Assembly (NCBI GenBank): GCA_022710485.1
Contig: JAKLGU010000003.1
Span: 1-64,000, forward strand
Source of the DNA: Gemmatimonadota bacterium
GTDB taxonomy: Bacteria > Gemmatimonadota > Gemmatimonadetes > Gemmatimonadales > GWC2-71-9
DNA length: 64,000 bases
Direction of reading: 5' to 3'
Shown: positions 1 through 64,000 of the stretch, piece after piece
How positions within the stretch are numbered: position 1 is the stretch's first letter
Layout of the letters: each line of letters starts with the position of its first letter
Notes under the pieces: generated by a model
What the model was told of the DNA's origin: nothing
Databases searched by the model: none
What the model saw: the letters and a program-made list of their open reading frames with translations, nothing else
Position numbers and translations under genes: made by a program

Positions 1-1514
1 CCCTGATCCTCGCCCTCCTGGCCCTCGCGGCCTGCAAGAAGGAAACGCCGACCGTGGTGTACCAGGCGGTGCCGGCCGAGAAGCGCAACATCGTGGTGTC
101 GGCGCAGGCCGCCGGCGCCATCCAGCCCGACACCACCGTGGAGGTCAAGTCCAAGGCGTCGGGCGAGATCCTCGACATGATGGTGGAGACCGGCCAGCTG
201 GTGCAGCGCGGCGCCCTCATGGTGCAGGTGGACCAGCGCACCCCGCGGAACACCCTCGCCCAGGCGGAGGCGCAGCTGGAGGTGGCGCGCGCCCGGCTCA
301 AGAACGCGGCCTCGCAGCTCGCCCGCGCCGACGAGCTCTTCAAGTCGCAGTCGATCACGCAGACGGAGCAGGAGCAGGCCGTGCTCGGGTATGCCAACGC
401 CAAGGCGGAGGTCGTCGGCGCGGAGGTGGCGGTGGAAAACGCCAAGATCCGCATGGCCGACACCGACGTGCGCGCCCCGATCACCGGCACCATCATCGAG
501 AAGAACGTGGAGCGCGGGCAGGTGATTTCGTCGCCCACCAGCGACGTGGGCGGCGGCACGGTCCTGCTCAAGATGGCCGACCTGAACCTGGTCCAGGTGC
601 GGACCCTCGTGGACGAGACCGACATCGGGAAGATCCGCGCTGGCCTCCGCGCCACCGTGACGGTGGACGCATACCCGAACACCCCCTTCGACGGCGAAGT
701 GCTCAAGGTCGAGCCGCTGGCTACCACCCAGCAGAACGTCACGATGTTCCCCGTCATCGTGCGGATCGCGAACCGCGACGGGCGGCTCCGGCCAGGCATG
801 AACGCCGAAGTGGAAATCCACGTCGGCCAGCGCGACAGCGTGCTCGCCATCCCGAACGCCGCGCTCCGTACCCAGCGGGACGTCGGCTCGGCGGCACAGG
901 TGCTCGGGCTCGATCCCGCCGGGATCGAGGCCCAGCTGGCCGCCAGCGACAGCGCCGCCAAGGCCAGGACCGACACGGCGGTGGGCCAGACGTCGCAGGC
1001 GGCGGTGGCCCCGGGAGCCGGCACGGCGCCGGCCGCTGGCGGGACCCCGGCCGCGAACACCATGACCACCCCCGACGGCCGGACCATCACGCTGCCTCAG
1101 GGCGTGACGGAGGCGCAGGTCCGCGCCATCTTCGCCAAGCGGATGAGCGGCAAGGAGCTCACCGACGCCGAGCGGGCCACGCTGCGGCAGGTCTTCGCCG
1201 GCATGGGTGGCGGGCGTCCGGGCGGCGGGCCGCGGCCTGTGGCCAACGACTTCCAGTTCGGCGGACGCTACATCGTGTTCGTCCTCCGGAACGGTGTGCC
1301 GACCCCGGTCAACGTGCGGACCGGCCTCACCGACCTCGACTACAGCGAGGTCATGAGCGGCGTGGCGCTCGGCGATTCCGTGCTCATCCTGCCCAGCGCC
1401 AGCATGATCCAGTCGCAGCAGGAGTTCAAGCAGCGGATCGGCAACATGACGGGTGGCGGCCTCCCCGGCGTGCGCCAGACCACCACGACCCCCGCAGCGG
1501 GCGGAGGACGGTAG
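1..1514 (+). CDS. Efflux periplasmic adaptor subunit (HlyD/MacA-like), 5' partial
   Basis: The reading frame is open from base 3, and the visible N-terminus ends in a lipobox (LALAAC, Cys encoded at 33-35), so this is a lipoprotein whose start codon lies outside the window. It shows the membrane-fusion-protein order: a biotinyl-lipoyl half (EVKSKASGEI), an alpha-helical hairpin with NAAS/ARADELF repeats, the second lipoyl half (VRAPITGTIIEKNVERGQV), then a beta-barrel with DETDIGKI and PNTPFDGEVLKVEP. Adaptors of this family bridge an inner-membrane transporter and an outer-membrane channel. A Gly/Pro/Thr-rich insertion of about 130 residues near the C-terminus is unusual. The permease gene follows after 2 bases, which supports a tripartite MacAB-type exporter. 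Confidence 0.93.
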   Translation, partial: LILALLALAACKKETPTVVYQAVPAEKRNIVVSAQAAGAIQPDTTVEVKSKASGEILDMMVETGQLVQRGALMVQVDQRTPRNTLAQAEAQLEVARARLKNAASQLARADELFKSQSITQTEQEQAVLGYANAKAEVVGAEVAVENAKIRMADTDVRAPITGTIIEKNVERGQVISSPTSDVGGGTVLLKMADLNLVQVRTLVDETDIGKIRAGLRATVTVDAYPNTPFDGEVLKVEPLATTQQNVTMFPVIVRIANRDGRLRPGMNAEVEIHVGQRDSVLAIPNAALRTQRDVGSAAQVLGLDPAGIEAQLAASDSAAKARTDTAVGQTSQAAVAPGAGTAPAAGGTPAANTMTTPDGRTITLPQGVTEAQVRAIFAKRMSGKELTDAERATLRQVFAGMGGGRPGGGPRPVANDFQFGGRYIVFVLRNGVPTPVNVRTGLTDLDYSEVMSGVALGDSVLILPSASMIQSQQEFKQRIGNMTGGGLPGVRQTTTTPAAGGGR

Positions 1515-1516
1515 CC

Positions 1517-2731
1517 ATGCAGTTCGGCGAAACGATCGCGGTCGCGTTCCAGTCGATCCGCGCCAACAAGCTCCGGACGGCGCTGACCATGCTCGGCGTC
1601 ATCATCGGCGTCGCGGCGGTCATCGCGATGGTGGCCCTCGGCACCGGCGCCCAGCGCGCCGTCGAGGAGCGGATCGCCGCCCTCGGCGCCAACCTGCTCA
1701 CCGTCTTCCCGGGCCAGTCCTTCCGGCAGGGAGTGGCGTCAAACGTCCGCGTCAGCCTCACCACCGACGACGCCGAGGCCATCGCGCGCGACGCGCCGCT
1801 GATCGAGGCGGTGGTGCCCGAGATGCAGTCGTCGCTCCAGGTGAAGTACGGCAACAAGAACATCAACGCCAACATCGTCGGGACCACGGCCAACTACGCC
1901 GAGGTGCGGAACTACACCGTCCCCTACGGCCGGATGTTCAGTTCCGGCGACGACGAATCCCGCCAGCGCTACGCCGTCCTCGGCTTCGACGTGCCGGAAA
2001 TGCTCGGCGCGAACCCCGCGGCCCTGATCGGGCAGATGCTCCTGGTCCGGGGCATTCCGTTCGAGATCATCGGGATCCTGAACCGGAAGGGCTCGGCCGG
2101 CTCGTTCCAGAACCCCGACGAGCAGATCCTGATCCCGCTGGAAACCGCGCGCTACCGGATCTTCGGCAGCGACCGGCTCCGCTCGATGACGGTCAAGGTG
2201 GCCGACGGCGTGCCCATGGAGCAGGGCATGGTGGACTTCGAGCGGGTGCTGCGCCGGGAGCACAAGATCCGCCCGGGCGCCGACAACGACTTCCAGGTGC
2301 GCAACTTCCAGGACATCCTGGCCACCCAGCAGCAGGCCACGCAGGTGTTCACCGCGCTCCTCGCGAGCATCGCCGGGGTCAGCCTCCTGGTCGGCGGCAT
2401 CGGCATCATGAACATCATGCTGGTGTCCGTCACCGAGCGCACCCGCGAGATCGGGATCCGGAAGGCGCTGGGCGCCACGCGCAACAACATCCAGACCCAG
2501 TTCCTGATTGAGGCGATGGTGCTGTCCTTCGTCGGCGGCGCCCTCGGCATCCTCCTCGGGTCCGTGGCGGCCATCACGCTGTCCCGCCTCGCGGGATGGA
2601 ACACCTACATCTCGCTCACGGCCATCCTCGTCGCCTTCGTGTTCAGCGCCGCGGTGGGGCTCTTCTTCGGCATCCTGCCGGCGCGGCGCGCGGCCAGCCT
2701 CGACCCGATCGTGGCGCTCCGGTATGAGTAG
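1517..2731 (+). CDS. MacB-like ABC transporter permease (FtsX domain)
   Basis: This 404-residue permease has an N-terminal membrane helix (MLGVIIGVAAVIAMVALG), a large periplasmic MacB_PCD-type domain (about residues 45-270), and a C-terminal FtsX domain with three helices including the EIGIRKALGAT element typical of MacB. Unlike E. coli MacB it carries no fused ATPase, so it must pair with a separate nucleotide-binding subunit, and none lies in the visible part of the operon. It starts 2 bases after the adaptor gene. The family exports macrolides, peptides or lipoproteins; the substrate here cannot be told. Confidence 0.94.
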   Translation: MQFGETIAVAFQSIRANKLRTALTMLGVIIGVAAVIAMVALGTGAQRAVEERIAALGANLLTVFPGQSFRQGVASNVRVSLTTDDAEAIARDAPLIEAVVPEMQSSLQVKYGNKNINANIVGTTANYAEVRNYTVPYGRMFSSGDDESRQRYAVLGFDVPEMLGANPAALIGQMLLVRGIPFEIIGILNRKGSAGSFQNPDEQILIPLETARYRIFGSDRLRSMTVKVADGVPMEQGMVDFERVLRREHKIRPGADNDFQVRNFQDILATQQQATQVFTALLASIAGVSLLVGGIGIMNIMLVSVTERTREIGIRKALGATRNNIQTQFLIEAMVLSFVGGALGILLGSVAAITLSRLAGWNTYISLTAILVAFVFSAAVGLFFGILPARRAASLDPIVALRYE

Positions 2732-3284
2732 GGCCGCCGCGGCGCTCCTCGCCGCCTGCGCCCTGGCCGCCTGCGGGCCCACCACGTCCGCTCCCCCCCA
2801 GCCGGCGGCCCCTCCCGGCTCGGGGCGGATCTACCCCATGGCGCCGCCGACGCCCGAGTTCATCCAGGCGCCGAACGTGCCGACCCTGCCCGGCTTCAGC
2901 AGCGCGGTCAAGATCGGGCAGACCATTTACCTCGCGGGACAGGTGCCCCTCGACAGCACCGGGTTGCTGGTCGGGGAGGGCGACCGCGTGGCCCAGCTCA
3001 AGCGGGCCCTCGGCAACGCAACGGCCATCGTCCGGTTCGCGCGGGGGGTCCCCGCGGACATCGTCAAGCTGACCATCTACTGCGTCGGCTGCACACGCGA
3101 CGACTTCGACGCGATGCGCACCGCCGCGTCCGGCATCTTCCCGATCGGGGAGGGGGCGGCGCTCACGATGATCGGCGTGGCGGCCCTGCCGGAGCCCGAC
3201 ATGCTGGTCGCCGTGGACGGCGTCGCGGTCCTGCGGGGGACGATCCCGGACCGGACCCGCGACCCAGCGGCCGCACCGCACTAA
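2724..3284 (+). CDS. RidA-family protein with lipoprotein signal
   Basis: The ATG at 2724 overlaps the permease stop by 8 bases and opens a lipoprotein signal ending LAAC at Cys17. The rest (about 50-175) matches the RidA/YjgF/UK114 fold: FSSAVKIGQTIYLAGQVPLD near its start and VDGVAVL at its end. Cytosolic RidA hydrolyses reactive enamine/imine intermediates and uses a conserved Arg in the C-terminal half. Here the IVRFARG and ALPEPDMLVAV segments do not obviously preserve it, so the activity is uncertain. Export of a RidA domain as a lipoprotein is atypical. The position between an efflux permease and an outer-membrane protein suggests an envelope role (inference). Confidence 0.88.
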   Translation: MSRAAAALLAACALAACGPTTSAPPQPAAPPGSGRIYPMAPPTPEFIQAPNVPTLPGFSSAVKIGQTIYLAGQVPLDSTGLLVGEGDRVAQLKRALGNATAIVRFARGVPADIVKLTIYCVGCTRDDFDAMRTAASGIFPIGEGAALTMIGVAALPEPDMLVAVDGVAVLRGTIPDRTRDPAAAPH

Positions 3285-3294
3285 GTTTCTCGCC

Positions 3295-5547
3295 ATGCTC
3301 CTCCCCCTCCTGGCAGCCCTGGTCCAGACACCGACCCAGGCTCCTCCGCCCACGGTCACGATTCCCAGGATCGAAGCCACCGTCACCGTCGACGGTGTCC
3401 TCGACGAACCGGTCTGGGGCCAGGCCGCTCGGCTCGACGGATTCCACCAGTGGCGCCCGGTGGACGGCCGGCCGGCCGAGGAGGAGACGATCGTCCTCGT
3501 CTGGTTCTCGCCGACCGCCATTCACTTCGGGATCATCGGACACGATCGCGACCCCTCCAGCATCCGCGCCACCTTCACCGACCGCGACAAGATCGACGGC
3601 GAGGACCGGGTGCGGCTCTACCTGGACACCTTCAACGATCGACGCCGGGCCGCCTTCTTCGGCGTGAACGGACTCGGCGTGCAGGAGGACGGCCTCCGGA
3701 GCGAGACGGGCACCAGCGCCGGCAATCTCTTCGGCGGCCAGGACGACCTCAACGTGGACTACCTCTGGGACTCCAAGGGGCGGCGCACCGAGCAGGGCTA
3801 CGAAGTCGAGGTCCGGATCCCCTTCAAGAGCCTGCAGTACGCGGGCTCGGGGCCCCAGGACTGGGGGTTCAACGCCGTCCGCTATGTGCAGCGCAGCGGG
3901 TACCAGGACACCTGGACTGACGTGCGGCGAGCCAACTCCAGCTTCCTGGCGCAGGAAGGGGTGCTCACGGGCCTGGAGGGGATGCAGCGCGGACTCGTCT
4001 TCGAGGCACAGCCCTTCGTCACGGCGGGGTGGGCCGGCGCCCAGGACGCAGAGGGCAATTTCCACCGCGACGACCCGGAGCCCAGCGCCGGCATCAACCT
4101 GCAGCTCGCCACCACGACCCTGGCCTTCGACGGCACCGTCAACCCCGACTTCAGCCAGGTCGAGAGCGACCAGGGACTCATCACCGTCAATGAGCGCTTT
4201 GCGCTCTACGTGCCCGAGAAGCGCCCCTTCTTCCTCAAGGGAATCGACCTCTTCTCGACGCCCGGCCAGCTGATCTACACCCGCCGCATCTTCGACCCGA
4301 TCGGCGGCGCCAAGGTGACCGGCAAGCTGGGCCGCAACAGCATCGCCTACCTCGGCTCCGTGGACGACCTGGGCGCCACCGATGCCTGGTTCAGCCTGCT
4401 CCGCGTCCGCCGGGACCTCGGCGAAAATAGCGTGGCCGGCCTGACCTACACCGACCGCATCGAAGGCAGCGCCTACAACCGCCTCGTGGAGGGCGACGCC
4501 CACATCGTCTTCGCCAAGCTCTACTTCGTCGAGGCCCAGTACGGCCAGTCGTGGACCAGCCTCGACGACGGCGACGGGACCGTCACCGATCCGATCTGGA
4601 AGCTGACCTTCGACCGGACCGGCCGGACGTGGGGGTTCAACTACACGATCAACGGCATCGGCACCGATTTCATCGCCGGGTCGGGCTTCGTGCCGCGCAA
4701 CGACATCGTGACGGCGCACATCTTCAATCGCCTCTCGTTCTATGGCGCGAAGGGCGCGCTGCTGGAGAACTTCACCACCTTCTTCGGGCCGACCTTGCTG
4801 TACGAATACGACGGGTTCACCCAGAACGCCCCGATCGAGGGGAACCAGGAAGTAACCTTCCAGTTCACCCTGCGCGGCGGGTGGGAGCTCAGCGCCAAGA
4901 CGGGGAGGGAATTCACCACCTTCGCCCCCGAGTTCTACGATGGGCTGGAGACCGCCCCGGGGGTGCCGTTCGCGCCGCCGCCGAGCCTCGACAATCTCTG
5001 GGCCGGGCAATTGTCCGTCACCACGCCCACCTACCGGCTCTTCGATGCGGCCGCCAGTTATGAGTTCGGGCACACGCCGCTCTACGCCGAGGGGAGCGAG
5101 GGGCAGGGCGTGGCGCTGAGCGCAACCGTCAATTTTCGGCCCAGCAAGACGCTCCGGTTCGAGGGGCGGCTGGCCTACGCGACGCTGAATCGCTCCGCCG
5201 ACGGCTCCGAATTCGCCAACAGCGTGATCCCCCGGTTCAAGGTCGAGTACCAGCCGACGGTGCCGCTCTTTTTCCGGGTCATCACCGAGTACCAGTCCAC
5301 CCGCCGCGCCGAGCTCCGCGATCCGGTCACGGGCGAAATTCTCTATTTCAACGGGCAGCTGTCGAGCCCGCTGGACAATCACGGCCTCCGGTTCGACGTC
5401 CTCGCCTCCTATGAACCGAGCCCCGGTACCGTCGCCTTCCTCGGGTACGGCTCCATCTCCGCCTCGGCCGACGCGTGGGACTTCGGCTCGCTGCAGCGCC
5501 AGACCGACGGGTTCTTCGTGAAACTGGCCTACCTCTTCCGCCGCTAG
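3295..5547 (+). CDS. DUF5916 / carbohydrate-binding family 9 outer-membrane protein
   Basis: A 750-residue secreted protein. After a short signal peptide comes a CBM9-like domain (about 20-210; TVDGVLDEPVWGQA, WFSPTAIHFGIIGHD, YEVEVRIPFKSLQY) and then a long C-terminal region rich in alternating aromatic strands ending in a hydrophobic AYLFRR. This is the DUF5916 architecture, predicted to form an outer-membrane beta-barrel. The marker FYVPEKRPFF is present as LYVPEKRPFF. Function is not established for the family; surface carbohydrate or receptor roles are inferred. It has no Shine-Dalgarno. A TAAGTT hexamer ends 7 bases before the ATG and could give a leaderless transcript in addition to operon read-through from RidA 10 bases upstream. 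Confidence 0.92.
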   Translation: MLLPLLAALVQTPTQAPPPTVTIPRIEATVTVDGVLDEPVWGQAARLDGFHQWRPVDGRPAEEETIVLVWFSPTAIHFGIIGHDRDPSSIRATFTDRDKIDGEDRVRLYLDTFNDRRRAAFFGVNGLGVQEDGLRSETGTSAGNLFGGQDDLNVDYLWDSKGRRTEQGYEVEVRIPFKSLQYAGSGPQDWGFNAVRYVQRSGYQDTWTDVRRANSSFLAQEGVLTGLEGMQRGLVFEAQPFVTAGWAGAQDAEGNFHRDDPEPSAGINLQLATTTLAFDGTVNPDFSQVESDQGLITVNERFALYVPEKRPFFLKGIDLFSTPGQLIYTRRIFDPIGGAKVTGKLGRNSIAYLGSVDDLGATDAWFSLLRVRRDLGENSVAGLTYTDRIEGSAYNRLVEGDAHIVFAKLYFVEAQYGQSWTSLDDGDGTVTDPIWKLTFDRTGRTWGFNYTINGIGTDFIAGSGFVPRNDIVTAHIFNRLSFYGAKGALLENFTTFFGPTLLYEYDGFTQNAPIEGNQEVTFQFTLRGGWELSAKTGREFTTFAPEFYDGLETAPGVPFAPPPSLDNLWAGQLSVTTPTYRLFDAAASYEFGHTPLYAEGSEGQGVALSATVNFRPSKTLRFEGRLAYATLNRSADGSEFANSVIPRFKVEYQPTVPLFFRVITEYQSTRRAELRDPVTGEILYFNGQLSSPLDNHGLRFDVLASYEPSPGTVAFLGYGSISASADAWDFGSLQRQTDGFFVKLAYLFRR

Positions 5548-5558
5548 CCGGAGGTTTC

Positions 5559-6557
5559 GTGCGCCGCTCCGCCATCCTGGGCACCGGCTTCTGCGTGCCG
5601 GACCGCATCGTCACCAATGACGACCTGGCCGGCCTCATGGACACCTCCGATCAGTGGATCCGCGAGCGCACCGGCATCGAGCAGCGGCACTGGGTGCGCG
5701 AGGGAGAGACCTCGGTGGACCTGGCGCTGCCGGCGGCCCAGCGGGCGCTGGAGGCGGCGGGCCTCACCGCCAAGGACATCGACGCGATCGTGTTTGCCAC
5801 GTCGTCCCCCGACCACTTCTGTCCCGGGAATGGCGTGTACCTGCAGCGGGCGCTCGGCGCGGGGCAGCTGCCCGCGCTGGACATCCGGACCCAGTGCAGC
5901 GGGTTCGTGTACGGGCTCTCCGTGGCGGACGCGTGGATTCGGTCCGGGCAATTCGAGCGGATTCTCGTGGTCGGCCAGGAGATCCAGTCCACCGGCATGG
6001 ACGTCAGCACCGACGGCCGGCACGTGGCGGTGATCTTTGCCGATGGCGCGGGGGCGGCCGTCCTCGGGCCGGTGGATCCCTCCGAGGGGCGGGGCCTGCT
6101 GAGCTTCGACCTGCACTCCGACGGGGACCACGCGGAGAAGCTCTGGGTGGATGCGCCTGGCTCGATGTATCACCCGCGGATTTCCGTCGGGCAGCTGGAG
6201 GCGGGGCGCCAGTGGCTGCAGATGGATGGCCGGGAGGTGTTCCGGCACGCCGTGACCCGGATGCCGGAATCGGCCACCGCGGCGCTCACCAAGGCGGGGT
6301 ACACCTGGAACGATGTGAGCCTCCTGATCCCCCACCAGGCCAACCTCCGAATCTCCGAGGCGGTGCAGAAGTCGCTCAAGCTCCGCGACGACCAGGTCTA
6401 CAACAACATCATGCGCTACGGCAACACGACCTCCGCCACGATCCCGATCGCGATGGACGAATGCGTCCGCAGCGGGCGCCTCAAGCGCGGCGACCTGCTC
6501 GTCCTGACGGCGTTCGGGTCGGGCTTTATGTGGGGGAGCGCGGTCATCCGGTGGTAG
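5559..6557 (+). CDS. fabH: 3-oxoacyl-ACP synthase III family protein (KAS III)
   Basis: The GTG at 5559 is chosen because GGAGG lies 4 bases upstream and it gives 332 residues, the usual KAS III length. The thiolase-fold catalytic triad is intact: Cys113 (TQCSGF), His259 (LIPHQAN) and Asn289 (YGNTTSA). KAS III condenses an acyl-CoA primer with malonyl-ACP to start fatty-acid synthesis. The absence of other fab genes nearby leaves open a specialised homologue (FabH-like or OleA-like priming of another pathway). It is the last gene of the plus-strand run, 11 bases after the DUF5916 gene, and a GC-rich 8-base tandem repeat follows its stop. Confidence 0.93.
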   Translation: MRRSAILGTGFCVPDRIVTNDDLAGLMDTSDQWIRERTGIEQRHWVREGETSVDLALPAAQRALEAAGLTAKDIDAIVFATSSPDHFCPGNGVYLQRALGAGQLPALDIRTQCSGFVYGLSVADAWIRSGQFERILVVGQEIQSTGMDVSTDGRHVAVIFADGAGAAVLGPVDPSEGRGLLSFDLHSDGDHAEKLWVDAPGSMYHPRISVGQLEAGRQWLQMDGREVFRHAVTRMPESATAALTKAGYTWNDVSLLIPHQANLRISEAVQKSLKLRDDQVYNNIMRYGNTTSATIPIAMDECVRSGRLKRGDLLVLTAFGSGFMWGSAVIRW

Positions 6558-6558
6558 G

Positions 6559-6598
6559 CGGGGAAGCGGGGAAGCGGGGAAGCGGGGAAGCGGGGAGG
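6559..6598 (+). repeat. Tandem 8-base repeat GCGGGGAA
   Basis: About five tandem units of GCGGGGAA begin one base after the fabH stop. The same unit recurs at 38270-38291 and, reversed, at the start of the gene at 58196. Function unknown. Confidence 0.9.
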
Positions 6599-6619
6599 AA
6601 ACACGACAGGACCGGCCTA

Positions 6620-6656
6620 GTGAAACATCAGGGGGTGGTGTTTCGTACTGAAACAC
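6620..6656 (+). promoter_or_regulatory. Inverted and direct repeats upstream of small membrane protein gene
   Basis: GTGTTTC (6638-6644) and GAAACAC (6650-6656) form a perfect 7-base stem with a 5-base loop. A further TGAAACA copy lies at 6621-6627. The cluster ends 22 bases before the ATG of the following gene. It could be an operator or a 5' UTR hairpin; no regulator is identified. Confidence 0.4.
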
Positions 6657-6678
6657 GGCTCCAACCTTCGAGGACAAC

Positions 6679-6945
6679 ATGGGCCTCATCGCCCTGAGCA
6701 TCACCATCGCGGCCGCCGTCGGCGGCTTCGTCGTCGCCAAGAATTTCGTCCGCCGCCGCCTTCGGTTTGTGGACGGCGTGAACAACCCCGTCTTCCCGAT
6801 CGCCGCGGGGCTCCTGGCGGCCGTCGTCGCCCTTCCGGCGGCGCTGCTGCCGATCGTGACCATGGGGACCGCCGCCATCTTCGGGATCGGCGCCGGGGTC
6901 GGCACCGCGAGCGGCGTCAAGGCGCTCCGCCGGGGAGATGGTTAG
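6679..6945 (+). CDS. Small membrane protein of unknown function
   Basis: An 88-residue protein preceded by a GAGGA ribosome-binding site 4 bases upstream of the ATG. It has two hydrophobic segments (about residues 3-21 and 38-66) separated by a basic stretch (KNFVRRRLRFVDG) and ends in KALRRGDG. The second segment is Gly/Ala-rich and could be a hairpin. I do not recognise the family. It sits between fabH and the YggX-like gene, and the paired GTTTC/GAAAC repeats upstream may control it. Confidence 0.7.
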   Translation: MGLIALSITIAAAVGGFVVAKNFVRRRLRFVDGVNNPVFPIAAGLLAAVVALPAALLPIVTMGTAAIFGIGAGVGTASGVKALRRGDG

Positions 6946-6961
6946 GCCGCCCGCCCCCGGA

Positions 6962-6967
6962 TATCTT
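6962..6967 (+). promoter_or_regulatory. Candidate leaderless -10 element (TATCTT)
   Basis: TATCTT ends exactly 6 bases before the ATG at 6974 and no Shine-Dalgarno is present, placing the expected transcription start at the A of the ATG. A weak -35 (TGGTTA, 6939-6944) lies 17 bases upstream. Confidence 0.5.
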
Positions 6968-6973
6968 GCGGGC

Positions 6974-7216
6974 ATGGCGACCGTATCCTGCGTGCGTTGC
7001 GGCCAGGTCCGCGACCAGATGGCCTTCCGGCCTTTCCAGAACGAGCTTGGCCTCCGGGCCTTCGAACAGATCTGCGCCGTGTGCTGGGGTGAGTGGCTGA
7101 AGTACCAGCAGCAACTCATCAACCACTACGGCCTGGATCTGCGAAGCCCGGAGGCCAAGAAGTTCCTGTTCGAACAGATGGAGACCTACCTCTTCTCCCC
7201 CGCCCCACCCGCCTAG
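6974..7216 (+). CDS. Fe(2+)-trafficking protein YggX-like, with zinc-ribbon cysteines
   Basis: An 80-residue protein resembling YggX in its core: the FQNELGLR segment aligns with the PGELG region, and the tail WGEWLKYQQQLINHYGLDL through FLFEQMETYLF aligns with the WAQWQ...LINE...LLEQEMVNFLF helices. YggX protects iron-sulphur clusters and traffics iron under oxidative stress. E. coli YggX has one N-terminal Cys; this protein has two CxxC pairs (Cys6/Cys9 and Cys34/Cys37), so it probably binds a metal as a zinc ribbon or rubredoxin-like knuckle. The ATG at 6974 is preferred over an upstream in-frame start because a -10 hexamer occupies the intervening bases. It converges with and overlaps the PDZ gene by 4 bases. 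Confidence 0.82.
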   Translation: MATVSCVRCGQVRDQMAFRPFQNELGLRAFEQICAVCWGEWLKYQQQLINHYGLDLRSPEAKKFLFEQMETYLFSPAPPA

Positions 7217-8214
7217 CGCCCGAGGGCCCCCTTCAGGGTGACGCGCTTCTTCTGGCGCATCACCTCGAGTTGGAGCGGCTCTCCCGGTTCGTAGCTCCCC
7301 AGCACCCGCAGCAACTGGCGCGGACTCGAGACCGCCCTGCCGTCCACGGCGAGCACCACGTCGCCGGCCTTGAGGCCGAGGGGCGCAGGGTCCGGCACAT
7401 CGACCACGAGGACCCCCTCCGTGGTGCCGAAGTAGCTGCCTAGCTGCGGATTGACCGGCGCCAACTCGATATCAGGGAGCGGGCCGCCCATCATGAAGGT
7501 GAATTCCCCCGCCTCGGCGCGCGAGCCGCGGGCCATCTCGCTGCGGCGGAGCGCCAGGTCCAGAGCGCGCTGCTCCATCCCCTCGCCCCCACCGACCCAA
7601 TATTCCGCCCCGGGCATGCCAGGCACGCCGGTGCCGCCGTCGGGGCCGACGACGACGGTGAAGGATTCCGGATCCGCCGCCGTCACCACCCGGGTCTTCA
7701 TCCGCGACTTCCCGCGGCGATACTCCACGGCCACGGTGTCGTTGGGCGGCAGCTTGGCCACCAGCTCCACGAGCCGGAAGCCGGGGCTGGGCACTCGCGT
7801 GCCAGCCGGGACCTTCGCGAGCGACACGGCCAGCGGCGTCGCGCCAAACCTCGTGATGACGTCGCCGGCCTGGAGCCCTGCCGCGGCGGCGGGGCCGCCC
7901 GGGGTCACCGCGTCGATCATCGCCCCCAGGGAGTCGGTCTCCGAGGGGCGGGTCCGCACGACGACACCGATCCGCACCCGGCGGAGCGCGAAGGCCTGCG
8001 CCATCATCGGCTGCATCGAATCGCGGAAGTAGTAGCCGCGGGTGCGCATGGTGTCGAGCCGGATCCGCATCGAGTCCATGACGATCACCATCGAGTCCGA
8101 CTTCGGCGGCTTGGGAGAGCGGGGCGCCGGCGCCGGTGCGCCCTGGGCCATCAGCGGGGCGGCGACCAGCGCGGCGAGAGAGACTGCCAGGGCGGCACAA
8201 CGAAGGCGGGACAT
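7213..8214 (-). CDS. Secreted protein with two PDZ domains
   Basis: A 333-residue exported protein with an Ala-rich signal peptide ending near APLMAQG. PDZ domain 1 is about residues 75-180 (GGPAAAAGLQAGDVITRFGATPL) and PDZ domain 2 is about 245-330 (LGLKAGDVVLAVDGRAV). There is no protease domain, so this is not DegP. PDZ domains bind exposed protein C-termini and often tune envelope proteases. It is the third gene of the sigma/anti-sigma operon, its ATG overlapping the anti-sigma stop by one base (TGATG). That suggests a sensor or effector of the same envelope response (inference). Confidence 0.88.
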   Translation of the reverse strand: MSRLRCAALAVSLAALVAAPLMAQGAPAPAPRSPKPPKSDSMVIVMDSMRIRLDTMRTRGYYFRDSMQPMMAQAFALRRVRIGVVVRTRPSETDSLGAMIDAVTPGGPAAAAGLQAGDVITRFGATPLAVSLAKVPAGTRVPSPGFRLVELVAKLPPNDTVAVEYRRGKSRMKTRVVTAADPESFTVVVGPDGGTGVPGMPGAEYWVGGGEGMEQRALDLALRRSEMARGSRAEAGEFTFMMGGPLPDIELAPVNPQLGSYFGTTEGVLVVDVPDPAPLGLKAGDVVLAVDGRAVSSPRQLLRVLGSYEPGEPLQLEVMRQKKRVTLKGALGR

Positions 8215-8816
8215 CAGAGCCCCACGTTCTGCGCGCGCGTCACGTGCACGTCGACCAGCGCGTCCATCAGGCCCACCCGCTCGCGCCAGAGCGGGAGGAG
8301 CTCGACATCCACGTCCGTGGTGCCGTCCATCTGCGCCGCCTCGAGCTGCCGGTCGAGTTCGGCGATCCGGTCTTCCAGCGACGTGGCGGCGCCCGTGGTG
8401 TAGGCGTCGGTGACCCGCTGGCTGCTCCGGATCTGCCGCAGCGCCTGCTCGAGGGTGGCGGACTCCGCCATGACGGCGGTGAGCTGGTCGGACGCGCTGG
8501 CGGCCGGCGGCGCCAGGAGGTCCCCACCGACCACCACCAGCAGGAGTGAAGCGGCCAGCGCCAGCGCCCCGATGCCGGCGCGACGGACGTACAGCTGGCG
8601 GCGGTCCTGCCGCACCCGCGCCGCCACGATCGCAAAGCGATCTCGCGGGGGCCGCAGCGTCGGCAGGGCGCGCAGCCGTGCCACGCGCTGGTGGAGCCGG
8701 TCGAGCTCCGCTGCGCACCTGGGGCAGGCCGCCACGTGGGCCTGGCTCGCCGCGCTGCCCGGTTCGCTGCCGGCGTCGCGAAGCGCCACGAGCTGTTCCA
8801 TGGTGAGGTGGGTCAT
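8214..8816 (-). CDS. Anti-sigma factor with zf-HC2 zinc finger
   Basis: A 200-residue membrane protein. The N-terminal cytoplasmic part carries the zinc-binding anti-sigma signature HVAACPRC (His-x3-Cys-x2-Cys, about residues 28-35), followed by a single membrane helix (IGALALAASLLLVVVGG, about 81-97) and a periplasmic coiled-coil-like domain. zf-HC2 anti-sigma factors bind their ECF sigma factor and release it after an envelope signal. It overlaps the sigma gene by 4 bases (ATGA), which fixes both the start and the pairing. Confidence 0.92.
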   Translation of the reverse strand: MTHLTMEQLVALRDAGSEPGSAASQAHVAACPRCAAELDRLHQRVARLRALPTLRPPRDRFAIVAARVRQDRRQLYVRRAGIGALALAASLLLVVVGGDLLAPPAASASDQLTAVMAESATLEQALRQIRSSQRVTDAYTTGAATSLEDRIAELDRQLEAAQMDGTTDVDVELLPLWRERVGLMDALVDVHVTRAQNVGL

Positions 8817-9367
8817 GCGTGCGCCTCCTCGCCGAGCCAGACCCGCAGCTTGGCGTGCGCGCGCGACAGCTGCGACTTCGAGAAGCTCGGCGTCCGGTCC
8901 ATCATTTCGGCGATTTCTTCGTGGGTGTAGCCCTCGACGTCATGCAGCCACACCACGGCGCGCGAGGTTTCCGGCAGGCGTTCGAGCGCGGCCTCGAGAT
9001 CCATCCGGAGCGGCGTGTCCTCGCGGCGCATGGCGTGCGCGTCGTCGAAGAGCTCGTCCGTCTCCCGGTACTTGTTCCGCCGGAGCCGCATCAGCGCCTT
9101 GCTCGAGGCGACGCGGCGCACCCAGCCCCAGAGCGGTCCGTCGCCCCGGTACTGGCCGATGCTGCGGTACACCTCGAAGAAGGTCTCCTGGAGGACGTCT
9201 TCCGCGTCTTCCACGGTGCGGCAGATACGGCGGGCCAGGTTGAAGACGGGGGTCTCATAGGCGCGGTAAAGGATCTCCAACGCGGCCGGGTCGCCCACCC
9301 GGACTCGCGCGACCACCGATTCGGCGTCGCCCGCGAGATAGGAGTCCACTGCCAGTGCCCTTGTCAT
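8813..9367 (-). CDS. ECF RNA polymerase sigma factor (sigma-70 family)
   Basis: A 184-residue sigma factor with region 2 (about 25-95; AYETPVFNLARRICRTVEDAEDVLQETF) and region 4 (about 120-180; ALERLPETSRAVVWLHDVEGYTHEEIAEMM). The recognition helix reads TPSFSKSQLSRAHAKL instead of the common TPGTVKSRLSRARAKL. It directs transcription of an envelope-stress-type regulon. It leads the operon with anti-sigma and PDZ genes. A candidate ECF promoter just upstream (9377-9406) suggests autoregulation. Confidence 0.95.
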   Translation of the reverse strand: MTRALAVDSYLAGDAESVVARVRVGDPAALEILYRAYETPVFNLARRICRTVEDAEDVLQETFFEVYRSIGQYRGDGPLWGWVRRVASSKALMRLRRNKYRETDELFDDAHAMRREDTPLRMDLEAALERLPETSRAVVWLHDVEGYTHEEIAEMMDRTPSFSKSQLSRAHAKLRVWLGEEAHA

Positions 9368-9376
9368 AGGTCCGTT

Positions 9377-9406
9377 AAAGATGCCGGGGCGGCCCGAAAC
9401 GTTGCA
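9377..9406 (-). promoter_or_regulatory. Candidate autoregulated ECF promoter
   Basis: On the minus strand TGCAACG (9406-9400) is followed after 16 bases by CATCTTT (9383-9377), 9 bases upstream of the sigma ATG. An AAC-containing -35 with a 16-base spacer is the usual ECF promoter layout. Confidence 0.4.
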
Positions 9407-9416
9407 GGGGGGAAAC

Positions 9417-9540
9417 GAGGACTGAGGACTGGGGACTGAGGCCGAACAAGGCTCTTAAGTCAACTCGTTGGCATTTATTGACTTACAGACCATCCACCGA
9501 CTGATCACTCTCAGTCCTCAGTCCTCAGTCCTCAGTCCCT
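9417..9540. repeat. Inverted ACTGAGG repeats flanking an AT-rich core
   Basis: The left arm (9417-9441) has three to four units of ACTGAGG-like sequence and the right arm (9508-9540) four units of its complement. Between them is a 66-base AT-rich core holding an inverted repeat, TAAGTCAA (9456-9463) and TTGACTTA (9478-9485). It occupies the spacer between the divergent sigma and VIT1 genes. Related arrays lie at 27079, 27889 and 42346. Confidence 0.75.
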
Positions 9541-9578
9541 TACGTCCCCGGCGCACCCCCCGTTTCCCAGACCCCTGA

Positions 9579-9584
9579 TATCTT
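9579..9584 (+). promoter_or_regulatory. Candidate leaderless -10 element (TATCTT)
   Basis: TATCTT ends 6 bases before the ATG at 9591 with no Shine-Dalgarno in between; no convincing -35 is seen at 17 bases. Confidence 0.45.
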
Positions 9585-9590
9585 TGCCCC

Positions 9591-10715
9591 ATGCCCTCCC
9601 CTACCCATGGCCCCAAGCTCTGGCTCCACCACCTGGCCGACGAGGCCGACGCGGCTTTCCTCTATCGCGAGCTGGCCGCGGGCGAGTCCGATCCCAAGAA
9701 GTCGGCGCTCTACACCCGGCTCTCCGAGGTCGAGAACCGGCACGTCGGCGTGTGGCAGAAGCTCCTGACGGAGCATGGGCACGCCGTCCCCGTGGTCCGG
9801 GTATCGGCGAAGGCCCGGATGATGGCGTGGCTGGCCCGGCGGTTCGGCCCGCAATGGCTTCTCCCGATGCTGCTCGAGGAGGAGGGCCAGGAGGTAAAGG
9901 GCTACCTGCAGCTGTACAAGTCCGCGCCGGACGGCGCCACCGGTCCCGCCGCCCTCCGGCTGGCCCGCGAGTCCAAGGAGCACGCGGACACGCTCTCGAA
10001 GATTGCCGGGACGGTCGGCGAACCGTGGCACAAAACCCAGGCGGGCGGCTTCCTCCGGAACGTGGTGTACGGATTCAACGACGGCCTGACCGCCAACTTC
10101 GGTCTCGTGGCCGGCATGGTGGGCGCCGCCGAGTCGATGGGCGCGGCCGGGCATGCGGTGGTGGTCGCGGGGCTCGCCGGCATGGTGGCCGACGCGCTGT
10201 CCATGGGCTCGTCGGGATACCTCGCCGCCAAGAGCGAGCGCGAGGTGTACGAGCACGAGATCGCGATGGAACGGGAAGAGATCCGCCTCATGCCGGAGCT
10301 GGAAACGGAAGAGCTGAGCCTGCTCTACCAGGCCAAGGGGATACCGGAGGATCAATCCGCCGAGCTGGCGCGGCAGGTCATGTCCGACCCCGAGAAGGCG
10401 CTCGACGAGAAAGTTCGCGAGGAGCTGAAGATCGGCGACGCCACCAGCACCCCGTTCCGCGAGGCGTGGGTGACCGGCCTCGCCACCGCCATCGGGGCCT
10501 TCATCCCGGTGGCGCCGCTCCTCATCAGCACCGATCCGTGGGCCCTGTACACCTCGTTCACCCTGGCCATGCTGTCGCATTTCGCCGTGGGCGCGGCGCG
10601 GAGCTTCTTCACCGGCCGAGGGGTGGCGCGGAGCGGGTTCGACATGCTGGTGGTGGGCTTCGGCGTGGCGGTGGTGGGGTACTTCGTGGGCGACTGGATC
10701 GTCAGGCTGCTGTAG
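9591..10715 (+). CDS. Rubrerythrin-VIT1/CCC1 fusion, membrane iron transporter
   Basis: A 374-residue fusion of an N-terminal ferritin-like domain (about 10-145) to a VIT1/CCC1 membrane domain (about 155-374). Likely di-iron ligands lie in EVENRH, LEEEGQE and ESKEH. The membrane part begins with the family motif VVYGFNDGLTANFGLVAG, continues with DALSMGSSGYLAAKSE, and has about five helices. Proteins of this architecture (MbfA type) export iron or manganese and protect against peroxide. It probably removes cytosolic iron under oxidative load. It diverges from the ECF operon across an inverted-repeat element and appears leaderless. Confidence 0.92.
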   Translation: MPSPTHGPKLWLHHLADEADAAFLYRELAAGESDPKKSALYTRLSEVENRHVGVWQKLLTEHGHAVPVVRVSAKARMMAWLARRFGPQWLLPMLLEEEGQEVKGYLQLYKSAPDGATGPAALRLARESKEHADTLSKIAGTVGEPWHKTQAGGFLRNVVYGFNDGLTANFGLVAGMVGAAESMGAAGHAVVVAGLAGMVADALSMGSSGYLAAKSEREVYEHEIAMEREEIRLMPELETEELSLLYQAKGIPEDQSAELARQVMSDPEKALDEKVREELKIGDATSTPFREAWVTGLATAIGAFIPVAPLLISTDPWALYTSFTLAMLSHFAVGAARSFFTGRGVARSGFDMLVVGFGVAVVGYFVGDWIVRLL

Positions 10716-10732
10716 GCGCGAGAATCACGATC

Positions 10733-10781
10733 GTGGAATCGTCGAATCGTTGAATCGTTGAATCGTTGAATCGTTGAATCG
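10733..10781 (+). repeat. Tandem 8-base repeat GTTGAATC
   Basis: Four exact units of GTTGAATC plus degenerate ones lie directly after the VIT1 gene and abut the dual-hairpin repeat copy that follows. Confidence 0.9.
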
Positions 10782-10901
10782 GGGTGGGATTACGCCCACC
10801 CCTAGCCCAGATGGACACAACTTCGTGGCGTCAGGCAAGTGCCAATTCCCACCCACACGAAATTGCGTTCCCACCGATAGGGATGGCCATACGGCCACCC
10901 C
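10781..10901 (-). repeat. Solitary inverted copy of the dual-hairpin repeat
   Basis: Read on the minus strand this matches the units at 35189-35803: one hairpin at 10880-10901 (GGGGTGGCC against GGCCATCCC, loop GTAT, one mismatch), the shared middle part with CGCAATTTCGTGTGGGTG, and the second hairpin at 10781-10802 (8-base stem GGGGTGGG/CCCACCCC). Middle sequences have drifted, which marks it as an older copy. Confidence 0.85.
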
Positions 10902-10921
10902 ATCGGAAACCGACGTGCCCC

Positions 10922-13378
10922 CTACCCCACCACCAGGTTGAGCAACCTCCCTGGCACATAGATCTGCTTCTTCAGTTCCTTCCCCTCCGTGAAGCGCCGC
11001 ACCGCCTCCTCGTGCATCGCCGCGGCGGCGATGGCCGCCTCCTCCGCCCCACGCGGCACGCGCACCTTGCCGCGGGTCTTCCCGTTGACCTGCACCGGGA
11101 TTTCCATCATGTCCTCGATGGTGAGTCCCTCGTCCCAGGCCGGCCAGGCCGCCGAGAAGACCGTCGTGACGCCGCCCAGCCGCTCCCAGCACTCCTCGGC
11201 GAAATGTGGCGCGAAGGGCGCCAGCATCACGACCATGTCCTTGACGATGTGCCGCTCGGAGCAGTTCGTCTCCCGCATGACGTTGAGCAGCTCCATGAGC
11301 GCCGCGATGGCGGTGTTGTAGCTCAGCCCCTCCATCGCCTCGGTCACCTTCTTGACCGTCTGGTGTCGCTTGACGACGATGGACTGGTGCACCTCCTGGC
11401 CGGCCAGCGTCACGTGCTCGCACTGGCCCACGAGGTCCCACACCTTCTCGAGGAAGCGCCGCGGTCCGCTGATCCCGGAGTCGCGGAAATCTCCCCCCTC
11501 CTGGAATGGCCCGAGGAACATCAGGTACATCCGGAAAGTGTCGGCGCCCCACCGGGCGATGTACTCGTCGGGGATGACGACGTTCCCCTTCGACTTCGAC
11601 ATCTTGGCGCCGTCCTTGACGATGAGGCCGTGCGCCCGGAAGGTGGTGAACGGCTCCTCGAACCCGACGTGGCCCAGCTCCTGCAGCACCATGGCGATGA
11701 ACCGCGAGTACAGCAGGTGCAGCACCGCGTGCTCGTTACCGCCGATGTACATCGTGACCGGGCACCAGCGGCGGGTCCGCGCCGGATCGAACGGCCGGTC
11801 GTCGAACTCGGTGCTGGTGTACCGCAGGTAGTACCACGCCGAGTCGAGGAAGGTGTCGGACACGTCCGTTTCCCGCCGGGCGCGCGCCCCGCAGGCCGGG
11901 CAGGGCACGAAATACCATTCCTCGTGCCGGGCCAGGGGCGACACGCCGGAGTCGTCGGGGCGGAAGTCGTCGATCGGCGGGAGCAGGACCGGAAGATCCT
12001 TTTCGGGCACCGGCACCGGTCCGCAGCTCGGGCAATGAATGATCGGGATCGGCGGGCCCCAGTACCGCTGGCGCGAGATGCACCAGTCGTACAGCCGGAA
12101 GCGCACCGTTCCCTTGCCATGTCCCTCGCGCTCGAGCCAGGCGGTGATGTCCCGGAGCGCCTCGTTCGCCGGCCGGCCCGTCCACGGCCCGGAATGCACC
12201 AGCGCGTACCCGTCGGTGTCGGTTTCCGCCTCGGGCATCGGCGCGTCGGCGTCCTGCCCCTGGCGCGCGAGCACCCGGGTGACGGGCAGACCGAACTTCC
12301 GCGCGAAGGCGAAGTCACGTTCGTCGTGCGCCGGCACCGCCATGATGGCGCCTGTGCCGTACTCCATCAGCACGTAATCGGCGATCCACACGGGGATCTT
12401 CCCGCCGGTGGCGGGATTGACCGCGTAGGCCCCGGTGAACACGCCCGTCTTGTCCTTGTCGCCCACCTTGCGAGTGACCAGGTCGAGCGCCGCGACGCGG
12501 GCGCGGTACGCCTCGACGGCCGGTCGCTCGGCGTCGGTGGTGAGCTGCGCCACCAGCGGGTGCTCGGGGGCCAGTACCATGAAGGTGGCACCGTAGAGCG
12601 TGTCGGGGCGCGTGGTGTACACCCGGATGGCCCCGCAGTCTCCCTCGACCGCGAAGTCGATTTCCGCCCCTTCCGACCGCCCCAGCCAGTTCCGCTGCGC
12701 CTGGGCGGTCGTGTCGGACCAGTCCATCTTGGCGCGGTCGTCGAGGTTGCTCAGCAGGCGCTCGGCGTACTCGGTGATCCGGAAGTACCACTGCTGCAGC
12801 GCCCGCTGCTCGACTCGCGTGTCGGGATGGCGCTCGCAGAAGCCGTTGATCACCTGCTCGTTGGCGAGCACCGTCTTGCATTCGGGGCACCAGTTGACGG
12901 CCCCGTGCTTCCGGTAGGCCTTCCCCGACTTGTAGAGCTGGAGGAAGAGCCACTGGGTCCACTTGTAGTAGGCGGGGTCGGTGGTGGACAGGGCGTGCCG
13001 CCAGGAGAACATCCCCCCGATGCGCGTGAGCTGCCTCGTGAAGTTGGCGATGTTACGGGGGATGAGCTCTGCGGGGTGGATTCCCAGCTTGATCGCGTAG
13101 TTCTCGGAGTGGATGCCGAACGCGTCGAAGCCGATCGGCTCGAAGACGTCGAAGCCCTGGAGCCGCTTGAAGCGGCCGTAGGCGTCGCTGCCGGTGAAGG
13201 CGAACATGTTCCCGACGTGCAGCCCCTCGGCGGAGGGGTAGGGGAACATCATGAGGTTGTAGAACGGCCGCGCTGCCCGGTCGAGGTCCGGCTCGTTGGT
13301 GTTTCGCTCGGCCCAGCGGGCCTGCCACTTGGCCTCGACGGCCTGCGGATCGTAACGGTGCGGATGCTGGTCGGTCAT
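10922..13378 (-). CDS. leuS: Leucyl-tRNA synthetase
   Basis: An 818-residue class I aminoacyl-tRNA synthetase that charges tRNA-Leu. The HIGH-type motif is HVGN (54-57, within [13 protein letters not shown]) and the KMSKS loop is intact near residue 590 ([11 protein letters not shown]). The editing domain (about 220-410; [28 protein letters not shown]) and the C-terminal anticodon region follow. Length fits bacterial LeuRS. The upstream region on the minus strand holds TTGGTT, 17 bases, TAGATT, then 9 bases to the ATG, and no Shine-Dalgarno. It is a single-gene unit between the repeat element and the divergent chemoreceptor gene. Confidence 0.98.
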
Positions 13379-13387
13379 GGTGTCGGA

Positions 13388-13416
13388 AATCTACCCGCCG
13401 CCGCAGGGGGAACCAA
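13388..13416 (-). promoter_or_regulatory. Candidate leuS promoter (near-leaderless)
   Basis: Minus-strand -35 TTGGTT (13416-13411), 17-base spacer, -10 TAGATT (13393-13388), then 9 bases to the leuS ATG. Confidence 0.55.
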
Positions 13417-13433
13417 GCGCGCCACGGGCCGCC

Positions 13434-13462
13434 TTGCTGGAGGGCGCCTGCGGGCCTAAGTT
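13434..13462 (+). promoter_or_regulatory. Candidate promoter of chemoreceptor gene
   Basis: TTGCTG (13434-13439), 17-base spacer, TAAGTT (13457-13462). Here the start codon lies 37 bases downstream and has its own GGAG ribosome-binding site, so this transcript has a leader. Confidence 0.5.
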
Positions 13463-13499
13463 TTCGTGCACTCCCCACTTACATCGCCAGCGGAGCCCC

Positions 13500-15194
13500 A
13501 TGGCCGGCGTCAGGAAAGACCTCACCCGATCGCTCTACCTGTACGGCACCGCCGTGCTGGTGCTCTTCGGTGCGCTCATGGCCGGGATCATGAACGGCAA
13601 CGAGTCGCGTCATATCCGGCGGGGCCTCGATGAGCGGCTCATCGGGCTCGCGGACCGTTCCGCGGCGCTCCTCGAGCAGGCGCTTGCATACCAGCCGGGT
13701 GAAATGGCCCGGCTGGCCGCCCCCGGCGGAGCGAGCGCCGAGACCACCGCCGCCCTCGACCGGCTGCTGTCCACCTCGAGAACCGAGGCGGACCTGGCGG
13801 AAATCGCGGTGGTGGGCGGCACCGGAACGATTCTTTGGAGCAGCCGGCCCGCCACCTCTGTCGGCGCTCCCCTGCCCGGCCTGGAGGCGGCGGCGGGACG
13901 ATCCGGGCTCCAGCTCCTGTCACTCCAGGTCAACGGCGTCGAGTCACGCGCGGCGGTCCTGACTGTCGCTGGCTCGAACTGGCGCGTCGTGACCAGCGCG
14001 CCGCTCGCGAGGCGTGCCGATTTCACCGGCAGCCTCGTCCTCTTCAGCATCCTGATCTTCACGATCGGCGGCGTCGTCACGCTCTGGCTGCTGGGCCGCT
14101 GGCTGGACCACCGGATCCTGCGCCCGCTGCTGGTGGCGGAAGAAGTCGCCACGCAGGTGGCGCAGGGAAACCTCAGCGCCACCGTCTCCCAAATCGATGC
14201 CGCCGGCGCGGAGGGGAACCGCCTGCTCCGGGCCATCGCGGCCATGGTCGAGGCGCTGCAGAACCTAGTCGGTGCTATCCGTGGCGCCTCCAGCGAGGCG
14301 GCGGCCATGGCCGAGCAGATCTCGGCGGCCACCGAGGAGATGTCCGCCTCCACCCAGGAGGTGGCGAGCACCACCGCCGACCTGACGGACCGGGCCACCA
14401 AGCAGGCCGGCGTGGTCCGGCTGGCCGCCGACGATGCCCGGAAGATCCTCGGGATCGCCGAGGCGCTGGCTGCCGGCGCCACGCAGGCGGCGCAGCGGAA
14501 CGCGGCGCTCGCGGCGCTCGCGCGGAGTCACCGGGAGCAGCTCGACCGGAGCACCACGGAGCTCGCCAAGCTGACCGAGGAGGTGGAGCTGGGGGCGGAG
14601 GAGGCGGAGCTCCTGGCCACCTCGTCGGAAGAAATCGAGAAGTTCATCACCCAGACCAAGGCCATCGCCAAGCAGACCCACATGCTGGCGCTGAACGCCG
14701 CCATCGAGGCGGCGCGGGCGGGTGGCGAGGGGCGTGGGTTCAGCGTGGTGGCGGAGGAGGTGCGGAAGCTGGCAGGCCAGGCGGCGCAGGCGGCCACGTC
14801 CACCAGCGAAACGGTGCAGAGCGTGCTGGCGCGGGTGCACACGGCGCGGGAGCGGCTGCTCCGGCTGGCGCAGGGGGGCATCGTGGCGCGGGACGCTGCG
14901 CAGGCGGCCGCCGAGGGGCTCCGGACCGTGGCGGAGGACGCGGACGCCAACGACCAGTGGACCCAGGCCATTTCGGCATCGGCGGACGACGTGCGGATCC
15001 TGATCGACGGGATTGCCGGGCGGATGAAGGAAGTCTCGGCGGGCACCGAGGAATACGCGGCGGCGGCCCAGCAGATCGCGGCGGCGGCCGAGGAGCTCAA
15101 CGCCTCAACCGAAGAAATTGCCAGCTCGGCGGGTCACCTGGCGGACGCGGCAGAGCGATTGACGAATGCGGTCGGGGGGTTCCGGGTAAGCTAG
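13500..15194 (+). CDS. Methyl-accepting chemotaxis protein
   Basis: A 564-residue chemoreceptor. TM1 is about residues 12-31; a periplasmic sensor of about 145 residues follows, with no recognisable ligand motif; TM2 is about 178-200 ([21 protein letters not shown]); a HAMP region follows, then a signalling coiled coil. The hairpin tip that contacts CheA/CheW is conserved near 385-420 ([33 protein letters not shown]). The ATG at 13500 is chosen over an upstream in-frame start because of the GGAG site 5 bases before it and the hydrophobic start. No che genes lie nearby, so it is an orphan receptor. Its end overlaps the convergent aminotransferase gene by 4 bases. Confidence 0.95.
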
Positions 15195-16330
15195 GCCCCG
15201 GAGCCGACGACCTCCGACAGCGCCGCCAGCAACGCGCCAAAGTGTACGGGCGTAAGATCTCCCATGTGGCCGATGCGGATCATCGCATCGGCCATTTCGT
15301 CGAGCCCCGCCCCGATGGTCCATCCCTTTTTCAGCAGCGCCCCCGCGATCGCCCGGCCAGTGGTCCCCTCGGGCACGCGGAGCGCCGACACCGTCCACGC
15401 CCGCCGCCCCTCCGGCGCAAAGAACGCCCACGCCGGATGCGCGGCCACCCACTCCTCCATCATCGTGAGCATCGCGCGGTGCCGGTCCCAGCGCGCCTCG
15501 ACGCCGCCTTCGGCGTCGATCCGCTGCAACTGCGCCTCGAGCGCCAGGTAGAGCGGGAGCGCGGGCGTCTGCGTCGGCTGGTGGATCTTGATCGCCTCAT
15601 CGTGGAGGACGAGGTCGAAGTACCACCCCGGCTCCGGTTGGGCGCGCGCGCGCTCCATCATGGCCGGCGAGGCCACCGCCAGCGAGATGCCGGGCGGCAT
15701 CGCGAGCGCCTTCTGGGAGCCGGTGAAGACGAAGTCGAGGCCCCACGCGTCGGTCTCCACCGGGGAGCCGCCGACGGAGGTGACGGCGTCGACCAGGAGG
15801 ACCGTGTCCTTCCGCGCGCGCACGACCCGGGCGAGTTCCTCGAGCGGGACGAGCGTGCCGGTCGAGGTCTCGCAGTGGACGAGGGCGACGGCGTCCACCT
15901 CATGCTCGTCCAGGGCGCGCGCCAGGTCGTCGGCCTCGAGGGCGCGTCCGAGGGGCACCGGCAGGCGGACCACCGCCTTGCCGTTCCGGGTGGCGATCCG
16001 GGCGAAGCGGTCGCCGAAGAAACCGCCATCCACCACGAGGACGCGCTCCCGCACGCCGCCGCGGACCGCCGCCTCCATGAAGCCTGTGGCGGAACTGGTG
16101 GCCATCAGCACCGGGCGGGTGGTGCGGAAGAGCCGCTGGAGCTGCGGCTCCATCCGCTGCAGCATGGCGATCATCTCGGGGCCGCGGTGCGCGAACATCG
16201 GGCGCACCATGGCCTGCAGCACGTCGAGATGGACATCGGTGGGGCCGGGAAGGAAGAACCGGCCAAACGGCTGCGGAAAGGGCGCACGGCTGTGCGCCCC
16301 TGCATCGTGACTACGATCGCCGGCGCTCAC
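15191..16330 (-). CDS. Class V aminotransferase (alanine-glyoxylate/serine type)
   Basis: A 379-residue PLP enzyme of fold type I. The Schiff-base lysine is Lys207 ([13 protein letters not shown]), preceded by the cofactor-binding DAVTSVGG. The N-terminal [17 protein letters not shown] is typical of the alanine-glyoxylate / serine-pyruvate aminotransferase group, which moves an amino group from serine or alanine to a 2-oxoacid. It is the last gene of a three-gene operon after nicotinamidase, with a 4-base overlap. The link to NAD salvage is not obvious; serine-glyoxylate or phosphoserine-type activity are alternatives. Confidence 0.9.
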
Positions 16331-16965
16331 GCCCCACCCCGGAGCACGTCGGCGGTGGTCACCATCTTCACCCCACGCTGGGCCCAGTCCTCGAGGAGCC
16401 TGCCGCCCGCCTCAACGTGAATCGCGCGCACTGCATCCGTGACGAGCCACAGGTCTATCTGGGGGTGATTCTGGCGGAGCCCCTCGATGGCGTACTTGTC
16501 GCACACGTCGAGCGCCACGCCGTAGAGCACCACCCGCTCCGGATCCAGTGCGTCCAGCACGGGGCCGATGTTGCCGTTGGTGAACACGTCGAACCAGTGC
16601 TTGTGGAGCAACAGGTCTCCCCTGTGCCCTGCCACGCGGGCCCTCACCTGGCCGGCGTCCTCCGCCTCCGGCTCGATGACCAGCGGGTTCTCCAGCGCCG
16701 TCTCCGGAATCTTCCGCTGCCCCAGGGTGCCCCGCATGCAGTGCGGCGGGAAGGTGGTCAGGAAATCGGGCGTATCGCTCAGCTCCCGGTGCCCCGCCAC
16801 GTGGTCGTCGGCGCTGGCCAGGATCCGGATGCCATTCGTGTGCGCGTACTCCGTGAGCGCCTTCAGCGCCGGGATGATCTCCTCGCTCCCCGGCACGTAC
16901 AGCAGGCCCTCGGCTTTCATGAAGTCGTGCTGGGTGTCGACGTCCCAGAAGAGGACCCGCGTCAC
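16327..16965 (-). CDS. pncA: Isochorismatase-fold nicotinamidase
   Basis: A 212-residue cysteine hydrolase with the nicotinamidase triad: Asp10 (DVDTQHDF), Lys122 (LLHKHWFDVF) and Cys155 (GVALDVCDKYAIEGL). Metal-site candidates are Asp53 and His residues in ASADDHVAGH. Nicotinamidase deamidates nicotinamide to nicotinate. The adjacent, 4-base-overlapping gene encodes nicotinate phosphoribosyltransferase, the next step of NAD salvage, which strengthens this assignment over the other isochorismatase-like hydrolases. Confidence 0.9.
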   Translation of the reverse strand: MTRVLFWDVDTQHDFMKAEGLLYVPGSEEIIPALKALTEYAHTNGIRILASADDHVAGHRELSDTPDFLTTFPPHCMRGTLGQRKIPETALENPLVIEPEAEDAGQVRARVAGHRGDLLLHKHWFDVFTNGNIGPVLDALDPERVVLYGVALDVCDKYAIEGLRQNHPQIDLWLVTDAVRAIHVEAGGRLLEDWAQRGVKMVTTADVLRGGA

Positions 16966-18020
16966 AGCACACGCTCGAGCCGGGGATTGGCGCGGTAGGA
17001 CCGCCCCACCTTGGCGCAGGGCTTCCCCTCCAGCATCACGACGTCCGACGTAAAGTCGAACCGGCCCTGGAAGAGCGACGACCCCACGCCGTAGGCGTCC
17101 ACCGGCACCTGTTGCGACTCGAACTCGTGGATCTTGTCCACGTTGAAGCCCCCCGACACCACGATCCGCACCTGCTGGAACCCCTCGGCGTCCAGCGCCA
17201 GGCGCACGTTGCGGACCAGCTGCGGGTTCACCCCGCTGGGCCGGAACCGGCCCTGCTGCGACAGCACCGACTTGTCCACCAGCATTTCACTCGTGTCGAG
17301 CCGCACGCCGTAGAGCCGGGAGCCGAACGCCCGCGCCACCTCGAGCGAGGTCTTCACGCAGTCGTTCTCGAAGTCCACCAGCGTCACCACCTGGATGTCC
17401 GGGGCCGAATGCTCGATGAACTTGCCTGTGGCTCGCACCGTGTCGCCGCCGTAGGCCGCGATCAGGGCGTGCGGCACGGTACCGATCCCCTCGCTGCCCC
17501 ACCAGGAGGCCTGCGCGTCGGTGGAGACCCCGATGGCCCCGGCGATATGCGCCGCGTAGCCGTCGCCCGTCTGCACCAGCCAGTGGTCGTGCCGGGCCGG
17601 GAAGAACATCACCTGCTTCGGATGGGCCGCCTCGACCACGCGCCGAGTGTTGGTGCCCACGCGGGTGCGGCGGGCCAACACGCCGAGGTAGAGGGTCTCG
17701 AGATGGGCGAAGGCGTCGTAGGGCCCGTTGATGAGCATGACGGTTTCCCACGGCTCCACTTCGTCGCCGTCGTAGAGCGCCTGCACCTCCAGCTCGGGCC
17801 ACTCGATGGCGCAGAGCTTCAGGATGGCGATGGCCTCGTCCACCCCGCCGAGGAAGGCGTGCTGCTTCCCGAAGACCTGCATCGTGACTCGGGGGCGGTA
17901 GCCATCGGCCAGCAGCACCTCGCGGGCCCGGACGAAGTACTTATCGGAGTAATAGCCCGAGCGCATCTTCTCGACTGGGAGATTGAAGATGTGGGGGTCG
18001 AGCCGGGGACGGCGGGCCAT
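16962..18020 (-). CDS. pncB: Nicotinate phosphoribosyltransferase
   Basis: A 352-residue enzyme of the shorter NAPRTase class. Recognisable parts are the N-terminal MRSGYYSDKYF (substrate channel), the VGTNTRRVVEAA segment, and the C-terminal phosphate-binding IVVSGGFNVDKIHEF and VDAYGVGSSLF. It joins nicotinate to PRPP to give nicotinate mononucleotide. The start at 18020 is preferred to an in-frame start 69 bases upstream because the added N-terminus is proline-rich and not family-like. First gene of the minus-strand NAD-salvage operon with pncA and the aminotransferase. Confidence 0.92.
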   Translation of the reverse strand: MARRPRLDPHIFNLPVEKMRSGYYSDKYFVRAREVLLADGYRPRVTMQVFGKQHAFLGGVDEAIAILKLCAIEWPELEVQALYDGDEVEPWETVMLINGPYDAFAHLETLYLGVLARRTRVGTNTRRVVEAAHPKQVMFFPARHDHWLVQTGDGYAAHIAGAIGVSTDAQASWWGSEGIGTVPHALIAAYGGDTVRATGKFIEHSAPDIQVVTLVDFENDCVKTSLEVARAFGSRLYGVRLDTSEMLVDKSVLSQQGRFRPSGVNPQLVRNVRLALDAEGFQQVRIVVSGGFNVDKIHEFESQQVPVDAYGVGSSLFQGRFDFTSDVVMLEGKPCAKVGRSYRANPRLERVL

Positions 18021-18090
18021 GAGACCGAAGCTCTCTCTCGTTGGGGAGGGCGAGACGGGGAAGTTAGGAGGCGCGGGAGGGGCGGGCAAG

Positions 18091-18119
18091 TTGACAGCGG
18101 CGCCGGCGGCGTCTAACTC
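18091..18119 (+). promoter_or_regulatory. Candidate promoter of the 18159-23779 operon
   Basis: TTGACA (18091-18096) is followed after 17 bases by TAACTC (18114-18119). The GTG start at 18159 has AGGAG 5 bases upstream, so the transcript has a leader of about 30 bases. Confidence 0.5.
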
Positions 18120-18158
18120 TAACCCTCACGCCCCCTTGCACGACATCCAGGAGACCCT

Positions 18159-19202
18159 GTGACGGACACTCTTTCACGCCGGAATTTCCTCGGCGCCAGC
18201 GCCGCCGCGCTCGCGGCCGGCGCGCTTCCGGCCCGCCTCGACGCCATCGAGGCGCCCGCCGTGATCCTCCGAGGCGCCAGCCGCCCCGTGGCCATCAGCT
18301 CCGCCAACAGCCTGGCGCCGGTCAGCAAGGCCCTCGAACTCGTCCTGCAGGGCAGCGACACACTGGATGCCGCCGTGGATGGGGTCAAGATCCAGGAACT
18401 CGACCCCAAGGACAATTCGGTGGGCTACGGCGGCCTGCCGAACGAAGACGGCGTGGTACAGCTCGACGCCTCCTGCATGCACGGGCCCACCCGGCGGGCC
18501 GGCGCGGTCGGCGCCCTCGAGGGGATCAAGACGCCGAGCGAGGTGGCCAAGCTGGTCCTCAAGTACACCAACCACATCATGCTGGTGGGTGAGGGCGCCA
18601 AGCGCTTTGCCCTCTCCTACGGTTTCAAGGACGAGGACCTCCTGACGCCGGAGTCGCGCCAGCACTGGCTGACCTGGCGCGCCAATCGGGGCCCCAACGA
18701 CGACTGGCTCGACGTACCGAAGGGCACCGAGATGGTGGTCCGGCCCACCGGCACCATCAACCTGAACGTGGTGAACGCCGCCGGTGACCTCTCCTCCGTG
18801 ACTACCACCAGCGGGCTGGCCTGGAAGATCAGCGGACGGGTGGGGGACAGCCCCATCGTCGGCGCCGGGCAGTACACCGACAACGACGTCGGCGCGGCCG
18901 GCTCCACCGGCCGCGGCGAGTCCAACATCATGGTCTGCGGCGGGTTCCTGACGGTCGAGCATATGCGCCGCGGCATGAGCCCCACCGATGCCTGCATGGA
19001 AACGCTCAAGCGGACCCTGCACATGACACCCGACCGGCTCATGGGCCCGGACGGCAGGCCGAAGTTCGACCTCACATTCTACGCGGTGAACAAGAAGGGG
19101 GAGTTCGGCGCCGCGGGGCTCTTCCCCGCCCGGTACGCGGTGGCCTCCGAGGGGAACCCGGCCGCCTTCAAGGACTGCGCGTACATGTTCAAGAGGAGCT
19201 AG
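18159..19202 (+). CDS. N(4)-(beta-N-acetylglucosaminyl)-L-asparaginase family Ntn-hydrolase, Tat-exported
   Basis: A 347-residue protein with a twin-arginine signal (LSRRNFLGASAAALAAG), so it is exported folded. The remainder matches glycosylasparaginase: GYGGLPNEDGVVQLDA, the TTTSGLAWKISGRVGDSPIVGAG stretch and the GAAGSTGRGE glycine loop. The family self-cleaves before a Thr nucleophile in an HDT-I-G context. Here the aligned residues are TGT-I-N, with Thr199 as the expected nucleophile and the preceding His-Asp lost. It may still mature, but the cleavage site is not canonical. A start on GTG is supported by AGGAG. First gene of a four-gene operon. Confidence 0.9.
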   Translation: MTDTLSRRNFLGASAAALAAGALPARLDAIEAPAVILRGASRPVAISSANSLAPVSKALELVLQGSDTLDAAVDGVKIQELDPKDNSVGYGGLPNEDGVVQLDASCMHGPTRRAGAVGALEGIKTPSEVAKLVLKYTNHIMLVGEGAKRFALSYGFKDEDLLTPESRQHWLTWRANRGPNDDWLDVPKGTEMVVRPTGTINLNVVNAAGDLSSVTTTSGLAWKISGRVGDSPIVGAGQYTDNDVGAAGSTGRGESNIMVCGGFLTVEHMRRGMSPTDACMETLKRTLHMTPDRLMGPDGRPKFDLTFYAVNKKGEFGAAGLFPARYAVASEGNPAAFKDCAYMFKRS

Positions 19203-20318
19203 ATGGCGCTCCGCCGCTGGTGGCCGCTGGCCCTCCTGCTCTCGACCGCGGCCGCCCCGCTCGCCGCGCAGGACCGCTGGCTGAGCAACTACTATCCCTA
19301 CATCGCCTCCGCGCCGAACACGTTTCCCCTGCTCGGCGCGCGGTACGATTACCGCCGCGACGCCGCCTGGGACGACCCCTGGCTTTCCGACGGCTCGCTC
19401 GCCGCCACGGTGGCCTTCGGCTTCAACGGCAGCCAGATGGCCACCGTCGTGTTCCGCGCGCCGGGGCTCTGGAAGGACTGGCGGCTCTTCGCCGAGGGAT
19501 ACGGAATCAAGGATTCGCGGCTGGGCTATTTCGGCGTCGGCAACGATTCCCCGTACGACGCGGCGATCGAGGACGGCAACAGCAACTACTACCGGGTGCG
19601 GCGCGGGCGGCTGGGCGGGCGGGTCGAGGTGACCCGGCGCATCGCCGGTCACCTTGAAGCCGCGGTGGCGGCGGGGATCGTGGGGACGGAGTTCACCGCC
19701 CTCCCCGCCCCGACCCTGTTCGGCACGGAAGTGGGCAGCGAACTGGACGAAACCGACTACACCGGCAGCCTCCGGCTGGTGTTCGACACCCGGAACCGCG
19801 AGTACAATCCCGCCACGGGCGCGCTGCTGCAGGCGGGGGCGCTGGTGGGCAACGCCTACGGCCGGTACTACGGCGACTTCCGCGGATTCGTCAGCCCGTT
19901 CTACAGCACGGTGGTGGCTGGCCGCCTCACCGCCGTGACCACCGCCGGCAGCCCGCCTCTGAGCGCCGACTATGAGCTGCAGCTCTGGGAAGAGTCGCGC
20001 TGGCAGTACGGCGGACAGGAGACGAACCGCGGACTGGCCGGCGGTCGGCTCATCGACGCGGACCAGCTCTCGGCTTCCCTCGAGGTCCGACAGACCATCC
20101 TGGACGTTGGAGACTTCGGCGCGGCTGGCCTGATCGCCTTCCTGGACGTCGGCCGGGTGTTCCCCGAGGGGGAGCTCTCGCTGACGACGGACGGCATGGT
20201 GGTGACGGGCGGCGGCGGGTTGATGTTCCGGGCACTCAAGGCGGGGATCATGACACTGAATTTTGCCGGCGGCCCCGACGGGTTCGTCTTCTCGGCCACG
20301 ACGGGATGGACGTTTTGA
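19203..20318 (+). CDS. BamA/D15-like outer-membrane barrel protein
   Basis: A 371-residue protein with a cleavable signal (LLLSTAAAPLAAQ) and a surface-antigen (Bac_surface_Ag) barrel without POTRA domains. The C-terminus shows FDTRNREYNPATGALLQAG, a Gln-Glu-x-Asn-RGLAGGR turn that resembles the RGY/F loop of the family, and a final aromatic strand FVFSATTGWTF. It starts immediately after the glycosylasparaginase stop. Related barrels insert or translocate proteins; with no POTRA part, a porin-like or lipid role is also possible. Confidence 0.86.
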   Translation: MALRRWWPLALLLSTAAAPLAAQDRWLSNYYPYIASAPNTFPLLGARYDYRRDAAWDDPWLSDGSLAATVAFGFNGSQMATVVFRAPGLWKDWRLFAEGYGIKDSRLGYFGVGNDSPYDAAIEDGNSNYYRVRRGRLGGRVEVTRRIAGHLEAAVAAGIVGTEFTALPAPTLFGTEVGSELDETDYTGSLRLVFDTRNREYNPATGALLQAGALVGNAYGRYYGDFRGFVSPFYSTVVAGRLTAVTTAGSPPLSADYELQLWEESRWQYGGQETNRGLAGGRLIDADQLSASLEVRQTILDVGDFGAAGLIAFLDVGRVFPEGELSLTTDGMVVTGGGGLMFRALKAGIMTLNFAGGPDGFVFSATTGWTF

Positions 20319-21925
20319 GGCGCCTCGGAGGATTGCTGGCCCTGGCGCTGCTCCTGACGGCGCGCGCCGCGCCCGCCCAGGTGGCGCTGCCGACGGCCAA
20401 TGCGCAAGTGACTGCCGGGGCCGCCGCGCCGCTCGTCGTCTGGAACCGTCCGATCATCGAGCTGCGGGCCAGCATCGGTGGCACCACGGCGGAGGAGCGG
20501 GTGGCCCGCGCGCGGCGCCGCATCGAGGAACTGCCGGTGTCCGCCTACGCCGATCCCATCCAGGCGATTCCCTCCACGGTGGGCACCGTCGAGGGGGTGT
20601 TCGTCTCGGTCGGCTCGCAGCTCGTGTTCGCCATCCTCCCGGAAGACCTCGAGCCGGAGTCCGGCCAGACGCTCGAGTCCGCCGGCCAAACGGCCGTGGC
20701 GCAGCTGACCGCCGCCCTCCAGGCCCGCGCCGACCAGCGGCGCGCGCCCGTGATCATCCAGGGGCTGTCCCTGTCGGTCCTCGCCACCCTCCTGCTCCTC
20801 CTCGCGCTGCGCCTGATCGGCAAGTTTCGCCGCCGCGCGCAGGAGCGGCCCATCACCACCAAGATTTCGGGCCGCGCAAAGATCTTTGGCGTCGACCTCG
20901 GCCAGGCGCTCACCGCCATCGAGCGCGGCCTCAGCAAGCTGACAGCGCTGGGCGCCATGATCGTCGCGCTGTACATCTGGCTCACCTTCGTGCTCGGGCA
21001 GTTTCCATTCACCCAGCCCTGGGGTCGCCAACTCGGCCAGCATCTCAGCCAGCTCCTGCTGAAATTCGGCACCGGCATTCTCGGGGCCATGCCGGGGCTG
21101 TTCGCCGTCCTGCTCATCTTCCTCCTCGCCCGGCTGACCGTGAGGGCGATCAGCGGGTTCTTCCAGAGCGTGGAATCGGGACAGATAGAGCTGGATTGGC
21201 TGGAGCCGGAAACCGCGCGGGCCACCCGGCAGCTGGTCGTCGTGCTGGCCTGGAGCTTTGCCATCATCGTCGCCTATCCGTACATCCCGGGGTCGGCGTC
21301 CCCGGTTTTCAAGGGGGTCAGCGTCTTCCTGGGCGTAATGGCCACCTTCGGGTCGGCCGGTGTGGTGAACCATCTCGTGAGCGGGCTGGTCATCGTCTAT
21401 TCGCGCTCGTGCAAACCGGGCGACGTGATCCGGGCGGGCGAGATCGAGGGCCTCGTGACGGTGGTCGGCGTCCTCTCCACCAAGATCGTGACCCGCAAGC
21501 GGGAGGAGATCACCGTGCCCAACGCGGTGCTGGTGGGCACCTCCATCACCAACTACACCCGCCTGGCCCGGGAGCACGGGGCGATGATCTCGACCACGGT
21601 GACGATCGGTTACGACGCCCCGTGGCGCCAGGTGCACGAACTGCTGATCCGGGCCGCAGACCGCACGCCGGACATCAAGAAGACGCCCGCACCGTTCGTC
21701 TACCAGCGCTCGCTCTCGGATTTCTACGTCGAGTACGAGCTCCGGGCGCACATCACGGACCCGGCCGAGCGGCTGCCGATCCTCTCGGCGCTGCACGCCG
21801 AAATCCAGGACGCCTTCAACGAGGCCGGGGTGCAGATCATGTCCCCGCACTTCGAGACCCAACCCGACGGCAAGGTGTGGGTGCCGCGCTCGGCCTGGCG
21901 GGGCCTCCCGCCCGAGGCGTCGTAA
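20306..21925 (+). CDS. MscS-family mechanosensitive ion channel
   Basis: A 539-residue protein overlapping the preceding gene by 13 bases. It has an N-terminal signal (LLALALLLTARAAPAQ), a periplasmic segment, four to five membrane helices (starting near residue 150), and the MscS pore/beta domain: VFLGVMATFGSAGVVNHLVSGLVIVYSRSCKPGD, then GLVTVVGVLSTKIVTRKREEITVPNAVL and TNYTRLAREHG. It opens under membrane tension and also occurs in small-solute transport. It is larger than E. coli MscS (286 residues). Confidence 0.94.
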   Translation: MDVLRRLGGLLALALLLTARAAPAQVALPTANAQVTAGAAAPLVVWNRPIIELRASIGGTTAEERVARARRRIEELPVSAYADPIQAIPSTVGTVEGVFVSVGSQLVFAILPEDLEPESGQTLESAGQTAVAQLTAALQARADQRRAPVIIQGLSLSVLATLLLLLALRLIGKFRRRAQERPITTKISGRAKIFGVDLGQALTAIERGLSKLTALGAMIVALYIWLTFVLGQFPFTQPWGRQLGQHLSQLLLKFGTGILGAMPGLFAVLLIFLLARLTVRAISGFFQSVESGQIELDWLEPETARATRQLVVVLAWSFAIIVAYPYIPGSASPVFKGVSVFLGVMATFGSAGVVNHLVSGLVIVYSRSCKPGDVIRAGEIEGLVTVVGVLSTKIVTRKREEITVPNAVLVGTSITNYTRLAREHGAMISTTVTIGYDAPWRQVHELLIRAADRTPDIKKTPAPFVYQRSLSDFYVEYELRAHITDPAERLPILSALHAEIQDAFNEAGVQIMSPHFETQPDGKVWVPRSAWRGLPPEAS

Positions 21926-21931
21926 CGGAGC

Positions 21932-23779
21932 ATGGCCGACACGACACCGCCGAAGCCCAAGGTCGACTACCGCAACGCGTGGGCGGAAGCCCGCGAGGTG
22001 GTCTGGGACTACCGCTGGCGCCTGGCGCTGGGGCTGGTCCTCATGCTGGCCAGCCGCCTGGCGGGCCTCGTCCTCCCGGCGTCGTCCAAGTTCCTGATCG
22101 ACGACGTCATCGGGAAGCAGCGGACCGAGCTGCTGCCGCTGATCGCGCTCGCCGTCGGGGTCGCCACGCTGGTGCAGGCGGCCACCGGGTTCGCCCTCTC
22201 CCAGGTCCTCGGCGTGGCCGCCCAGCGCGCCATCACCGACATGCGCAAGCGTGTGCAGGCCCATGTCGCGCGGCTCCCCGTCAGCTACTTCGACTCGACC
22301 AAGACGGGCGTGCTCATCTCGCGCATCATGTCCGACGCAGAGGGAATCCGGAACCTGGTCGGCACGGGGCTGGTGCAACTGGTCGGCGGGTTCGTCACCG
22401 CGCTGATCGCGGTGGGCGTGCTCTTCTGGCTCAACTGGATGCTGACCGCCGTGACGCTCACGGCGCTGATCCTGTTCGGTGGCGGGATGGCCGTCTTCTT
22501 CAAGCGTCTCCGGCCGCTCTTCCGCGAGCGGGGCAAGATCAACGCCGAGGTGACCGGCCGGCTGGCCGAAACGCTGGGCGGGATCCGCATCGTCAAGGCG
22601 TACAGTGCCGAGCGGCGCGAGCGATACGTGTTCGCCGCCGGGGCGCATCGCCTCTTCCGCAACGTGGCGCAGTCGATGACCGCCATCTCGGGGACGGGGG
22701 CGTTCGCTACCGCGATCGTGGGCGGGATCGGCGTGCTGATGATCATGGTGGGCGGGGGCGACGTGCTGGCGGGACGGATGACGGTCGGCGACCTCATCAT
22801 GTACGTGTTCTTCACCGGCCTGATGGCGGCGCCGATGGTGCAGATCGCCTCCATCGGCACGCAGATCACCGAGGCCTTTGCGGGACTCGACCGCATTCGC
22901 GAGATCCGGCTCCTCGCCACCGAGGACCAGGAGGACGCGAGCCGGGAGCCTGTCGGGGAGATCCGGGGCGACGTGGCGTTCGAGGACGTCTGGTTCGAGT
23001 ACAACCCGGGCGTGCCGGTGCTCAAGGGAGTCCGGTTCGCCGCGCCCGCGGGCACGACCACGGCGCTGGTGGGCGCCTCGGGCGGCGGCAAGAGCACGCT
23101 CATCTCGCTGGTGATGGCCTTCAACCGCCCCAAGTCGGGGCGGGTGCTCATCGACGGCCGGGACCTCGCCGCGATCCGGCTCTACGAGTTCCGGCGCGCC
23201 ATCGGCGTCGTGCTGCAGGAGAACTTCCTCTTCGACGGGACCGTCGCCGAGAACATCTCGTTCGCCCGGCCGCACGCCACGCGCGCCCAGGTCGAGGCGG
23301 TGGCGCGCATCGCCCACGCCGACGAGTTCATCCGCGGGTTCGAGCAGGGCTACGACTCGGTGGTGGGGGAGCGGGGGATCAAGCTGTCAGGAGGCCAGCG
23401 GCAGCGGATCGCCATCGCACGGGCCATCCTTGCCGACCCGCGCATCCTGATCCTCGACGAGGCGACCAGCTCGCTCGACAGCGAGAGCGAGGCCCAGATC
23501 CAGGACGGCTTGCGGGCGCTCCGGCGCGGACGCACGACGTTCGTGATCGCGCACCGGCTGTCGACCATCGTGACGGCGGACCAGATCCTGGTGCTGGAGG
23601 GCGGGGAGATCGTGGAGCGCGGGACACACCGAGAACTGCTGGCGCTGGGAGGGCGCTACCGGCAGCTCTACGACCGCCAGTACAACGTGGAGATGGACCG
23701 CTTCATCAACCCGGGCGAGGACTTTACGCCGGAGCCGGAAACTCCAGCGTCTCCCGCGAGGGCGGCACAAAGCCTGTAG
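21932..23779 (+). CDS. ABC exporter, fused permease-ATPase (MsbA-like)
   Basis: A 615-residue half-transporter: six membrane helices (about 30-320) then an ATPase domain with Walker A (GASGGGKST), Q-loop (GVVLQENFLFDGT), signature (LSGGQRQRIAIARA), Walker B (ILILDEATSSLD) and the switch His (AHRLS). It works as a dimer to export lipids, peptides or drugs. It follows MscS by 6 bases and closes the operon. Its last 56 bases overlap the convergent thioredoxin-like gene, so its C-terminal Pro/Glu-rich tail is shared DNA. Confidence 0.97.
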   Translation: MADTTPPKPKVDYRNAWAEAREVVWDYRWRLALGLVLMLASRLAGLVLPASSKFLIDDVIGKQRTELLPLIALAVGVATLVQAATGFALSQVLGVAAQRAITDMRKRVQAHVARLPVSYFDSTKTGVLISRIMSDAEGIRNLVGTGLVQLVGGFVTALIAVGVLFWLNWMLTAVTLTALILFGGGMAVFFKRLRPLFRERGKINAEVTGRLAETLGGIRIVKAYSAERRERYVFAAGAHRLFRNVAQSMTAISGTGAFATAIVGGIGVLMIMVGGGDVLAGRMTVGDLIMYVFFTGLMAAPMVQIASIGTQITEAFAGLDRIREIRLLATEDQEDASREPVGEIRGDVAFEDVWFEYNPGVPVLKGVRFAAPAGTTTALVGASGGGKSTLISLVMAFNRPKSGRVLIDGRDLAAIRLYEFRRAIGVVLQENFLFDGTVAENISFARPHATRAQVEAVARIAHADEFIRGFEQGYDSVVGERGIKLSGGQRQRIAIARAILADPRILILDEATSSLDSESEAQIQDGLRALRRGRTTFVIAHRLSTIVTADQILVLEGGEIVERGTHRELLALGGRYRQLYDRQYNVEMDRFINPGEDFTPEPETPASPARAAQSL

Positions 23780-24290
23780 CCGCCACCTCGAGGATGCCGC
23801 GCAGCGTGGACTCGCCGCGGTCCCGTGCGTACCAGCGCCGTACCATCGGGTAGAGATCCGCCTTCGGGATCGCCGCGCGGTTGGACATGACCCACTCCTG
23901 CAATTCCCACGGGCGCGGGCCCCAGTGCCCCACCTCCCCAAACGCCTCGTCCAGCACGATCACGATCGGAATCGACCGCGACCCGTTCGTCAGGTACCGG
24001 TCCATCACCTCGGGATGCTCGTCGCGCCGGAGCACCCGAAGCTCGAGTCCCGGCACTCGCTCCACGAATTTCTGCAGGTAGGGGATGGTGTTCGAGGCGT
24101 CTCCGCACCAGTCCTCCGCCAGCACCAGCAGGCGGCGCGGGGAGGCGGAGAGGTCGATCCCGGTCGACCAGTCGGGCAGCGGCGCGATCCGGTAGATCCC
24201 CTCCCACAGCCCCCGGTGCTCAGTGCTGGAGGCCACGAACTCCTGGTACGACAGCGCCTTTGCCCACAGCGCGCGAAAATCGAGTGACAT
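23724..24290 (-). CDS. Thioredoxin-fold protein with a single active-site cysteine
   Basis: A 188-residue cytosolic protein of the thioredoxin-9 type (no signal peptide). The redox motif region reads LVLAEDWCGDASN, so the usual CxxC is replaced by Cys-Gly-Asp-Ala with only one Cys. The cis-proline region is SRSIPIVIVLD. Such proteins are often annotated thioredoxin family protein; a monothiol or non-redox role is possible. The ATG at 24290 follows GGGG; an in-frame ATG at 24308 would add six residues. Its 3' end overlaps the ABC exporter gene on the other strand. Confidence 0.85.
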   Translation of the reverse strand: MSLDFRALWAKALSYQEFVASSTEHRGLWEGIYRIAPLPDWSTGIDLSASPRRLLVLAEDWCGDASNTIPYLQKFVERVPGLELRVLRRDEHPEVMDRYLTNGSRSIPIVIVLDEAFGEVGHWGPRPWELQEWVMSNRAAIPKADLYPMVRRWYARDRGESTLRGILEVAATGFVPPSRETLEFPAPA

Positions 24291-24386
24291 CTGGTACCCC
24301 GCATGCATAGGAGCCGCCAGCCGGCCGGACGGCCCAGACTAACGGCTCCCGTATGAGACCGTCCTGAAGAAACGCGGAACGCGGCC

Positions 24387-25532
24387 TCAGAGTTCCCGGA
24401 TCATGACCCCGCGCTTGGCGAGTTCGTCCACGTAGGGCTGGAACGGCATCGCCTCGTCGGGGGTCAGCACGCCTTTCCGGGTCACGCGGCCGTCGGCCTG
24501 CATCAGCCCGGTGATGGCGAGCGAATACCCCGTGGTGCGCATCATGGCGCTGATGTTCCGCGCCGTGTCCTTGTGGTCCACCAGCTGCCAGACCACCTTC
24601 GCTGGCTTGCCGTCCTTGAGCCCGCTGGCCTCGACGCGCAGCGCCACGAGGTCTTCCGCCTTCGGCTTCTTGAGGACGGGCGTGGCGGCGGCGATGAACA
24701 CGTCGCGGGGCCGCACCTGGACGCCCTTCACGTCGATCGGATCGTTGCCAAGGAGCCCGAGCTCGCGGATCGGCTTCATGATGGCCACGTGGCCCGGGTA
24801 CCGCAGCGTCTTGTACTCCAGCACGTCCACCTTGCCCTCGTAACTGAACGGCATGGTGCTGACGCCGCCGGCGGTGTGGAACGCCTCGAGGGCGCCGACC
24901 GGCTCAGGGAAGACTACCGGCTCGAGCTCGCTCAACGCCTCCACCGGCGTCCGCTTGCCGCCGCGGAGGATCCACGAGGTGGTGGTGTAATAGTCGAGCG
25001 CGCCCTCGAGGGAGTACACGATCTGGTAGTTGAGCGGCGGTTCGGGATGCCGCGGGAGTCCGCCGACGTAGATCTTGACCTTTTCCGCCTTGTCGAGCCG
25101 GCGAATGCCCTCGGCGGCCAGGATGTTCACCATGCCCGGTGCCAGCCCGCAGTCGGGGATGACCGACAGCCCCTTGGCCGCCGCAGCGGCGTGCAGCTTC
25201 TTCTGCTCGAAGACGATCTCGGTGTTGCCGCCAAGGTCGGCGAAGTGACAACCGGCCTCGACGGCGCAGCCGGCCATCGGGGCGTTGAAATAATAGGGAA
25301 TGGCGCTCATGACAGACACGTGCCCGCGCATCAGGGCGGTCACGGCGGGCAGGTCCTTCACGTCGAGCTTGACCGCCTTCAACCGGTCGGTCCCCTTGTA
25401 GGGGTCGAGGAAGGAGGCGAGCTGCTCCGGATGCAGGTCGGCAATCGTCACCTGGGTGACCGCCGGATTCTGGAGGAGGTCGAAGGCGGTGGCGCACCCC
25501 TGCAGGCCGGCACCGAGCACGAGCATCTTCAT
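24387..25532 (-). CDS. Saccharopine dehydrogenase-family oxidoreductase
   Basis: A 381-residue NAD(P)-binding enzyme. The N-terminus has the Rossmann motif LVLGAGLQGCATA. The middle has the family's ADLGGNTEIV and IPDCGLAPGMVNILAAEGI, and the C-terminal catalytic domain includes VYSLEGALDYYTTT and EALSELEPVVFPEPVG. Family members act on saccharopine or related amino-acid conjugates; lysine catabolism is the most usual assignment but the substrate is not shown. A TetR regulator is divergently transcribed 88 bases away and may control it. Start supported by AAGGA upstream. Confidence 0.92.
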   Translation of the reverse strand: MKMLVLGAGLQGCATAFDLLQNPAVTQVTIADLHPEQLASFLDPYKGTDRLKAVKLDVKDLPAVTALMRGHVSVMSAIPYYFNAPMAGCAVEAGCHFADLGGNTEIVFEQKKLHAAAAAKGLSVIPDCGLAPGMVNILAAEGIRRLDKAEKVKIYVGGLPRHPEPPLNYQIVYSLEGALDYYTTTSWILRGGKRTPVEALSELEPVVFPEPVGALEAFHTAGGVSTMPFSYEGKVDVLEYKTLRYPGHVAIMKPIRELGLLGNDPIDVKGVQVRPRDVFIAAATPVLKKPKAEDLVALRVEASGLKDGKPAKVVWQLVDHKDTARNISAMMRTTGYSLAITGLMQADGRVTRKGVLTPDEAMPFQPYVDELAKRGVMIREL

Positions 25533-25620
25533 ACGTGAGTCCTTGTCAAATCACGGGTTTGGAGACAGCCTTGAAATCTACCCCGGACCAGCTTCCGGCT
25601 TCAACCTTGACCCCCGGAGC

Positions 25621-26283
25621 ATGATGACCGCCCCCACCACGCCCCTGCCCGGCCGTCGCGACGGCGAAGGGACCCGGCAGAAGCTGCTCCGCGCGGCACT
25701 GGAACTCTTTACAGGAGAAGGGTTTCTGGCCAGCACCACGCCGCTGATCGCCGAGCGGGCGGGGGTGGCGGAGGGAACGATCTACCGGCACTTCACGAGC
25801 AAGGAACACCTGCTCAACGAGGTCTTCCGCGGCACGCAGCGCTGGGCCACCGGGGTCGTGAAGGAAGTGGACGCCGACCGGACGCTGAAGGCGCCGGACC
25901 GGCTGGCCCGGATCGCCCGGAGATTCGTCGAGACGGCCGAACGGGACCCCGCGGGCGCGAGGATGCTGCTCCGCCAGCGGGACGGGAAGTTCCTCGACGC
26001 GCCGAGCCGGGACGCGGCGCGGGAATTTCGGGAGGCGGTGCAGCAAATCGTGGCGGCGGGCAAGGCGGACGGCATGGTGCGGGCGGGGCCGGCGGAGTTG
26101 TGGACGTCGGTGTGGCTGGTGATCTTGGCGTTCATCATCGAGCGGGTATCGGCCCGCGAATGGACGATGGACCAGCCTCAGGTGGCGCAGGCGATCGAGG
26201 CGGCGTGGAGCGCTATTGCGGCCCCGGCGCAGCCGGGCCCGGGAAGAACGTCATCTCCCGAGGGTCCAGCCGCGGAGGGGTGA
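25621..26283 (+). CDS. TetR/AcrR-family transcriptional regulator
   Basis: A 220-residue regulator with an N-terminal helix-turn-helix (about 19-66; KLLRAALELFTGEGFLASTT, IAERAGVAEGTIYRHFTSKEHLL) and an all-helical ligand domain. TetR proteins repress neighbouring genes until a ligand binds. The start at 25621 has GGAG close by; an in-frame extension upstream lacks family features. It diverges from the saccharopine-dehydrogenase-like gene. Its last 71 bases overlap the convergent lipoprotein gene, and the C-terminal Pro/Gly-rich tail is probably unstructured. Confidence 0.94.
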   Translation: MMTAPTTPLPGRRDGEGTRQKLLRAALELFTGEGFLASTTPLIAERAGVAEGTIYRHFTSKEHLLNEVFRGTQRWATGVVKEVDADRTLKAPDRLARIARRFVETAERDPAGARMLLRQRDGKFLDAPSRDAAREFREAVQQIVAAGKADGMVRAGPAELWTSVWLVILAFIIERVSAREWTMDQPQVAQAIEAAWSAIAAPAQPGPGRTSSPEGPAAEG

Positions 26284-27013
26284 GACGCAACTCCCGCATC
26301 CGGCCGGGCCCCAGGGGGCGCACGAAGAAGGCGGCCCCCACGAAGTACCCCACCGAGTCACTCCCCCATCGGGCAGGGCCCCGGCCGTCCGCTGAAAAGA
26401 GATTCCGGGCGCCGTCGGGCTGCTCGACACACACCCCGCCTTCAGGACAGTCGATGACCCGCGCGAAGGCGGGCGTGCCGACGAAGACCGCGAACGCCGA
26501 ATCAGCCCGGCCGGCCTCGGCAGGGTCGAGGGTCCTGGTACCGGGTTCCGCCGGCGGGGCCGCCGCTGCGAGGGTGGTATCGCCGGCACGGATGAAGAGC
26601 GTGGAGGCGTCGTCGCTCCAGGCGACCGCATCAGGCGGGGTGCCCAGAGCCGGAACGATCCGTTCCCCGCCGTTCAGCAGGTTCATCACCACCACACGGC
26701 GGCTGGACGGATCGTCCCGCACGCCCTCGCGGATGAAGGCGACGTCGGTGCCGAGAGGAGAGAGGGCCGGCGCCATTTCGCGGACGCGGGTGTAGGTGAT
26801 GGGGAAGGTGGTACCGCCGTCGGCGCGCACGGCGAAGAGATCGCCGACGCCCGCCTCGCCGGTGGCCACGAACACGGCGAACGGCTCCTGGCCAGGCGCC
26901 AGTCGGTTCTGGACCGGGGACATGGACACTCGGCAGCCGGCGAGCGCGAGCAGCGCCAACGCGGCTGGATTCACGAACGCACGAGCGCGCGGCAGCACTA
27001 AGGGCAGCTCCAT
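26213..27013 (-). CDS. Lipoprotein with TolB-like beta-propeller segment
   Basis: A 266-residue protein with a lipobox (LALAGC) near residue 28. Following sequence has WD40/PD40-like repeats (VGDLFAVRADGGTTFPIT, REMAPALSPLGTDVAFIREG, PDAVAWSDDASTLFIRAG) typical of a TolB-type propeller. No function can be named. The ATG at 27013 is chosen because GAGGA lies 8 bases upstream; a GTG at 27028 is the alternative. A strong hairpin repeat sits directly upstream. Confidence 0.75.
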   Translation of the reverse strand: MELPLVLPRARAFVNPAALALLALAGCRVSMSPVQNRLAPGQEPFAVFVATGEAGVGDLFAVRADGGTTFPITYTRVREMAPALSPLGTDVAFIREGVRDDPSSRRVVVMNLLNGGERIVPALGTPPDAVAWSDDASTLFIRAGDTTLAAAAPPAEPGTRTLDPAEAGRADSAFAVFVGTPAFARVIDCPEGGVCVEQPDGARNLFSADGRGPARWGSDSVGYFVGAAFFVRPLGPGRMRELRLTPPRLDPREMTFFPGPAAPGPQ

Positions 27014-27035
27014 TCGTACCGTCCTCACCCCCTGT

Positions 27036-27062
27036 CCCCCTCTCCGGCAAGCGGAGAGGGGG
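27036..27062. repeat. GC-rich hairpin repeat, copy 1
   Basis: Perfect 11-base stem CCCCCTCTCCG / CGGAGAGGGGG with loop GCAAG, preceded by CCTCACCCCCTGT. An identical copy lies at 27931-27957 and a variant at 38302-38330. Confidence 0.85.
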
Positions 27063-27078
27063 GACGATGTCCTCTATC

Positions 27079-27096
27079 CGCAGTCCCCAGTCCTTC
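27079..27096 (-). repeat. Short ACTGAGG-family repeat
   Basis: CGCAGTCCCCAGTCC-type sequence related to the arrays at 9417-9540, 27889-27907 and 42346-42381. Confidence 0.55.
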
Positions 27097-27097
27097 T

Positions 27098-27874
27098 CTA
27101 TTTCCCCAGATGTTCCCGATAGAACTCGAAGATCCGCTTCCACGCCCGGTCCGGCTGATCGGTATCGTTCCCCTTGCGCCCGGGAGAGAGGAAGCCGTGC
27201 CCGGTACCGGGGTAGATGTCGTAGGTGAACGACTTGCCCAGCGCGTTCATGGTGGCGCTCACCTGCGGCAGCGGGTCATTCACCCGGGCGTCGTTCTCGG
27301 CATATACCCCGAGGACGGGAGCCTTGATCCGAGCCATTGCCGCGGAATCGGGGGCCGGACCGTAGCAGACCACGGCCGCCTTGAGCGCCGGGTTGTGGGT
27401 GGCGTACGCGAAGCTCTGCTGCCCGCCCCAGCAAAAGCCGATGGTCGCCATCTGGCCACGAGCCGCCCCCGGCAGGGTGTCCACCCAGGCGGCGGTGGCG
27501 TCGAGGTCGCCCATGACACGCTCCGACGTCAGCCCAGCGAACAGCTTGCGGGCCGAGTCGGGACTGTCCGGCGACTTGCCGTACATCGAGCCGAGGAGGT
27601 CGGGCGCCACGGCCACGTACCCCTGCGCCGCGAGCTTGTCCACCACGGTGGTCTCCCACGGCGTCAGTCCGAAGATCTGGTGGATGACGATGATGGTCGG
27701 CGCGCGGTCCTTCCGTTCCGGCCAGGCGACGTAGGCCGGGATCGCTTCGCCAGCGGCGTTGGTGAACTTGACCCACTCGCCGTGGGGCTCGGCAGCCGTG
27801 TGCGGACGGGAAATCCAGGCGGCAAGGACGACTACCGAAGCTGCGGCAACCAATACGGACAGTGGGCGATTCAT
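27098..27874 (-). CDS. Secreted dienelactone hydrolase-family protein
   Basis: A 258-residue alpha/beta hydrolase with a signal peptide or membrane anchor (VLVAAASVVVLAAWISRP). The dienelactone-hydrolase triad is visible: Cys148 in GFCWGGQ, Asp in AENDARV and His in GTGHGF. The oxyanion region IVIHQIFGLTPW is also typical. DLH enzymes open lactone rings of dienelactones; distant homologues act on other esters. Start supported by a strong GAGGAGG site 5 bases upstream. Confidence 0.92.
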   Translation of the reverse strand: MNRPLSVLVAAASVVVLAAWISRPHTAAEPHGEWVKFTNAAGEAIPAYVAWPERKDRAPTIIVIHQIFGLTPWETTVVDKLAAQGYVAVAPDLLGSMYGKSPDSPDSARKLFAGLTSERVMGDLDATAAWVDTLPGAARGQMATIGFCWGGQQSFAYATHNPALKAAVVCYGPAPDSAAMARIKAPVLGVYAENDARVNDPLPQVSATMNALGKSFTYDIYPGTGHGFLSPGRKGNDTDQPDRAWKRIFEFYREHLGK

Positions 27875-27888
27875 GGATCCTCCTCGGT

Positions 27889-27907
27889 TCTCAGTCCTCA
27901 GTCCTTC
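27889..27907 (-). repeat. Short ACTGAGG-family repeat
   Basis: Two and a half units of CTCAGTC, just upstream of the dienelactone hydrolase gene and 24 bases from the second GC-rich hairpin repeat. Confidence 0.6.
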
Positions 27908-27930
27908 CCCGTACCGACCTCACCCCCTGT

Positions 27931-27957
27931 CCCCCTCTCCGGCAAGCGGAGAGGGGG
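27931..27957. repeat. GC-rich hairpin repeat, copy 2
   Basis: Same 11-base stem and GCAAG loop as copy 1. It lies in the 118-base gap between the E1 alpha stop and the dienelactone hydrolase start and could act as a terminator-like structure, though it lacks a T-tract. Confidence 0.85.
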
Positions 27958-27992
27958 GACGCCAGGAATGTGCCTTGCGCCGCCGGCTACGC

Positions 27993-29081
27993 TCAGGACT
28001 GCGCGTAGACCCCGGTGAGCGCCGTACGGGGCTCGGGCAAGTGGTGGCGGCTTTCGAGCGCCGCCTCCGCCGCGGCCTCGACCACCGCGGTGGCGGCCGA
28101 CTCGACGCCTTCCAGCTCCGCCTCGCTCACCCCCGCCCCCTTGAGGTACTCCTCGTAGAGCGCGATCGGGTCCCGCTTGCCCCAGTGCGCGAACAGTTCG
28201 GCGGGAAAGGTGGCGCGCGCCTCGCGCTCGTCGTGCGTGGCGTGGCCGCCCATGCGGAAGGTGGTGGCCAGCAGGAGCACCGGTCCCTCGCCTCGGCGGC
28301 ACCGCTCCACGGCCAGCACGGCGGCGGCGTAGGCGTCGAGCACATTGTTGCCGTCGAAGCCCCACCCCGCCATGCCGTAGGCGTGCGGCCAGTCGGCAAA
28401 ATCCCCGCCGGCGTGGTGCTGCTCGAGCCGTGTGCCAAGCGCCACCTGGTTGTTCTGGAGGATGTACACCACCGGAAGCCGCTGCACCGCGGCGAAGTTG
28501 AGCCCCTCGTGGCTCGCGCCCGACTTGGCGGAGCCGTCGCCCACCCAGTTCATGACGACGCGGGGCGTCCCGGTGATCCGGCCTGCCAGCGCGATGCCCG
28601 CCGAGACCGGCACCATCACGCCGACGGGCGAAACCGGCTGCAGCACGTGGTGCGCCGGGGAGCCGGCGTGGAGGTCGCGGCCCGCGGAGGGGGAGTCGGC
28701 GGTGGCGAGGTAGGCGCGAAACATGTCCGCGAGCGGCATCCCCATGTCGCAGCAGGCGGCTGCGTTCCGGATCATGGGCGAGACGAAGTCGGTGCCCGGG
28801 TCGAGCGCGAAGGCGGGGCCGACCGTGGCCGCCTCCTCACCGGTGCCGAGCCAGGCCTTGGAGATGACTCCCTGCCGCACCCACCGCGAGAGGGCGATGT
28901 CGTGCTGGCGCGCGCGGATCAGCCGGGCATAGAGCGTCAGCAACTCGTCGCGAGAGAGCCGCGCGACGACCTGTTGGCGTTCCGGGAGCCGGTTGATCGT
29001 CTGGCGGAACGCGTCCACCAGCGCGGGGTCGGCCTGCCACGCCGCGTACTCCGGCGGCTCGAACGCGGGGTAGCGCTTCAT
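27993..29081 (-). CDS. TPP-dependent 2-oxoacid dehydrogenase E1 component, alpha subunit
   Basis: A 362-residue E1 alpha-type protein. The thiamine-diphosphate motif is GDGSAKSG through LQNNQ, and the loop GRDLHAGSPAHH and GGHATHDERE match the family. The E1 complex decarboxylates pyruvate, 2-oxobutyrate, branched-chain oxoacids or acetoin and needs a beta subunit, which is not encoded next to it. It is the last gene of a four-gene operon that begins with threonine dehydratase, which makes 2-oxobutyrate, a plausible E1 substrate (inference). It overlaps the kinase stop by 4 bases. Confidence 0.92.
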   Translation of the reverse strand: MKRYPAFEPPEYAAWQADPALVDAFRQTINRLPERQQVVARLSRDELLTLYARLIRARQHDIALSRWVRQGVISKAWLGTGEEAATVGPAFALDPGTDFVSPMIRNAAACCDMGMPLADMFRAYLATADSPSAGRDLHAGSPAHHVLQPVSPVGVMVPVSAGIALAGRITGTPRVVMNWVGDGSAKSGASHEGLNFAAVQRLPVVYILQNNQVALGTRLEQHHAGGDFADWPHAYGMAGWGFDGNNVLDAYAAAVLAVERCRRGEGPVLLLATTFRMGGHATHDEREARATFPAELFAHWGKRDPIALYEEYLKGAGVSEAELEGVESAATAVVEAAAEAALESRHHLPEPRTALTGVYAQS

Positions 29082-30061
29082 TCGGGCGATCCTGCGCCCG
29101 GGGGCGTGGAGCGCAGCACGGTGTCGAGCGCGTCGCCGAAGGCCGCCATGGAGGGGAAGCGGTTGGCGGGGTCCATGGCGAGGGCGCGGGTCAGCGCCGC
29201 CTCCAGCCTCGCCGGGAGTTCGGGGCGCACCGCCCGGAGCTGGGTGGGCTGGCCGCGGAGCCGGGCGATCTGCAGCTCCTGCGCGCTGTCGCCGTCAAAG
29301 GGGAGCCGCCCAGCGAACATCTCGAACGCGAGGATTCCGAGCGAGTAGATGTCGCTCCGGGCGTCGAGGTCGCGTCCGCGGATCTGCTCGGGGCTCATGA
29401 ACTCAGGGGTTCCCAGCACCACGCCGACGGCGGTGAGCTTCTGGCTGGCGGGGCGGCGCACCAGCTCAAGCGCCAGGCCGAAGTCCATCACGATGGCCCG
29501 GGTGCCGCCCGGCAGCGCCGGGTCGTTGACCAGCATGATGTTCTCGGGCTTGAGGTCGCGGTGCAGGATCCCGAGTTCATGCGCGTGCTGGAGCCCGCGG
29601 CAGACCTGCAGCAGCAGCGGGAGTCCCTCGCCGAGCGTGAGCGGACCGGTGCGGTTGATCCGGTCGTGCAGCGCCTCGCCCGGGAGCCACGGCATGACGA
29701 GGTAGACGAGTCCGGTCGGGGTGGCGCCGAGCTGGAGGATGGGGCAGACGCTGGGATGGTCGAAGCGGCTGGCGATGAGCGCCTCGCGCTTGAACCGCTC
29801 GACGGACTGCGGATCGGCCATGAGGTGGGGCGCCAGCACCTTGACCGCCACGTCGGCGCCGGTGGTCCGGTCGGCCGCCAGGAAGACGGCGGCCATGCCT
29901 CCCTCGCCGATCTGGTGGCGGACCTCGAAGCGCTCGTCGAGCACGGTGCCCGGGAGGTCCGACGCCTCCTCCTTCGGCTCGAGCGCCGCGCCGTCCCGCG
30001 TGCAGAACCGCGCCGGCTCGGCGTACACTGCCCGGCACTGGGGGCAGCGCAGCGCGCTCAA
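29078..30061 (-). CDS. Serine/threonine protein kinase with N-terminal zinc ribbon
   Basis: A 327-residue kinase. Residues 6-23 form a metal-binding knuckle (CPQC, ten residues, CTRD). The kinase domain (about 45-320) has the Gly loop (IGEGGMAAVFLA), the VAIK-type Lys (VAVKVLAPH), the HRD motif (LHRDLKPENIM), DFG (MDFGLAL) and APE-type (TPEFMSPEQ). There is no membrane helix, so it is cytosolic. Hanks-type kinases phosphorylate Ser/Thr of target proteins. It overlaps the response-regulator and E1 alpha genes by 4 bases each, so neighbouring products are candidate targets. Confidence 0.96.
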   Translation of the reverse strand: MSALRCPQCRAVYAEPARFCTRDGAALEPKEEASDLPGTVLDERFEVRHQIGEGGMAAVFLAADRTTGADVAVKVLAPHLMADPQSVERFKREALIASRFDHPSVCPILQLGATPTGLVYLVMPWLPGEALHDRINRTGPLTLGEGLPLLLQVCRGLQHAHELGILHRDLKPENIMLVNDPALPGGTRAIVMDFGLALELVRRPASQKLTAVGVVLGTPEFMSPEQIRGRDLDARSDIYSLGILAFEMFAGRLPFDGDSAQELQIARLRGQPTQLRAVRPELPARLEAALTRALAMDPANRFPSMAAFGDALDTVLRSTPPGAGSPE

Positions 30062-31488
30062 TCCCGGAACCGGTTGCGGCCGTCCGCCTTCGCCTTGTAC
30101 AGGTTGGCGTCGGCCAACTTGAGGAACGATTCCGGGTCGGTGATCCGCTCGTCGGGGAAGGTGGCCACGCCGATGCTGATGGTGACGTGCACCGGGCGAC
30201 CCGCCTCGCCGAAGTCGTGCGCGGCCACCCGGCGGATGATCCGCTCGGCGAAGATCCGCGCGCCGGTGGGACCCGTCTCGGGCAGGAGCAGGGTGAATTC
30301 CTCGCCGCCGTACCGGGCCAGCACGTCGACCGCGCGCTGTTCGCGCTTGAGCAGGTTGGCCAGGCTCCGCAGCACCCGGTCGCCCGTCAGGTGCCCGTGC
30401 TCGTCATTGATCCGCTTGAACTCGTCGATGTCCACCATGAGGCAGGTGAGCACCGTGCCGTATCGCTCGGCCCGCTCCATTTCCTGGACGATCTTGTCGC
30501 TCAGGGCGCGGCGGTTGAACGTGTCTGTGAGCGGATCCGTCTCCGCCAAGTGACGCATGTGCTCCTGGCCGTCCATGGCGGTCTCGAGGTCGTACGCCTT
30601 CTCGAGGGCCGCCACCGCCGCCTTGATCACCTGGTCGGCGAACTGCACGTCCTGCTGGTTGAGCGGGGCGTCCTCGGCGGTGGTCCGGAGGAAGAAGACG
30701 CCCACCTGCTGGCCCTTGAGCTGGAAGGGGAGCGCGAGCGCAGAGCGCGTCGGCACCGGGATGCCCTCCGCCTCCCATTCCGCGCGCACTGCCTGGTAGA
30801 GCGGGTCGGTGAGCACGTCCTGGATCAGGACCACTTCGCCGGTCTTGAGCGCCTGCTGGATTTCGGGATAGCGGCGGAGGTCCACCCGCAGGTTCCGGAG
30901 CATCGGGTTCTCGTAGGCCGCCACCACGGTGCCGGCCTCGTCGTCCGGCGACCCGATCAGGATGGAGCACTTCGAGATCCGGAGGCCGCGCGCCACGCGC
31001 CGCACGAGAATCTGGTAGATCTCGTCGGGCTTGAGGGTGGCGGTCACTTCCTGCAGGATGTCCACCATCTCGGTGCGCGAGCGCGCCTCGGCACGCGCCT
31101 GGTTGAGCTCGCGGCCGGTGCGGAGGTGCGCCTTGACCCGGGCCAGGAGCTCGCGCACGCGGAAGGGCTTCGAGATGAAGTCGGCGGCGCCAAGGCCGAG
31201 GGCGCGGACCGTCGCCTCCTCGGGAGGCATGGACGAGATCATCAGGACGGGGAGGTCCTTGAAGCGGTAGTCGGTCTTGACCCGCTCCAGGAGCTGGAGC
31301 CCGTCCACCTTCGGCATCATGATGTCGAGGAGGAGGAGGTCGAACTGGTCGGCGAGGAGGTGGTCCACGAGGTTCTCGCCGCCGGGCACCGTCACGACCT
31401 CGTAGCCGTTGTCCTTGAGGATCCAGGACAGCGTGCGGGTCAGGGCCTGGTCGTCGTCGGCGACGATGATCTTCGGGGCGATGCTCAT
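30058..31488 (-). CDS. Response regulator with GAF and GGDEF diguanylate cyclase domains
   Basis: A 476-residue protein. The receiver domain (1-125) has the acidic pocket (VADDDQ), the phospho-acceptor Asp in LLLLDIMMP and the conserved Lys in FISKPF. A GAF domain (about 145-300) follows, then a GGDEF domain (about 315-476) with an active-type GGEEF (ARYGGEEF). It is predicted to make cyclic di-GMP when phosphorylated. The ATG at 31488 overlaps the threonine-dehydratase stop by 4 bases; a much longer in-frame reading upstream is that gene's shadow. No histidine kinase partner is adjacent. Confidence 0.95.
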   Translation of the reverse strand: MSIAPKIIVADDDQALTRTLSWILKDNGYEVVTVPGGENLVDHLLADQFDLLLLDIMMPKVDGLQLLERVKTDYRFKDLPVLMISSMPPEEATVRALGLGAADFISKPFRVRELLARVKAHLRTGRELNQARAEARSRTEMVDILQEVTATLKPDEIYQILVRRVARGLRISKCSILIGSPDDEAGTVVAAYENPMLRNLRVDLRRYPEIQQALKTGEVVLIQDVLTDPLYQAVRAEWEAEGIPVPTRSALALPFQLKGQQVGVFFLRTTAEDAPLNQQDVQFADQVIKAAVAALEKAYDLETAMDGQEHMRHLAETDPLTDTFNRRALSDKIVQEMERAERYGTVLTCLMVDIDEFKRINDEHGHLTGDRVLRSLANLLKREQRAVDVLARYGGEEFTLLLPETGPTGARIFAERIIRRVAAHDFGEAGRPVHVTISIGVATFPDERITDPESFLKLADANLYKAKADGRNRFRD

Positions 31489-32489
31489 TCCGCGCTCATC
31501 AGTCGGTCGAAGAGTTCCTCGTCCACGTTCCCGCCGCTCACCACCACGACCGTGGCCCCGCGCGGGCGGACCTTGCCCGACAGCAGCGCCGCCGTGGTGG
31601 CCGCGCCCGAGGGCTCGACCTTGAGCCCGGCCTCGCGGTGCAGGAACCGCATGGCCAGCGTGATGTCGTCGTCCGTCACCGTCACCACTTCGTGGATGAC
31701 CGGCTTGATGAGCGGGAAGGTCATGGAGCCCACCGACAGCGTGAGCAGGCCGTCGGCCAGGCTCGCCGTGCTCGCGAGCTGCTCGGGGGCGCCGGCGCGC
31801 ATCGCCGCGGTCAGCTTGGCGGCGCCCTCGGGCTCGACGGCCACCACGCGCGTCTCGGGATGGGTACCGGCCACCGCCACGCAGATGCCGGCGAGCAGTC
31901 CGCCGCCACCCACCGGCACCAGGATGGTGTCCGCGTGGGGCCACTGCTCGAGGATCTCGAGCCCGCAGGTGCCCTGCCCCGCGATGACGTCGGGGTGATC
32001 GAACGGCGGGATCATGGCCAGCCCTTCCGCGGCGCAGATTTCCTCCGCCTTGAGCTTGCGGTCCACCGACCTGGGGCCAACGAACACCACCTCGCCGCCC
32101 AGCTTCTTCACGCCGTCCACCTTGATCTGTGGCGCGGTGTTCGGCATCACGATGACCGCCCGGACGCCGACCTTGGCGGCGGCCCAGGCCACGGCCTGGC
32201 CATGGTTGCCGCTGGAGTAGGTGATGACGCCGCGAGACCGCACCGCGGCGGGAATCCGCTGGATGGCGTTGTACGCGCCGCGCACCTTGAACGCCCCGAT
32301 CGGCTGGAGCTGTTCGCACTTGAGTGCCACCGAGTGCCCCACGAGCGCGGCGAGCGCCGGCATCTCGATGAGCGGCGTCCGGACGGCGACGCCCTCGATG
32401 GCGGCGGCCGCGCGGCGGACGTCGTCAATGGTGACGGCGGGTCGGGCGGCGGCCGGGGCGGTGCCGGGTGAGGCGGGTGCGCGGCTCAT
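31485..32489 (-). CDS. PLP-dependent threonine/serine dehydratase
   Basis: A 334-residue fold-type II PLP enzyme. The cofactor Lys is Lys68 (GAFKVRGAYN), the phosphate-contact loop is SSGNHGQA and the Gly-rich phosphate cup is VGGGGLLAG. It deaminates threonine to 2-oxobutyrate (or serine to pyruvate). It lacks the C-terminal regulatory domain of biosynthetic IlvA, so it is the short catabolic/TdcB-like or serine-racemase-like type. First gene of the operon. Its promoter appears leaderless: TTGCCC, 17 bases, TAGTTT, 6 bases, ATG. Confidence 0.93.
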   Translation of the reverse strand: MSRAPASPGTAPAAARPAVTIDDVRRAAAAIEGVAVRTPLIEMPALAALVGHSVALKCEQLQPIGAFKVRGAYNAIQRIPAAVRSRGVITYSSGNHGQAVAWAAAKVGVRAVIVMPNTAPQIKVDGVKKLGGEVVFVGPRSVDRKLKAEEICAAEGLAMIPPFDHPDVIAGQGTCGLEILEQWPHADTILVPVGGGGLLAGICVAVAGTHPETRVVAVEPEGAAKLTAAMRAGAPEQLASTASLADGLLTLSVGSMTFPLIKPVIHEVVTVTDDDITLAMRFLHREAGLKVEPSGAATTAALLSGKVRPRGATVVVVSGGNVDEELFDRLMSAE

Positions 32490-32495
32490 GGAGTC

Positions 32496-32524
32496 AAACT
32501 ATGACGCCGCAAGGGGATGGGCAA
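32496..32524 (-). promoter_or_regulatory. Candidate leaderless promoter of threonine dehydratase operon
   Basis: Minus-strand -35 TTGCCC (32524-32519), 17-base spacer, -10 TAGTTT (32501-32496), 6 bases, then ATG at 32489. The intervening GACTCC is not a good ribosome-binding site. Confidence 0.6.
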
Positions 32525-32534
32525 GGAATTCGGC

Positions 32535-35039
32535 TCACGCTTCGCCGCCCGTTTCGTCCGCGGGCGACGCGGCCTCGTCGCCGGTGGGCTCCTCCGTGCC
32601 GTTGTCGTCTTCCTTCACCACGCGCGCGACGTCCACCAGGTTGTCGCCGGCGTCGAGGTTCATGACCCGCACTCCCTGCGTGTTGCGGCCGATGACGCTG
32701 ATGCCTTCGACCGGTACGCGGATCACGACGCCGTGCCGGGTGATCATCATCAGCTCGTCGTCAGGGATGACCTCCTTGAGCGCCACCATGCGGCCGGTCT
32801 TCTCGGTCTTCTTGAGGGTGATGATGCCCTTGCCGCCGCGCTTCTGCACCCGGTACTCGCTGAGTTCCGACCGCTTCCCGTAGCCCTTCTCGCTCACCAC
32901 GAGTAGCGTCGCCTCGCGCCGGACGATGACCATGCCGATGACGGCGTCCTCCGCGTCGAGCTCGATGCCCTTCACGCCGGCGGTGGCGCGGCCCATCTCG
33001 CGGACGTCGCCCTGGTGGAAGCGGATGCTCATGCCGTCCTGCGTGGCCAGCACGATGTCGCTGTTGGCGTCGCAGAGCTGCACGTCGATGAGGGCGTCGC
33101 CCTCGTCGATGTTGATGGCGTTGATGCCGGTGGAGCGCACGTTCCCGTAGGCGGAGAGGACGGTCTTCTTCACCGTGCCGTTCCGGGTGGCGAACATGAG
33201 CCAGCGGTCGTCGGTGAACTCACGCACCGCCACCGTGGATGCCACCTGCTCGTCGCTCCCGATGGCGATGCAGTTGACCACCGGCTTACCGCGCGCCGCA
33301 CGGCCGCCCTGCGGGATCTCGTGCACCTTGAGCCAGTGCACCTGGCCCTTGTCGGTGAAGAACATCAGGTAATCGTGCGTGGAGGCGATGAAGAGATGCT
33401 CCACCCAGTCGTCTTCCTTGGTCCCCATCCCGGCCATGCCGCGGCCGCCGCGGCGCTGCCGCTTGTAGGTGGAGACGGGGATCCGCTTGATGTATCCGGT
33501 GTGGGAGATGGTGATGACCATGTCTTCCTCGGCGATGAGGTCCTCCACCGAGAAGTCGCCCTGGTCGGCCAGGATCTCCGTGCGCCGGTCGTCGCCGTAC
33601 TTCTGGGCCACCTCGGCGGTCTCCGCCTTGAGGATGCCGTTGCGGCGGGCCTCGGAGCCGAGGATGTCCCTGAGGTCGGCGATCGTGGCGCGGACCTCGG
33701 CCAGCTCCGCCTCGAGCTTGTCGATTTCCAGGCCGGTCAGCTTGGCGAGGCGCATGTTGAGGATCGCATCGCTCTGCTTTTCGCTGAACTTGAAGCGCTT
33801 GCGGAGCCGAGCGTCGGCCTCGGGGGTGTCCGCCGAGGAGCGGATGATCTTGATCACCTCGTCGATGTTGTCGACGGCGATCTTGAGGCCGTCGAGGATG
33901 TGCTCCCGGGCCTGCGCCGCGTCGAGGTCGAACTGCGTGCGCCGAACGATGATCTCGTGCCGATGCGCGATGAAGTGGGTCAGCAGCTCCTTCAGGTTCA
34001 TGACCTTCGGCACGCCGCCCACCAGCGCGAGCATGATGACGCCGAACGTGGACTGCATCGTGGTGTGCTTGTAGAGCTGGTTCAGCACCACGTTGGGGAT
34101 GCAGTCGCGCTTGAGCTCCACCACGACGCGCATGCCGTCGCGGTCGGACTCGTCGCGCACGCCGCTGATCCCCTCGATCTTCTTGGCCATGGCCAGCTCG
34201 GCGATCGAGCGGACCAGGTTCTCCTTGTTGACCTGATAGGGGATCTCGGTGATGACGATCTGGCTCTTGTTGCTCGACTCCTTCTCCTCGATCTGTGCGC
34301 GGGCCCGCATGATCACGCGGCCCCGGCCGGTCTCGTACGCCTCCTTGATGCCCTCGCGGCCGTAGATGTAGCCGGCGGTGGGGAAGTCGGGGCCCTTGAT
34401 GGCCTTCCGGAGGTCGGCGATGGTGGCTTCGGGATTGTCCACCAGCAGTTCCACCGCCTTCGCCACCTCGCGGAGGTTATGCGGCGGGATATTGGTGGCC
34501 ATGCCGACGGCGATGCCGCTGGAGCCGTTGACGAGGAGGTTGGGAATCTTGGAGGGAAGGACGGTCGGCTCCTGGAGCCGGTCGTCGAAGTTGGGCTGGT
34601 AGTCGACGGTGTTCTTGTCGATGTCCTCCAGCATGGTCATCGCGATGCGCGTCAGGCGCGCCTCAGTGTACCGATACGCCGCCGCAGAGTCGCCGTCGAT
34701 GGAGCCGAAGTTGCCCTGGCCGTCCACCAGCGGATAGCGGAGCGAGAAGTCCTGCACCATGCGCACCAGCGCGTCGTACACCGACGAGTCGCCGTGCGGG
34801 TGGTACTTGCCGAGCACGTCGCCCACGACCGTCGCCGATTTCTTGTAGGCCCGCCCCGGAACGAGGCCGAGCTCGTTCATCGCGTAGAGAATGCGGCGGT
34901 GGACGGGCTTGAGGCCGTCGCGCACGTCGGGCAGCGCGCGGGAGACGATGACGCTCATCGAGTAGTTGATGAACGACTGCTGCATCTCTTCTTCGATCAG
35001 GCGAGGAAGGATGCGCTCGCGGGAATTCGGGGCGGTCAT
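32535..35039 (-). CDS. gyrA: DNA gyrase subunit A
   Basis: An 834-residue type II topoisomerase subunit. The catalytic tyrosine is Tyr124 ([10 protein letters not shown]), the quinolone-resistance region is [15 protein letters not shown] with Ser and Tyr at the positions usually Ser83/Asp87 neighbours, and the gyrase-specific GyrA box is present (QRRGGRG), which separates it from ParC. With GyrB it introduces negative supercoils. gyrB is not in the window. The last 30 residues are acidic. It is monocistronic, with a candidate promoter at 35098-35127 and the repeat array upstream of that. Confidence 0.98.
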
Positions 35040-35097
35040 GGATGCTCGGGGTTGGTGCGGACAACCGGGTGGCCGGCCGGGCCACCGGGAACAGCGA

Positions 35098-35127
35098 AAT
35101 ATACCTTGTTCGAGGGGGGGAAATCAA
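35098..35127 (-). promoter_or_regulatory. Candidate gyrA promoter
   Basis: Minus-strand -35 TTGATT (35127-35122), 18-base spacer, -10 TATATT (35103-35098), about 58 bases before the gyrA ATG. It is the most AT-rich spot between gyrA and the repeat array. Confidence 0.55.
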
Positions 35128-35188
35128 CCGGAAAATGGGATGGTAAAGTATTGGGAGGCAAGGAGATGAGGACCGAGGAATGGGGACC

Positions 35189-35803
35189 GGGGTGGCCGTA
35201 TGGCCACCCCTATCGACAGGAACGCAATTTCGTGTGGGTGCGAGCGGGGTCCAGCCTGACGCAACGAGGGGGTGGCCGTATGGCCACCCCTATCGACAGG
35301 AACGCAATTTCGTGTGGGTGAGAGCGGCGTCCAGCCTGATGCAACGAAGTTGCGTCTGGTTGCGCCAGGGGTGGGCATGCGCCCACCCCAGAGGGAGACG
35401 GTGCCCGGACGGGGTGGCCGTATGGCCACCCCTATCGACAGGAACGCATTTTCGTGGGGGTGGGAGCGGCGTCCAGCCTGATGCAACGAAGTTGCGTCTG
35501 GTTGCGCCAGGGGTGGGCATGCGCCCACCCCGAGGGGGAGACGGTTGCGGCCGGGGTGGCCGTATGGCCACCCCTATCGACAGGAACGCAATTTCGTGTG
35601 GGTGGGAGCGGCGTCCAGCCTGATGCAACGAAGTTGCGTCTGGTTGCGCCAGGGGTGGGCATGCGCCCACCCCGGGGGGGACGGGGTGGCCGTATGGCCA
35701 CCCCTATCGGCACAAACGCAATTTCGTGTGGGTGGGAACGGCGTCCAGCCTGATGCAACGGAGTTGCGTCTGGTTGCGCCAGGGGTGGGCATGCGCCCAC
35801 CCC
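35189..35803 (+). repeat. Array of five dual-hairpin repeat units
   Basis: Units begin at 35189 (truncated, 80 bases), 35269, 35411, 35553 and 35683; full units are about 121 bases with 9-21 base variable spacers (periods 142, 142, 130). Each full unit has hairpin 1 (stem GGGGTGGCC, loop GTAT), a middle with CGCAATTTCGTGTGGGTG and the small stem GCAAC-GAA-GTTGC, and hairpin 2 (stem GGGGTGGGC, loop ATGC). Sequence between units is nearly identical, suggesting recent duplication. Open frames across it in several registers are by-products of the repeat, not genes. Confidence 0.95.
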
Positions 35804-35816
35804 AGAGGGGATGCTG

Positions 35817-36008
35817 TTACTGCGCTGCCAGCCGGGTATCCGTCATCCGGCGCCGCCGGAGGGGCGACGCCCGTTGAAGGTAGATCGTCGCGGCGCCCGA
35901 ACCGCTGATCCGGTCCGCGACCGGGAGCACAATTTGGCCGACGGAGGTCCCGGCGTCGTCCACCAGGCTGAAGGTGGGAATTGGGCTGTCTGTGGCGAGC
36001 ATGACCAT
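35817..36008 (-). CDS. Small hypothetical protein (63 aa)
   Basis: The ATG at 36008 is preceded by an excellent ribosome-binding site (AAGGAGG, 5-base spacing), the main reason for calling it. The product has an N-terminal part that looks like a beta-rich domain (FSLVDDAGTSVGQIVLPVADR) and a basic C-terminus (LRRRRMTDTRL). I do not recognise it. It ends 13 bases before the repeat array and diverges from the lipoprotein gene at 36109. Confidence 0.55.
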   Translation of the reverse strand: MVMLATDSPIPTFSLVDDAGTSVGQIVLPVADRISGSGAATIYLQRASPLRRRRMTDTRLAAQ

Positions 36009-36073
36009 CGGGGCCTCCTTTCCAGGTTCACTCTCTTTGATGCCCTCCGCCCCGAGAAGGTTGCAGAACGGGA

Positions 36074-36102
36074 CTGACCCATCCGGGGACGCGGATTAGA
36101 TT
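36074..36102 (+). promoter_or_regulatory. Candidate leaderless promoter
   Basis: CTGACC (36074-36079), 17-base spacer, TAGATT (36097-36102), 6 bases, then ATG at 36109. No Shine-Dalgarno. Confidence 0.58.
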
Positions 36103-36108
36103 CCCGGC

Positions 36109-37179
36109 ATGCGGACTCCCCACACCTCCCGGCTCGCCTCCCTCGGCGCCCTGCTCCTGGCGGCCGGATGCGGCGGCCGAGAGGCGCCCCCACCAGACAT
36201 CGCGCTCACCGGCGCGGCCGACACCATCCAGACCACCCTGTTCGAGGCCACCGCCGGCGCCTGGCTCGGCGGCGACCGCTGGGCCGTGCTTTCTCCGGCC
36301 GACAAGCGGGTCGTCATCCTCGATTTCTCCGACCGCTCCCTCGTCGACCTCGGCGAGGGGATGAAGCAGCCGTTCGAAGGGCCCTTCTCCCTTTTCACCA
36401 TGGGTGACGGCCTCTACGTTGGCGACTGGGCACTCCGCCAGCTGACTGTCTGGAGCTTGAACGGGCAGTACGCCGCCGCGGTGCGGACGCCGGAGATCAC
36501 CAACGGCACCCTGCCCCGCGCCCGCGACGGCCAGGGCAACTGGTACGTGCAATTCAATCCGCCGCCCGGCCCGGACGGGGGCGGCAAGCGCGACTCCGCC
36601 GTGGTCGTTCGCTTTCCGCTCGACTTTTCCCGGGGTGACACGATCCTCCGGCTCTCCCCGCTCGACCTGGCCGAAGTGGATGGCGACGCCGGCCGCCGCT
36701 ACGAGCGCCGGGTGTTCAGTGGCGAGGACCAGTGGGGCGTGCTGGCGGACGGGAGCGTCTGGGTGGCGCGAGTCTACCCCAACCGGGTGGACTGGCTCAC
36801 ACCGGACGGCAAGCTCCAGAAGGGGCAGAAGCTCCCCGACCGCGTGTTTACCATCACGGTGTCGGACCGCGAGGCGTTCCTCCGCAAATTTCCGCCGGAG
36901 CTTCGCTCCGCCGCGGAAAAGGTCCCCTTCAGCCCCGTCAAGCCGCCCTTCGACGCGGCGTTCACCGGCGGCGACGGCAACGTCTGGCTGGAAAAGAGCC
37001 GCGTCATCCCCGACACCGTGCGCCGGTACCAGGTGATCGGACGGAACGGACGGCTGCTCCAGGCCATCGCCTTCAACGGATACGGCTACGCTTTGGCCAC
37101 GAGCCCGGATGCGGTGCTCGTCAAGGAGGTCCAGCCCGAGGGGTGGCGCTTCCTGCGATACCGGCGCCCGCCCTCTTAG
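36109..37179 (+). CDS. Lipoprotein with predicted beta-propeller fold
   Basis: A 356-residue protein with a lipobox (LLAAGC, Cys near residue 21). The rest has repeated four-strand blocks with aromatic-rich ends (WAVLSPADKRVVILDF, DGLYVGDWALRQLTVWSLNG, WGVLADGSVWVARVYPNRVDWL, NVWLEKSRV), consistent with a six-bladed propeller of the NHL/6-bladed type. No catalytic residues are evident and no specific function can be given. Likely leaderless. Confidence 0.82.
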   Translation: MRTPHTSRLASLGALLLAAGCGGREAPPPDIALTGAADTIQTTLFEATAGAWLGGDRWAVLSPADKRVVILDFSDRSLVDLGEGMKQPFEGPFSLFTMGDGLYVGDWALRQLTVWSLNGQYAAAVRTPEITNGTLPRARDGQGNWYVQFNPPPGPDGGGKRDSAVVVRFPLDFSRGDTILRLSPLDLAEVDGDAGRRYERRVFSGEDQWGVLADGSVWVARVYPNRVDWLTPDGKLQKGQKLPDRVFTITVSDREAFLRKFPPELRSAAEKVPFSPVKPPFDAAFTGGDGNVWLEKSRVIPDTVRRYQVIGRNGRLLQAIAFNGYGYALATSPDAVLVKEVQPEGWRFLRYRRPPS

Positions 37180-37209
37180 ATTTCCCGGCAACCCTGAACC
37201 GGAGGCACG

Positions 37210-37386
37210 ATGTCGAAGAAAGAGGACCAGCGGATCGCACGCCTGGCCCAGAAGAACGCCGCCAAGATCAAGCCGCCGGTGGCGGAGCGCGCCGCCCAGT
37301 ACGACTCCACGCTCCGGCAGAAGCCCGAGGAAATGGACTCCGAGACCAGACGGCTCTTCAAGGAAATGAAGAAGCGGGAATTCTGA
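37210..37386 (+). CDS. Small highly charged protein (58 aa)
   Basis: An ATG at 37210 with GGAGG at 37201-37205 opens a 58-residue frame, MSKKEDQRIARLAQKNAAK to MKKREF, rich in Lys, Arg and Glu and lacking hydrophobic segments. Codon use is like the neighbours (strong third-position GC). A TAGATT hexamer overlapping the preceding stop (37177-37182) could supply a promoter with a short leader. Function unknown; nucleic-acid or ribosome binding would fit the charge but is not shown. Confidence 0.72.
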   Translation: MSKKEDQRIARLAQKNAAKIKPPVAERAAQYDSTLRQKPEEMDSETRRLFKEMKKREF

Positions 37387-37387
37387 G

Positions 37388-37753
37388 GTGTTCGTCCCCG
37401 TGAGGGCACCCCAGCCGACCCCTCCGTCCGCGCGGGCACAGGACCTGGCCCGCCGGCTGAAGGAAGAGGTGGACAAGTTCGAGCGGCAGTACCCCGGCAC
37501 CAGCCGGGAGGACCTGCGCGCCGCCGCTGCCATCGCCATCGGCGAGGAATCGGTGACTGTCCCGCCCCGCCGGAAGGCGGCCGCGATGGTCGTCGCGGTG
37601 ATCACCGCCATGGGCATCCTGGGCCTGGTGATGGAGCTCACCACTCGAGAGGACTCGGGTGCGGCCGCGGCACCGTGGCCCATGATCGCCGTGTCCATCG
37701 CGATCGCCTGCCTGGCCGTGGTGGCTGCGGTCATCCGGCGCACGCGGCAGTAG
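37388..37753 (+). CDS. Membrane protein of unknown function
   Basis: A 121-residue protein beginning one base after the 58-residue gene (GTG start; a second GTG 12 bases on is possible). The N-terminal half is polar and helical (LARRLKEEVDKFERQYPGTS, SREDLRAAAAIAIGEE). The C-terminal half has two membrane helices (AAMVVAVITAMGILGLVMEL and MIAVSIAIACLAVVAAVIRR). It probably forms an operon with the small charged protein. Family not recognised. Confidence 0.7.
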   Translation: MFVPVRAPQPTPPSARAQDLARRLKEEVDKFERQYPGTSREDLRAAAAIAIGEESVTVPPRRKAAAMVVAVITAMGILGLVMELTTREDSGAAAAPWPMIAVSIAIACLAVVAAVIRRTRQ

Positions 37754-37830
37754 GCGCCTGCACGGCCCGGCGCTGGCGCAGCCCGGGTTCGCGCCGTAGT
37801 ATGGGGCAATCCCCACACAGGAGCGCGCCG

Positions 37831-38265
37831 ATGGCCACCGTCCGCGACCTGCTCGCTCGCAAGAGCGGCGAAGTGCTCTCGATCGCCCCCTCCGATACTG
37901 TACTCGCCGCAGCGCAAGTCATGAATCAGCACGGCATCGGTGGCCTCGTCGTCCTTGACGAGGGCAAGCTGCTGGGCGTCTTCACGGAACGGGACATCCT
38001 GCGGCGGGTGGTGGCGGCGGGGCGGAGCCCGGCGGATACGCGAGTGCGCGAGGTGATGACCTCCCCCGTCATCACCTGTCTTCCCGAGACCAGCATCGAG
38101 GAGTGCGGGGCCATCATGAGCGGCAAGCGGATCCGGCACCTGCCGGTCACCGATGCGCGCGGCCTGATCGGGCTCGTCACCAGCGGCGACCTGCTGGCCT
38201 TCCAGGTGGCGGAGCACACCGCCACCATCCAGTACCTCAACAGCTACATGTTCGACGTCAGGTAA
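37831..38265 (+). CDS. Tandem CBS-domain protein
   Basis: A 144-residue protein made of two CBS domains (about 8-65 and 75-130; LGVFTERDILRRVV and IGLVTSGDLLAFQV end each). Paired CBS domains form a Bateman module that binds adenine nucleotides such as AMP, ATP or SAM and signals energy state. There is no attached enzyme domain, so it likely acts in trans. The ATG at 37831 has AGGAG upstream and a TAGTAT hexamer 29 bases upstream. The GCGGGGAA repeat follows. Confidence 0.93.
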   Translation: MATVRDLLARKSGEVLSIAPSDTVLAAAQVMNQHGIGGLVVLDEGKLLGVFTERDILRRVVAAGRSPADTRVREVMTSPVITCLPETSIEECGAIMSGKRIRHLPVTDARGLIGLVTSGDLLAFQVAEHTATIQYLNSYMFDVR

Positions 38266-38269
38266 GTAG

Positions 38270-38291
38270 GCGGGGAAGCGGGGAAGCGGGG
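38270..38291 (+). repeat. Tandem GCGGGGAA repeat
   Basis: Nearly three units of the 8-base repeat also seen at 6559-6598, just after the CBS gene stop. Confidence 0.85.
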
Positions 38292-38301
38292 CAGGAAGAT
38301 A

Positions 38302-38330
38302 GACCCCCTCTCCCGGAGGGAGAGGGGGTC
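38302..38330. terminator. Strong hairpin between convergent genes
   Basis: Perfect 13-base stem GACCCCCTCTCCC / GGGAGAGGGGGTC with loop GGA, followed by AGGGGGTGAGG. It is the inverted variant of the hairpin repeat at 27036 and 27931. It sits between the convergent CBS and membrane-protein genes and may stop transcription from both sides, although no T-tract follows. Confidence 0.6.
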
Positions 38331-38347
38331 AGGGGGTGAGGGGTGGG

Positions 38348-39052
38348 CTAGACCTCCGGGGGCTTGGGATCGGTCGAGCGGGTCCGCGCGGTCCGGCGGC
38401 GGCGTCCCTCCTCGTACCACCGGCGGGTGATCTCACCCGCCAACGCGGTGTTCCCGATCCCGAACGCGAGGCCGGCGCCGAGCGCCACCGCGCCCAGGAT
38501 GAGCGTGAACGCCGTGGTGACGATGTCCTCCGCCACGCCCACCTGCTGCACTGCCATGAAAACCGCGATCATCACCACGAGGAACTTCGAGACCCGCGCG
38601 AGCGTGGGCACGCCCTCCACGCCGCCAGCTGACGCAACGATCAGCCCGCGCACGAACTCCCCGACGACGATTCCGAGGATGACGATGACGATGGCGCTGA
38701 TGAGGGTCGGGAGGAAGCCGAGCATCAGGCCGAACATCTCGTTGATGCTCTCGAGACCGAGCGCGGTGCTCGCGAGGAGGATGACGACGAGCATCACCAG
38801 CCAGAACGCCAGCTTGCCCACCGCGTGCACCGGGTCGAGTGACGGTTCCGCCCGCTCCAGTCCGTCCGCGAGGCCCCCTTCCTTGGCGACGCGGTTGAAG
38901 TCGAGCTTGGCGAGCGTCCGGTCCACCCATTTCTCGATCTGCCGGGCCACGAAGTAACCCGCCAGCAGGAGCACCCCCGCGCCAACGATGGCCGGGAGAA
39001 AGAAGCTGAGCTGCTCCATGCCGTACGAGAGCCGCTCCCACAGGTCGCTCAT
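38348..39052 (-). CDS. Membrane protein with conserved TM-helix repeats (MscS-related)
   Basis: A 234-residue protein with about five hydrophobic helices. LPAIVGAGVLLLAGYFVARQI and TAFTLILGAVALGAGLAFGIGNTALAGEI match the conserved TM_helix repeat; the latter resembles the pore helix of MscS channels. There is no MscS beta domain, so it is a truncated or ancestral form rather than a full channel. The C-terminus is basic (RRRRTARTR). It starts with a 4-base overlap with the stop of the dehydrogenase gene. Confidence 0.82.
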   Translation of the reverse strand: MSDLWERLSYGMEQLSFFLPAIVGAGVLLLAGYFVARQIEKWVDRTLAKLDFNRVAKEGGLADGLERAEPSLDPVHAVGKLAFWLVMLVVILLASTALGLESINEMFGLMLGFLPTLISAIVIVILGIVVGEFVRGLIVASAGGVEGVPTLARVSKFLVVMIAVFMAVQQVGVAEDIVTTAFTLILGAVALGAGLAFGIGNTALAGEITRRWYEEGRRRRTARTRSTDPKPPEV

Positions 39053-40086
39053 GGTGCCACCTCGATCACGAGTTTGCCGAACTGTGCGCCATCGGCCATG
39101 CGATGAAAGGCCTCTCGGCCCTCCGCCAGCGGAACCACAGAATCCACCACCGGCCAGAACCGCCCCTCGAAGGCGTGCCGAGCCACCTCCTGGTACTCGC
39201 GGTCGCCGCCCATGGTGCTGCCGAGAATATCCCACTGGTACCAGAACAGCTTCCGGACATCGGTCGTCACCATCGGGCCGGTAGTGCCGCCGCAGGTGAC
39301 GAGCCGTCCGCCTCGGCCGAGCGCGCGGAGCGACTTCTGCCAGGTGGCCTCGCCGACGTTGTCCACCACCACGTCGGCGTTGCGGCCGCCGGTGAGGGCG
39401 CGGACCGCCCTCGGCACATCCTCGCGCGCGTGATTGAGCAGGTGGTCGGCGCCCAGCGCGCGGGCCCGCTCGAGCTTGTCGTCGGAGGAGCTGGTCACGA
39501 TGACCGTGGCCCCGAGCATCTTGGCGATCTGCAGACAGGACTGCGCCACGCCGCCGCCGATGCCCCAAATCAACACCGTCTCGCCGGCGCGGACGCGAGC
39601 GCGCCCGGTCATCATCCGCCACGAGGTCAACGCGGCGAGCGAAAACCCGGCGGCCTCGGCCCACGGCATTGCCTGGGGGACGCGGGCCAGGTTGGTCGCG
39701 GGCACCACGACGTACTCGCCGACGGTGCCGGGGACGTGCTCGCCGAGCAGGGCGTAGCGCAGGCAAAGCGGCTGCTGGTCGGCGGCGCAGAGGTCGCACG
39801 CGTTGCAGCCGATGCCGGGGTTCATCATGACCCGGTCGCCGACCGCCCAGCCCGTCACCTCCGCGCCCACTGACTCGATGGTCCCCGCGGCGTCGCTGCC
39901 GACGATGTGCGGAAAGGCGTAGGTGATGCCGGGAAGCCCGCCGAGGATGAAGAGGTCGAGGTGATTGATGCCGGCGGTGTGCACCCGCACCCGCACCTCG
40001 TTCGGCCGGCGAATCTCGGGCGCCGGCACATCCGCCACCACCAGGTCCTGCCATCCGCCGAGCTTCGGGAGGACGAGCGCCTTCAC
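39049..40086 (-). CDS. Zinc-binding alcohol dehydrogenase / quinone oxidoreductase family protein
   Basis: A 345-residue MDR-family enzyme. The GroES-like half has the structural zinc lobe (GIGCNACDLCAADQQPLC) and the Rossmann half has VLIWGIGGGVAQSCLQIAK. The catalytic zinc Cys of classical ADHs (GICGSD) is replaced by AGINHLDL, while HIVGSDAAGTI is kept, which fits the crotonyl-CoA reductase/quinone-reductase side of the family. It uses NAD(P)H to reduce or oxidise an unknown substrate. Overlaps both neighbours by 4 bases. Confidence 0.92.
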   Translation of the reverse strand: MKALVLPKLGGWQDLVVADVPAPEIRRPNEVRVRVHTAGINHLDLFILGGLPGITYAFPHIVGSDAAGTIESVGAEVTGWAVGDRVMMNPGIGCNACDLCAADQQPLCLRYALLGEHVPGTVGEYVVVPATNLARVPQAMPWAEAAGFSLAALTSWRMMTGRARVRAGETVLIWGIGGGVAQSCLQIAKMLGATVIVTSSSDDKLERARALGADHLLNHAREDVPRAVRALTGGRNADVVVDNVGEATWQKSLRALGRGGRLVTCGGTTGPMVTTDVRKLFWYQWDILGSTMGGDREYQEVARHAFEGRFWPVVDSVVPLAEGREAFHRMADGAQFGKLVIEVAP

Positions 40087-42293
40087 CGGGTCCCCTGGAA
40101 GGAGGCGGAGAGCACCTCGCCGACGATGTTGAGCACGACAGGCGGATGGTCAGGCGAGAGGGATTTGAGCCGGAACGACTGCACCGGCGGCACGTTCTTG
40201 ACCACGGCGGGCTCAGAGAGGCCGAAGGCCAGGGTGCTGCCGTCACCCGAGATCGCGAGCGACGTGACGCGGCCGGCCATGGACTGCAGCATGATCCGCT
40301 GGCCGTCGCCGGCGCGGATGCGGAGGATGTCGCCGCGTCCCGGACGCTCCACCGTCACCGCCAGGTCGCCGTCGGGGAAGTAGGCGGGAAATGCCTCCGT
40401 CTCCGGCGTCCGGGTGATGGCGCGCGGATCGGCGCCCTCGTTGCCCATCTCGAAGAGGTCGGCGGTGCCGTCGCGAGTGGAGATGAACGCGATGATCTGT
40501 CCGTCGGGGCGGAAGGCGGGTGCCGAATTGGCGCCGGTGCCGGTGGTCAGCTGCCGCACGCCGGTGCCGTCGGCGTTCATCGCCCAGATCTGCGGGCTCC
40601 CGGTCCGGAGCGAGGTGAAGGCAATGGTCCCGCCGTCTGGCGACCACGTCGGCTCCTGGTCCGCCTCGAGCGCCTCGGTGATCCGGGCAGCGTTCTTCCC
40701 GTCGGCGTCGGCCACGTAGACGTCGGTGTTGCCGCCGACGGTGGCGGCGAAGGCGATGCGGGTCCCATCCGGTGACCACACCGCCTGGGTGTTGGCCTGG
40801 CCGTCGGCCACGAGGGGCACGAGCGAGCCGGCGTCCGCTGGATCGAGCTGGATGAGGTCGGTTCCGGCGCCCCGCTTCACGCTGATGAGCAGATCTTCGG
40901 TCACGAAGAGGCGGGCGCTGGCCGCTGTACCCCACGGCGTCCGGGCGGTGACCACGGCCGAGCCGACGGCGACGGCGGTCACGACCCCGGCGGCGTCCAC
41001 CGTCGCGACCTCCGTCCGGTTGACGCTGAACTCCACGCCGCTCGGCGGCCCGACGGTGCGACCCTCGGCATCGACGAGGGAGACGATCAGGGAGTCGCGT
41101 TCACGGGGTGCGAGGCGGAACCGTGGCCGCTGGAACGCGAGCCCACCGGCCACCACCTCGACCTCCCACACCGTCGGTTCGAATCCATAGGTGGACATCG
41201 TGAGGGTCGTCCGCCCGATGCCGAGCGCGGTAAGCCGGCGCGCGGCAGGGTCGAAGGCCGCCACGGTGGTGTCGCCCACCTGCCAGCGATAACCCGCGTC
41301 GGCAATGGGCAGCGAATCGGCGGCCAGCGCCTCGAGCACGAAAGAGACGGCGGCACCCGGCGTGAGCCGGAGCGGTGCACCGGGGGAAGGGGCCAGTCTG
41401 AGCCGCGCGATGGGCGGGTGAACGGTCACTCGCACGGCGCGCTGCTGGCCATAGCCCATCACGAGCATGTACGCCTCGCCCGGCGCCACGCCCCTGGCGA
41501 CTCCCGTGCGGCTCACCCGGACAATGGTGGAGTCGCTGCTCCGCCAGACCAGTCCGGTGCTAAGCGACCGTCCGCCCTGGCCCGGAACGAACACACGAAC
41601 TGAGTCGGCACCCGCGACCGGCAGCATGAGCCGATCGGGCGCTACTGCGAGTGAGTCTTCGCGCACTTCGACATTGATGGAGGCGGTCAGCCCGCCCGGT
41701 CCCGTCGCCACCAGCTGCGCCTCGCCGAGCTGCAGCGCAGTGACCTCTCCGATGTCGTTGACCGCGGCGACGACCGGAGCGGTCGAGCGCCAGGTCACGT
41801 GCACCTGCCCGAGCCCGGTCCCATCCGGTGTCAGGAGCCGCATGGTCGGCCGTGCCGTCTCGAGGCGCAGCATCTTCAATGACTCGGGACTCGGAACGAG
41901 CCGGGCGCCGGCGGGAAGGACGGGGACGGGCTCCGGTTCCGCTGGCGGAACTGGTGCCGGCGCACCGGTCACCGTGACGGGCACCGTCACCTTGCCGGTG
42001 CCGGAGCGGACCTCGATGCGCACGCTGCCCGCGGCCAGACCCGCGACGGTGCCGTCCTTATCTACACGCACCACGCCGTCCTGCGATACGGTAAAGCTGA
42101 ACGCCGGCTCGCCGAGGAGATTGCCGTCGGAGTCGTACGCGCTGAGGAAGAGCCGCTCCTGCTGTCCCACCTTGAGCCGGAGCTGGGCCGGGGTGACCTG
42201 CACCTCGACCGCCGCCTGCGCCTGGAGGAGCGCGGACGGCACGAGCAGGAGTGCGGCGAGGAAGGACGGGAGCAACGCCCGGGGATGGATCAC
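40083..42293 (-). CDS. Secreted protein with Big2 Ig-like domains and TolB-type propeller
   Basis: A 736-residue exported protein (signal near LLLVPSALLQAQA). Three or more bacterial Ig-like (Big2) repeats follow (VTPAQLRLKVGQQERLFL, DGTVAGLAAGSVRIEV; VTALQLGEAQLVATG; VTAVAVGSAVVTARTPWG), then a C-terminal PD40/TolB propeller (about 490-720; QAVWSPDGTRIAFAATVGGN, PTWSPDGGTIAFTSLRTG). Such proteins are usually surface or periplasmic adhesion/scaffold proteins. It starts on GTG with a near-leaderless promoter (TCGACA, 17, TTACCT, 7). First gene of a three-gene run with the dehydrogenase and membrane protein. Confidence 0.9.
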   Translation of the reverse strand: MIHPRALLPSFLAALLLVPSALLQAQAAVEVQVTPAQLRLKVGQQERLFLSAYDSDGNLLGEPAFSFTVSQDGVVRVDKDGTVAGLAAGSVRIEVRSGTGKVTVPVTVTGAPAPVPPAEPEPVPVLPAGARLVPSPESLKMLRLETARPTMRLLTPDGTGLGQVHVTWRSTAPVVAAVNDIGEVTALQLGEAQLVATGPGGLTASINVEVREDSLAVAPDRLMLPVAGADSVRVFVPGQGGRSLSTGLVWRSSDSTIVRVSRTGVARGVAPGEAYMLVMGYGQQRAVRVTVHPPIARLRLAPSPGAPLRLTPGAAVSFVLEALAADSLPIADAGYRWQVGDTTVAAFDPAARRLTALGIGRTTLTMSTYGFEPTVWEVEVVAGGLAFQRPRFRLAPRERDSLIVSLVDAEGRTVGPPSGVEFSVNRTEVATVDAAGVVTAVAVGSAVVTARTPWGTAASARLFVTEDLLISVKRGAGTDLIQLDPADAGSLVPLVADGQANTQAVWSPDGTRIAFAATVGGNTDVYVADADGKNAARITEALEADQEPTWSPDGGTIAFTSLRTGSPQIWAMNADGTGVRQLTTGTGANSAPAFRPDGQIIAFISTRDGTADLFEMGNEGADPRAITRTPETEAFPAYFPDGDLAVTVERPGRGDILRIRAGDGQRIMLQSMAGRVTSLAISGDGSTLAFGLSEPAVVKNVPPVQSFRLKSLSPDHPPVVLNIVGEVLSASFQGTR

Positions 42294-42300
42294 GGGGGGA

Positions 42301-42329
42301 AGGTAAAGGAGAGGTCGGGGGATTGTCGA
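42301..42329 (-). promoter_or_regulatory. Candidate near-leaderless promoter of Big2/TolB gene
   Basis: Minus-strand -35 TCGACA (42329-42324), 17-base spacer, -10 TTACCT (42306-42301), 7 bases, then GTG at 42293. Confidence 0.5.
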
Positions 42330-42345
42330 GGAGAACGGGGAACAA

Positions 42346-42381
42346 GACTCAGGACTGGGGACTGCGGACTAAGGACTGAGG
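42346..42381 (+). repeat. ACTGAGG-family repeat array
   Basis: Five degenerate units of the 7-base ACTGAGG repeat. It lies within the 331-base gap 42294-42624, which otherwise holds an AT-rich patch (42410-42440, GCATTTAAATGACTTA) and no convincing gene; a frame at 42285-42545 runs through the repeat and is rejected. Confidence 0.75.
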
Positions 42382-42624
42382 AAGCTGCACCAAGACTGAC
42401 GACATACACGCGTAAAACGATGCATTTAAATGACTTAGCGCGACTATCGCGCCTGGGGTCAACCATGGACTACGACCCGGAACGCCGGTCTATCCACCCA
42501 CCTGGCTCGTCCGCGCTTGCAGAAGCCGCGAATAAGTGCGAGTAATTAGGGAGGAAACTACGCCCGCGCGGCTAGCGCGGTCCGGCGACGGGGGGCGTCG
42601 CACCAGCAGGCGGAGGAACACTCG

Positions 42625-42993
42625 ATGAGCGATCTGGAGATGGGCTGGTCCGGGGCGGGCTGGATGGATCCCATGCCGATGTCACCCGAGAAGGTAGCGA
42701 CGCCTGCACCGCCTCCGCCGCCACCCCCAGCCCCGGCTCCGATGGCGGCGAAGCCGCCCGCAGCCAAGAAGAAGGCCGCGAAGAAGCCAGCGAAGAAGAA
42801 GGCTCCTGCGAAGAAGAAGGCCGCCAAGAAGCCAGCCAAGAAGAAAGCCGCCAAGAAGAAGGCGCCCGCCAGGAAGAAGGCGGTGAAGAAGGCCGCCAAG
42901 AAGAAGGCCCCGGCGAAGAAGAAGGCGGTGAAGAAGGCCGCGAAGAAGAAGGCCGCGAAGAAGAAGGCGCCGGCCAAGAAGCGAGGGAAGTAG
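42625..42993 (+). CDS. Histone H1-like lysine/alanine-rich DNA-binding protein
   Basis: A 122-residue protein: an acidic/hydrophobic N-terminus (SDLEMGWSGAGWMDPMPM), a proline run (about 28-44), and a C-terminal tail of about 75 residues made of AKK, PAKK and KKA repeats. It resembles eukaryotic H1 tails and bacterial AlgP/Hc1-type proteins that bind and compact DNA. The ATG has GGAGG 9 bases upstream (GCGGAGGAACACTCG). It is followed by a strong terminator. Repeated AAG/GCC codons make the gene prone to length change. Confidence 0.88.
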   Translation: MSDLEMGWSGAGWMDPMPMSPEKVATPAPPPPPPPAPAPMAAKPPAAKKKAAKKPAKKKAPAKKKAAKKPAKKKAAKKKAPARKKAVKKAAKKKAPAKKKAVKKAAKKKAAKKKAPAKKRGK

Positions 42994-43001
42994 CCTCCCC
43001 G

Positions 43002-43027
43002 AGCGCCCCGGTCCCCCGGGGCGCTTT
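43002..43027 (+). terminator. Rho-independent terminator of histone-like gene
   Basis: Perfect 10-base stem AGCGCCCCGG / CCGGGGCGCT with loop TCCC, ending in TTT, 9 bases after the stop codon. Confidence 0.8.
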
Positions 43028-43055
43028 GCCTCCATCCTCCACTCCCCTGAGCTTC

Positions 43056-44414
43056 ATGACCTTGCGCGCGACGATGATGATGGGAACCGCGGCGCTCGGC
43101 CTCCTCCTCGGCGCGTGCGCCGAGCCGGGCCCGCCGCGCACCGCCCTCATGGGTGCCACGATCCTCGACGGACGGGGCGGCACGCCGCTTCGCAACGGCG
43201 TCGTGCTGATTCGCGGAGGCACCATCGAGGCGATCGGAGCGCGCGAGGACATCCCGCTTCCTCGCGGGACGAAGCAGGTGGACGTGGCGGGGAGCTGGAT
43301 CATCCCCGGCCTCATCGACGCCCACGCGCACGTGGCCCGCTGGGCCCTGCCGCGGTACGTGGCCTACGGGGTCACCGCCGTGCGCGACGTGCACAACGAG
43401 CCCGACAGCATCTTCGCGATGTCGGAGGCCGCGGACCTCGGCTCCGCCTTGAGCCCCCGCATCTACGCCGCAGGCGCCATGATCGACGGCGCCCCCGCCA
43501 CCTACCCCAACGCCACCGAAGTCACCGACACCCGCTCGGCGCGGCAGGCGGTGGACCGACTCTCCGTGTCGGGCGCGCACCTCATCAAGGCCTATACCCG
43601 GATCACGCCCCCGCTGATGGAGGCCATCGTCGACGAGGCGAAGACCTTCCGCATTCCGGTGGCCGCCCACCTCGGCCTTACCGACGCGCTGACGGCGGGC
43701 AAGATGGGCGTCACGTCCATCGAGCACCTGAGCGGCGTGCCGGAAGCGGCGGGCCGCGCTGATCCACTCTTTGCAGCGGCGCAGGACGGGTTCTTCGCCG
43801 GGTGGACCGCCTTCGAGAAGAGCTGGGCCACGCTCGATTCCGTCACCCTGACCCGCCTGGCGGGGCAGTTGGCGGAGACGGGGGTGACGATGGTCCCGAC
43901 GCTGGTGCTGCACGAGGTGTTCAGCCGGCTCGACGACTCGACCGCCATGACGAACCCCGACCTGCTCGCGCTTCCCCAGAACCAGATGACCGCGTGGAAC
44001 GTGCCCGGCATGATCGAGCGCGCCGGCTGGACCACGGCCGATTTCGAGGCGTTCCGTCGGGGGCGTCCGATGCAGGACCTCTTCGTCCGGGCGTTCCAGA
44101 AGGCGGGGGGGAAGGTGGTGACGGGGACGGACGCCGCCAACCAGATGCTCGTGCCCGGCGCCAGCGAGCACACCGAGCTCGAGTTGCTGGTCGGCGCCGG
44201 TCTGACGCCCGCCCAGGCGCTCCGCGCCGCCACGCGCGACGCCGCCGAACTGCTCGGCGCCGATTCACTCGGCACCCTGGTGCCCGGCAAGGCGGCCGAC
44301 CTCGTGGTGTTGAGCAAGGATCCGCTCGCGGACATCCGGAACACCCGCTCGGTGACGCGCGTGATGATCCGGGGTCAGCTCGTGCTTGCGGACTCGATCC
44401 GCCGGCGCTGGTAA
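43056..44414 (+). CDS. Lipoprotein amidohydrolase (imidazolonepropionase-like)
   Basis: A 452-residue metal-dependent hydrolase. The start at 43056 gives a lipoprotein signal (LLLGAC). The amidohydrolase barrel shows HxH (GLIDAHAHV), a Lys likely to be carbamylated (LIKAY), His ligands in VAAHLG and SIEHLSG, and the catalytic Asp in GTDAANQ. The C-terminus returns to the beta-sandwich (GKAADLVVLSKDPLADIRN). Relatives act on imidazolonepropionate, prolidase dipeptides or other amides. It is placed in the envelope. The next two genes follow at 6 and -4 bases, so they form one operon. Confidence 0.92.
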   Translation: MTLRATMMMGTAALGLLLGACAEPGPPRTALMGATILDGRGGTPLRNGVVLIRGGTIEAIGAREDIPLPRGTKQVDVAGSWIIPGLIDAHAHVARWALPRYVAYGVTAVRDVHNEPDSIFAMSEAADLGSALSPRIYAAGAMIDGAPATYPNATEVTDTRSARQAVDRLSVSGAHLIKAYTRITPPLMEAIVDEAKTFRIPVAAHLGLTDALTAGKMGVTSIEHLSGVPEAAGRADPLFAAAQDGFFAGWTAFEKSWATLDSVTLTRLAGQLAETGVTMVPTLVLHEVFSRLDDSTAMTNPDLLALPQNQMTAWNVPGMIERAGWTTADFEAFRRGRPMQDLFVRAFQKAGGKVVTGTDAANQMLVPGASEHTELELLVGAGLTPAQALRAATRDAAELLGADSLGTLVPGKAADLVVLSKDPLADIRNTRSVTRVMIRGQLVLADSIRRRW

Positions 44415-44420
44415 CGGCGG

Positions 44421-44786
44421 ATGGCACTCACCCGGATCGTGCTCGGATGGCTGGCCACCTGGCTGCTCTTCCTCCTGTGGGAGGCGGTGGAGGGCAAGGT
44501 GGCTGGCGGGCCCCGTGAACCGGGGCGCACGGTCCTGCGCCGGGCGCCGGGCGCCTATTTCATCGAGTCGCTATTCCTCGCGTTGATCGCCGGACTCTGG
44601 TTCGCGAGCCTGGGCCATGGTGGATGGTGGCTGCTCTTCGGGCTGATCGGCCTGCTGGTCGAGTGGGCCGGATGGATGCGGATCGCCAACATGGACGACA
44701 CCCCCTTCCCTCCCCTCCTCCACGTTCTCCTCGGCGGCCTCCGCGGAGCCGCCGCGGGCGGCGTGCTCTCGCTCATCCTCGCATGA
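44421..44786 (+). CDS. Small integral membrane protein of unknown function
   Basis: A 121-residue protein with about four hydrophobic segments (IVLGWLATWLLFLLW, ESLFLALIAGLWFASL, WWLLFGLIGLLVEWAGWM, GAAAGGVLSLILA). It follows the amidohydrolase gene by 6 bases and overlaps the next gene by 4 (ATGA). Family not recognised. Confidence 0.72.
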   Translation: MALTRIVLGWLATWLLFLLWEAVEGKVAGGPREPGRTVLRRAPGAYFIESLFLALIAGLWFASLGHGGWWLLFGLIGLLVEWAGWMRIANMDDTPFPPLLHVLLGGLRGAAAGGVLSLILA

Positions 44787-45679
44787 GGCACCCTCCCGCC
44801 ACCGCGGCGCTCGAGCGGCTGGAGGAGTTCTTCGCGCCTCGCAGTTCCCGCGCGGCCATCCTGGCGCGCGAGGCGCTCGGCCACCCCGCGCCGGGGGATG
44901 CCGCGGCCCGCGAGGCGGTCATCGCGAGCCTCCAGAAAGGACTCCGACCCGACGGCAGCGTGGGGGGCGCCGCGCTCCCCACGATCTGGCGGGCCATCGA
45001 GCTGATGGAGCTGGGGCACTCCGGACAGGAAGCGACCACCGGCAAACTCATCGCGTGGGTCCTGGCGCTGGCGGGGCAGCCGGGTGCGTTCGGGGAGGGG
45101 TGCCATCCGGCGCGGCACGAGCAGAAGGCGTGCGAGCACTACCTGGCGGGGTTCTTCGCGCCGGCACCCGCCACCGAACGGCTGGCGCCGATCACGATGC
45201 CGTGCGGCAAGACCTTCCGGGCGGAGGCGCAGGCACGGTTCGCGGTAAGCTGCCTGGGGCTCCGGGCGGTGCTGATGGCGGGACTCGCGGGCCGGGCGAG
45301 CGTCAAGAAGCACCTGACCAGCCTGTCCCTCCTGGCGGAGGTCTGGAACGACTGGGGCGGCTACTACGCACCCGACCTGGTCGCATCGGCGCTGCACCCG
45401 CTGGCCATCGCGCCGCCGGTGCACCGCGGAGCCACCCTCCGCGCCGCGTCGTTCATTGCGGAGAACCAGCAGGAGGACGGCACCTGGAGCAACGCCGACC
45501 TCTTCCACACGCTGGAGTCGCTGCTGGCCGCCAACACCCCGCCGGCCCGGAAGGCGGTGGCGCGCGCGGTGCCGGCCCTGATTGCGCTCCAGCGGAAGGA
45601 CGGCTCGTTCGGGCCGACGGCGCAGGAGGAGCGGGCGTTGATCGGGGTGAGGGCGCTGATGGGTGGGGCTGCGAGCTAG
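44783..45679 (+). CDS. Terpenoid-cyclase/prenyltransferase-like alpha-toroid protein
   Basis: A 298-residue soluble protein. Repeating helical pairs end in glycine-rich turns that resemble the QW motifs of squalene-hopene cyclase and protein prenyltransferases: ASLQKGLRPDGSVGG, FIAENQQEDGTWSN and ALIALQRKDGSFG. A CHPARHEQKACEHYL segment offers Cys/His metal-ligand candidates. The DxDD motif of cyclases is absent, so cyclase activity is doubtful. The ATG at 44783 overlaps the membrane-protein stop by 4 bases, implying co-expression with it. Confidence 0.68.
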   Translation: MRHPPATAALERLEEFFAPRSSRAAILAREALGHPAPGDAAAREAVIASLQKGLRPDGSVGGAALPTIWRAIELMELGHSGQEATTGKLIAWVLALAGQPGAFGEGCHPARHEQKACEHYLAGFFAPAPATERLAPITMPCGKTFRAEAQARFAVSCLGLRAVLMAGLAGRASVKKHLTSLSLLAEVWNDWGGYYAPDLVASALHPLAIAPPVHRGATLRAASFIAENQQEDGTWSNADLFHTLESLLAANTPPARKAVARAVPALIALQRKDGSFGPTAQEERALIGVRALMGGAAS

Positions 45680-46417
45680 CTACCCCACCGCCCTCCAGAT
45701 CCACCACACCCCCACCACGATGCTGCCGATACCCGCGAAGCGCCCGATCGCGCGGCCCCAGCGGAGCGACGTCTCCGACGCCTTCCGGAACGCCGCCGCG
45801 GCCACCAGCGCATACGCCGTCATCGCGATGATGGTCCCCAGCCCGAACGCCACCAGGTAACCCAGCCCCACGTACCACTGGCTCATCAACGTCACCGGTA
45901 CCAGCGCCACCACGGCGCTGGTGCCCGCCAACCCGTGCATCAGCCCCACTGCGGTGATGCCGTGCTTGGCGTGATCGTGATCGTGGTGATGATGCCCCTC
46001 CGGAAAATGCGCCGGCACATGGGCCGGGTGGTCGTGGTGCTGGTGGGCGTGCGCGGCCGCCGCCGCGCGATGCGCGTGCAGGTGGGCGTGGTCCCCGTGT
46101 CCCTCCGGGGTGTGGAGATGTAACTTGCGGGCCCGGCGCATGGCCCAGACGCCGACCGTCACGAGGAGCACGCCCACTAGCGCCTCCCCCCACGCGTCGT
46201 ACCGCTCGGGCCAGCGCAGGCCGGTGGCGATGAGGATGCCGCCGGCCACGAACACCGCGATCGAGTGCCCCAGCCCCCAGCGGAGCCCGAACCCCGCGGC
46301 GGAGCGGAGGGCAGGCCGGGTGCTCACGAACGCCGTGACGGCGATCATGTGGTCCACCTCGATGGCGTGGGCCAGCCCGAGGAGGAACGCCGTGGCAAGC
46401 GCGACCGCTGGACTCAC
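45680..46417 (-). CDS. NicO/UreH-type nickel or cobalt membrane transporter
   Basis: A 245-residue membrane protein. The GTG at 46417 with GGAG 8 bases upstream is preferred to an in-frame start further up that overlaps selD. Helix I carries the metal-recognition pattern LAHAIEVDHMIAVTAF, comparable to HAxDADH of NiCoT transporters. A long cytoplasmic loop is His-rich (HLHTPEGHGDHAHLHAH, HHHHDHDH). About six helices are seen. It moves Ni2+ or Co2+, direction unknown. It diverges from selD with only 17 bases between starts. Confidence 0.85.
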   Translation of the reverse strand: MSPAVALATAFLLGLAHAIEVDHMIAVTAFVSTRPALRSAAGFGLRWGLGHSIAVFVAGGILIATGLRWPERYDAWGEALVGVLLVTVGVWAMRRARKLHLHTPEGHGDHAHLHAHRAAAAAHAHQHHDHPAHVPAHFPEGHHHHDHDHAKHGITAVGLMHGLAGTSAVVALVPVTLMSQWYVGLGYLVAFGLGTIIAMTAYALVAAAAFRKASETSLRWGRAIGRFAGIGSIVVGVWWIWRAVG

Positions 46418-46434
46418 GTGATAACTCCGTTTCG

Positions 46435-47517
46435 ATGAATGGACGAATGATCGACCTGCAGGCCACGCACCCACCCCGGATCCGGCTGACGGCGCTCTCG
46501 CACGGCGCCGGCTGCGCCTGCAAACTCGGCAGCGTCGAGCTCTCGGAGGTCCTGCGCCACCTGCCGGGCGTAACCGACCCCCGGGTGCTGGTGGACGCCG
46601 CCTCGCGCGACGACGCGGCGGTGTTCCTGCTCACTCCCGACCGCGCGCTGGTCGCCACCACCGACTTCTTCACGCCGATCGTGGACGACGCCCGGAGCTG
46701 GGGCGCCATCGCCGCCGCCAACGCCCTGAGCGACGTGTACGCCATGGGCGGCACTCCGCTCTTTGCCCTCAACCTGGTGGCCTGGCCCCGCACCGGACTC
46801 CCCTTAGACCTGCTGGGCGAGGTGATGGCCGGCGCCGCCGAGGTGGCCCGTGAAGCGGGCTGCCTCCTCCTCGGCGGACACTCGATCGACGACGCCGAGC
46901 CGAAGTTCGGGCTCGCCGTGACCGGCGAGGTCCACCCCGATCACCTCATGACCAACGCCGCGGGCAGGGCGGGAGACTTCCTCGTCCTCACCAAGCCGCT
47001 CGGCACCGGGCTCCTGACCACGGCGCTCAAGCGCGACCGGCTGACGGAAGCGGAAATTGCGCCGGCCGTCGCCTCGATGCGAACCCTCAACGCCGGCGCC
47101 GCCCGCGCGGCCCGCACTGCCGGGATTCGCTGCGCCACCGACATCACCGGCTTCGGGCTCCTAGGCCACCTCGGCAACATTCTCCGGGGGAGCTCGCTCT
47201 CGGCCGAACTCTGGATGGAGAATCTGCCCGTACTCGAACAGGCGCGCCAGATGGCGGACGAAGGACTGGTGCCGGGCGGCACCGCGCGGAACCTCGCGGC
47301 GGCCGAGCCGCTCACGACCTACAGCGTGGATGTGACCTCCGCCGAGCGTATCTTGCTGGCGGACGCGCAGACCTCGGGCGGGTTGCTGCTGGCCGTGAAT
47401 CCGGAGCGGCTCGGCGAGTTGCTCGCGGCGCTTGAAGCGGAGCGCACCCTCGCGCGCGCCGTCGTCGGGCGGCTTGTAGAGGGCGAGGCGGGCGCGGTGA
47501 GGGTGTCGGTTTCATGA
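46435..47517 (+). CDS. selD: Selenide, water dikinase (selenophosphate synthetase)
   Basis: A 360-residue enzyme that makes selenophosphate from selenide and ATP, the selenium donor for selenocysteine and selenouridine. The N-terminal catalytic loop SHGAGCACK keeps the E. coli Cys17 and Lys20 equivalents (Cys27, Lys30), and GGHSIDDAEPKFGLAVTG and DAQTSGGLLLAV are conserved. The catalytic residue is Cys, not selenocysteine. An ATG at 46447 is an alternative start. No selA, selB or tRNA-Sec is in the window. Hairpin A begins 12 bases after the stop. Confidence 0.97.
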   Translation: MNGRMIDLQATHPPRIRLTALSHGAGCACKLGSVELSEVLRHLPGVTDPRVLVDAASRDDAAVFLLTPDRALVATTDFFTPIVDDARSWGAIAAANALSDVYAMGGTPLFALNLVAWPRTGLPLDLLGEVMAGAAEVAREAGCLLLGGHSIDDAEPKFGLAVTGEVHPDHLMTNAAGRAGDFLVLTKPLGTGLLTTALKRDRLTEAEIAPAVASMRTLNAGAARAARTAGIRCATDITGFGLLGHLGNILRGSSLSAELWMENLPVLEQARQMADEGLVPGGTARNLAAAEPLTTYSVDVTSAERILLADAQTSGGLLLAVNPERLGELLAALEAERTLARAVVGRLVEGEAGAVRVSVS

Positions 47518-47528
47518 GCGCCCCGCTC

Positions 47529-47619
47529 GGGATGGTCTTCCCGGGGCCGCGGTTCGCACCCCCTCCGAGCCATGGTCTCTGTGGGGGATGCGAACCGATG
47601 CCCCGTCCAGACCATTCCC
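47529..47619 (+). ncRNA. Long imperfect hairpin A, putative structured RNA
   Basis: A 91-base inverted repeat: GGGATGGTCT (47529-47538) pairs with AGACCATTCCC (47609-47619, one bulge); GGGGC with GCCCC; GGTTCGCA (47551-47558) with TGCGAACC (47589-47596); CCCCC with GGGGG; apical loop of 19 bases (47564-47582). Internal loops are 4x4 and 3x3. About 28 base pairs in all. Same architecture as hairpin C at 48635-48765. Whether it is a separate RNA or part of the selD mRNA is unknown. Confidence 0.6.
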
Positions 47620-47647
47620 TTCGCTGGGCGCAACGCAGAGCCTGGCC

Positions 47648-47872
47648 ATGAGGTGGTCCGCCGAACGCTACGACCAGCTGGAACATGCCTGCCGGAACGG
47701 TCTGCGAGTCGTGGTGCAGCGCCGAGGCACGGAGTACATCGTGCTGGCCAACCGGGTGGCCACCGGGCCCCGCGGCGAGGCTCTTCATGCACGGTTGCCG
47801 ATGACGGGAGAGATGATGGAGTTCCTGCTCAAGGAGATCGAGTGGTTCCAGGTCCTGAGGAACGAGGGATGA
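47648..47872 (+). CDS. Hypothetical protein (74 aa)
   Basis: A 74-residue protein from the ATG at 47648: an N-terminal helix (SAERYDQLEHACRNGLRV), a beta hairpin (VVVQRRGTEYIVLANRV) and a C-terminal helix (MTGEMMEFLLKEIEWFQVL). It looks like a small soluble alpha/beta domain; no family recognised. It overlaps the RNase H-like gene by 4 bases (ATGA), so the two are translationally coupled, and lies between hairpins A and B. Confidence 0.75.
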   Translation: MRWSAERYDQLEHACRNGLRVVVQRRGTEYIVLANRVATGPRGEALHARLPMTGEMMEFLLKEIEWFQVLRNEG

Positions 47873-48498
47873 CCCAGCCGCTCGCCATCGCCGTGGTGCA
47901 TCTCGACGAGAGCTGCCTCGGCAACGGGCAGGAAGGCCAGACGCCAGGCGGCGCCGGTGGCCTCATCGAGACCGCCACGCGGGGCGGCGTGCAGCGCCGC
48001 GACTTCTTCCTCCACGCCTCCGACACCACCAACAACCGGATGGCGCTGGCCGGCGGTATCGCCGCGCTCCAGCTCCTGGCCGGCAAGGGCCAGCGGATGC
48101 GGGTCCTGCTGGTGTCCGACTCGGAATACCTGGTGAAGGGGATGCGCGAGTGGGTGCCGGCATGGAAAGCTCGTGGCTGGACCCGAAAGGGCGGCCCCAT
48201 CGAGAACCTCCCGCTCTGGCAACAGCTGGTGTCGTCGGCCGGCAAGCACGAGGTCCAGTGGACGTGGGTCCGCGGGCACCAGGGGCACGCCAAGAACGAG
48301 TACGCCAACGACCTGGCCGTGGCGGCGGCCACCGAACAGCACACCTCGGATGGCGCCATTCCGTCGGGGTTCGAGTCCTGGATCGCGGCCAGGCGGAGCC
48401 GCGGGCAGTATCTCGAGTACGACGCCGATGCAACGTATCAAAGCCTCGCTGATCGGCTCGCCCGCGGGGACGTGATTGAACTCAGAGACGTCGAGTAG
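47869..48498 (+). CDS. RNase HI-fold protein with altered catalytic residues
   Basis: A 209-residue RNase H-like protein. The ATG at 47869 (after AACGAGGG) gives an N-terminus matching RNase HI. Compared with E. coli: Asp10 is kept (Asp13, HLDESCLGN), Glu48 is replaced by Ala59 (TNNRMALAGG), Asp70 is kept (Asp84, VSDSEY), His124 is kept (His137, WVRGHQGH) and Asp134 is replaced by Asn147 (NEYANDLA). RNase HI cuts RNA in RNA-DNA hybrids using four acidic residues. Loss of Glu48 in E. coli abolishes activity, so this copy may bind hybrids or act in another way. A C-terminal extension of about 50 residues is present. Confidence 0.88.
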   Translation: MTQPLAIAVVHLDESCLGNGQEGQTPGGAGGLIETATRGGVQRRDFFLHASDTTNNRMALAGGIAALQLLAGKGQRMRVLLVSDSEYLVKGMREWVPAWKARGWTRKGGPIENLPLWQQLVSSAGKHEVQWTWVRGHQGHAKNEYANDLAVAAATEQHTSDGAIPSGFESWIAARRSRGQYLEYDADATYQSLADRLARGDVIELRDVE

Positions 48499-48516
48499 CG
48501 CGCCCCTCGACTCAGA

Positions 48517-48619
48517 ATGATGTGGTCGTCGGGGTCGTCGGCTCCGGAAGTTCTCTAACCACCCCGCGCCTCTCCCCTGCGAACTTCCTGCGCCGACGAT
48601 CCCCATCCTCCCACATCAT
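48517..48619 (+). ncRNA. Long imperfect hairpin B, putative structured RNA
   Basis: ATGATGTGG (48517-48525) pairs with CCACATCAT (48611-48619); GGGG with CCCC; TCGTCGGC (48535-48542) with GCCGACGA (48592-48599); GGAAGTTC (48546-48553) with GAACTTCC (48581-48588); apical loop 27 bases. About 29 base pairs. Begins 18 bases after the RNase H-like stop. With hairpin C it fills the 316-base gap 48499-48814, which has no convincing gene. Confidence 0.55.
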
Positions 48620-48634
48620 CAACCTTTCGGTTCC

Positions 48635-48765
48635 CTCGGTGGAGGCCGGCGGAGGGATTGGTCCGGAGGGCCGTCAGTTCGCGACCCCCGGAGCGACCGC
48701 GGCGCGGAGGGGGCGCGAACTGCCTTGGCCCGAAGGACCACCCCGAGCCGGCCGAACAGACCGAG
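48635..48765 (+). ncRNA. Long imperfect hairpin C, putative structured RNA
   Basis: CTCGGT (48635-48640) pairs with ACCGAG (48760-48765); GGCCGGC with GCCGGCC; GGTCC (48660-48664) with GGACC (48735-48739); GGGCC with GGCCC; CAGTTCGCG (48675-48683) with CGCGAACTG (48714-48722); CCCCC with GGGGG; apical loop of 19 bases. The top half repeats hairpin A's order of stems and loops with compensating base changes. It ends 49 bases before the zinc-ribbon gene. Confidence 0.6.
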
Positions 48766-48814
48766 TCCGGGGCCATGTCTGGCGGCCCGCGCCCCGGACT
48801 GTGAGATTCCAACC

Positions 48815-49573
48815 GTGAGCACCCTTGAACCGCTCTTCCGGCTCCTCGTCCGCACGCTCTCCGAGCGGCAGCCGGAGCGTGTGCACCAGCCGATGTCCAT
48901 CAACGAGCTCATGGATTCGATCCTGCCGTACCGCCTGGTCCGGCGCGAGCTCTCGGTAGACTCGGCGGAGGACTATGAGACGCTCATCTTGCGCCTCTGC
49001 GCCGGTGAAAGTGAATTCGTACAGGCGGAACCCACCACCCAGGCGGCGCTGGCCGCCGAGCTGAGGAAGCCACTCGCGGACCTGGCGCTCCTCCGCGTGT
49101 ACGGCGACACCCACGTCGTCCTCCGCGCCGATCCACTTCTCACCGCCATGGACGACCGCCCTGAGGAACGCTACGCCCCGCCCGGCGCTCGGACCTCGCC
49201 GCCGCCTGAAGCGCCCGAGGCAGCCGAGGTGGAAACGGACAACGCGGCAGCACCGGTGGCGGACAATCAGGGCGAGCAGGACAACGAACCCGACGACGCG
49301 TGGCTACCCGATCCCGTATTCGAGGCCAACGCGAGCGTGGTCACCCCGCGCGCGCCGGATGTCCCTGACGTGCCGCCCGCACAGGCCGACAAGACGCAGG
49401 TCCGCTGTCCCTTCTGCGGCGGGCTGCTGCCGCCGAGGATGGCCATCAACTTCTGTCCGCATTGCGGGATGGGCCAGGACGTCGGCAGTTGTCGCGCCTG
49501 CGGTGCCGACATGGACGTCGGCTGGCGCTACTGCGTCAGTTGCGGCGAGGAAGCCCAGGGAGGTTTGGCGTGA
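48815..49573 (+). CDS. Double zinc-ribbon protein of unknown function
   Basis: A 252-residue protein starting on GTG at 48815. The N-terminal third is helical (LEPLFRLLVRTLSERQPE, SILPYRLVRRELSVDSAEDYETLI). A disordered acidic/proline-rich middle (about 115-190) follows, then two zinc ribbons with four CxxC pairs (CPFCGG, CPHCGM, CRACGA, CVSCGE). Such ribbons mediate protein or nucleic-acid contacts. A GAGATT hexamer ends 6 bases before the GTG and could be a weak leaderless -10. It overlaps the next gene by 4 bases (GTGA). Confidence 0.82.
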   Translation: MSTLEPLFRLLVRTLSERQPERVHQPMSINELMDSILPYRLVRRELSVDSAEDYETLILRLCAGESEFVQAEPTTQAALAAELRKPLADLALLRVYGDTHVVLRADPLLTAMDDRPEERYAPPGARTSPPPEAPEAAEVETDNAAAPVADNQGEQDNEPDDAWLPDPVFEANASVVTPRAPDVPDVPPAQADKTQVRCPFCGGLLPPRMAINFCPHCGMGQDVGSCRACGADMDVGWRYCVSCGEEAQGGLA

Positions 49574-50637
49574 AGAAGGCCAGGATCGCCATCATCGGCG
49601 GCGACGGCATCGGGCCGGAGGTGGTGGACGCGGCGCTGCCGGTCATCGAGGCGGCGGCGCGCACGGAGGGGCTGACGCTCGACACCGAGCGACTCCCCTA
49701 CTCGGCGGATCACTATCTCCGCACCGGGGAGACGCTGCCCGACGAGGCGTTCGAGCACCTGCGCGACGACGTGGACGGCATCCTCCTCGGCGCGCTCGGC
49801 GACCCGCGCGTCCCCGGCAACGAGCACGCGCGTGACATCCTCCTCGGGCTGCGTTTCCGCCTCGACCTGTACATCAATTTCCGGCCGACGCGCCTGTTCC
49901 ACCCCAAGCTGTCGCCGCTGCGCGCCGACCGCCGCACCGACGGGGGCAGCACGGCCATCGACTTCGTCATCTTCCGCGAGAACACGGAGGGGCAGTACCT
50001 CGGCAAGGGCCGCTCGGAAAGCATCGGAACGCCCGACGAGGTGCATGTGTCCGAGGAGATCAACACCCGCAAGGGCGTGGCCCGGATCATCGAGGCGGCC
50101 TTCGCGTGGGCGGCCGCGCACGGCAAGACCCGCGTCACCATGAGCGACAAGTCGAACGCCATCCAGTTCCAGCGGATCTGGGGCCGGCTCTTCCAGGAGA
50201 TCGGCGACCGCTACCCCGACATCCAGCGGGAGCACCGCTACGTGGACGCCCTGGCGCTGGAGCTGGTGCGCGAGCCGGAGCGGTTCCAGGTCATCGTCAC
50301 CACCAACCTCTACGGCGACATCCTGTCGGACCTGGGGGCCGGGCTGATCGGCGGGCTCGGCATCGCGGCCAGCGCCAACCTGCACCCCGGCCGGCCGGGG
50401 CTGTACGAGCCGGTGCACGGCTCGGCGCCGCCGCTGGTCGGCAAGGGCGTCGCCAACCCGATGGCCACGGTGCTGACCGGCGCATTGATGCTGGAGCAAC
50501 TGGGGTGTGCGGCGGGAGCGATGAAGCTGGAACGAGCGGTGGAGCGGGTGGTGGCGAGCGGCCCGCTCACGCCCGACCTGGGCGGCTCTGGAACCACCCG
50601 TGAGGTGGCCCGTGCACTGCTCGATGCGCTGGGGTAG
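49570..50637 (+). CDS. Isocitrate/isopropylmalate dehydrogenase family protein
   Basis: A 355-residue beta-decarboxylating dehydrogenase starting on GTG within the previous gene's stop. Conserved parts are the N-terminal IIGGDGIGPEVV, the loop VIFRENTEGQYLG (Tyr-type catalytic region), SDKSNAIQF, and the metal/nucleotide end VTTNLYGDILSDLGAGLIGG and EPVHGSAPPLVGKGVANPMA. It oxidises 3-isopropylmalate, D-malate or tartrate with NAD. The loop ALGDPRVPGNEHARDI lacks the usual GPKW of LeuB, and no leu genes are adjacent, so a role other than leucine synthesis is quite possible. Confidence 0.93.
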   Translation: MKKARIAIIGGDGIGPEVVDAALPVIEAAARTEGLTLDTERLPYSADHYLRTGETLPDEAFEHLRDDVDGILLGALGDPRVPGNEHARDILLGLRFRLDLYINFRPTRLFHPKLSPLRADRRTDGGSTAIDFVIFRENTEGQYLGKGRSESIGTPDEVHVSEEINTRKGVARIIEAAFAWAAAHGKTRVTMSDKSNAIQFQRIWGRLFQEIGDRYPDIQREHRYVDALALELVREPERFQVIVTTNLYGDILSDLGAGLIGGLGIAASANLHPGRPGLYEPVHGSAPPLVGKGVANPMATVLTGALMLEQLGCAAGAMKLERAVERVVASGPLTPDLGGSGTTREVARALLDALG

Positions 50638-51340
50638 CGGCGCCGCGCTCGTCGCGGCCGTGGTGCTCGCGGCGACTCCCCTGCACGCCCAGGACGCTGA
50701 TACCGAAGGGCAGGTCTGGTCCCGGCTCAACATCCGGCACGAGTTCCCCTCGGCCGCGAGCGTGTCCGTGTTTGGCCAGCTCAAGGACGGGATCGACTAT
50801 GGCTACACCCAGTGGGACTTCGGCCTCCAGCTGACGCGCGCCGCCCGGCGCTTCAGGCGTCCGCACGTCCTCAATGTCGACCCTGACCAGGAGCACGCGT
50901 TCGTCTTCGGCACCGGGTACGAGTACCTCGAGACTACCGAGTCGGGGGACACGAAATACCAGAGCCGCCTCAACCTGGAGGGCACGTTCCGGGCTCGCCC
51001 GTCGAAGACCTTCCGCCTGGCCGACCGCGACCGCTTCGAGTTCCGCTGGATCGACGCCGTCTACTCCACCCGGTACCGCAACCGCCTGACCGCGCAATTC
51101 GACCTCACCGCGGGGAAGCAGCGACTCAGTCCCTACGCCTCCGCGGAGTTCTTCTACACATGGGGGACGACCGACCGCTGGAATGAAGCGCGCTATTCCG
51201 GTGGGATGACCTGGCAGGGGGGGAAGAGCCTTGCGCTCTCGCTCTACTACCTTCGGCAGGACTGCTGGACTTGCCACCCCGTGCACGTGAACGCCGTCGG
51301 GGTGGACCTCAGCTACTTCACCGGCCGGTCGAGCCGGTAG
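50624..51340 (+). CDS. DUF2490 outer-membrane protein
   Basis: A 238-residue exported protein (signal ending near TPLHAQDA) with repeated amphipathic beta strands: LNIRHEFPSAASVSVFGQLKD, FRWIDAVYSTRYRNRLTAQF, LSPYASAEFFYTWG and KSLALSLYYLRQD. This is the DUF2490 pattern, a predicted small barrel of unknown function. The ATG at 50624 overlaps the dehydrogenase stop by 14 bases; a GTG at 50612 with GAGG upstream is an alternative. Its 3' end overlaps the convergent heme oxygenase gene by 23 bases. Confidence 0.82.
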   Translation: MRWGSGAALVAAVVLAATPLHAQDADTEGQVWSRLNIRHEFPSAASVSVFGQLKDGIDYGYTQWDFGLQLTRAARRFRRPHVLNVDPDQEHAFVFGTGYEYLETTESGDTKYQSRLNLEGTFRARPSKTFRLADRDRFEFRWIDAVYSTRYRNRLTAQFDLTAGKQRLSPYASAEFFYTWGTTDRWNEARYSGGMTWQGGKSLALSLYYLRQDCWTCHPVHVNAVGVDLSYFTGRSSR

Positions 51341-51977
51341 CCGCCGGGGAGGCGAGGAGCTCCGCACCCAGTTCGCGGATGGAATCGAACGTTTCCTGCG
51401 CCGCCACCACCATGGGCGCCACATCGGTGGCGGGCAGGTTGAGCGCATCGACAGCCGCCTTGAACTCCTGCCACCGGGCCGGCTGCACGTCTCCGTAGGG
51501 ATCGAGGTACGCGGAACCCTCGCCGGTGACGGGGAGCTCGTAGGCGGGGCGCACCTTCCGCGCGATGAACTTCGACCCGTTGGTACTCCCCTCCAATACG
51601 TAGAAGATCCCGAGCAGGGCCATCGGCTGCTCGGACGCCAGCCGATCCATGCGGGCCACCAGGGCCATGGCGGCCGGCAGGGCCGGCTCGTCCGCAGACG
51701 CACCGAGGTAGGCGAGGTCCTTCCGGAGCGGACCGACCTTCCGTCTGCCGTCGTCGAAGACCGTCTTGAGCTGGGGGTTCCGGGTGACGAGCCGGTCGAG
51801 GTGCGCCTCCAGGGCGGCATGGATGTGCAACAGCTGCGCAAGCCAGTGGAGGTAGAGCGGCCGCGGCAGCGTGCCGCGCACGAACTGCTGCTGGAACTCG
51901 TGCTGCTCGGCGCGGCGATGGTGACTCGCCGTGCTCTCCCGGAGGATGAGCATGGTGCCGGCGGTTTCGGTGTTCAC
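51318..51977 (-). CDS. Biliverdin-producing heme oxygenase
   Basis: A 219-residue heme oxygenase, which opens heme to release iron, CO and biliverdin. The proximal heme ligand is His20 in LRESTASHHRRAEQ, and the distal helix glycines are in YVLEGSTNGSKFI, as in HemO/BphO-type enzymes. The GTG at 51977 is chosen because it overlaps the stop of the 36-residue gene by 4 bases (GTGA). A Fur-like palindrome at 52088-52102 suggests iron control. No phytochrome gene is nearby, which favours iron recovery over chromophore supply. Confidence 0.9.
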   Translation of the reverse strand: MNTETAGTMLILRESTASHHRRAEQHEFQQQFVRGTLPRPLYLHWLAQLLHIHAALEAHLDRLVTRNPQLKTVFDDGRRKVGPLRKDLAYLGASADEPALPAAMALVARMDRLASEQPMALLGIFYVLEGSTNGSKFIARKVRPAYELPVTGEGSAYLDPYGDVQPARWQEFKAAVDALNLPATDVAPMVVAAQETFDSIRELGAELLASPAATGSTGR

Positions 51978-52084
51978 TGGAGCGCCACCAGCAGCGCCGG
52001 GATGATGAGCCACATGAGCCCCTTGATCAGGAAGAAGAGGGTGCCGACGAAACCGAGTTTAGCGATGATTGGCGGCAGTCGCAT
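51974..52084 (-). CDS. Small hydrophobic protein (36 aa) coupled to heme oxygenase
   Basis: A 36-residue frame starts at the ATG at 52084 and ends in a TGA that overlaps the heme oxygenase GTG. The product is MRLPPIIAKLGF followed by one long or two short hydrophobic helices (VGTLFFLIKGLMWLIIPALL). The overlap, the hydrophobicity and the position just after an AT-rich promoter region with an operator-like palindrome support it as real. It could be a membrane anchor or a leader that couples translation. Not in a family I recognise. Confidence 0.7.
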   Translation of the reverse strand: MRLPPIIAKLGFVGTLFFLIKGLMWLIIPALLVALQ

Positions 52085-52087
52085 AGA

Positions 52088-52102
52088 TGAGAGTCACTCT
52101 CA
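52088..52102 (-). promoter_or_regulatory. Fur-like 7-1-7 palindrome
   Basis: TGAGAGTCACTCTCA is a perfect 7-1-7 inverted repeat keeping 11 of 15 positions of the Fur consensus TGATAATnATTATCA. It lies 3 bases upstream of the 36-residue gene that leads the heme oxygenase unit, in an AT-rich stretch (52085-52150). Confidence 0.5.
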
Positions 52103-52233
52103 AATAGTTTGTATTGCGACCAAAGTTGTCCTAATTACCCCTGAGATGTCAATAGTGGCTGCTCCGAACTCGCCGATCCGGGCCGGCGGCATAGATTGAG
52201 GACGTCGACCTCGACCCGATTTCGGAGTCCTCC

Positions 52234-52680
52234 ATGCGCAGCTTCTTGATCACCGCCCTCGTCGCCACGGCCGCGTGCAGTTCCGGCAGCCAGGGCACCG
52301 CGCCAGCTCCCGCCCCGGCATCCGGCGGCGCCCAGGGGCCGACCGCCACGACCTGCCCGATCGAAGTCGGCAGCAGGGTACTGTCCACGGAGTTCTCGGC
52401 GTCCGGCGAGCGAGCGCGGATCACCTTCCGCGCCGGGTGCCTCTACTGGGCCACCACCGACGTGAGCGGCGTGCTCCTCCAACTCCGGCCGCGGAGTTCC
52501 GGGACCCAGATGCCCTATATGGGGCAGCTGATGGGCGGCGGCGTCCAGGGCGGCAGCACCTGGGAAATCCGCGCGACGATCGACGGGGAATACGACGTCT
52601 GGGCCACCGGCGCGCCGAGCGGCCGCGCGGTGAAGCTCGAGGTGACGGTCCGCGGCGACAACGCCCCGCGCGCCAAGTAG
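52234..52680 (+). CDS. Hypothetical lipoprotein (148 aa)
   Basis: Lipobox VATAAC with Cys15, then a Ser/Pro/Ala-rich linker and a beta-rich domain containing two further Cys (TTCPIEVG and RAGCLYWATTD), which may form a disulphide. WEIRATIDGEYDVWATGAPSG suggests an Ig-like or beta-sandwich fold. GGAG lies 7 bases upstream of the ATG, and a TAGATT hexamer at 52192-52197 could be the -10. The TMEM175 gene follows by 2 bases. Confidence 0.75.
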   Translation: MRSFLITALVATAACSSGSQGTAPAPAPASGGAQGPTATTCPIEVGSRVLSTEFSASGERARITFRAGCLYWATTDVSGVLLQLRPRSSGTQMPYMGQLMGGGVQGGSTWEIRATIDGEYDVWATGAPSGRAVKLEVTVRGDNAPRAK

Positions 52681-52682
52681 CG

Positions 52683-53288
52683 ATGACCACCGGACGCCTG
52701 GAAACCTTCAGCGACGGCGTGCTCGCCATCATCATCACGATCATGGTGCTCGAGATGAAGGTGCCGCACGGCGCCGAGTTCGGTGCCCTGAAGCCGCTGA
52801 TTCCTGTCCTCCTCAGCTACGTGCTGAGCTTCATCTACCTCGGCATCTACTGGAACAACCACCACCACATGATGCACGTGGTGCACCGGGTGAGCGGCGG
52901 CGTCCTCTGGGCCAACCTCCTCCTGCTCTTCTGGCTGTCGCTGGTGCCGTTCGTGACCGGCTGGATGGGGGAGAACCACTTCGCGCCGGCGCCGATGGCG
53001 CTCTACGGCGTGGTGCTGCTGATGGCGGCGGTGTCGTACACGCTCCTGGTCCGGGCCACGCTGAAGGTGGAAGGTCCCGACTCGCTCCTGGCCCGGGCCA
53101 TCGGGCTGGACCGCAAGGGGAAGCTCTCGATGCTCCTCTACGTGGTCGGCATCGGGGCGTCGTTCTACTCTTCCTGGCTGTCCGGCGCGATGTACGTGAC
53201 GGTGGCGCTGATCTGGCTCATTCCGGACCGGCGGATCGAGCGGGTGCTCGGGGTGCACCCTGCCCGGAACCAGGGACACGTCACTTGA
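52683..53288 (+). CDS. TMEM175-family (DUF1211) potassium channel
   Basis: A 201-residue membrane protein with six helices. Helix 1 carries the family hallmark RLETFSDGVLAIIITIMVLEMKVP (FSDG motif), whose isoleucines form the hydrophobic filter of bacterial TMEM175 potassium channels. The NNHHHMMHVVHR segment after helix 2 is also typical. It starts 2 bases after the lipoprotein stop, so the two are co-transcribed. Confidence 0.93.
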   Translation: MTTGRLETFSDGVLAIIITIMVLEMKVPHGAEFGALKPLIPVLLSYVLSFIYLGIYWNNHHHMMHVVHRVSGGVLWANLLLLFWLSLVPFVTGWMGENHFAPAPMALYGVVLLMAAVSYTLLVRATLKVEGPDSLLARAIGLDRKGKLSMLLYVVGIGASFYSSWLSGAMYVTVALIWLIPDRRIERVLGVHPARNQGHVT

Positions 53289-53374
53289 CCGCCGGGCCGC
53301 CGGACTTCGCTTGACGCACGGCCCGCGACGCCCACCCCGGGTGCCGCGGTTGTCCTCTTCACCGAGGTGATTCC

Positions 53375-53626
53375 ATGGAAACCCAGAGCCTGATCGTATT
53401 CCTCATCATCGGCATCCTGGCGGGATTCCTGGCGGGCAAGATCATGAAGGGAGGCGGCTTCGGGCTGGTGGGCGACCTGGTCCTGGGCGTCATCGGCGCC
53501 TTCGTCGGCGGCTGGGTCTTCGGAATGCTCGGGCTCCTGCCGGTCGGCCTCCTCGGGACCCTGATCGCGGCGACGGTCGGCGCGATGCTCCTCCTCTTCG
53601 TGATACGCCTCATCAAGAAGGCCTAG
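53375..53626 (+). CDS. GlsB/YeaQ/YmgE-family membrane protein
   Basis: An 83-residue protein with three helices rich in glycine (LIIGILAGFLAGKIMKGGGFG, LVLGVIGAFVGGWVFGML, LIAATVGAMLLLFVIRLI), the transglycosylase-associated/GlsB pattern linked to general stress responses. GAGGTG ribosome-binding site 5 bases upstream. Confidence 0.93.
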   Translation: METQSLIVFLIIGILAGFLAGKIMKGGGFGLVGDLVLGVIGAFVGGWVFGMLGLLPVGLLGTLIAATVGAMLLLFVIRLIKKA

Positions 53627-53713
53627 CCGCGGCAAACCGCCTTCCTTGAACGGGGGGTCGGTCCGGGCCATCTTTCTGGCCTCGACCGACCCTCCTTCAG
53701 GAAGGGCACCACG

Positions 53714-54919
53714 ATGAAAACGCAGGGCCAGCAGTCCGACGTCCTCTTCCTGTCCGGATCCCGCACCGGGTTCGGCAGTTTCGGCGGCACCCTCAAGGAC
53801 TTTACCGCGACCTCCCTCGGCGTCTTCGCCGCCCAGCACGCCCTGGCCAAGGCCGGGATCGAGGCCGCCGCGGTGGACCACGTGGTGTTCGGCAACGCCC
53901 TCCAGACCAGCGCCGACGCCATCTACCTGGCACGGCACGTGGCACTCCGTGCAGGCCTCCCCATCGAGACCCCGGCCGTCACCGTCAACCGCCTCTGCGG
54001 CTCCGGATTCGAGTCCATCATCCAGGGGGCCCAGCAGATCCTGCTCGGCGAGTCGAAGATCGTCCTGGCGGGGGGCGCCGAGTCGATGAGCCAGGCCCCG
54101 CACGTCGTGCGCGGCGCCCGCTGGGGGCTCCGCCTCGGGCCGGCGCCGCCGTTCGAGGACCTGCTCTGGGAGTCGCTCAAGGACCCGCACTGCGGCTTTT
54201 CCATGGCGGAGACCGCCGAGAACCTGGCGGACAAGTACAAGATTTCGCGCGCAGAGGTGGACGCCTACGCGCTCACCAGCCAGCAGCGCGCCAAGGCGGG
54301 GTGGGACGGCGGCGTCTTTGCCGACGAGCTGGCACCCGTCCCGATCCGGAACCGCAAGACCAAGCAGGACGAGCCCTGGGGCGCCGACGAGCACATGCGG
54401 CCCGACACCACCGCCGAGGGGCTGGCCAAGCTGGCGCCCTACTTCAAGAAGGACGGCGTGGTCACGGCGGGGAACGCCTCCGGCATCTGCGACGGCGCCG
54501 CGGCGGTCGTGCTGGCCAGCGAGGGGGCGGCCAAGGGGCTCAAGCCCATCGGCCGGCTGGTGTCGTGGGGGGTCGCCGGGGTGGAGCCCAAGTACATGGG
54601 CATCGGCCCCGCCCCGGCGGCGCGGAAGGCGCTGGCCAAGGCAGGGCTTACCCTCGACCAGATGGACCTCGTCGAGGTGAACGAGGCCTTCAGCGCGCAG
54701 TACGTAGCCGTCGAGAAGGAACTCGGGCTCGACCGCGCACGCACCAACATCCACGGCGGCGCCATCGCCATCGGCCACCCGCTCGCCGCCAGCGGCACGC
54801 GGATTTCCCTGCACCTGCTGCACGCGCTCCGGAAGCTCGGCAAGCGCTACGGCCTCGGCAGCGCCTGCATCGGCGGCGGCCAGGGTGCGGCAGTCATCGT
54901 CGAAGCCTTCCCGGCCTAG
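53714..54919 (+). CDS. Acetyl-CoA C-acyltransferase (thiolase)
   Basis: A 401-residue thiolase. The acyl-accepting Cys95 ([12 protein letters not shown]), the His of [14 protein letters not shown] and the second Cys of [14 protein letters not shown] are all present. The enzyme either condenses two acetyl-CoA or cleaves 3-oxoacyl-CoA. With the 3-hydroxyacyl-CoA dehydrogenase at 56620 it can supply short-chain acyl-CoA interconversion. The slipin gene follows by 10 bases. Confidence 0.96.
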
Positions 54920-54929
54920 GAGGCCACCC

Positions 54930-55781
54930 ATGCCAGTCATGCTGATGGCTCTTGCCATCGTCGTCGCCTACTCGTTCGCAAGCCTTCGCGTGCTCAAGCA
55001 GTATGAGCGGGGCGTCGCGTTCTTCCTCGGCAAGTACTGGGGCACCAAGGGCCCGGGGCTCTTCTTCCTGCCGGCCGGGTTCGCCCAGGTGAAGCGGGTG
55101 TCGCTCCGCATCATGGCGCTCGACATTCCGCCGCAGGACGTCATCACCCGGGACAACGTGTCCCTCAAGGTAAACGCCGTGCTCTACATGAAGGTGGCCG
55201 ACCCGTCCCGGGCGGTCATCGAGATCGAGGACTACCTCTACGCCACGAGCCAGCTGGCGCAGACCACGCTCCGGGCCGTGCTGGGCGAGGTCGAGCTCGA
55301 CGAGCTGCTCAGCGACCGCGAGAAGATCAACGCCGTGCTCAAGCGGATCATCGACGAGCGCACCGATGCGTGGGGTATCCACGTGTCCGCCGTCGAGGTG
55401 AAGGACGTGGACCTGCCGGAGCAGATGAAGCGCGCCATGAGCCGCCAGGCCGAGGCCGAGCGGGAGCGCCGCGCGAAGGTCATCGCCGCGCAGGGTGAAC
55501 TGCAGGCGTCGGAGACCCTGGCCCAGGCGGCCCGGACGCTGTCGACGGAGCCGAGCGCCATCCAGCTCCGCTACCTGCAGACGGTCACCGAGATCGCCGC
55601 CGAGAACAATTCGACGACGATCTTCCCGCTGCCGATCGACCTGATCCGTCCCTTCATGGAGATGGCCGACCTGAAGGTGGCGAGCTTGAAGGCGGCCGCC
55701 GGCGCAACGGCGCTGCCGGCGCCCGACCTCCTGGCCGGCCTGCCGCGAATCGAATCCGGCGCCAAGAAGGAAACGACCTAA
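54930..55781 (+). CDS. Slipin-family SPFH (band 7/stomatin) membrane protein
   Basis: A 283-residue stomatin-like protein: one N-terminal membrane segment ([17 protein letters not shown]), then the SPFH domain (about 25-185; [42 protein letters not shown]) and a coiled coil ([20 protein letters not shown]). The conserved tail [15 protein letters not shown] is typical of slipins, which form membrane microdomain scaffolds. The ATG at 54930 has AGGAGG upstream. It usually pairs with an NfeD protein, not found here. Confidence 0.94.
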
Positions 55782-55787
55782 CCGGAC

Positions 55788-56603
55788 ATGGCCGACCTTC
55801 CCGCGCGGATCGACCGCGCCGCTCTCGACCGGATCATCCAGCGCGCCGCCGAGCTCCAGACGGGCGAGCGCGAGTTGGGTGACGAAATGACCGAGGAGCA
55901 GGTCCTGGCTCTCGGTCGGGACGTCGGCATCCCGGCGCGGTACCTCCAGCAGGCGCTCATCGAGGAGCGGGTGCGGACCGAGCCGGTGGAGTCCCGCTGG
56001 CTCGACCGGACGGTCGGGGCGGCGACCGTCACCGCCGACCGCGTCGTCATGGGCTCGGCCGACCTGCAGGAGCAGGTGCTGCTCGACTGGATGGACCGGC
56101 ACGAGCACCTCACGGTGCAGCGGCACCAGGACGGTCGGATTACCTGGGAACAGATGGGCGGGTTTCAGGCGGTGATGCGGGCGGCGGCGTCGCTCGGCGG
56201 CGGCGGCCCGCGCCCCATGCTCGGCAAGGCGGGATCGGTGGCGGCCACGATCACCCCGCTCGAGGCCGGCTACTGCCACGTGCAGCTGAGCGCCGAACTC
56301 CGCTCGACGCGGGCGGCGTACATCGGCGGCGCGGCGGCCATCGTGTCGGTGGGCGCGGCGGCCACCGCCGTGCTTGCGGTGCTCGCCGCCTTCCCCCCGA
56401 TCCTCCTGGTGCCGCTGCCCGTGGCGCTGGCGGCGGGATACGCCGCGATGCGCCCCTACGCGGGCGTCGCCGAGCGGACCCGGCTCGGACTCGAGCGGGC
56501 GCTCGACCAGCTGCAGCGACGGGGCGACCGTCCGCTCCCACCGCCGCCGCCCAGCATGATCACGTCTCTCGTGCAGGAAGTGCGCAAAGCCCTCAAACCC
56601 TGA
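55788..56603 (+). CDS. Hypothetical protein with two central membrane helices
   Basis: A 271-residue protein starting 6 bases after the slipin stop. The N-terminal 60 residues are helical (RIIQRAAELQTGERELGDEM, EEQVLALGRDVGIPARYLQ), followed by a soluble domain, then two hydrophobic helices (about 180-225; GGAAAIVSVGAAATAVLAVL, ILLVPLPVALAAGYAAM) and a proline-rich C-terminus. Probably co-expressed with slipin. Family not recognised. Confidence 0.72.
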   Translation: MADLPARIDRAALDRIIQRAAELQTGERELGDEMTEEQVLALGRDVGIPARYLQQALIEERVRTEPVESRWLDRTVGAATVTADRVVMGSADLQEQVLLDWMDRHEHLTVQRHQDGRITWEQMGGFQAVMRAAASLGGGGPRPMLGKAGSVAATITPLEAGYCHVQLSAELRSTRAAYIGGAAAIVSVGAAATAVLAVLAAFPPILLVPLPVALAAGYAAMRPYAGVAERTRLGLERALDQLQRRGDRPLPPPPPSMITSLVQEVRKALKP

Positions 56604-56619
56604 ACCACCGGAAGTCATC

Positions 56620-57507
56620 ATGGCAGAGATCAAGAAGGTCGGCGTGCTCGGATGCGGCCTGATGGGCAGCGGCATCGCCCAGGTGGCCGCCGCCGCCGGC
56701 TACGCCACCGTCGTCCGCGACGTGTCCGATGCCGTCATGGCCAAGGGCAAGGCCGGCATCGCCAAGTCGCTGGACAAGTTCGTCGAGAAGGGCAAGCTCG
56801 CCGCCGCCGACCGCGACGCCACCCTCGGGCGGTTGTCCTACGTCACCGAAGTGACGGCGCTCAAGGACTGCGACATCGTCATCGAGGCGGTCACCGAGGA
56901 TCTCGAACTCAAGAACGACCTCTGGAAGCAGCTGGACGCCCTCTGCCCGGCGCACACCCTCTTCGCGAGCAACACCTCGAGCCTGACCATCGCCGCCATG
57001 GCCAGCGCCACCGCGCGCGCCGACCGGTTCGTCGGGCTGCACTTCTTCAATCCTGTGCCCCTCATGCAACTGGTCGAGGTGGTCCGCACCGTCACCACCT
57101 CGATGGCCACCTTCGACCGCGCGCTGGCCTTCGGGAAGAGCCTCGGCAAGGAGGCGGTGGCGGCCAAGGACAACTCCGGCTTCATCGTCAACCTGCTCCT
57201 GGTGCCCTACCTCCTCGACGCCATCCGGGCGCTGGAGCACGGCGTGGCCAGCACGGTGGACATCGACAACGCCATGAAGCTCGGGTGCGGGTACCCGATG
57301 GGTCCGCTCACCCTCCTCGATTTCGTCGGGAACGACACGACCTACAAGATCGCGGAGATCATGTTCACCGAGTACCGGGAGACGAGATATGCGCCGCCGC
57401 CCCTCCTCAAGCGGATGGTGATGGCGGGCCTGTACGGCCGAAAGAGCGGCAAGGGCTTCTACGACTACGCCGCCAACCCGCCGGTGCCGGTGGACCTGGG
57501 GGTCTGA
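56620..57507 (+). CDS. 3-hydroxybutyryl-CoA dehydrogenase
   Basis: A 295-residue NAD-dependent 3-hydroxyacyl-CoA dehydrogenase. The Rossmann motif is VGVLGCGLMGSGIAQVAAAAG, the catalytic His is in GLHFFNPVPLMQLVEVV, with Ser in SNTSSL and Asn in KDNSGFIVN; the C-terminal dimer domain has GCGYPMGPLTLLDFVG. It interconverts acetoacetyl-CoA and 3-hydroxybutyryl-CoA. The length is that of the single-domain enzyme, without an enoyl-CoA hydratase fusion. Confidence 0.96.
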   Translation: MAEIKKVGVLGCGLMGSGIAQVAAAAGYATVVRDVSDAVMAKGKAGIAKSLDKFVEKGKLAAADRDATLGRLSYVTEVTALKDCDIVIEAVTEDLELKNDLWKQLDALCPAHTLFASNTSSLTIAAMASATARADRFVGLHFFNPVPLMQLVEVVRTVTTSMATFDRALAFGKSLGKEAVAAKDNSGFIVNLLLVPYLLDAIRALEHGVASTVDIDNAMKLGCGYPMGPLTLLDFVGNDTTYKIAEIMFTEYRETRYAPPPLLKRMVMAGLYGRKSGKGFYDYAANPPVPVDLGV

Positions 57508-57512
57508 CGCAG

Positions 57513-58196
57513 ATGCTCCTCTCCCTGCTCCTCCACGGCGACGCCGCCGCCTCGAGCGGCCTCTTCGGCTATGATGCCCCGCGCCTGCACGCCGTCTTCA
57601 ATGACTTCCCGCCCGCGCTGCTGGTGGTGGGGGTGCTCCTCGAACTGGCGTATCTGCTCACGAAGCGCGAGAGCCTGCGAAGCGCGTCGTACTGGTCGCT
57701 GGTCATCGGCGCGGTGAGCGCCGCCGTCGCACTCTTCTCGGGCCTCCGGGCCGAGGACGCGCTCGAGCATGGGCAGTCGATCCACGAGATCATGCAGGTG
57801 CACGAGCGGTTCGCATGGATCACGCTCGGCGTCTTCGGTGTGGTGGCGGTGTGGCGGGTGCTACGGGAATCGAAGATGGGCCGCCGGGAACGGTGGGCGC
57901 TCGCGCTGATCGGCGTGCTTGGGCTCGTCCCGCTCACCGTGACCGGCGTGGAGGGCGGCGAACTGGTGTTCGATCACGCCGCCGGGATGTCCACCGAGGC
58001 GATGCAGGCGGAAATCACGAACCGCGCGGGCGGGCATGAGCACGCGCCGGGTGAAGAGCACGACGACGCCGCGGCAGTGCCCGGGGCCACCGACAGCATG
58101 CCGGAGCACCAGCACGAGGACTCGACCACAGCCGACTCGACCGCCGCGAAGCCGGCGCACACCCACGCGCCGGGCACACCGCCGCACAAGGACTGA
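57513..58196 (+). CDS. DUF2231-type membrane protein with His-rich tail
   Basis: A 227-residue protein with four membrane helices of the DUF2231 pattern (HAVFNDFPPALLVVGVLLELAYLL, YWSLVIGAVSAAVALFSGL, HERFAWITLGVFGVVAVW, WALALIGVLGLVPLTVTGV). A His/Glu-rich C-terminal tail of about 60 residues (GGHEHAPGEEHDD, PEHQHED, AHTHAPG) could bind metal ions. DUF2231 members often accompany heme or metal proteins; function unknown. The ATG is 6 bases after the previous stop. Confidence 0.82.
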   Translation: MLLSLLLHGDAAASSGLFGYDAPRLHAVFNDFPPALLVVGVLLELAYLLTKRESLRSASYWSLVIGAVSAAVALFSGLRAEDALEHGQSIHEIMQVHERFAWITLGVFGVVAVWRVLRESKMGRRERWALALIGVLGLVPLTVTGVEGGELVFDHAAGMSTEAMQAEITNRAGGHEHAPGEEHDDAAAVPGATDSMPEHQHEDSTTADSTAAKPAHTHAPGTPPHKD

Positions 58197-58795
58197 TGCC
58201 ACTTCCCCGCTTCCCCGCGTCCCCGCTGGTGGCCCTTCTCCTCGCCTGCCAGCCCTACACCACCCGACCCTCCTTCGGGCCGTTGCCGAGCGCGGCGGAG
58301 GCAGTGGTGGACCTGGATGTGGCCAAGGCGACGACGACGCTGGCGGAGCAGTTGAAGTCGGATTCGATCCCGGTGAGTCGGGTGGAGCCGAAGGACGGGT
58401 ACCTCGAGACACCGTGGTTCAGCGCGGCGACCGGCCAGGAGACCACCGAGCGCGTCCTCGGCGACAGCATCGTCCGGGTACGGGGGTGGGTGAACGCCTA
58501 CGGAAAGGAACGGGGGTCGATCCGGGTGGAGACGGCGGTGCGTCCGCTCGCGAATCCGTCGTTGCCGCCACGGGAACTCGACCGTCAGGCCCCGCCGGAG
58601 AACCCGGCGGCGTTGCGGGTGGCGCGAGTGCTGGGTGACATGGCTCGCCGGTACCCGGTGCCGGGAGCTGAGGCGCCTGCGGCGCCCACGGCGCTCGTGG
58701 CGCCCACTCCCGCACCGGACTCGACCACGCCGGCGCCGAAGGACAGCACCGCGGTTGCCAAGCCGGCGCGGCCTCGGCCGCCTGGAGCGAAGTAA
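58196..58795 (+). CDS. Hypothetical lipoprotein (199 aa)
   Basis: The ATG overlaps the preceding TGA by one base. The signal (FPASPLVALLLACQ) has a lipobox ending in Cys18. A compact domain (about 30-150; GYLETPWFSAATGQETTE, VRGWVNAYGKERGSIRVET) resembles no family I can name, and the C-terminus is Pro/Ala/Thr-rich. Its first codons are formed by the reversed GCGGGGAA repeat (58200-58226), so a repeat may have supplied part of the signal sequence. Confidence 0.72.
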   Translation: MPLPRFPASPLVALLLACQPYTTRPSFGPLPSAAEAVVDLDVAKATTTLAEQLKSDSIPVSRVEPKDGYLETPWFSAATGQETTERVLGDSIVRVRGWVNAYGKERGSIRVETAVRPLANPSLPPRELDRQAPPENPAALRVARVLGDMARRYPVPGAEAPAAPTALVAPTPAPDSTTPAPKDSTAVAKPARPRPPGAK

Positions 58796-58804
58796 GCCTC
58801 CTCC

Positions 58805-59635
58805 TTACTGCCCCCCCGCCCCGCTGCCCCGCGGTCCCGCCTCTTCGACGAAGACCCTCACCCACTTCTCCAGCTGCTCCAGATCCAGCCCCGCATCCTT
58901 GCAGGGTCCGGCCGGCAGCGTCATGGTCAGGCCGAGGACGGGTACACGCCCTGCCACGTCGTGCAGTCCACTCACCATGTCACGCTCGCAGGCCACCGCC
59001 ACGATGGCGCGGGGACGGCGCTCACGGATGACCCGCCGGGCGAGCTGGCCACGCGTCGCCACAAACACCGGCACCTCGTACTTGCCCGACAGTGCCAGGA
59101 CGCCGTCGATGGCCGGTTTCGAGAGGCAGCGCGGAATGAGGAGGAGGAGCTCCCCCTCGCCCACCTTCTTCGCGCGGCGGAGGGCCAGCGCGTTGTACAC
59201 CTTCACCGCGGCGTTCTCGACCCAGTCGCGGCGGCCGAACCGGTCCGCCACGCGCGACGTCACGCTCATCAGCCGGAGGAAGGGGCCCTGCTCGGCGAGC
59301 TTGGCGGGGAGGAGAGACCGGCCGGTGGCGTAGCTGAGGAGAATCAGGAGCCACCAGAGCCACGACGCGCCGGCGGCGACGCCGAGTCCGAGCCAGAGAA
59401 TCGCCGGAACGCCGGGGAGCCAGAGCCCGATCCGGGGGCCGAGGAGGTAGAGCGCCAGAGCCACGACCCCGAGCGCCGCCGCGAGTCCCGCCGCCGACCA
59501 CTGGAAGAAGAGCCGTGGCGGAGAGTCGTAGTTGCCCTGGTTCGGAAGGGGATTGCCGTCCCACTCGTCCCATTCATGGCCGAGTCGGCGGTCCACTTCG
59601 ATGCGGATCAGCTGGGGGCGAGCGGTCTCTGACAT
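58805..59635 (-). CDS. DUF116-family protein
   Basis: A 276-residue protein with two or three N-terminal membrane helices (about 35-125) and a C-terminal cytosolic DUF116 domain (about 150-265). The domain shows LLLLIPRCLSKPAI, YEVPVFVATRGQLARRVI, AIVAVACERDMVSGL and VPVLGLTMTLPAGPC, with the conserved Cys residues of the family. Function unproven; DUF116 proteins sometimes neighbour lipoate or radical-SAM genes. The ATG at 59635 fits a TATCTT hexamer 8 bases upstream. Confidence 0.9.
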   Translation of the reverse strand: MSETARPQLIRIEVDRRLGHEWDEWDGNPLPNQGNYDSPPRLFFQWSAAGLAAALGVVALALYLLGPRIGLWLPGVPAILWLGLGVAAGASWLWWLLILLSYATGRSLLPAKLAEQGPFLRLMSVTSRVADRFGRRDWVENAAVKVYNALALRRAKKVGEGELLLLIPRCLSKPAIDGVLALSGKYEVPVFVATRGQLARRVIRERRPRAIVAVACERDMVSGLHDVAGRVPVLGLTMTLPAGPCKDAGLDLEQLEKWVRVFVEEAGPRGSGAGGQ

Positions 59636-59643
59636 GGGAAACC

Positions 59644-59649
59644 AAGATA
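59644..59649 (-). promoter_or_regulatory. Candidate near-leaderless -10 element (TATCTT) of DUF116 gene
   Basis: Minus-strand TATCTT (59649-59644) ends 8 bases before the ATG at 59635; no good -35. Confidence 0.4.
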
Positions 59650-59670
59650 GCAGGCGACTCCGCGGTTCGC

Positions 59671-59699
59671 TTGGCGGCGGCGGTGCGCGGCCGTACGTT
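59671..59699 (+). promoter_or_regulatory. Candidate leaderless promoter of FAD oxidase-thyA-folA operon
   Basis: TTGGCG (59671-59676), 17-base spacer, TACGTT (59694-59699), 6 bases, then ATG at 59706. No Shine-Dalgarno. Confidence 0.6.
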
Positions 59700-59705
59700 T
59701 CGGCC

Positions 59706-61313
59706 ATGCTGAAGGGACCCCGCCTGCAGGGCCAGTTTCGGACGGATGACCGCGCCCGGGCCGCGTACGCGGAGGGGGCGGGCATCTACCGGATCGTGCC
59801 GGCCGCGGTGGCGGTGCCCGCGAGCGCGGCCGACCTCCAGCGACTGGTCAGCTGGGCGGCGGTTAGCGGCACGCCGCTCGTGGCGCGCGGCGCCGGGAGT
59901 GCCATGGGCGGCGGAAACGTGGGCGAGGGCGTGGTGGTGGACCTCACCGCGCTCGGCCCGGCCCGGCTCGAGGTGCACGCCGCAGACCGGAAGGCGCACG
60001 TGTCTACCGGCATCACCGCCGGCGCCCTCGACGCCGCCGCCCGTGCGCACGGCCTCCGATTCCCGCCGATGCCATCGAGCGGCAAGTGGGCCACGCTAGG
60101 CGGCATGGCGGCCACCAACGCCGCAGGCGCCTCGGCGGTCCGGAGCGGGAGCGTGCGGAACTGGATCAGCGCGCTGGAGTGGGTGGACGCCGAGGGAGAA
60201 TTGCACCGGTGGGCGCGGGGTGAGGCCATCGAGCCGAGACGGCGATGGGCCGCGCTCGAGCGGCGCATCCGCCAGGACGAGGCGGTCATCCGCGCGCGCT
60301 TCCCCCGGGTCCGGAAGAACTCTTCGGGCTACGCCGTGGACGCTTTCCTCGACTCCGGAGACCTCCTTGACCTGCTCATCGGCTCGGAAGGGACCCTCGG
60401 CTTCATCACCGCCCTCGAGTGCCGCCTCGCGCCCCGCCCGGGCGCCACGGCCGGACTCCGCATCGCGCTCCGCTCCCTGGACGATCTGGCAGACGTGGTC
60501 AACGCGCTCCTCCCGCTCCGGCCGGCGGCGCTGGAAATGCTCGACAGCACCTTCCTCGAGCTGGTGGCGAGGGAAGGCGGCTGCGTTCCGGCACTGGCCC
60601 GCGGCGCCGACGCCATCCTCCTGGTCGAGTTCGAGCGCGCCACCGAGGCAGCGGCCCGCGGCGCCGTGGGCGACGCCGTCCGCGCGGTGAGCGCCTGGAC
60701 CAGCGAAGTCGAAACCGCCATCACGCCCGAAGATGCCGAGGAGCTCTGGGCCATTCGCCACGCGGCGAGCCCGATCCTGGCGCGGCTTCCGGAAACCCAC
60801 CGCTCGATGCAGGTCATCGAGGACGGCGTCGTGCCGGTGTCGCGCCTGGCGGAGTACGTCCGCCTGGTCCGGCGCGTCGCCCGGACGCACGACCTCAGCG
60901 CGGTGATATTCGGGCACGCCGGCGACGGCAACATCCACGTGAATCTCCTCGTGGACACCACGCAGGCCGGATGGGAGGCGCGGGTAACCTCTGTCCTGCA
61001 GGAGGTGTCGGCCGGCACCGTGGCCCTCGGTGGCACCCTGAGCGGCGAGCACGGCGACGGGCGCCTCCGGGCCGATGCCCTGGAATCGGTCTTCGGGCCG
61101 GAACTGATCGCCCTCTTCCGCGACATCAAGGCCGCCTTCGACCCGGCGGGGATCCTGAACCCCGGCATCAAGCTCCCCGGCGGCGGGGCTCCCATCGCCC
61201 GGCTCAAGGTGGGGGCGGCTGCCGCGGCCATTCCCGACGACATCGCCCTGGCGCTCCGCGACATTGAGCGCACCGGCGGCTACGCACGCGCACGCCTGGA
61301 GCTGGCCCCATGA
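59706..61313 (+). CDS. FAD-linked oxidase (D-lactate dehydrogenase / GlcD-like)
   Basis: A 535-residue flavoenzyme. The N-terminal PCMH-type FAD domain (about 25-215) has the pyrophosphate-binding [17 protein letters not shown] and [13 protein letters not shown]. The C-terminal oxidase domain has the metal/substrate His residues of [13 protein letters not shown] and the SGEHGDG signature. Members oxidise D-lactate, glycolate, 2-hydroxyglutarate and similar hydroxyacids. No iron-sulphur domain is fused. It leads an operon with thyA and folA by 4-base overlaps. Confidence 0.94.
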
Positions 61314-62104
61314 AGCCCTACCTGGACCTTCTCTCCCGCATCCTCGACACCGGCGTGGCCAAGTCCGACCGGACCGGCACCGGCACGCGGAGCGTCTTCG
61401 GGCACCAGATGCGGTTCGACCTTGCGGCAGGTTTTCCGCTGGTGACCACCAAGAAGCTCCACATGAAGTCCATCGTGTACGAGCTCCTCTGGTTCCTCCG
61501 CGGCGAGACCAACGTCCGCTACCTGCAGGAGCACGGCGTGAGCATCTGGGATGACTGGGCCGACGCGGCCGGTGAGCTCGGCCCGGTGTACGGACACCAG
61601 TGGCGCTCCTGGCCCACGCCGGGCGGCGGCCACATCGACCAGATCAGCCAAGTCCTGGACGAGATCCGCCGGAACCCCGACTCCCGGCGGCTGATGGTGA
61701 GCGCCTGGAACGTGGCCGACATCCCGCGGATGGCGCTCGCCCCCTGCCACGCCCTCTTCCAGTTCTACGTGGCGGACGGCCGCCTCTCCTGCCAGCTCTA
61801 CCAGAGGAGCGCCGATGCCTTCCTCGGCGTCCCGTTCAACATCGCGTCCTACGCCCTGCTTACCCTGATGGTAGCGCAGGTGACCGGATATCAGCCAGGT
61901 GAGTTCATCCACACCTTCGGCGACGCCCACCTCTACACCAACCACCTCGACGCCGCCCGCCTCCAGCTGACGCGCGAGCCGCGACCGCTCCCGACGATCC
62001 GGCTCAACCCCGCCGTCACCTCCCTCTTCGATTTCACCTACGAGGACTTCGAGGTGCTGGGCTACGACCCCCATCCCCACATACCGGGGAAGGTGGCGGT
62101 GTGA
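61310..62104 (+). CDS. thyA: Thymidylate synthase
   Basis: A 264-residue ThyA, the same length as E. coli. The nucleophile is Cys146 in [12 protein letters not shown], and [17 protein letters not shown] and [10 protein letters not shown] are conserved. It methylates dUMP to dTMP with methylene-tetrahydrofolate, producing dihydrofolate, which the next gene product recycles. Overlaps both neighbours by 4 bases. Confidence 0.98.
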
Positions 62105-62589
62105 CGATCTCCCTCGTGGTGGCGGTCGCCGAGAACGGCGTGATCGGACGGGAGAACGCCCTGCCGTGGCGGCTCTCGGCCGACCTGCGCCGGTTCAAGG
62201 AGCTCACCATGGGGCACACCGTCATCATGGGACGGAAGACCTTCGAATCCATCGGGAAGGGGCTGACCGGGCGGCGGAATCTGGTCGTGAGCCGGAATCC
62301 CGAGTTCCGCCCGGCGGGCGCGACCCGGGTGCCGAGCCTGGAGGCGGCGTTCGAGGCAGCGGGGCCGACGGGGGAGGTCTTTGTCATCGGCGGCTCCGAC
62401 ATCTACCGCCAGGCACTGCCCCTCGCCGAGAAGATCTTCCTGACCCTCGTGCACGCCGCCCCCGAGGGAGACGCGCATTTTCCTCTGCCGGACAGCGCCC
62501 GGTGGGCGCTGGTGTCGACCGAACTGCACGGGGCGGACGACAAGAACGAATTCTCCTCGGAATACCGCATCTACAAGCGGCGGCGCTGA
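62101..62589 (+). CDS. folA: Dihydrofolate reductase
   Basis: A 162-residue DHFR starting on GTG inside the thyA stop (GTGA). Conserved parts are [19 protein letters not shown] (catalytic Asp/Glu region and Trp), [10 protein letters not shown] and [12 protein letters not shown]. It reduces the dihydrofolate made by ThyA with NADPH. The thyA-folA order is common in bacteria. Confidence 0.97.
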
Positions 62590-62629
62590 GCCGCCTCCTC
62601 CGTTCCCACCTCCCCGCCGTCAAACGAAG

Positions 62630-62644
62630 TTCGGAAATTCCGAA
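62630..62644. promoter_or_regulatory. Perfect 7-1-7 palindrome
   Basis: TTCGGAAATTCCGAA lies 9 bases upstream of a candidate -35 box (62653). It is followed by AAAAAA on the plus strand, so it is not a plus-strand terminator; an operator is the more likely role. Confidence 0.4.
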
Positions 62645-62652
62645 AAAATCTA

Positions 62653-62680
62653 TTGTGCTTCGCTCCCCTATTTCTTAACT
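62653..62680 (+). promoter_or_regulatory. Candidate promoter of ATP-grasp ligase genes
   Basis: TTGTGC (62653-62658), 16-base spacer, TTAACT (62675-62680). The leader then contains TGCTTCGC (62657-62664) complementary to GCGAAGCA (62695-62702) and a GAGGGGGAG ribosome-binding site before the TTG start. Confidence 0.45.
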
Positions 62681-62747
62681 TGGTATCCGACAACGCGAAG
62701 CACCGAGCGCGCCGCGACGCGACGACCACGTTTTCGAGGGGGAGTGT

Positions 62748-63851
62748 TTGGGAGTTCGTATCGGACTCGCTTACAACCTGAAGCCCCAAGCCGCAGCGAT
62801 TGCTGGGGGAGACTTCGCCTCCCCTGTCGACCGGAACACCGCCCTCCGCGCACTCCGCACCGATCTCGACCAGCCCGATCTCTACGCCGAGTGGGACGAA
62901 CCCGGCACCATCGACGCCATCGAGCGGGCGCTGCGCCCCCTCGGCCAGGTGATCCGGCTCGAGGCCGACGCCTCGTTCCCCCAGAAGCTCGTCGACGCCC
63001 GCCCCGATTTCGTGTTCAACATCGCCGAGGGGCTCTACGGCCCCAACCGCGAGGGGCACGTGCCGGCCATCTGCGAGTTCTACGGCATTCCCTGCCACGC
63101 CTCCGACCCGCTGACACTCGGGCTCGCCCTCCACAAGGGGCGCGCCAAGGAAGTCATGGTGGCGCGCGGGGTGCCCACTGCGCCGTTCCGGATCGCTGAG
63201 TCGGTGGCCGACGCCGCCGCCTGCACCCTCCCCTTCCCGCTCTTCGTCAAGCCAGCGTGCGAGGGGTCGGGCAAGGGGATCACGGTGGACAACCTCTGCC
63301 ACGACCGCACCGCGCTCGTCGGCCGGGTGGAGCACCTGCTCACCACCTACCGGCAGCCGGTGCTCATCGAGGCCTGGCTCCCAGGAGCCGAGTTCACGGT
63401 GGCGGTGCTGGGCAACGGGCCGGAGGCGCGCTGCCTCCCCATCGTCGCCATGGACTACGCCGACCTCCCCGAGGGCGCCCCGCCGATCTACGGCTACGAG
63501 GCCAAGTGGCTCTGGGACACCCTCGACAACCCGCTCGACATCTACGAGTGCCCTGCGCAGATCCCGGAATCGCTTGCGCGCCAGATCCGCGACGCCTGCC
63601 TCGGCGCGTACCACGCGCTGGGCTGCCGCGACTGGTGCCGGATCGACGTCCGCTGCGACGCCGCCGGCAACCCCATGGTGGTGGAGCTCAATCCGCTGCC
63701 GGGGGTCCTGCCCGATCCGCGCGACAACTCCTGCTTCCCCAAGGCGGCGCGCGCCGCCGGCATGGACTACGACGAACTCATCCAGACGGTGGCGGACATC
63801 GCCTGGCGGCGGATCAGCGGCCGGCGGCTCCTTGCCGAGGTGGCGGCGTGA
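62748..63851 (+). CDS. ATP-grasp protein, D-alanine-D-alanine ligase-like
   Basis: A 367-residue ATP-grasp enzyme starting on TTG; GAGGGGGAG 5 bases upstream supports this rare start. The N-terminal domain (RIGLAYNL, FVFNIAEGLYGPNREGHVPAI, GIPCHASDPLTLGLALHKGRAKEVM) and the ATP-grasp core (FPLFVKPACEGSGKGI, VLIEAWLPGAEFTVAVLG, CRIDVRCDAAGNPMVVELNPLPG) match the Ddl superfamily. Compared with true Ddl the substrate loops differ, so it may ligate other amino acids or peptides. It overlaps a second ligase-like gene by 4 bases. Confidence 0.9.
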   Translation: MGVRIGLAYNLKPQAAAIAGGDFASPVDRNTALRALRTDLDQPDLYAEWDEPGTIDAIERALRPLGQVIRLEADASFPQKLVDARPDFVFNIAEGLYGPNREGHVPAICEFYGIPCHASDPLTLGLALHKGRAKEVMVARGVPTAPFRIAESVADAAACTLPFPLFVKPACEGSGKGITVDNLCHDRTALVGRVEHLLTTYRQPVLIEAWLPGAEFTVAVLGNGPEARCLPIVAMDYADLPEGAPPIYGYEAKWLWDTLDNPLDIYECPAQIPESLARQIRDACLGAYHALGCRDWCRIDVRCDAAGNPMVVELNPLPGVLPDPRDNSCFPKAARAAGMDYDELIQTVADIAWRRISGRRLLAEVAA

Positions 63852-64000
63852 AGGTCGTCCTCCTGCACGACGGCGGCAGCGACGAGTGGAGCGCCACGGA
63901 CGTGGCCGCCGTCCTCGGCAACATCCGGGAGGTCGAGCAGATCCTTCGGGCCGCCGGCCACACCACCGAGACGGTCCCCGTCTACCTGGGAGACCTCACC
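63848..64000 (+). CDS. Second ATP-grasp ligase-like protein, 3' partial
   Basis: A GTG at 63848 overlapping the previous TGA (GTGA) opens a frame that runs to the window edge: MKVVLLHDGGSDEWSATDVA, then a helix (REVEQILRAAGHTTETVPV). The strand-helix-strand start, with Val-Val-Leu-Leu and a following polar loop, resembles the N-terminal domain of D-Ala-D-Ala ligase proteins. Only 51 residues are visible, so the identity rests mainly on context as the partner of the upstream ligase. Confidence 0.6.
   Translation, partial: MKVVLLHDGGSDEWSATDVAAVLGNIREVEQILRAAGHTTETVPVYLGDLT

Follow-up and report, generated by a model that had tools for sequence, protein, structure and literature searches.

Palindromic hairpin repeats with a conserved internal-loop core in Gemmatimonadota, probably REP/BIME-like mobile elements

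Introduction

ERIC sequences are imperfect palindromes of about 100-150 bp that occupy intergenic DNA and carry no gene of their own. The attC sites of integrons keep their structure while their sequence varies, form a hairpin close behind stop codons, and are recognized as single strands. MITE-like intergenic palindromes have also been described in bacteria (PMC2229807). REPs and BIMEs are located downstream of ORFs and occur as inverted dimers, some of them inside longer palindromes, and the CGTC-REPs have no dedicated transposase (PMC3733652).

The window analyzed here is a stretch of 64,000 nt of DNA from a Gemmatimonadota bacterium (contig JAKLGU010000003.1) that contains three long hairpins, A, B and C. 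These hairpins belong to dispersed intergenic palindromic repeat families of Gemmatimonadota that are probably REP/BIME-like non-autonomous mobile elements with units of 100-140 nt. A search of the literature on Gemmatimonadota repeats found nothing specific.

Comparison with described palindromic repeats

As in the REP, BIME and REPIN systems (PMC3733652, PMC3116915), the hairpins are multi-copy, dispersed intergenic palindromes that lie downstream of ORFs and between unidirectional and convergent genes, although their copy numbers are low compared with classical REPs. Inverted dimers and mosaics are frequent, with neighboring inverted units in different combinations as in BIMEs, and a dedicated transposase is lacking, as it is for the CGTC-REPs. 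In contrast, the 100-140-nt unit is three to four times longer than the 20-40 nt of a REP and has no terminal GTAG or CGTC foot; its CGTC sits inside the core. The hairpins also have conserved internal loops with a nearly free arm sequence, and their presence does not track RAYT genes. Mobilization by RAYT (Y1) proteins was rejected: Y1/RAYT genes are absent from the carrier genomes G001, G002 and G005 and are present in many genomes without hairpins.

A separate array in the window (35189-35803) consists of nine palindromes that alternate between GTGGCCGTATGGCCAC and GTGGGCATGCGCCCAC. On contig C5 of genome G000, a Y1 (RAYT-like) transposase gene with one internal stop (L047, gene 1501-1836) is flanked by GTGGGC...GCCCAC palindromes (1263, 1355, 1914). 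Because these palindromes are similar to those of the array, the array may be the true RAYT-linked REP of this genome.

Judged by description, the hairpins share with ERIC and MITE-like elements the character of imperfect intergenic palindromes of about 100-150 bp without their own gene. They differ in that no target-site duplication was recognized at the borders of the compared copies and in that a motif scan finds them in Gemmatimonadota only. For the comparison with classical MITEs, a parent IS was looked for among Y1 transposases. Integron attC sites are similar in keeping their shape despite variable sequence, in placing a hairpin just 3' of stop codons and in the single-strand recognition that is proposed for the hairpins below, but the hairpins are flanked by chromosomal housekeeping genes and occur in both orientations. 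An attC identity was rejected on this context and on the absence of RYYYAAC/GTTRRRY boxes at the base, where the copy ends read GGCCGGC...GCCGGCC and others.

Hairpins A, B and C in the window

The hairpins and the genes around them are listed with scores from two covariance models, R1 for the whole A/C repeat and R2 for its core.

46447..47517, plus strand: host gene for an AIR-synthase-related protein, probably selenophosphate synthase SelD (PF00586 and PF02769; orthologues in G001 and G002)
47518..47629, minus strand: hairpin A, inverted copy of the A/C repeat (R1 110.8 bits on the minus strand, R2 72.3 bits)
47648..47872, plus strand: host gene for a 74-residue protein without a Pfam match (85-89% identical syntenic orthologues)
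47869..48498, plus strand: host gene for an RNase H protein (PF00075, E 6e-27; 90-92% identical syntenic orthologues)
48519..48619 (start approximate), plus strand: hairpin B, second palindromic repeat family (four full genome copies; 5-copy alignment A2)
48644..48755, plus strand: hairpin C, copy of the A/C repeat (R1 112.3 bits, R2 86.2 bits)
48815..49573, plus strand: host gene for a zinc-ribbon protein (PF12773; syntenic orthologues)

An earlier sequence-only reading placed three hairpins here, and all of them are present and fold well beyond dinucleotide shuffles. The minimum free energies are -62.3 kcal/mol for A (z -7.3), -48.6 kcal/mol for B (z -7.7) and -89.3 kcal/mol for C (z -6.1), and none of 200 shuffles folds as well as A, B or C. 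The stems that this reading listed for A and C are correct. As a refinement, A is an inverted copy and has to be compared as its reverse complement; the C-oriented R1 model scores hairpin A at 110.8 bits on the minus strand versus 38.5 bits on the plus strand. Hairpin B, which had been described as otherwise different, belongs to a separate repeat family with four full copies in this genome and one relative in a congener. Its loop is pyrimidine-rich and nearly invariant (CTCTAACC...CCCCTGCG).

Repeat borders were set by comparing copies, which gives GGCCGGC...GCCGGCC for the A/C repeat. The other copies do not have the additional outer pairs of C (CTCGGT/ACCGAG). Hairpin A begins directly 3' of the selD-like stop codon (47515-47517), and the cores are located at 47533-47614 in A and 48659-48740 in C. 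A match to a known family had been named as grounds for abandoning the proposal; the Rfam 15 covariance models gave no real match to the hairpins at gathering or permissive thresholds, and on the side of transposons Y1 transposases were compared.

Anatomy of the repeat

On the C strand, every copy consists of a conserved core (a GNA/GNA internal loop and CGUCAGU...GCGAACUGCAG) enclosed by outer arms, which often have wholly different sequences from copy to copy while remaining complementary, and the ends of the 100-140-nt unit differ between copies. The outer arm is mostly 15-30 bp long and is followed by the GNA/GNA loop, in which the 5' side has G in 49 and A in 44 of 51 copies and the 3' side has G in 50 and A in 46. 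Inward of the next 4-6 bp is a CGU/CAG junction with an invariant U, and then CAGU/ACUG. A GA/GA mismatch follows in most genera and is replaced by Watson-Crick pairs in most copies from the window's genus. GCG/CGC and a variable apical part complete the structure toward the tip.

Some copies have outer-arm types in common (in G24, G94 and G108, and as types X and Y in G006). In G087, the outer arms are mostly unrelated between copies yet complementary, forming near-perfect palindromes. Insertion of the core into pre-existing palindromes was rejected: in G006 and G087, the arms of 10 copies that were used as queries occur almost only at the hairpins themselves, with one marginal match (G087:C47).

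Distribution

The genome that contains the window is a 2.53-Mb draft, about 80% complete. It has at least nine full A/C copies, four full B copies and several copies of a related type D, and A, B and C all recur in it away from the genes that accompany them in the window, a check that the sequence-only reading had proposed. Searches with A and with C return largely the same sites on opposite strands (C23:162k, C4:57k, C12:263k, C28:0.5k and C40:82k), which identifies A as an inverted copy of C. Additional A/C copies were found with C as query (C12:107k) and from the covariance model (C29:3.5k). Further B copies are located at C12:263k, C4:57k and C12:110k, with one more that is partial; B adjoins C in the window, on C4 and on C12, where a truncated A precedes them. 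Type D accompanies C on C28 and C40, adjoins a C fragment at C23:72.6k and is represented by a half copy on C4. R1 detects it weakly, but judging from its core it is a member of the A/C superfamily.

Related genomes contain homologous hairpins in which the pairing is kept, as found by the covariance-model search that had been suggested. R1 has strong matches in the genus only, plus two weak ones in other genera, and both of these fold as long hairpins with different outer arms and the same core. Over 394 genomes of the class, R2 finds hairpins in about a dozen genomes and about 10 genera, all of the same family, and several of these genomes have 3-8 copies. Single weak R2 matches outside the family are close to the chance expectation at E 0.01 per genome; one of them, in G254, does not fold as the core and was rejected as a family member. 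The pattern CGTCAGTGAGC-N22-44-GCGAACTGCAG has 19 matches in 84,980 species genomes, all in Gemmatimonadota.

Genomic context

Gene context was taken from a simple codon-based gene finder, whose calls are approximate. By these calls, 50 of 53 copies are intergenic: 32 lie between co-directional genes and are usually closer to the stop codon, 7 lie between convergent and 5 between divergent genes, and the rest are at contig ends. Orientation relative to the co-directional genes is mixed (18 opposite, 14 along).

Copies are often arranged as inverted pairs, and A-B-C, B-C, C-D and D-C mosaics are seen. An X-Y module of G006 has one orientation on C19 and the opposite one on C45, at unlinked sites. 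Of three such modules examined for a constant third hairpin at the center, only one has a good fold there. The flanking genes are assorted host genes, and 20 of them in G006 and G087 gave no transposase match.

The rpmH-dnaA (L030:443-690), mnmE-yidC (L027:4160-4400) and mnmG-upstream (L026:3918-4030) regions, which usually surround the replication origin, contain three A/C copies, one D and one B. Tandem GGGGAAGC / GGGGCAGC units are present beside hairpin copies (L026 about 3820-3870, L030 about 300-390) and at many sites in G001 and G002.

Covariation and strand asymmetry

The compensating paired changes that the sequence-only reading noticed between A and C are real and hold over many copies. 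Double changes that keep pairing occur at 14 of 37 pairs in 11 A/C copies and at 14 of 17 core pairs in 50 distinct sequences. In the latter set, double-changed cells number 121 versus 35.5 in shuffles, and 88% of the cells are paired versus 30-45% with slid partners, although these figures are not independent probabilities, since the sequences were aligned by fitting them to the model and come from related copies.

These changes could instead have arisen mainly through template switching inside palindromes, with one arm copied from the other during replication, rather than through selection on the fold. The left arm CAGTTCGCG and the right arm CGCGAACTG are exact reverse complements in the window's genus, whereas other genera have the mismatched CAGT-GA-GC, and the unrelated but near-perfect palindromic arms of G087 are also what such copying would produce. 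However, template switching would remove the mismatched GNA/GNA loop as well, yet most of the 51 copies retain it, and many of the double changes are single separated pairs. We consider it rather unlikely as the main explanation. Part of the arm complementarity, notably that in the window's genus, may nonetheless stem from template-switch correction, which leaves the kept mismatched loops unexplained.

In arm pairs outside the model, G.U pairs outnumber A.C pairs on the C strand by 27 to 11 (p = 0.014 if independent); a count resting partly on model-covered pairs is 47:12. The excess points to folding of one strand in single-stranded form, as either RNA or ssDNA. A second alternative is a structured RNA family whose C-strand transcript functions as an sRNA or as a 3'-UTR element that stabilizes, processes or terminates mRNAs, and which was dispersed by duplication. 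The strong covariation with kept purine-rich internal loops, the G.U excess (19:3 outside the window's genus) and the copies directly behind stop codons all favor such a family, and the proposal of an undescribed structured RNA class is compatible with the covarying pairing and the lack of an Rfam match. Against it is the occurrence of copies in both orientations relative to genes, since the transcript of a neighboring gene would then often carry the other strand. Furthermore, the wobble counts within the genus are 8:8, the relatedness of the copies keeps all of the wobble counts from being independent, folding of ssDNA would give the same asymmetry, and hairpins appear and disappear rapidly between congeners. 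On this evidence a functional RNA family is unlikely.

Synteny and mobility

The selD-like, 74-residue, RNase H and zinc-ribbon genes have the same order in the congeners G001 and G002, with about 57-92% protein identity. The gap between the selD-like and 74-residue genes is 130 nt in the window, where it is filled by A, about 34 nt in G002, and about 112 nt without a model match in G001. Between the RNase H and zinc-ribbon genes, the window has 316 nt with B and C, G001 has about 113 nt without a model match, and G002 has about 168 nt with one divergent C-type hairpin. The rpmH-dnaA hairpin copies are absent from G002. Intergenic DNA of the congeners is too diverged for exact hairpin borders to be read. 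Another dispersed repeat, CCCCCTCTCC...GGAGAGGGGGACAGGGGGTGA (L029 about 4690-4740, L081 about 2480-2560), also fills the selD-74-residue gap in G001.

By their conserved order, the genes between the hairpins are ordinary syntenic host genes and not part of a hairpin unit, and the implied link of the hairpins to the RNase H gene is not supported. That A and C bound a transposable or cassette-like element with the 74-residue protein and RNase H as cargo is extremely unlikely: the two hairpins are mutually inverted and flank these genes in the window, but this gene order without A in both congeners and without C in G001, and the copies elsewhere without these genes, rule it out.

Dispersal and turnover of the hairpins are shown by the scattered copies in their own genome and by congeners that carry these genes but lack A or lack C. 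The proposal of a palindromic mobile element in mRNA tails fares well in that copies are dispersed and intergenic, lie near stop codons, and occupy some orthologous sites but not others. REP/BIME-like mobile hairpins also account for the GNA/GNA loop that is kept in most copies although the arms turn over, the strong covariation, the intergenic placement and the two orientations of the X-Y module. Against them are the failure to recognize a target-site duplication at the compared borders and the modest copy numbers of about 1-10 per genome, which are lower bounds because the genomes are drafts. No mobilizing enzyme was found among the candidates examined, the Y1/RAYT genes.

As has been suggested for REPs, such mobile hairpins would spread through a trans-acting enzyme that recognizes one folded single strand, most likely ssDNA and possibly RNA. 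Insertion behind genes may do the least harm, which would explain why they persist there, and mRNA 3' ends could plausibly be affected as a secondary consequence. We tentatively propose, as one possibility, that they are mobile structured elements specific to Gemmatimonadota in which the internal-loop core serves as the recognition module, self-complementarity is all that is required of the outer arms, and the enzyme reads the fold of a single strand (ssDNA or RNA). The hairpins add a phylum-restricted repeat family that keeps its shape with almost free arm sequence and offer a natural experiment on how folded single strands are recognized in transposition. They also illustrate that compensatory changes in intergenic hairpins need not imply a riboregulator.

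A stretch that resembles a TPP riboswitch by eye precedes a hairpin cluster at a site that G000 and G002 have in common (L028:5050-5150, L085 about 1850-1900), and the set of repeats there differs between the two species. Inverted GAGGACTGAGGACTGGGGACTGAG-type repeats occupy window positions 9417-9538, and similar GGACTGGGGACTG strings are found near the mnmE copy on C4.
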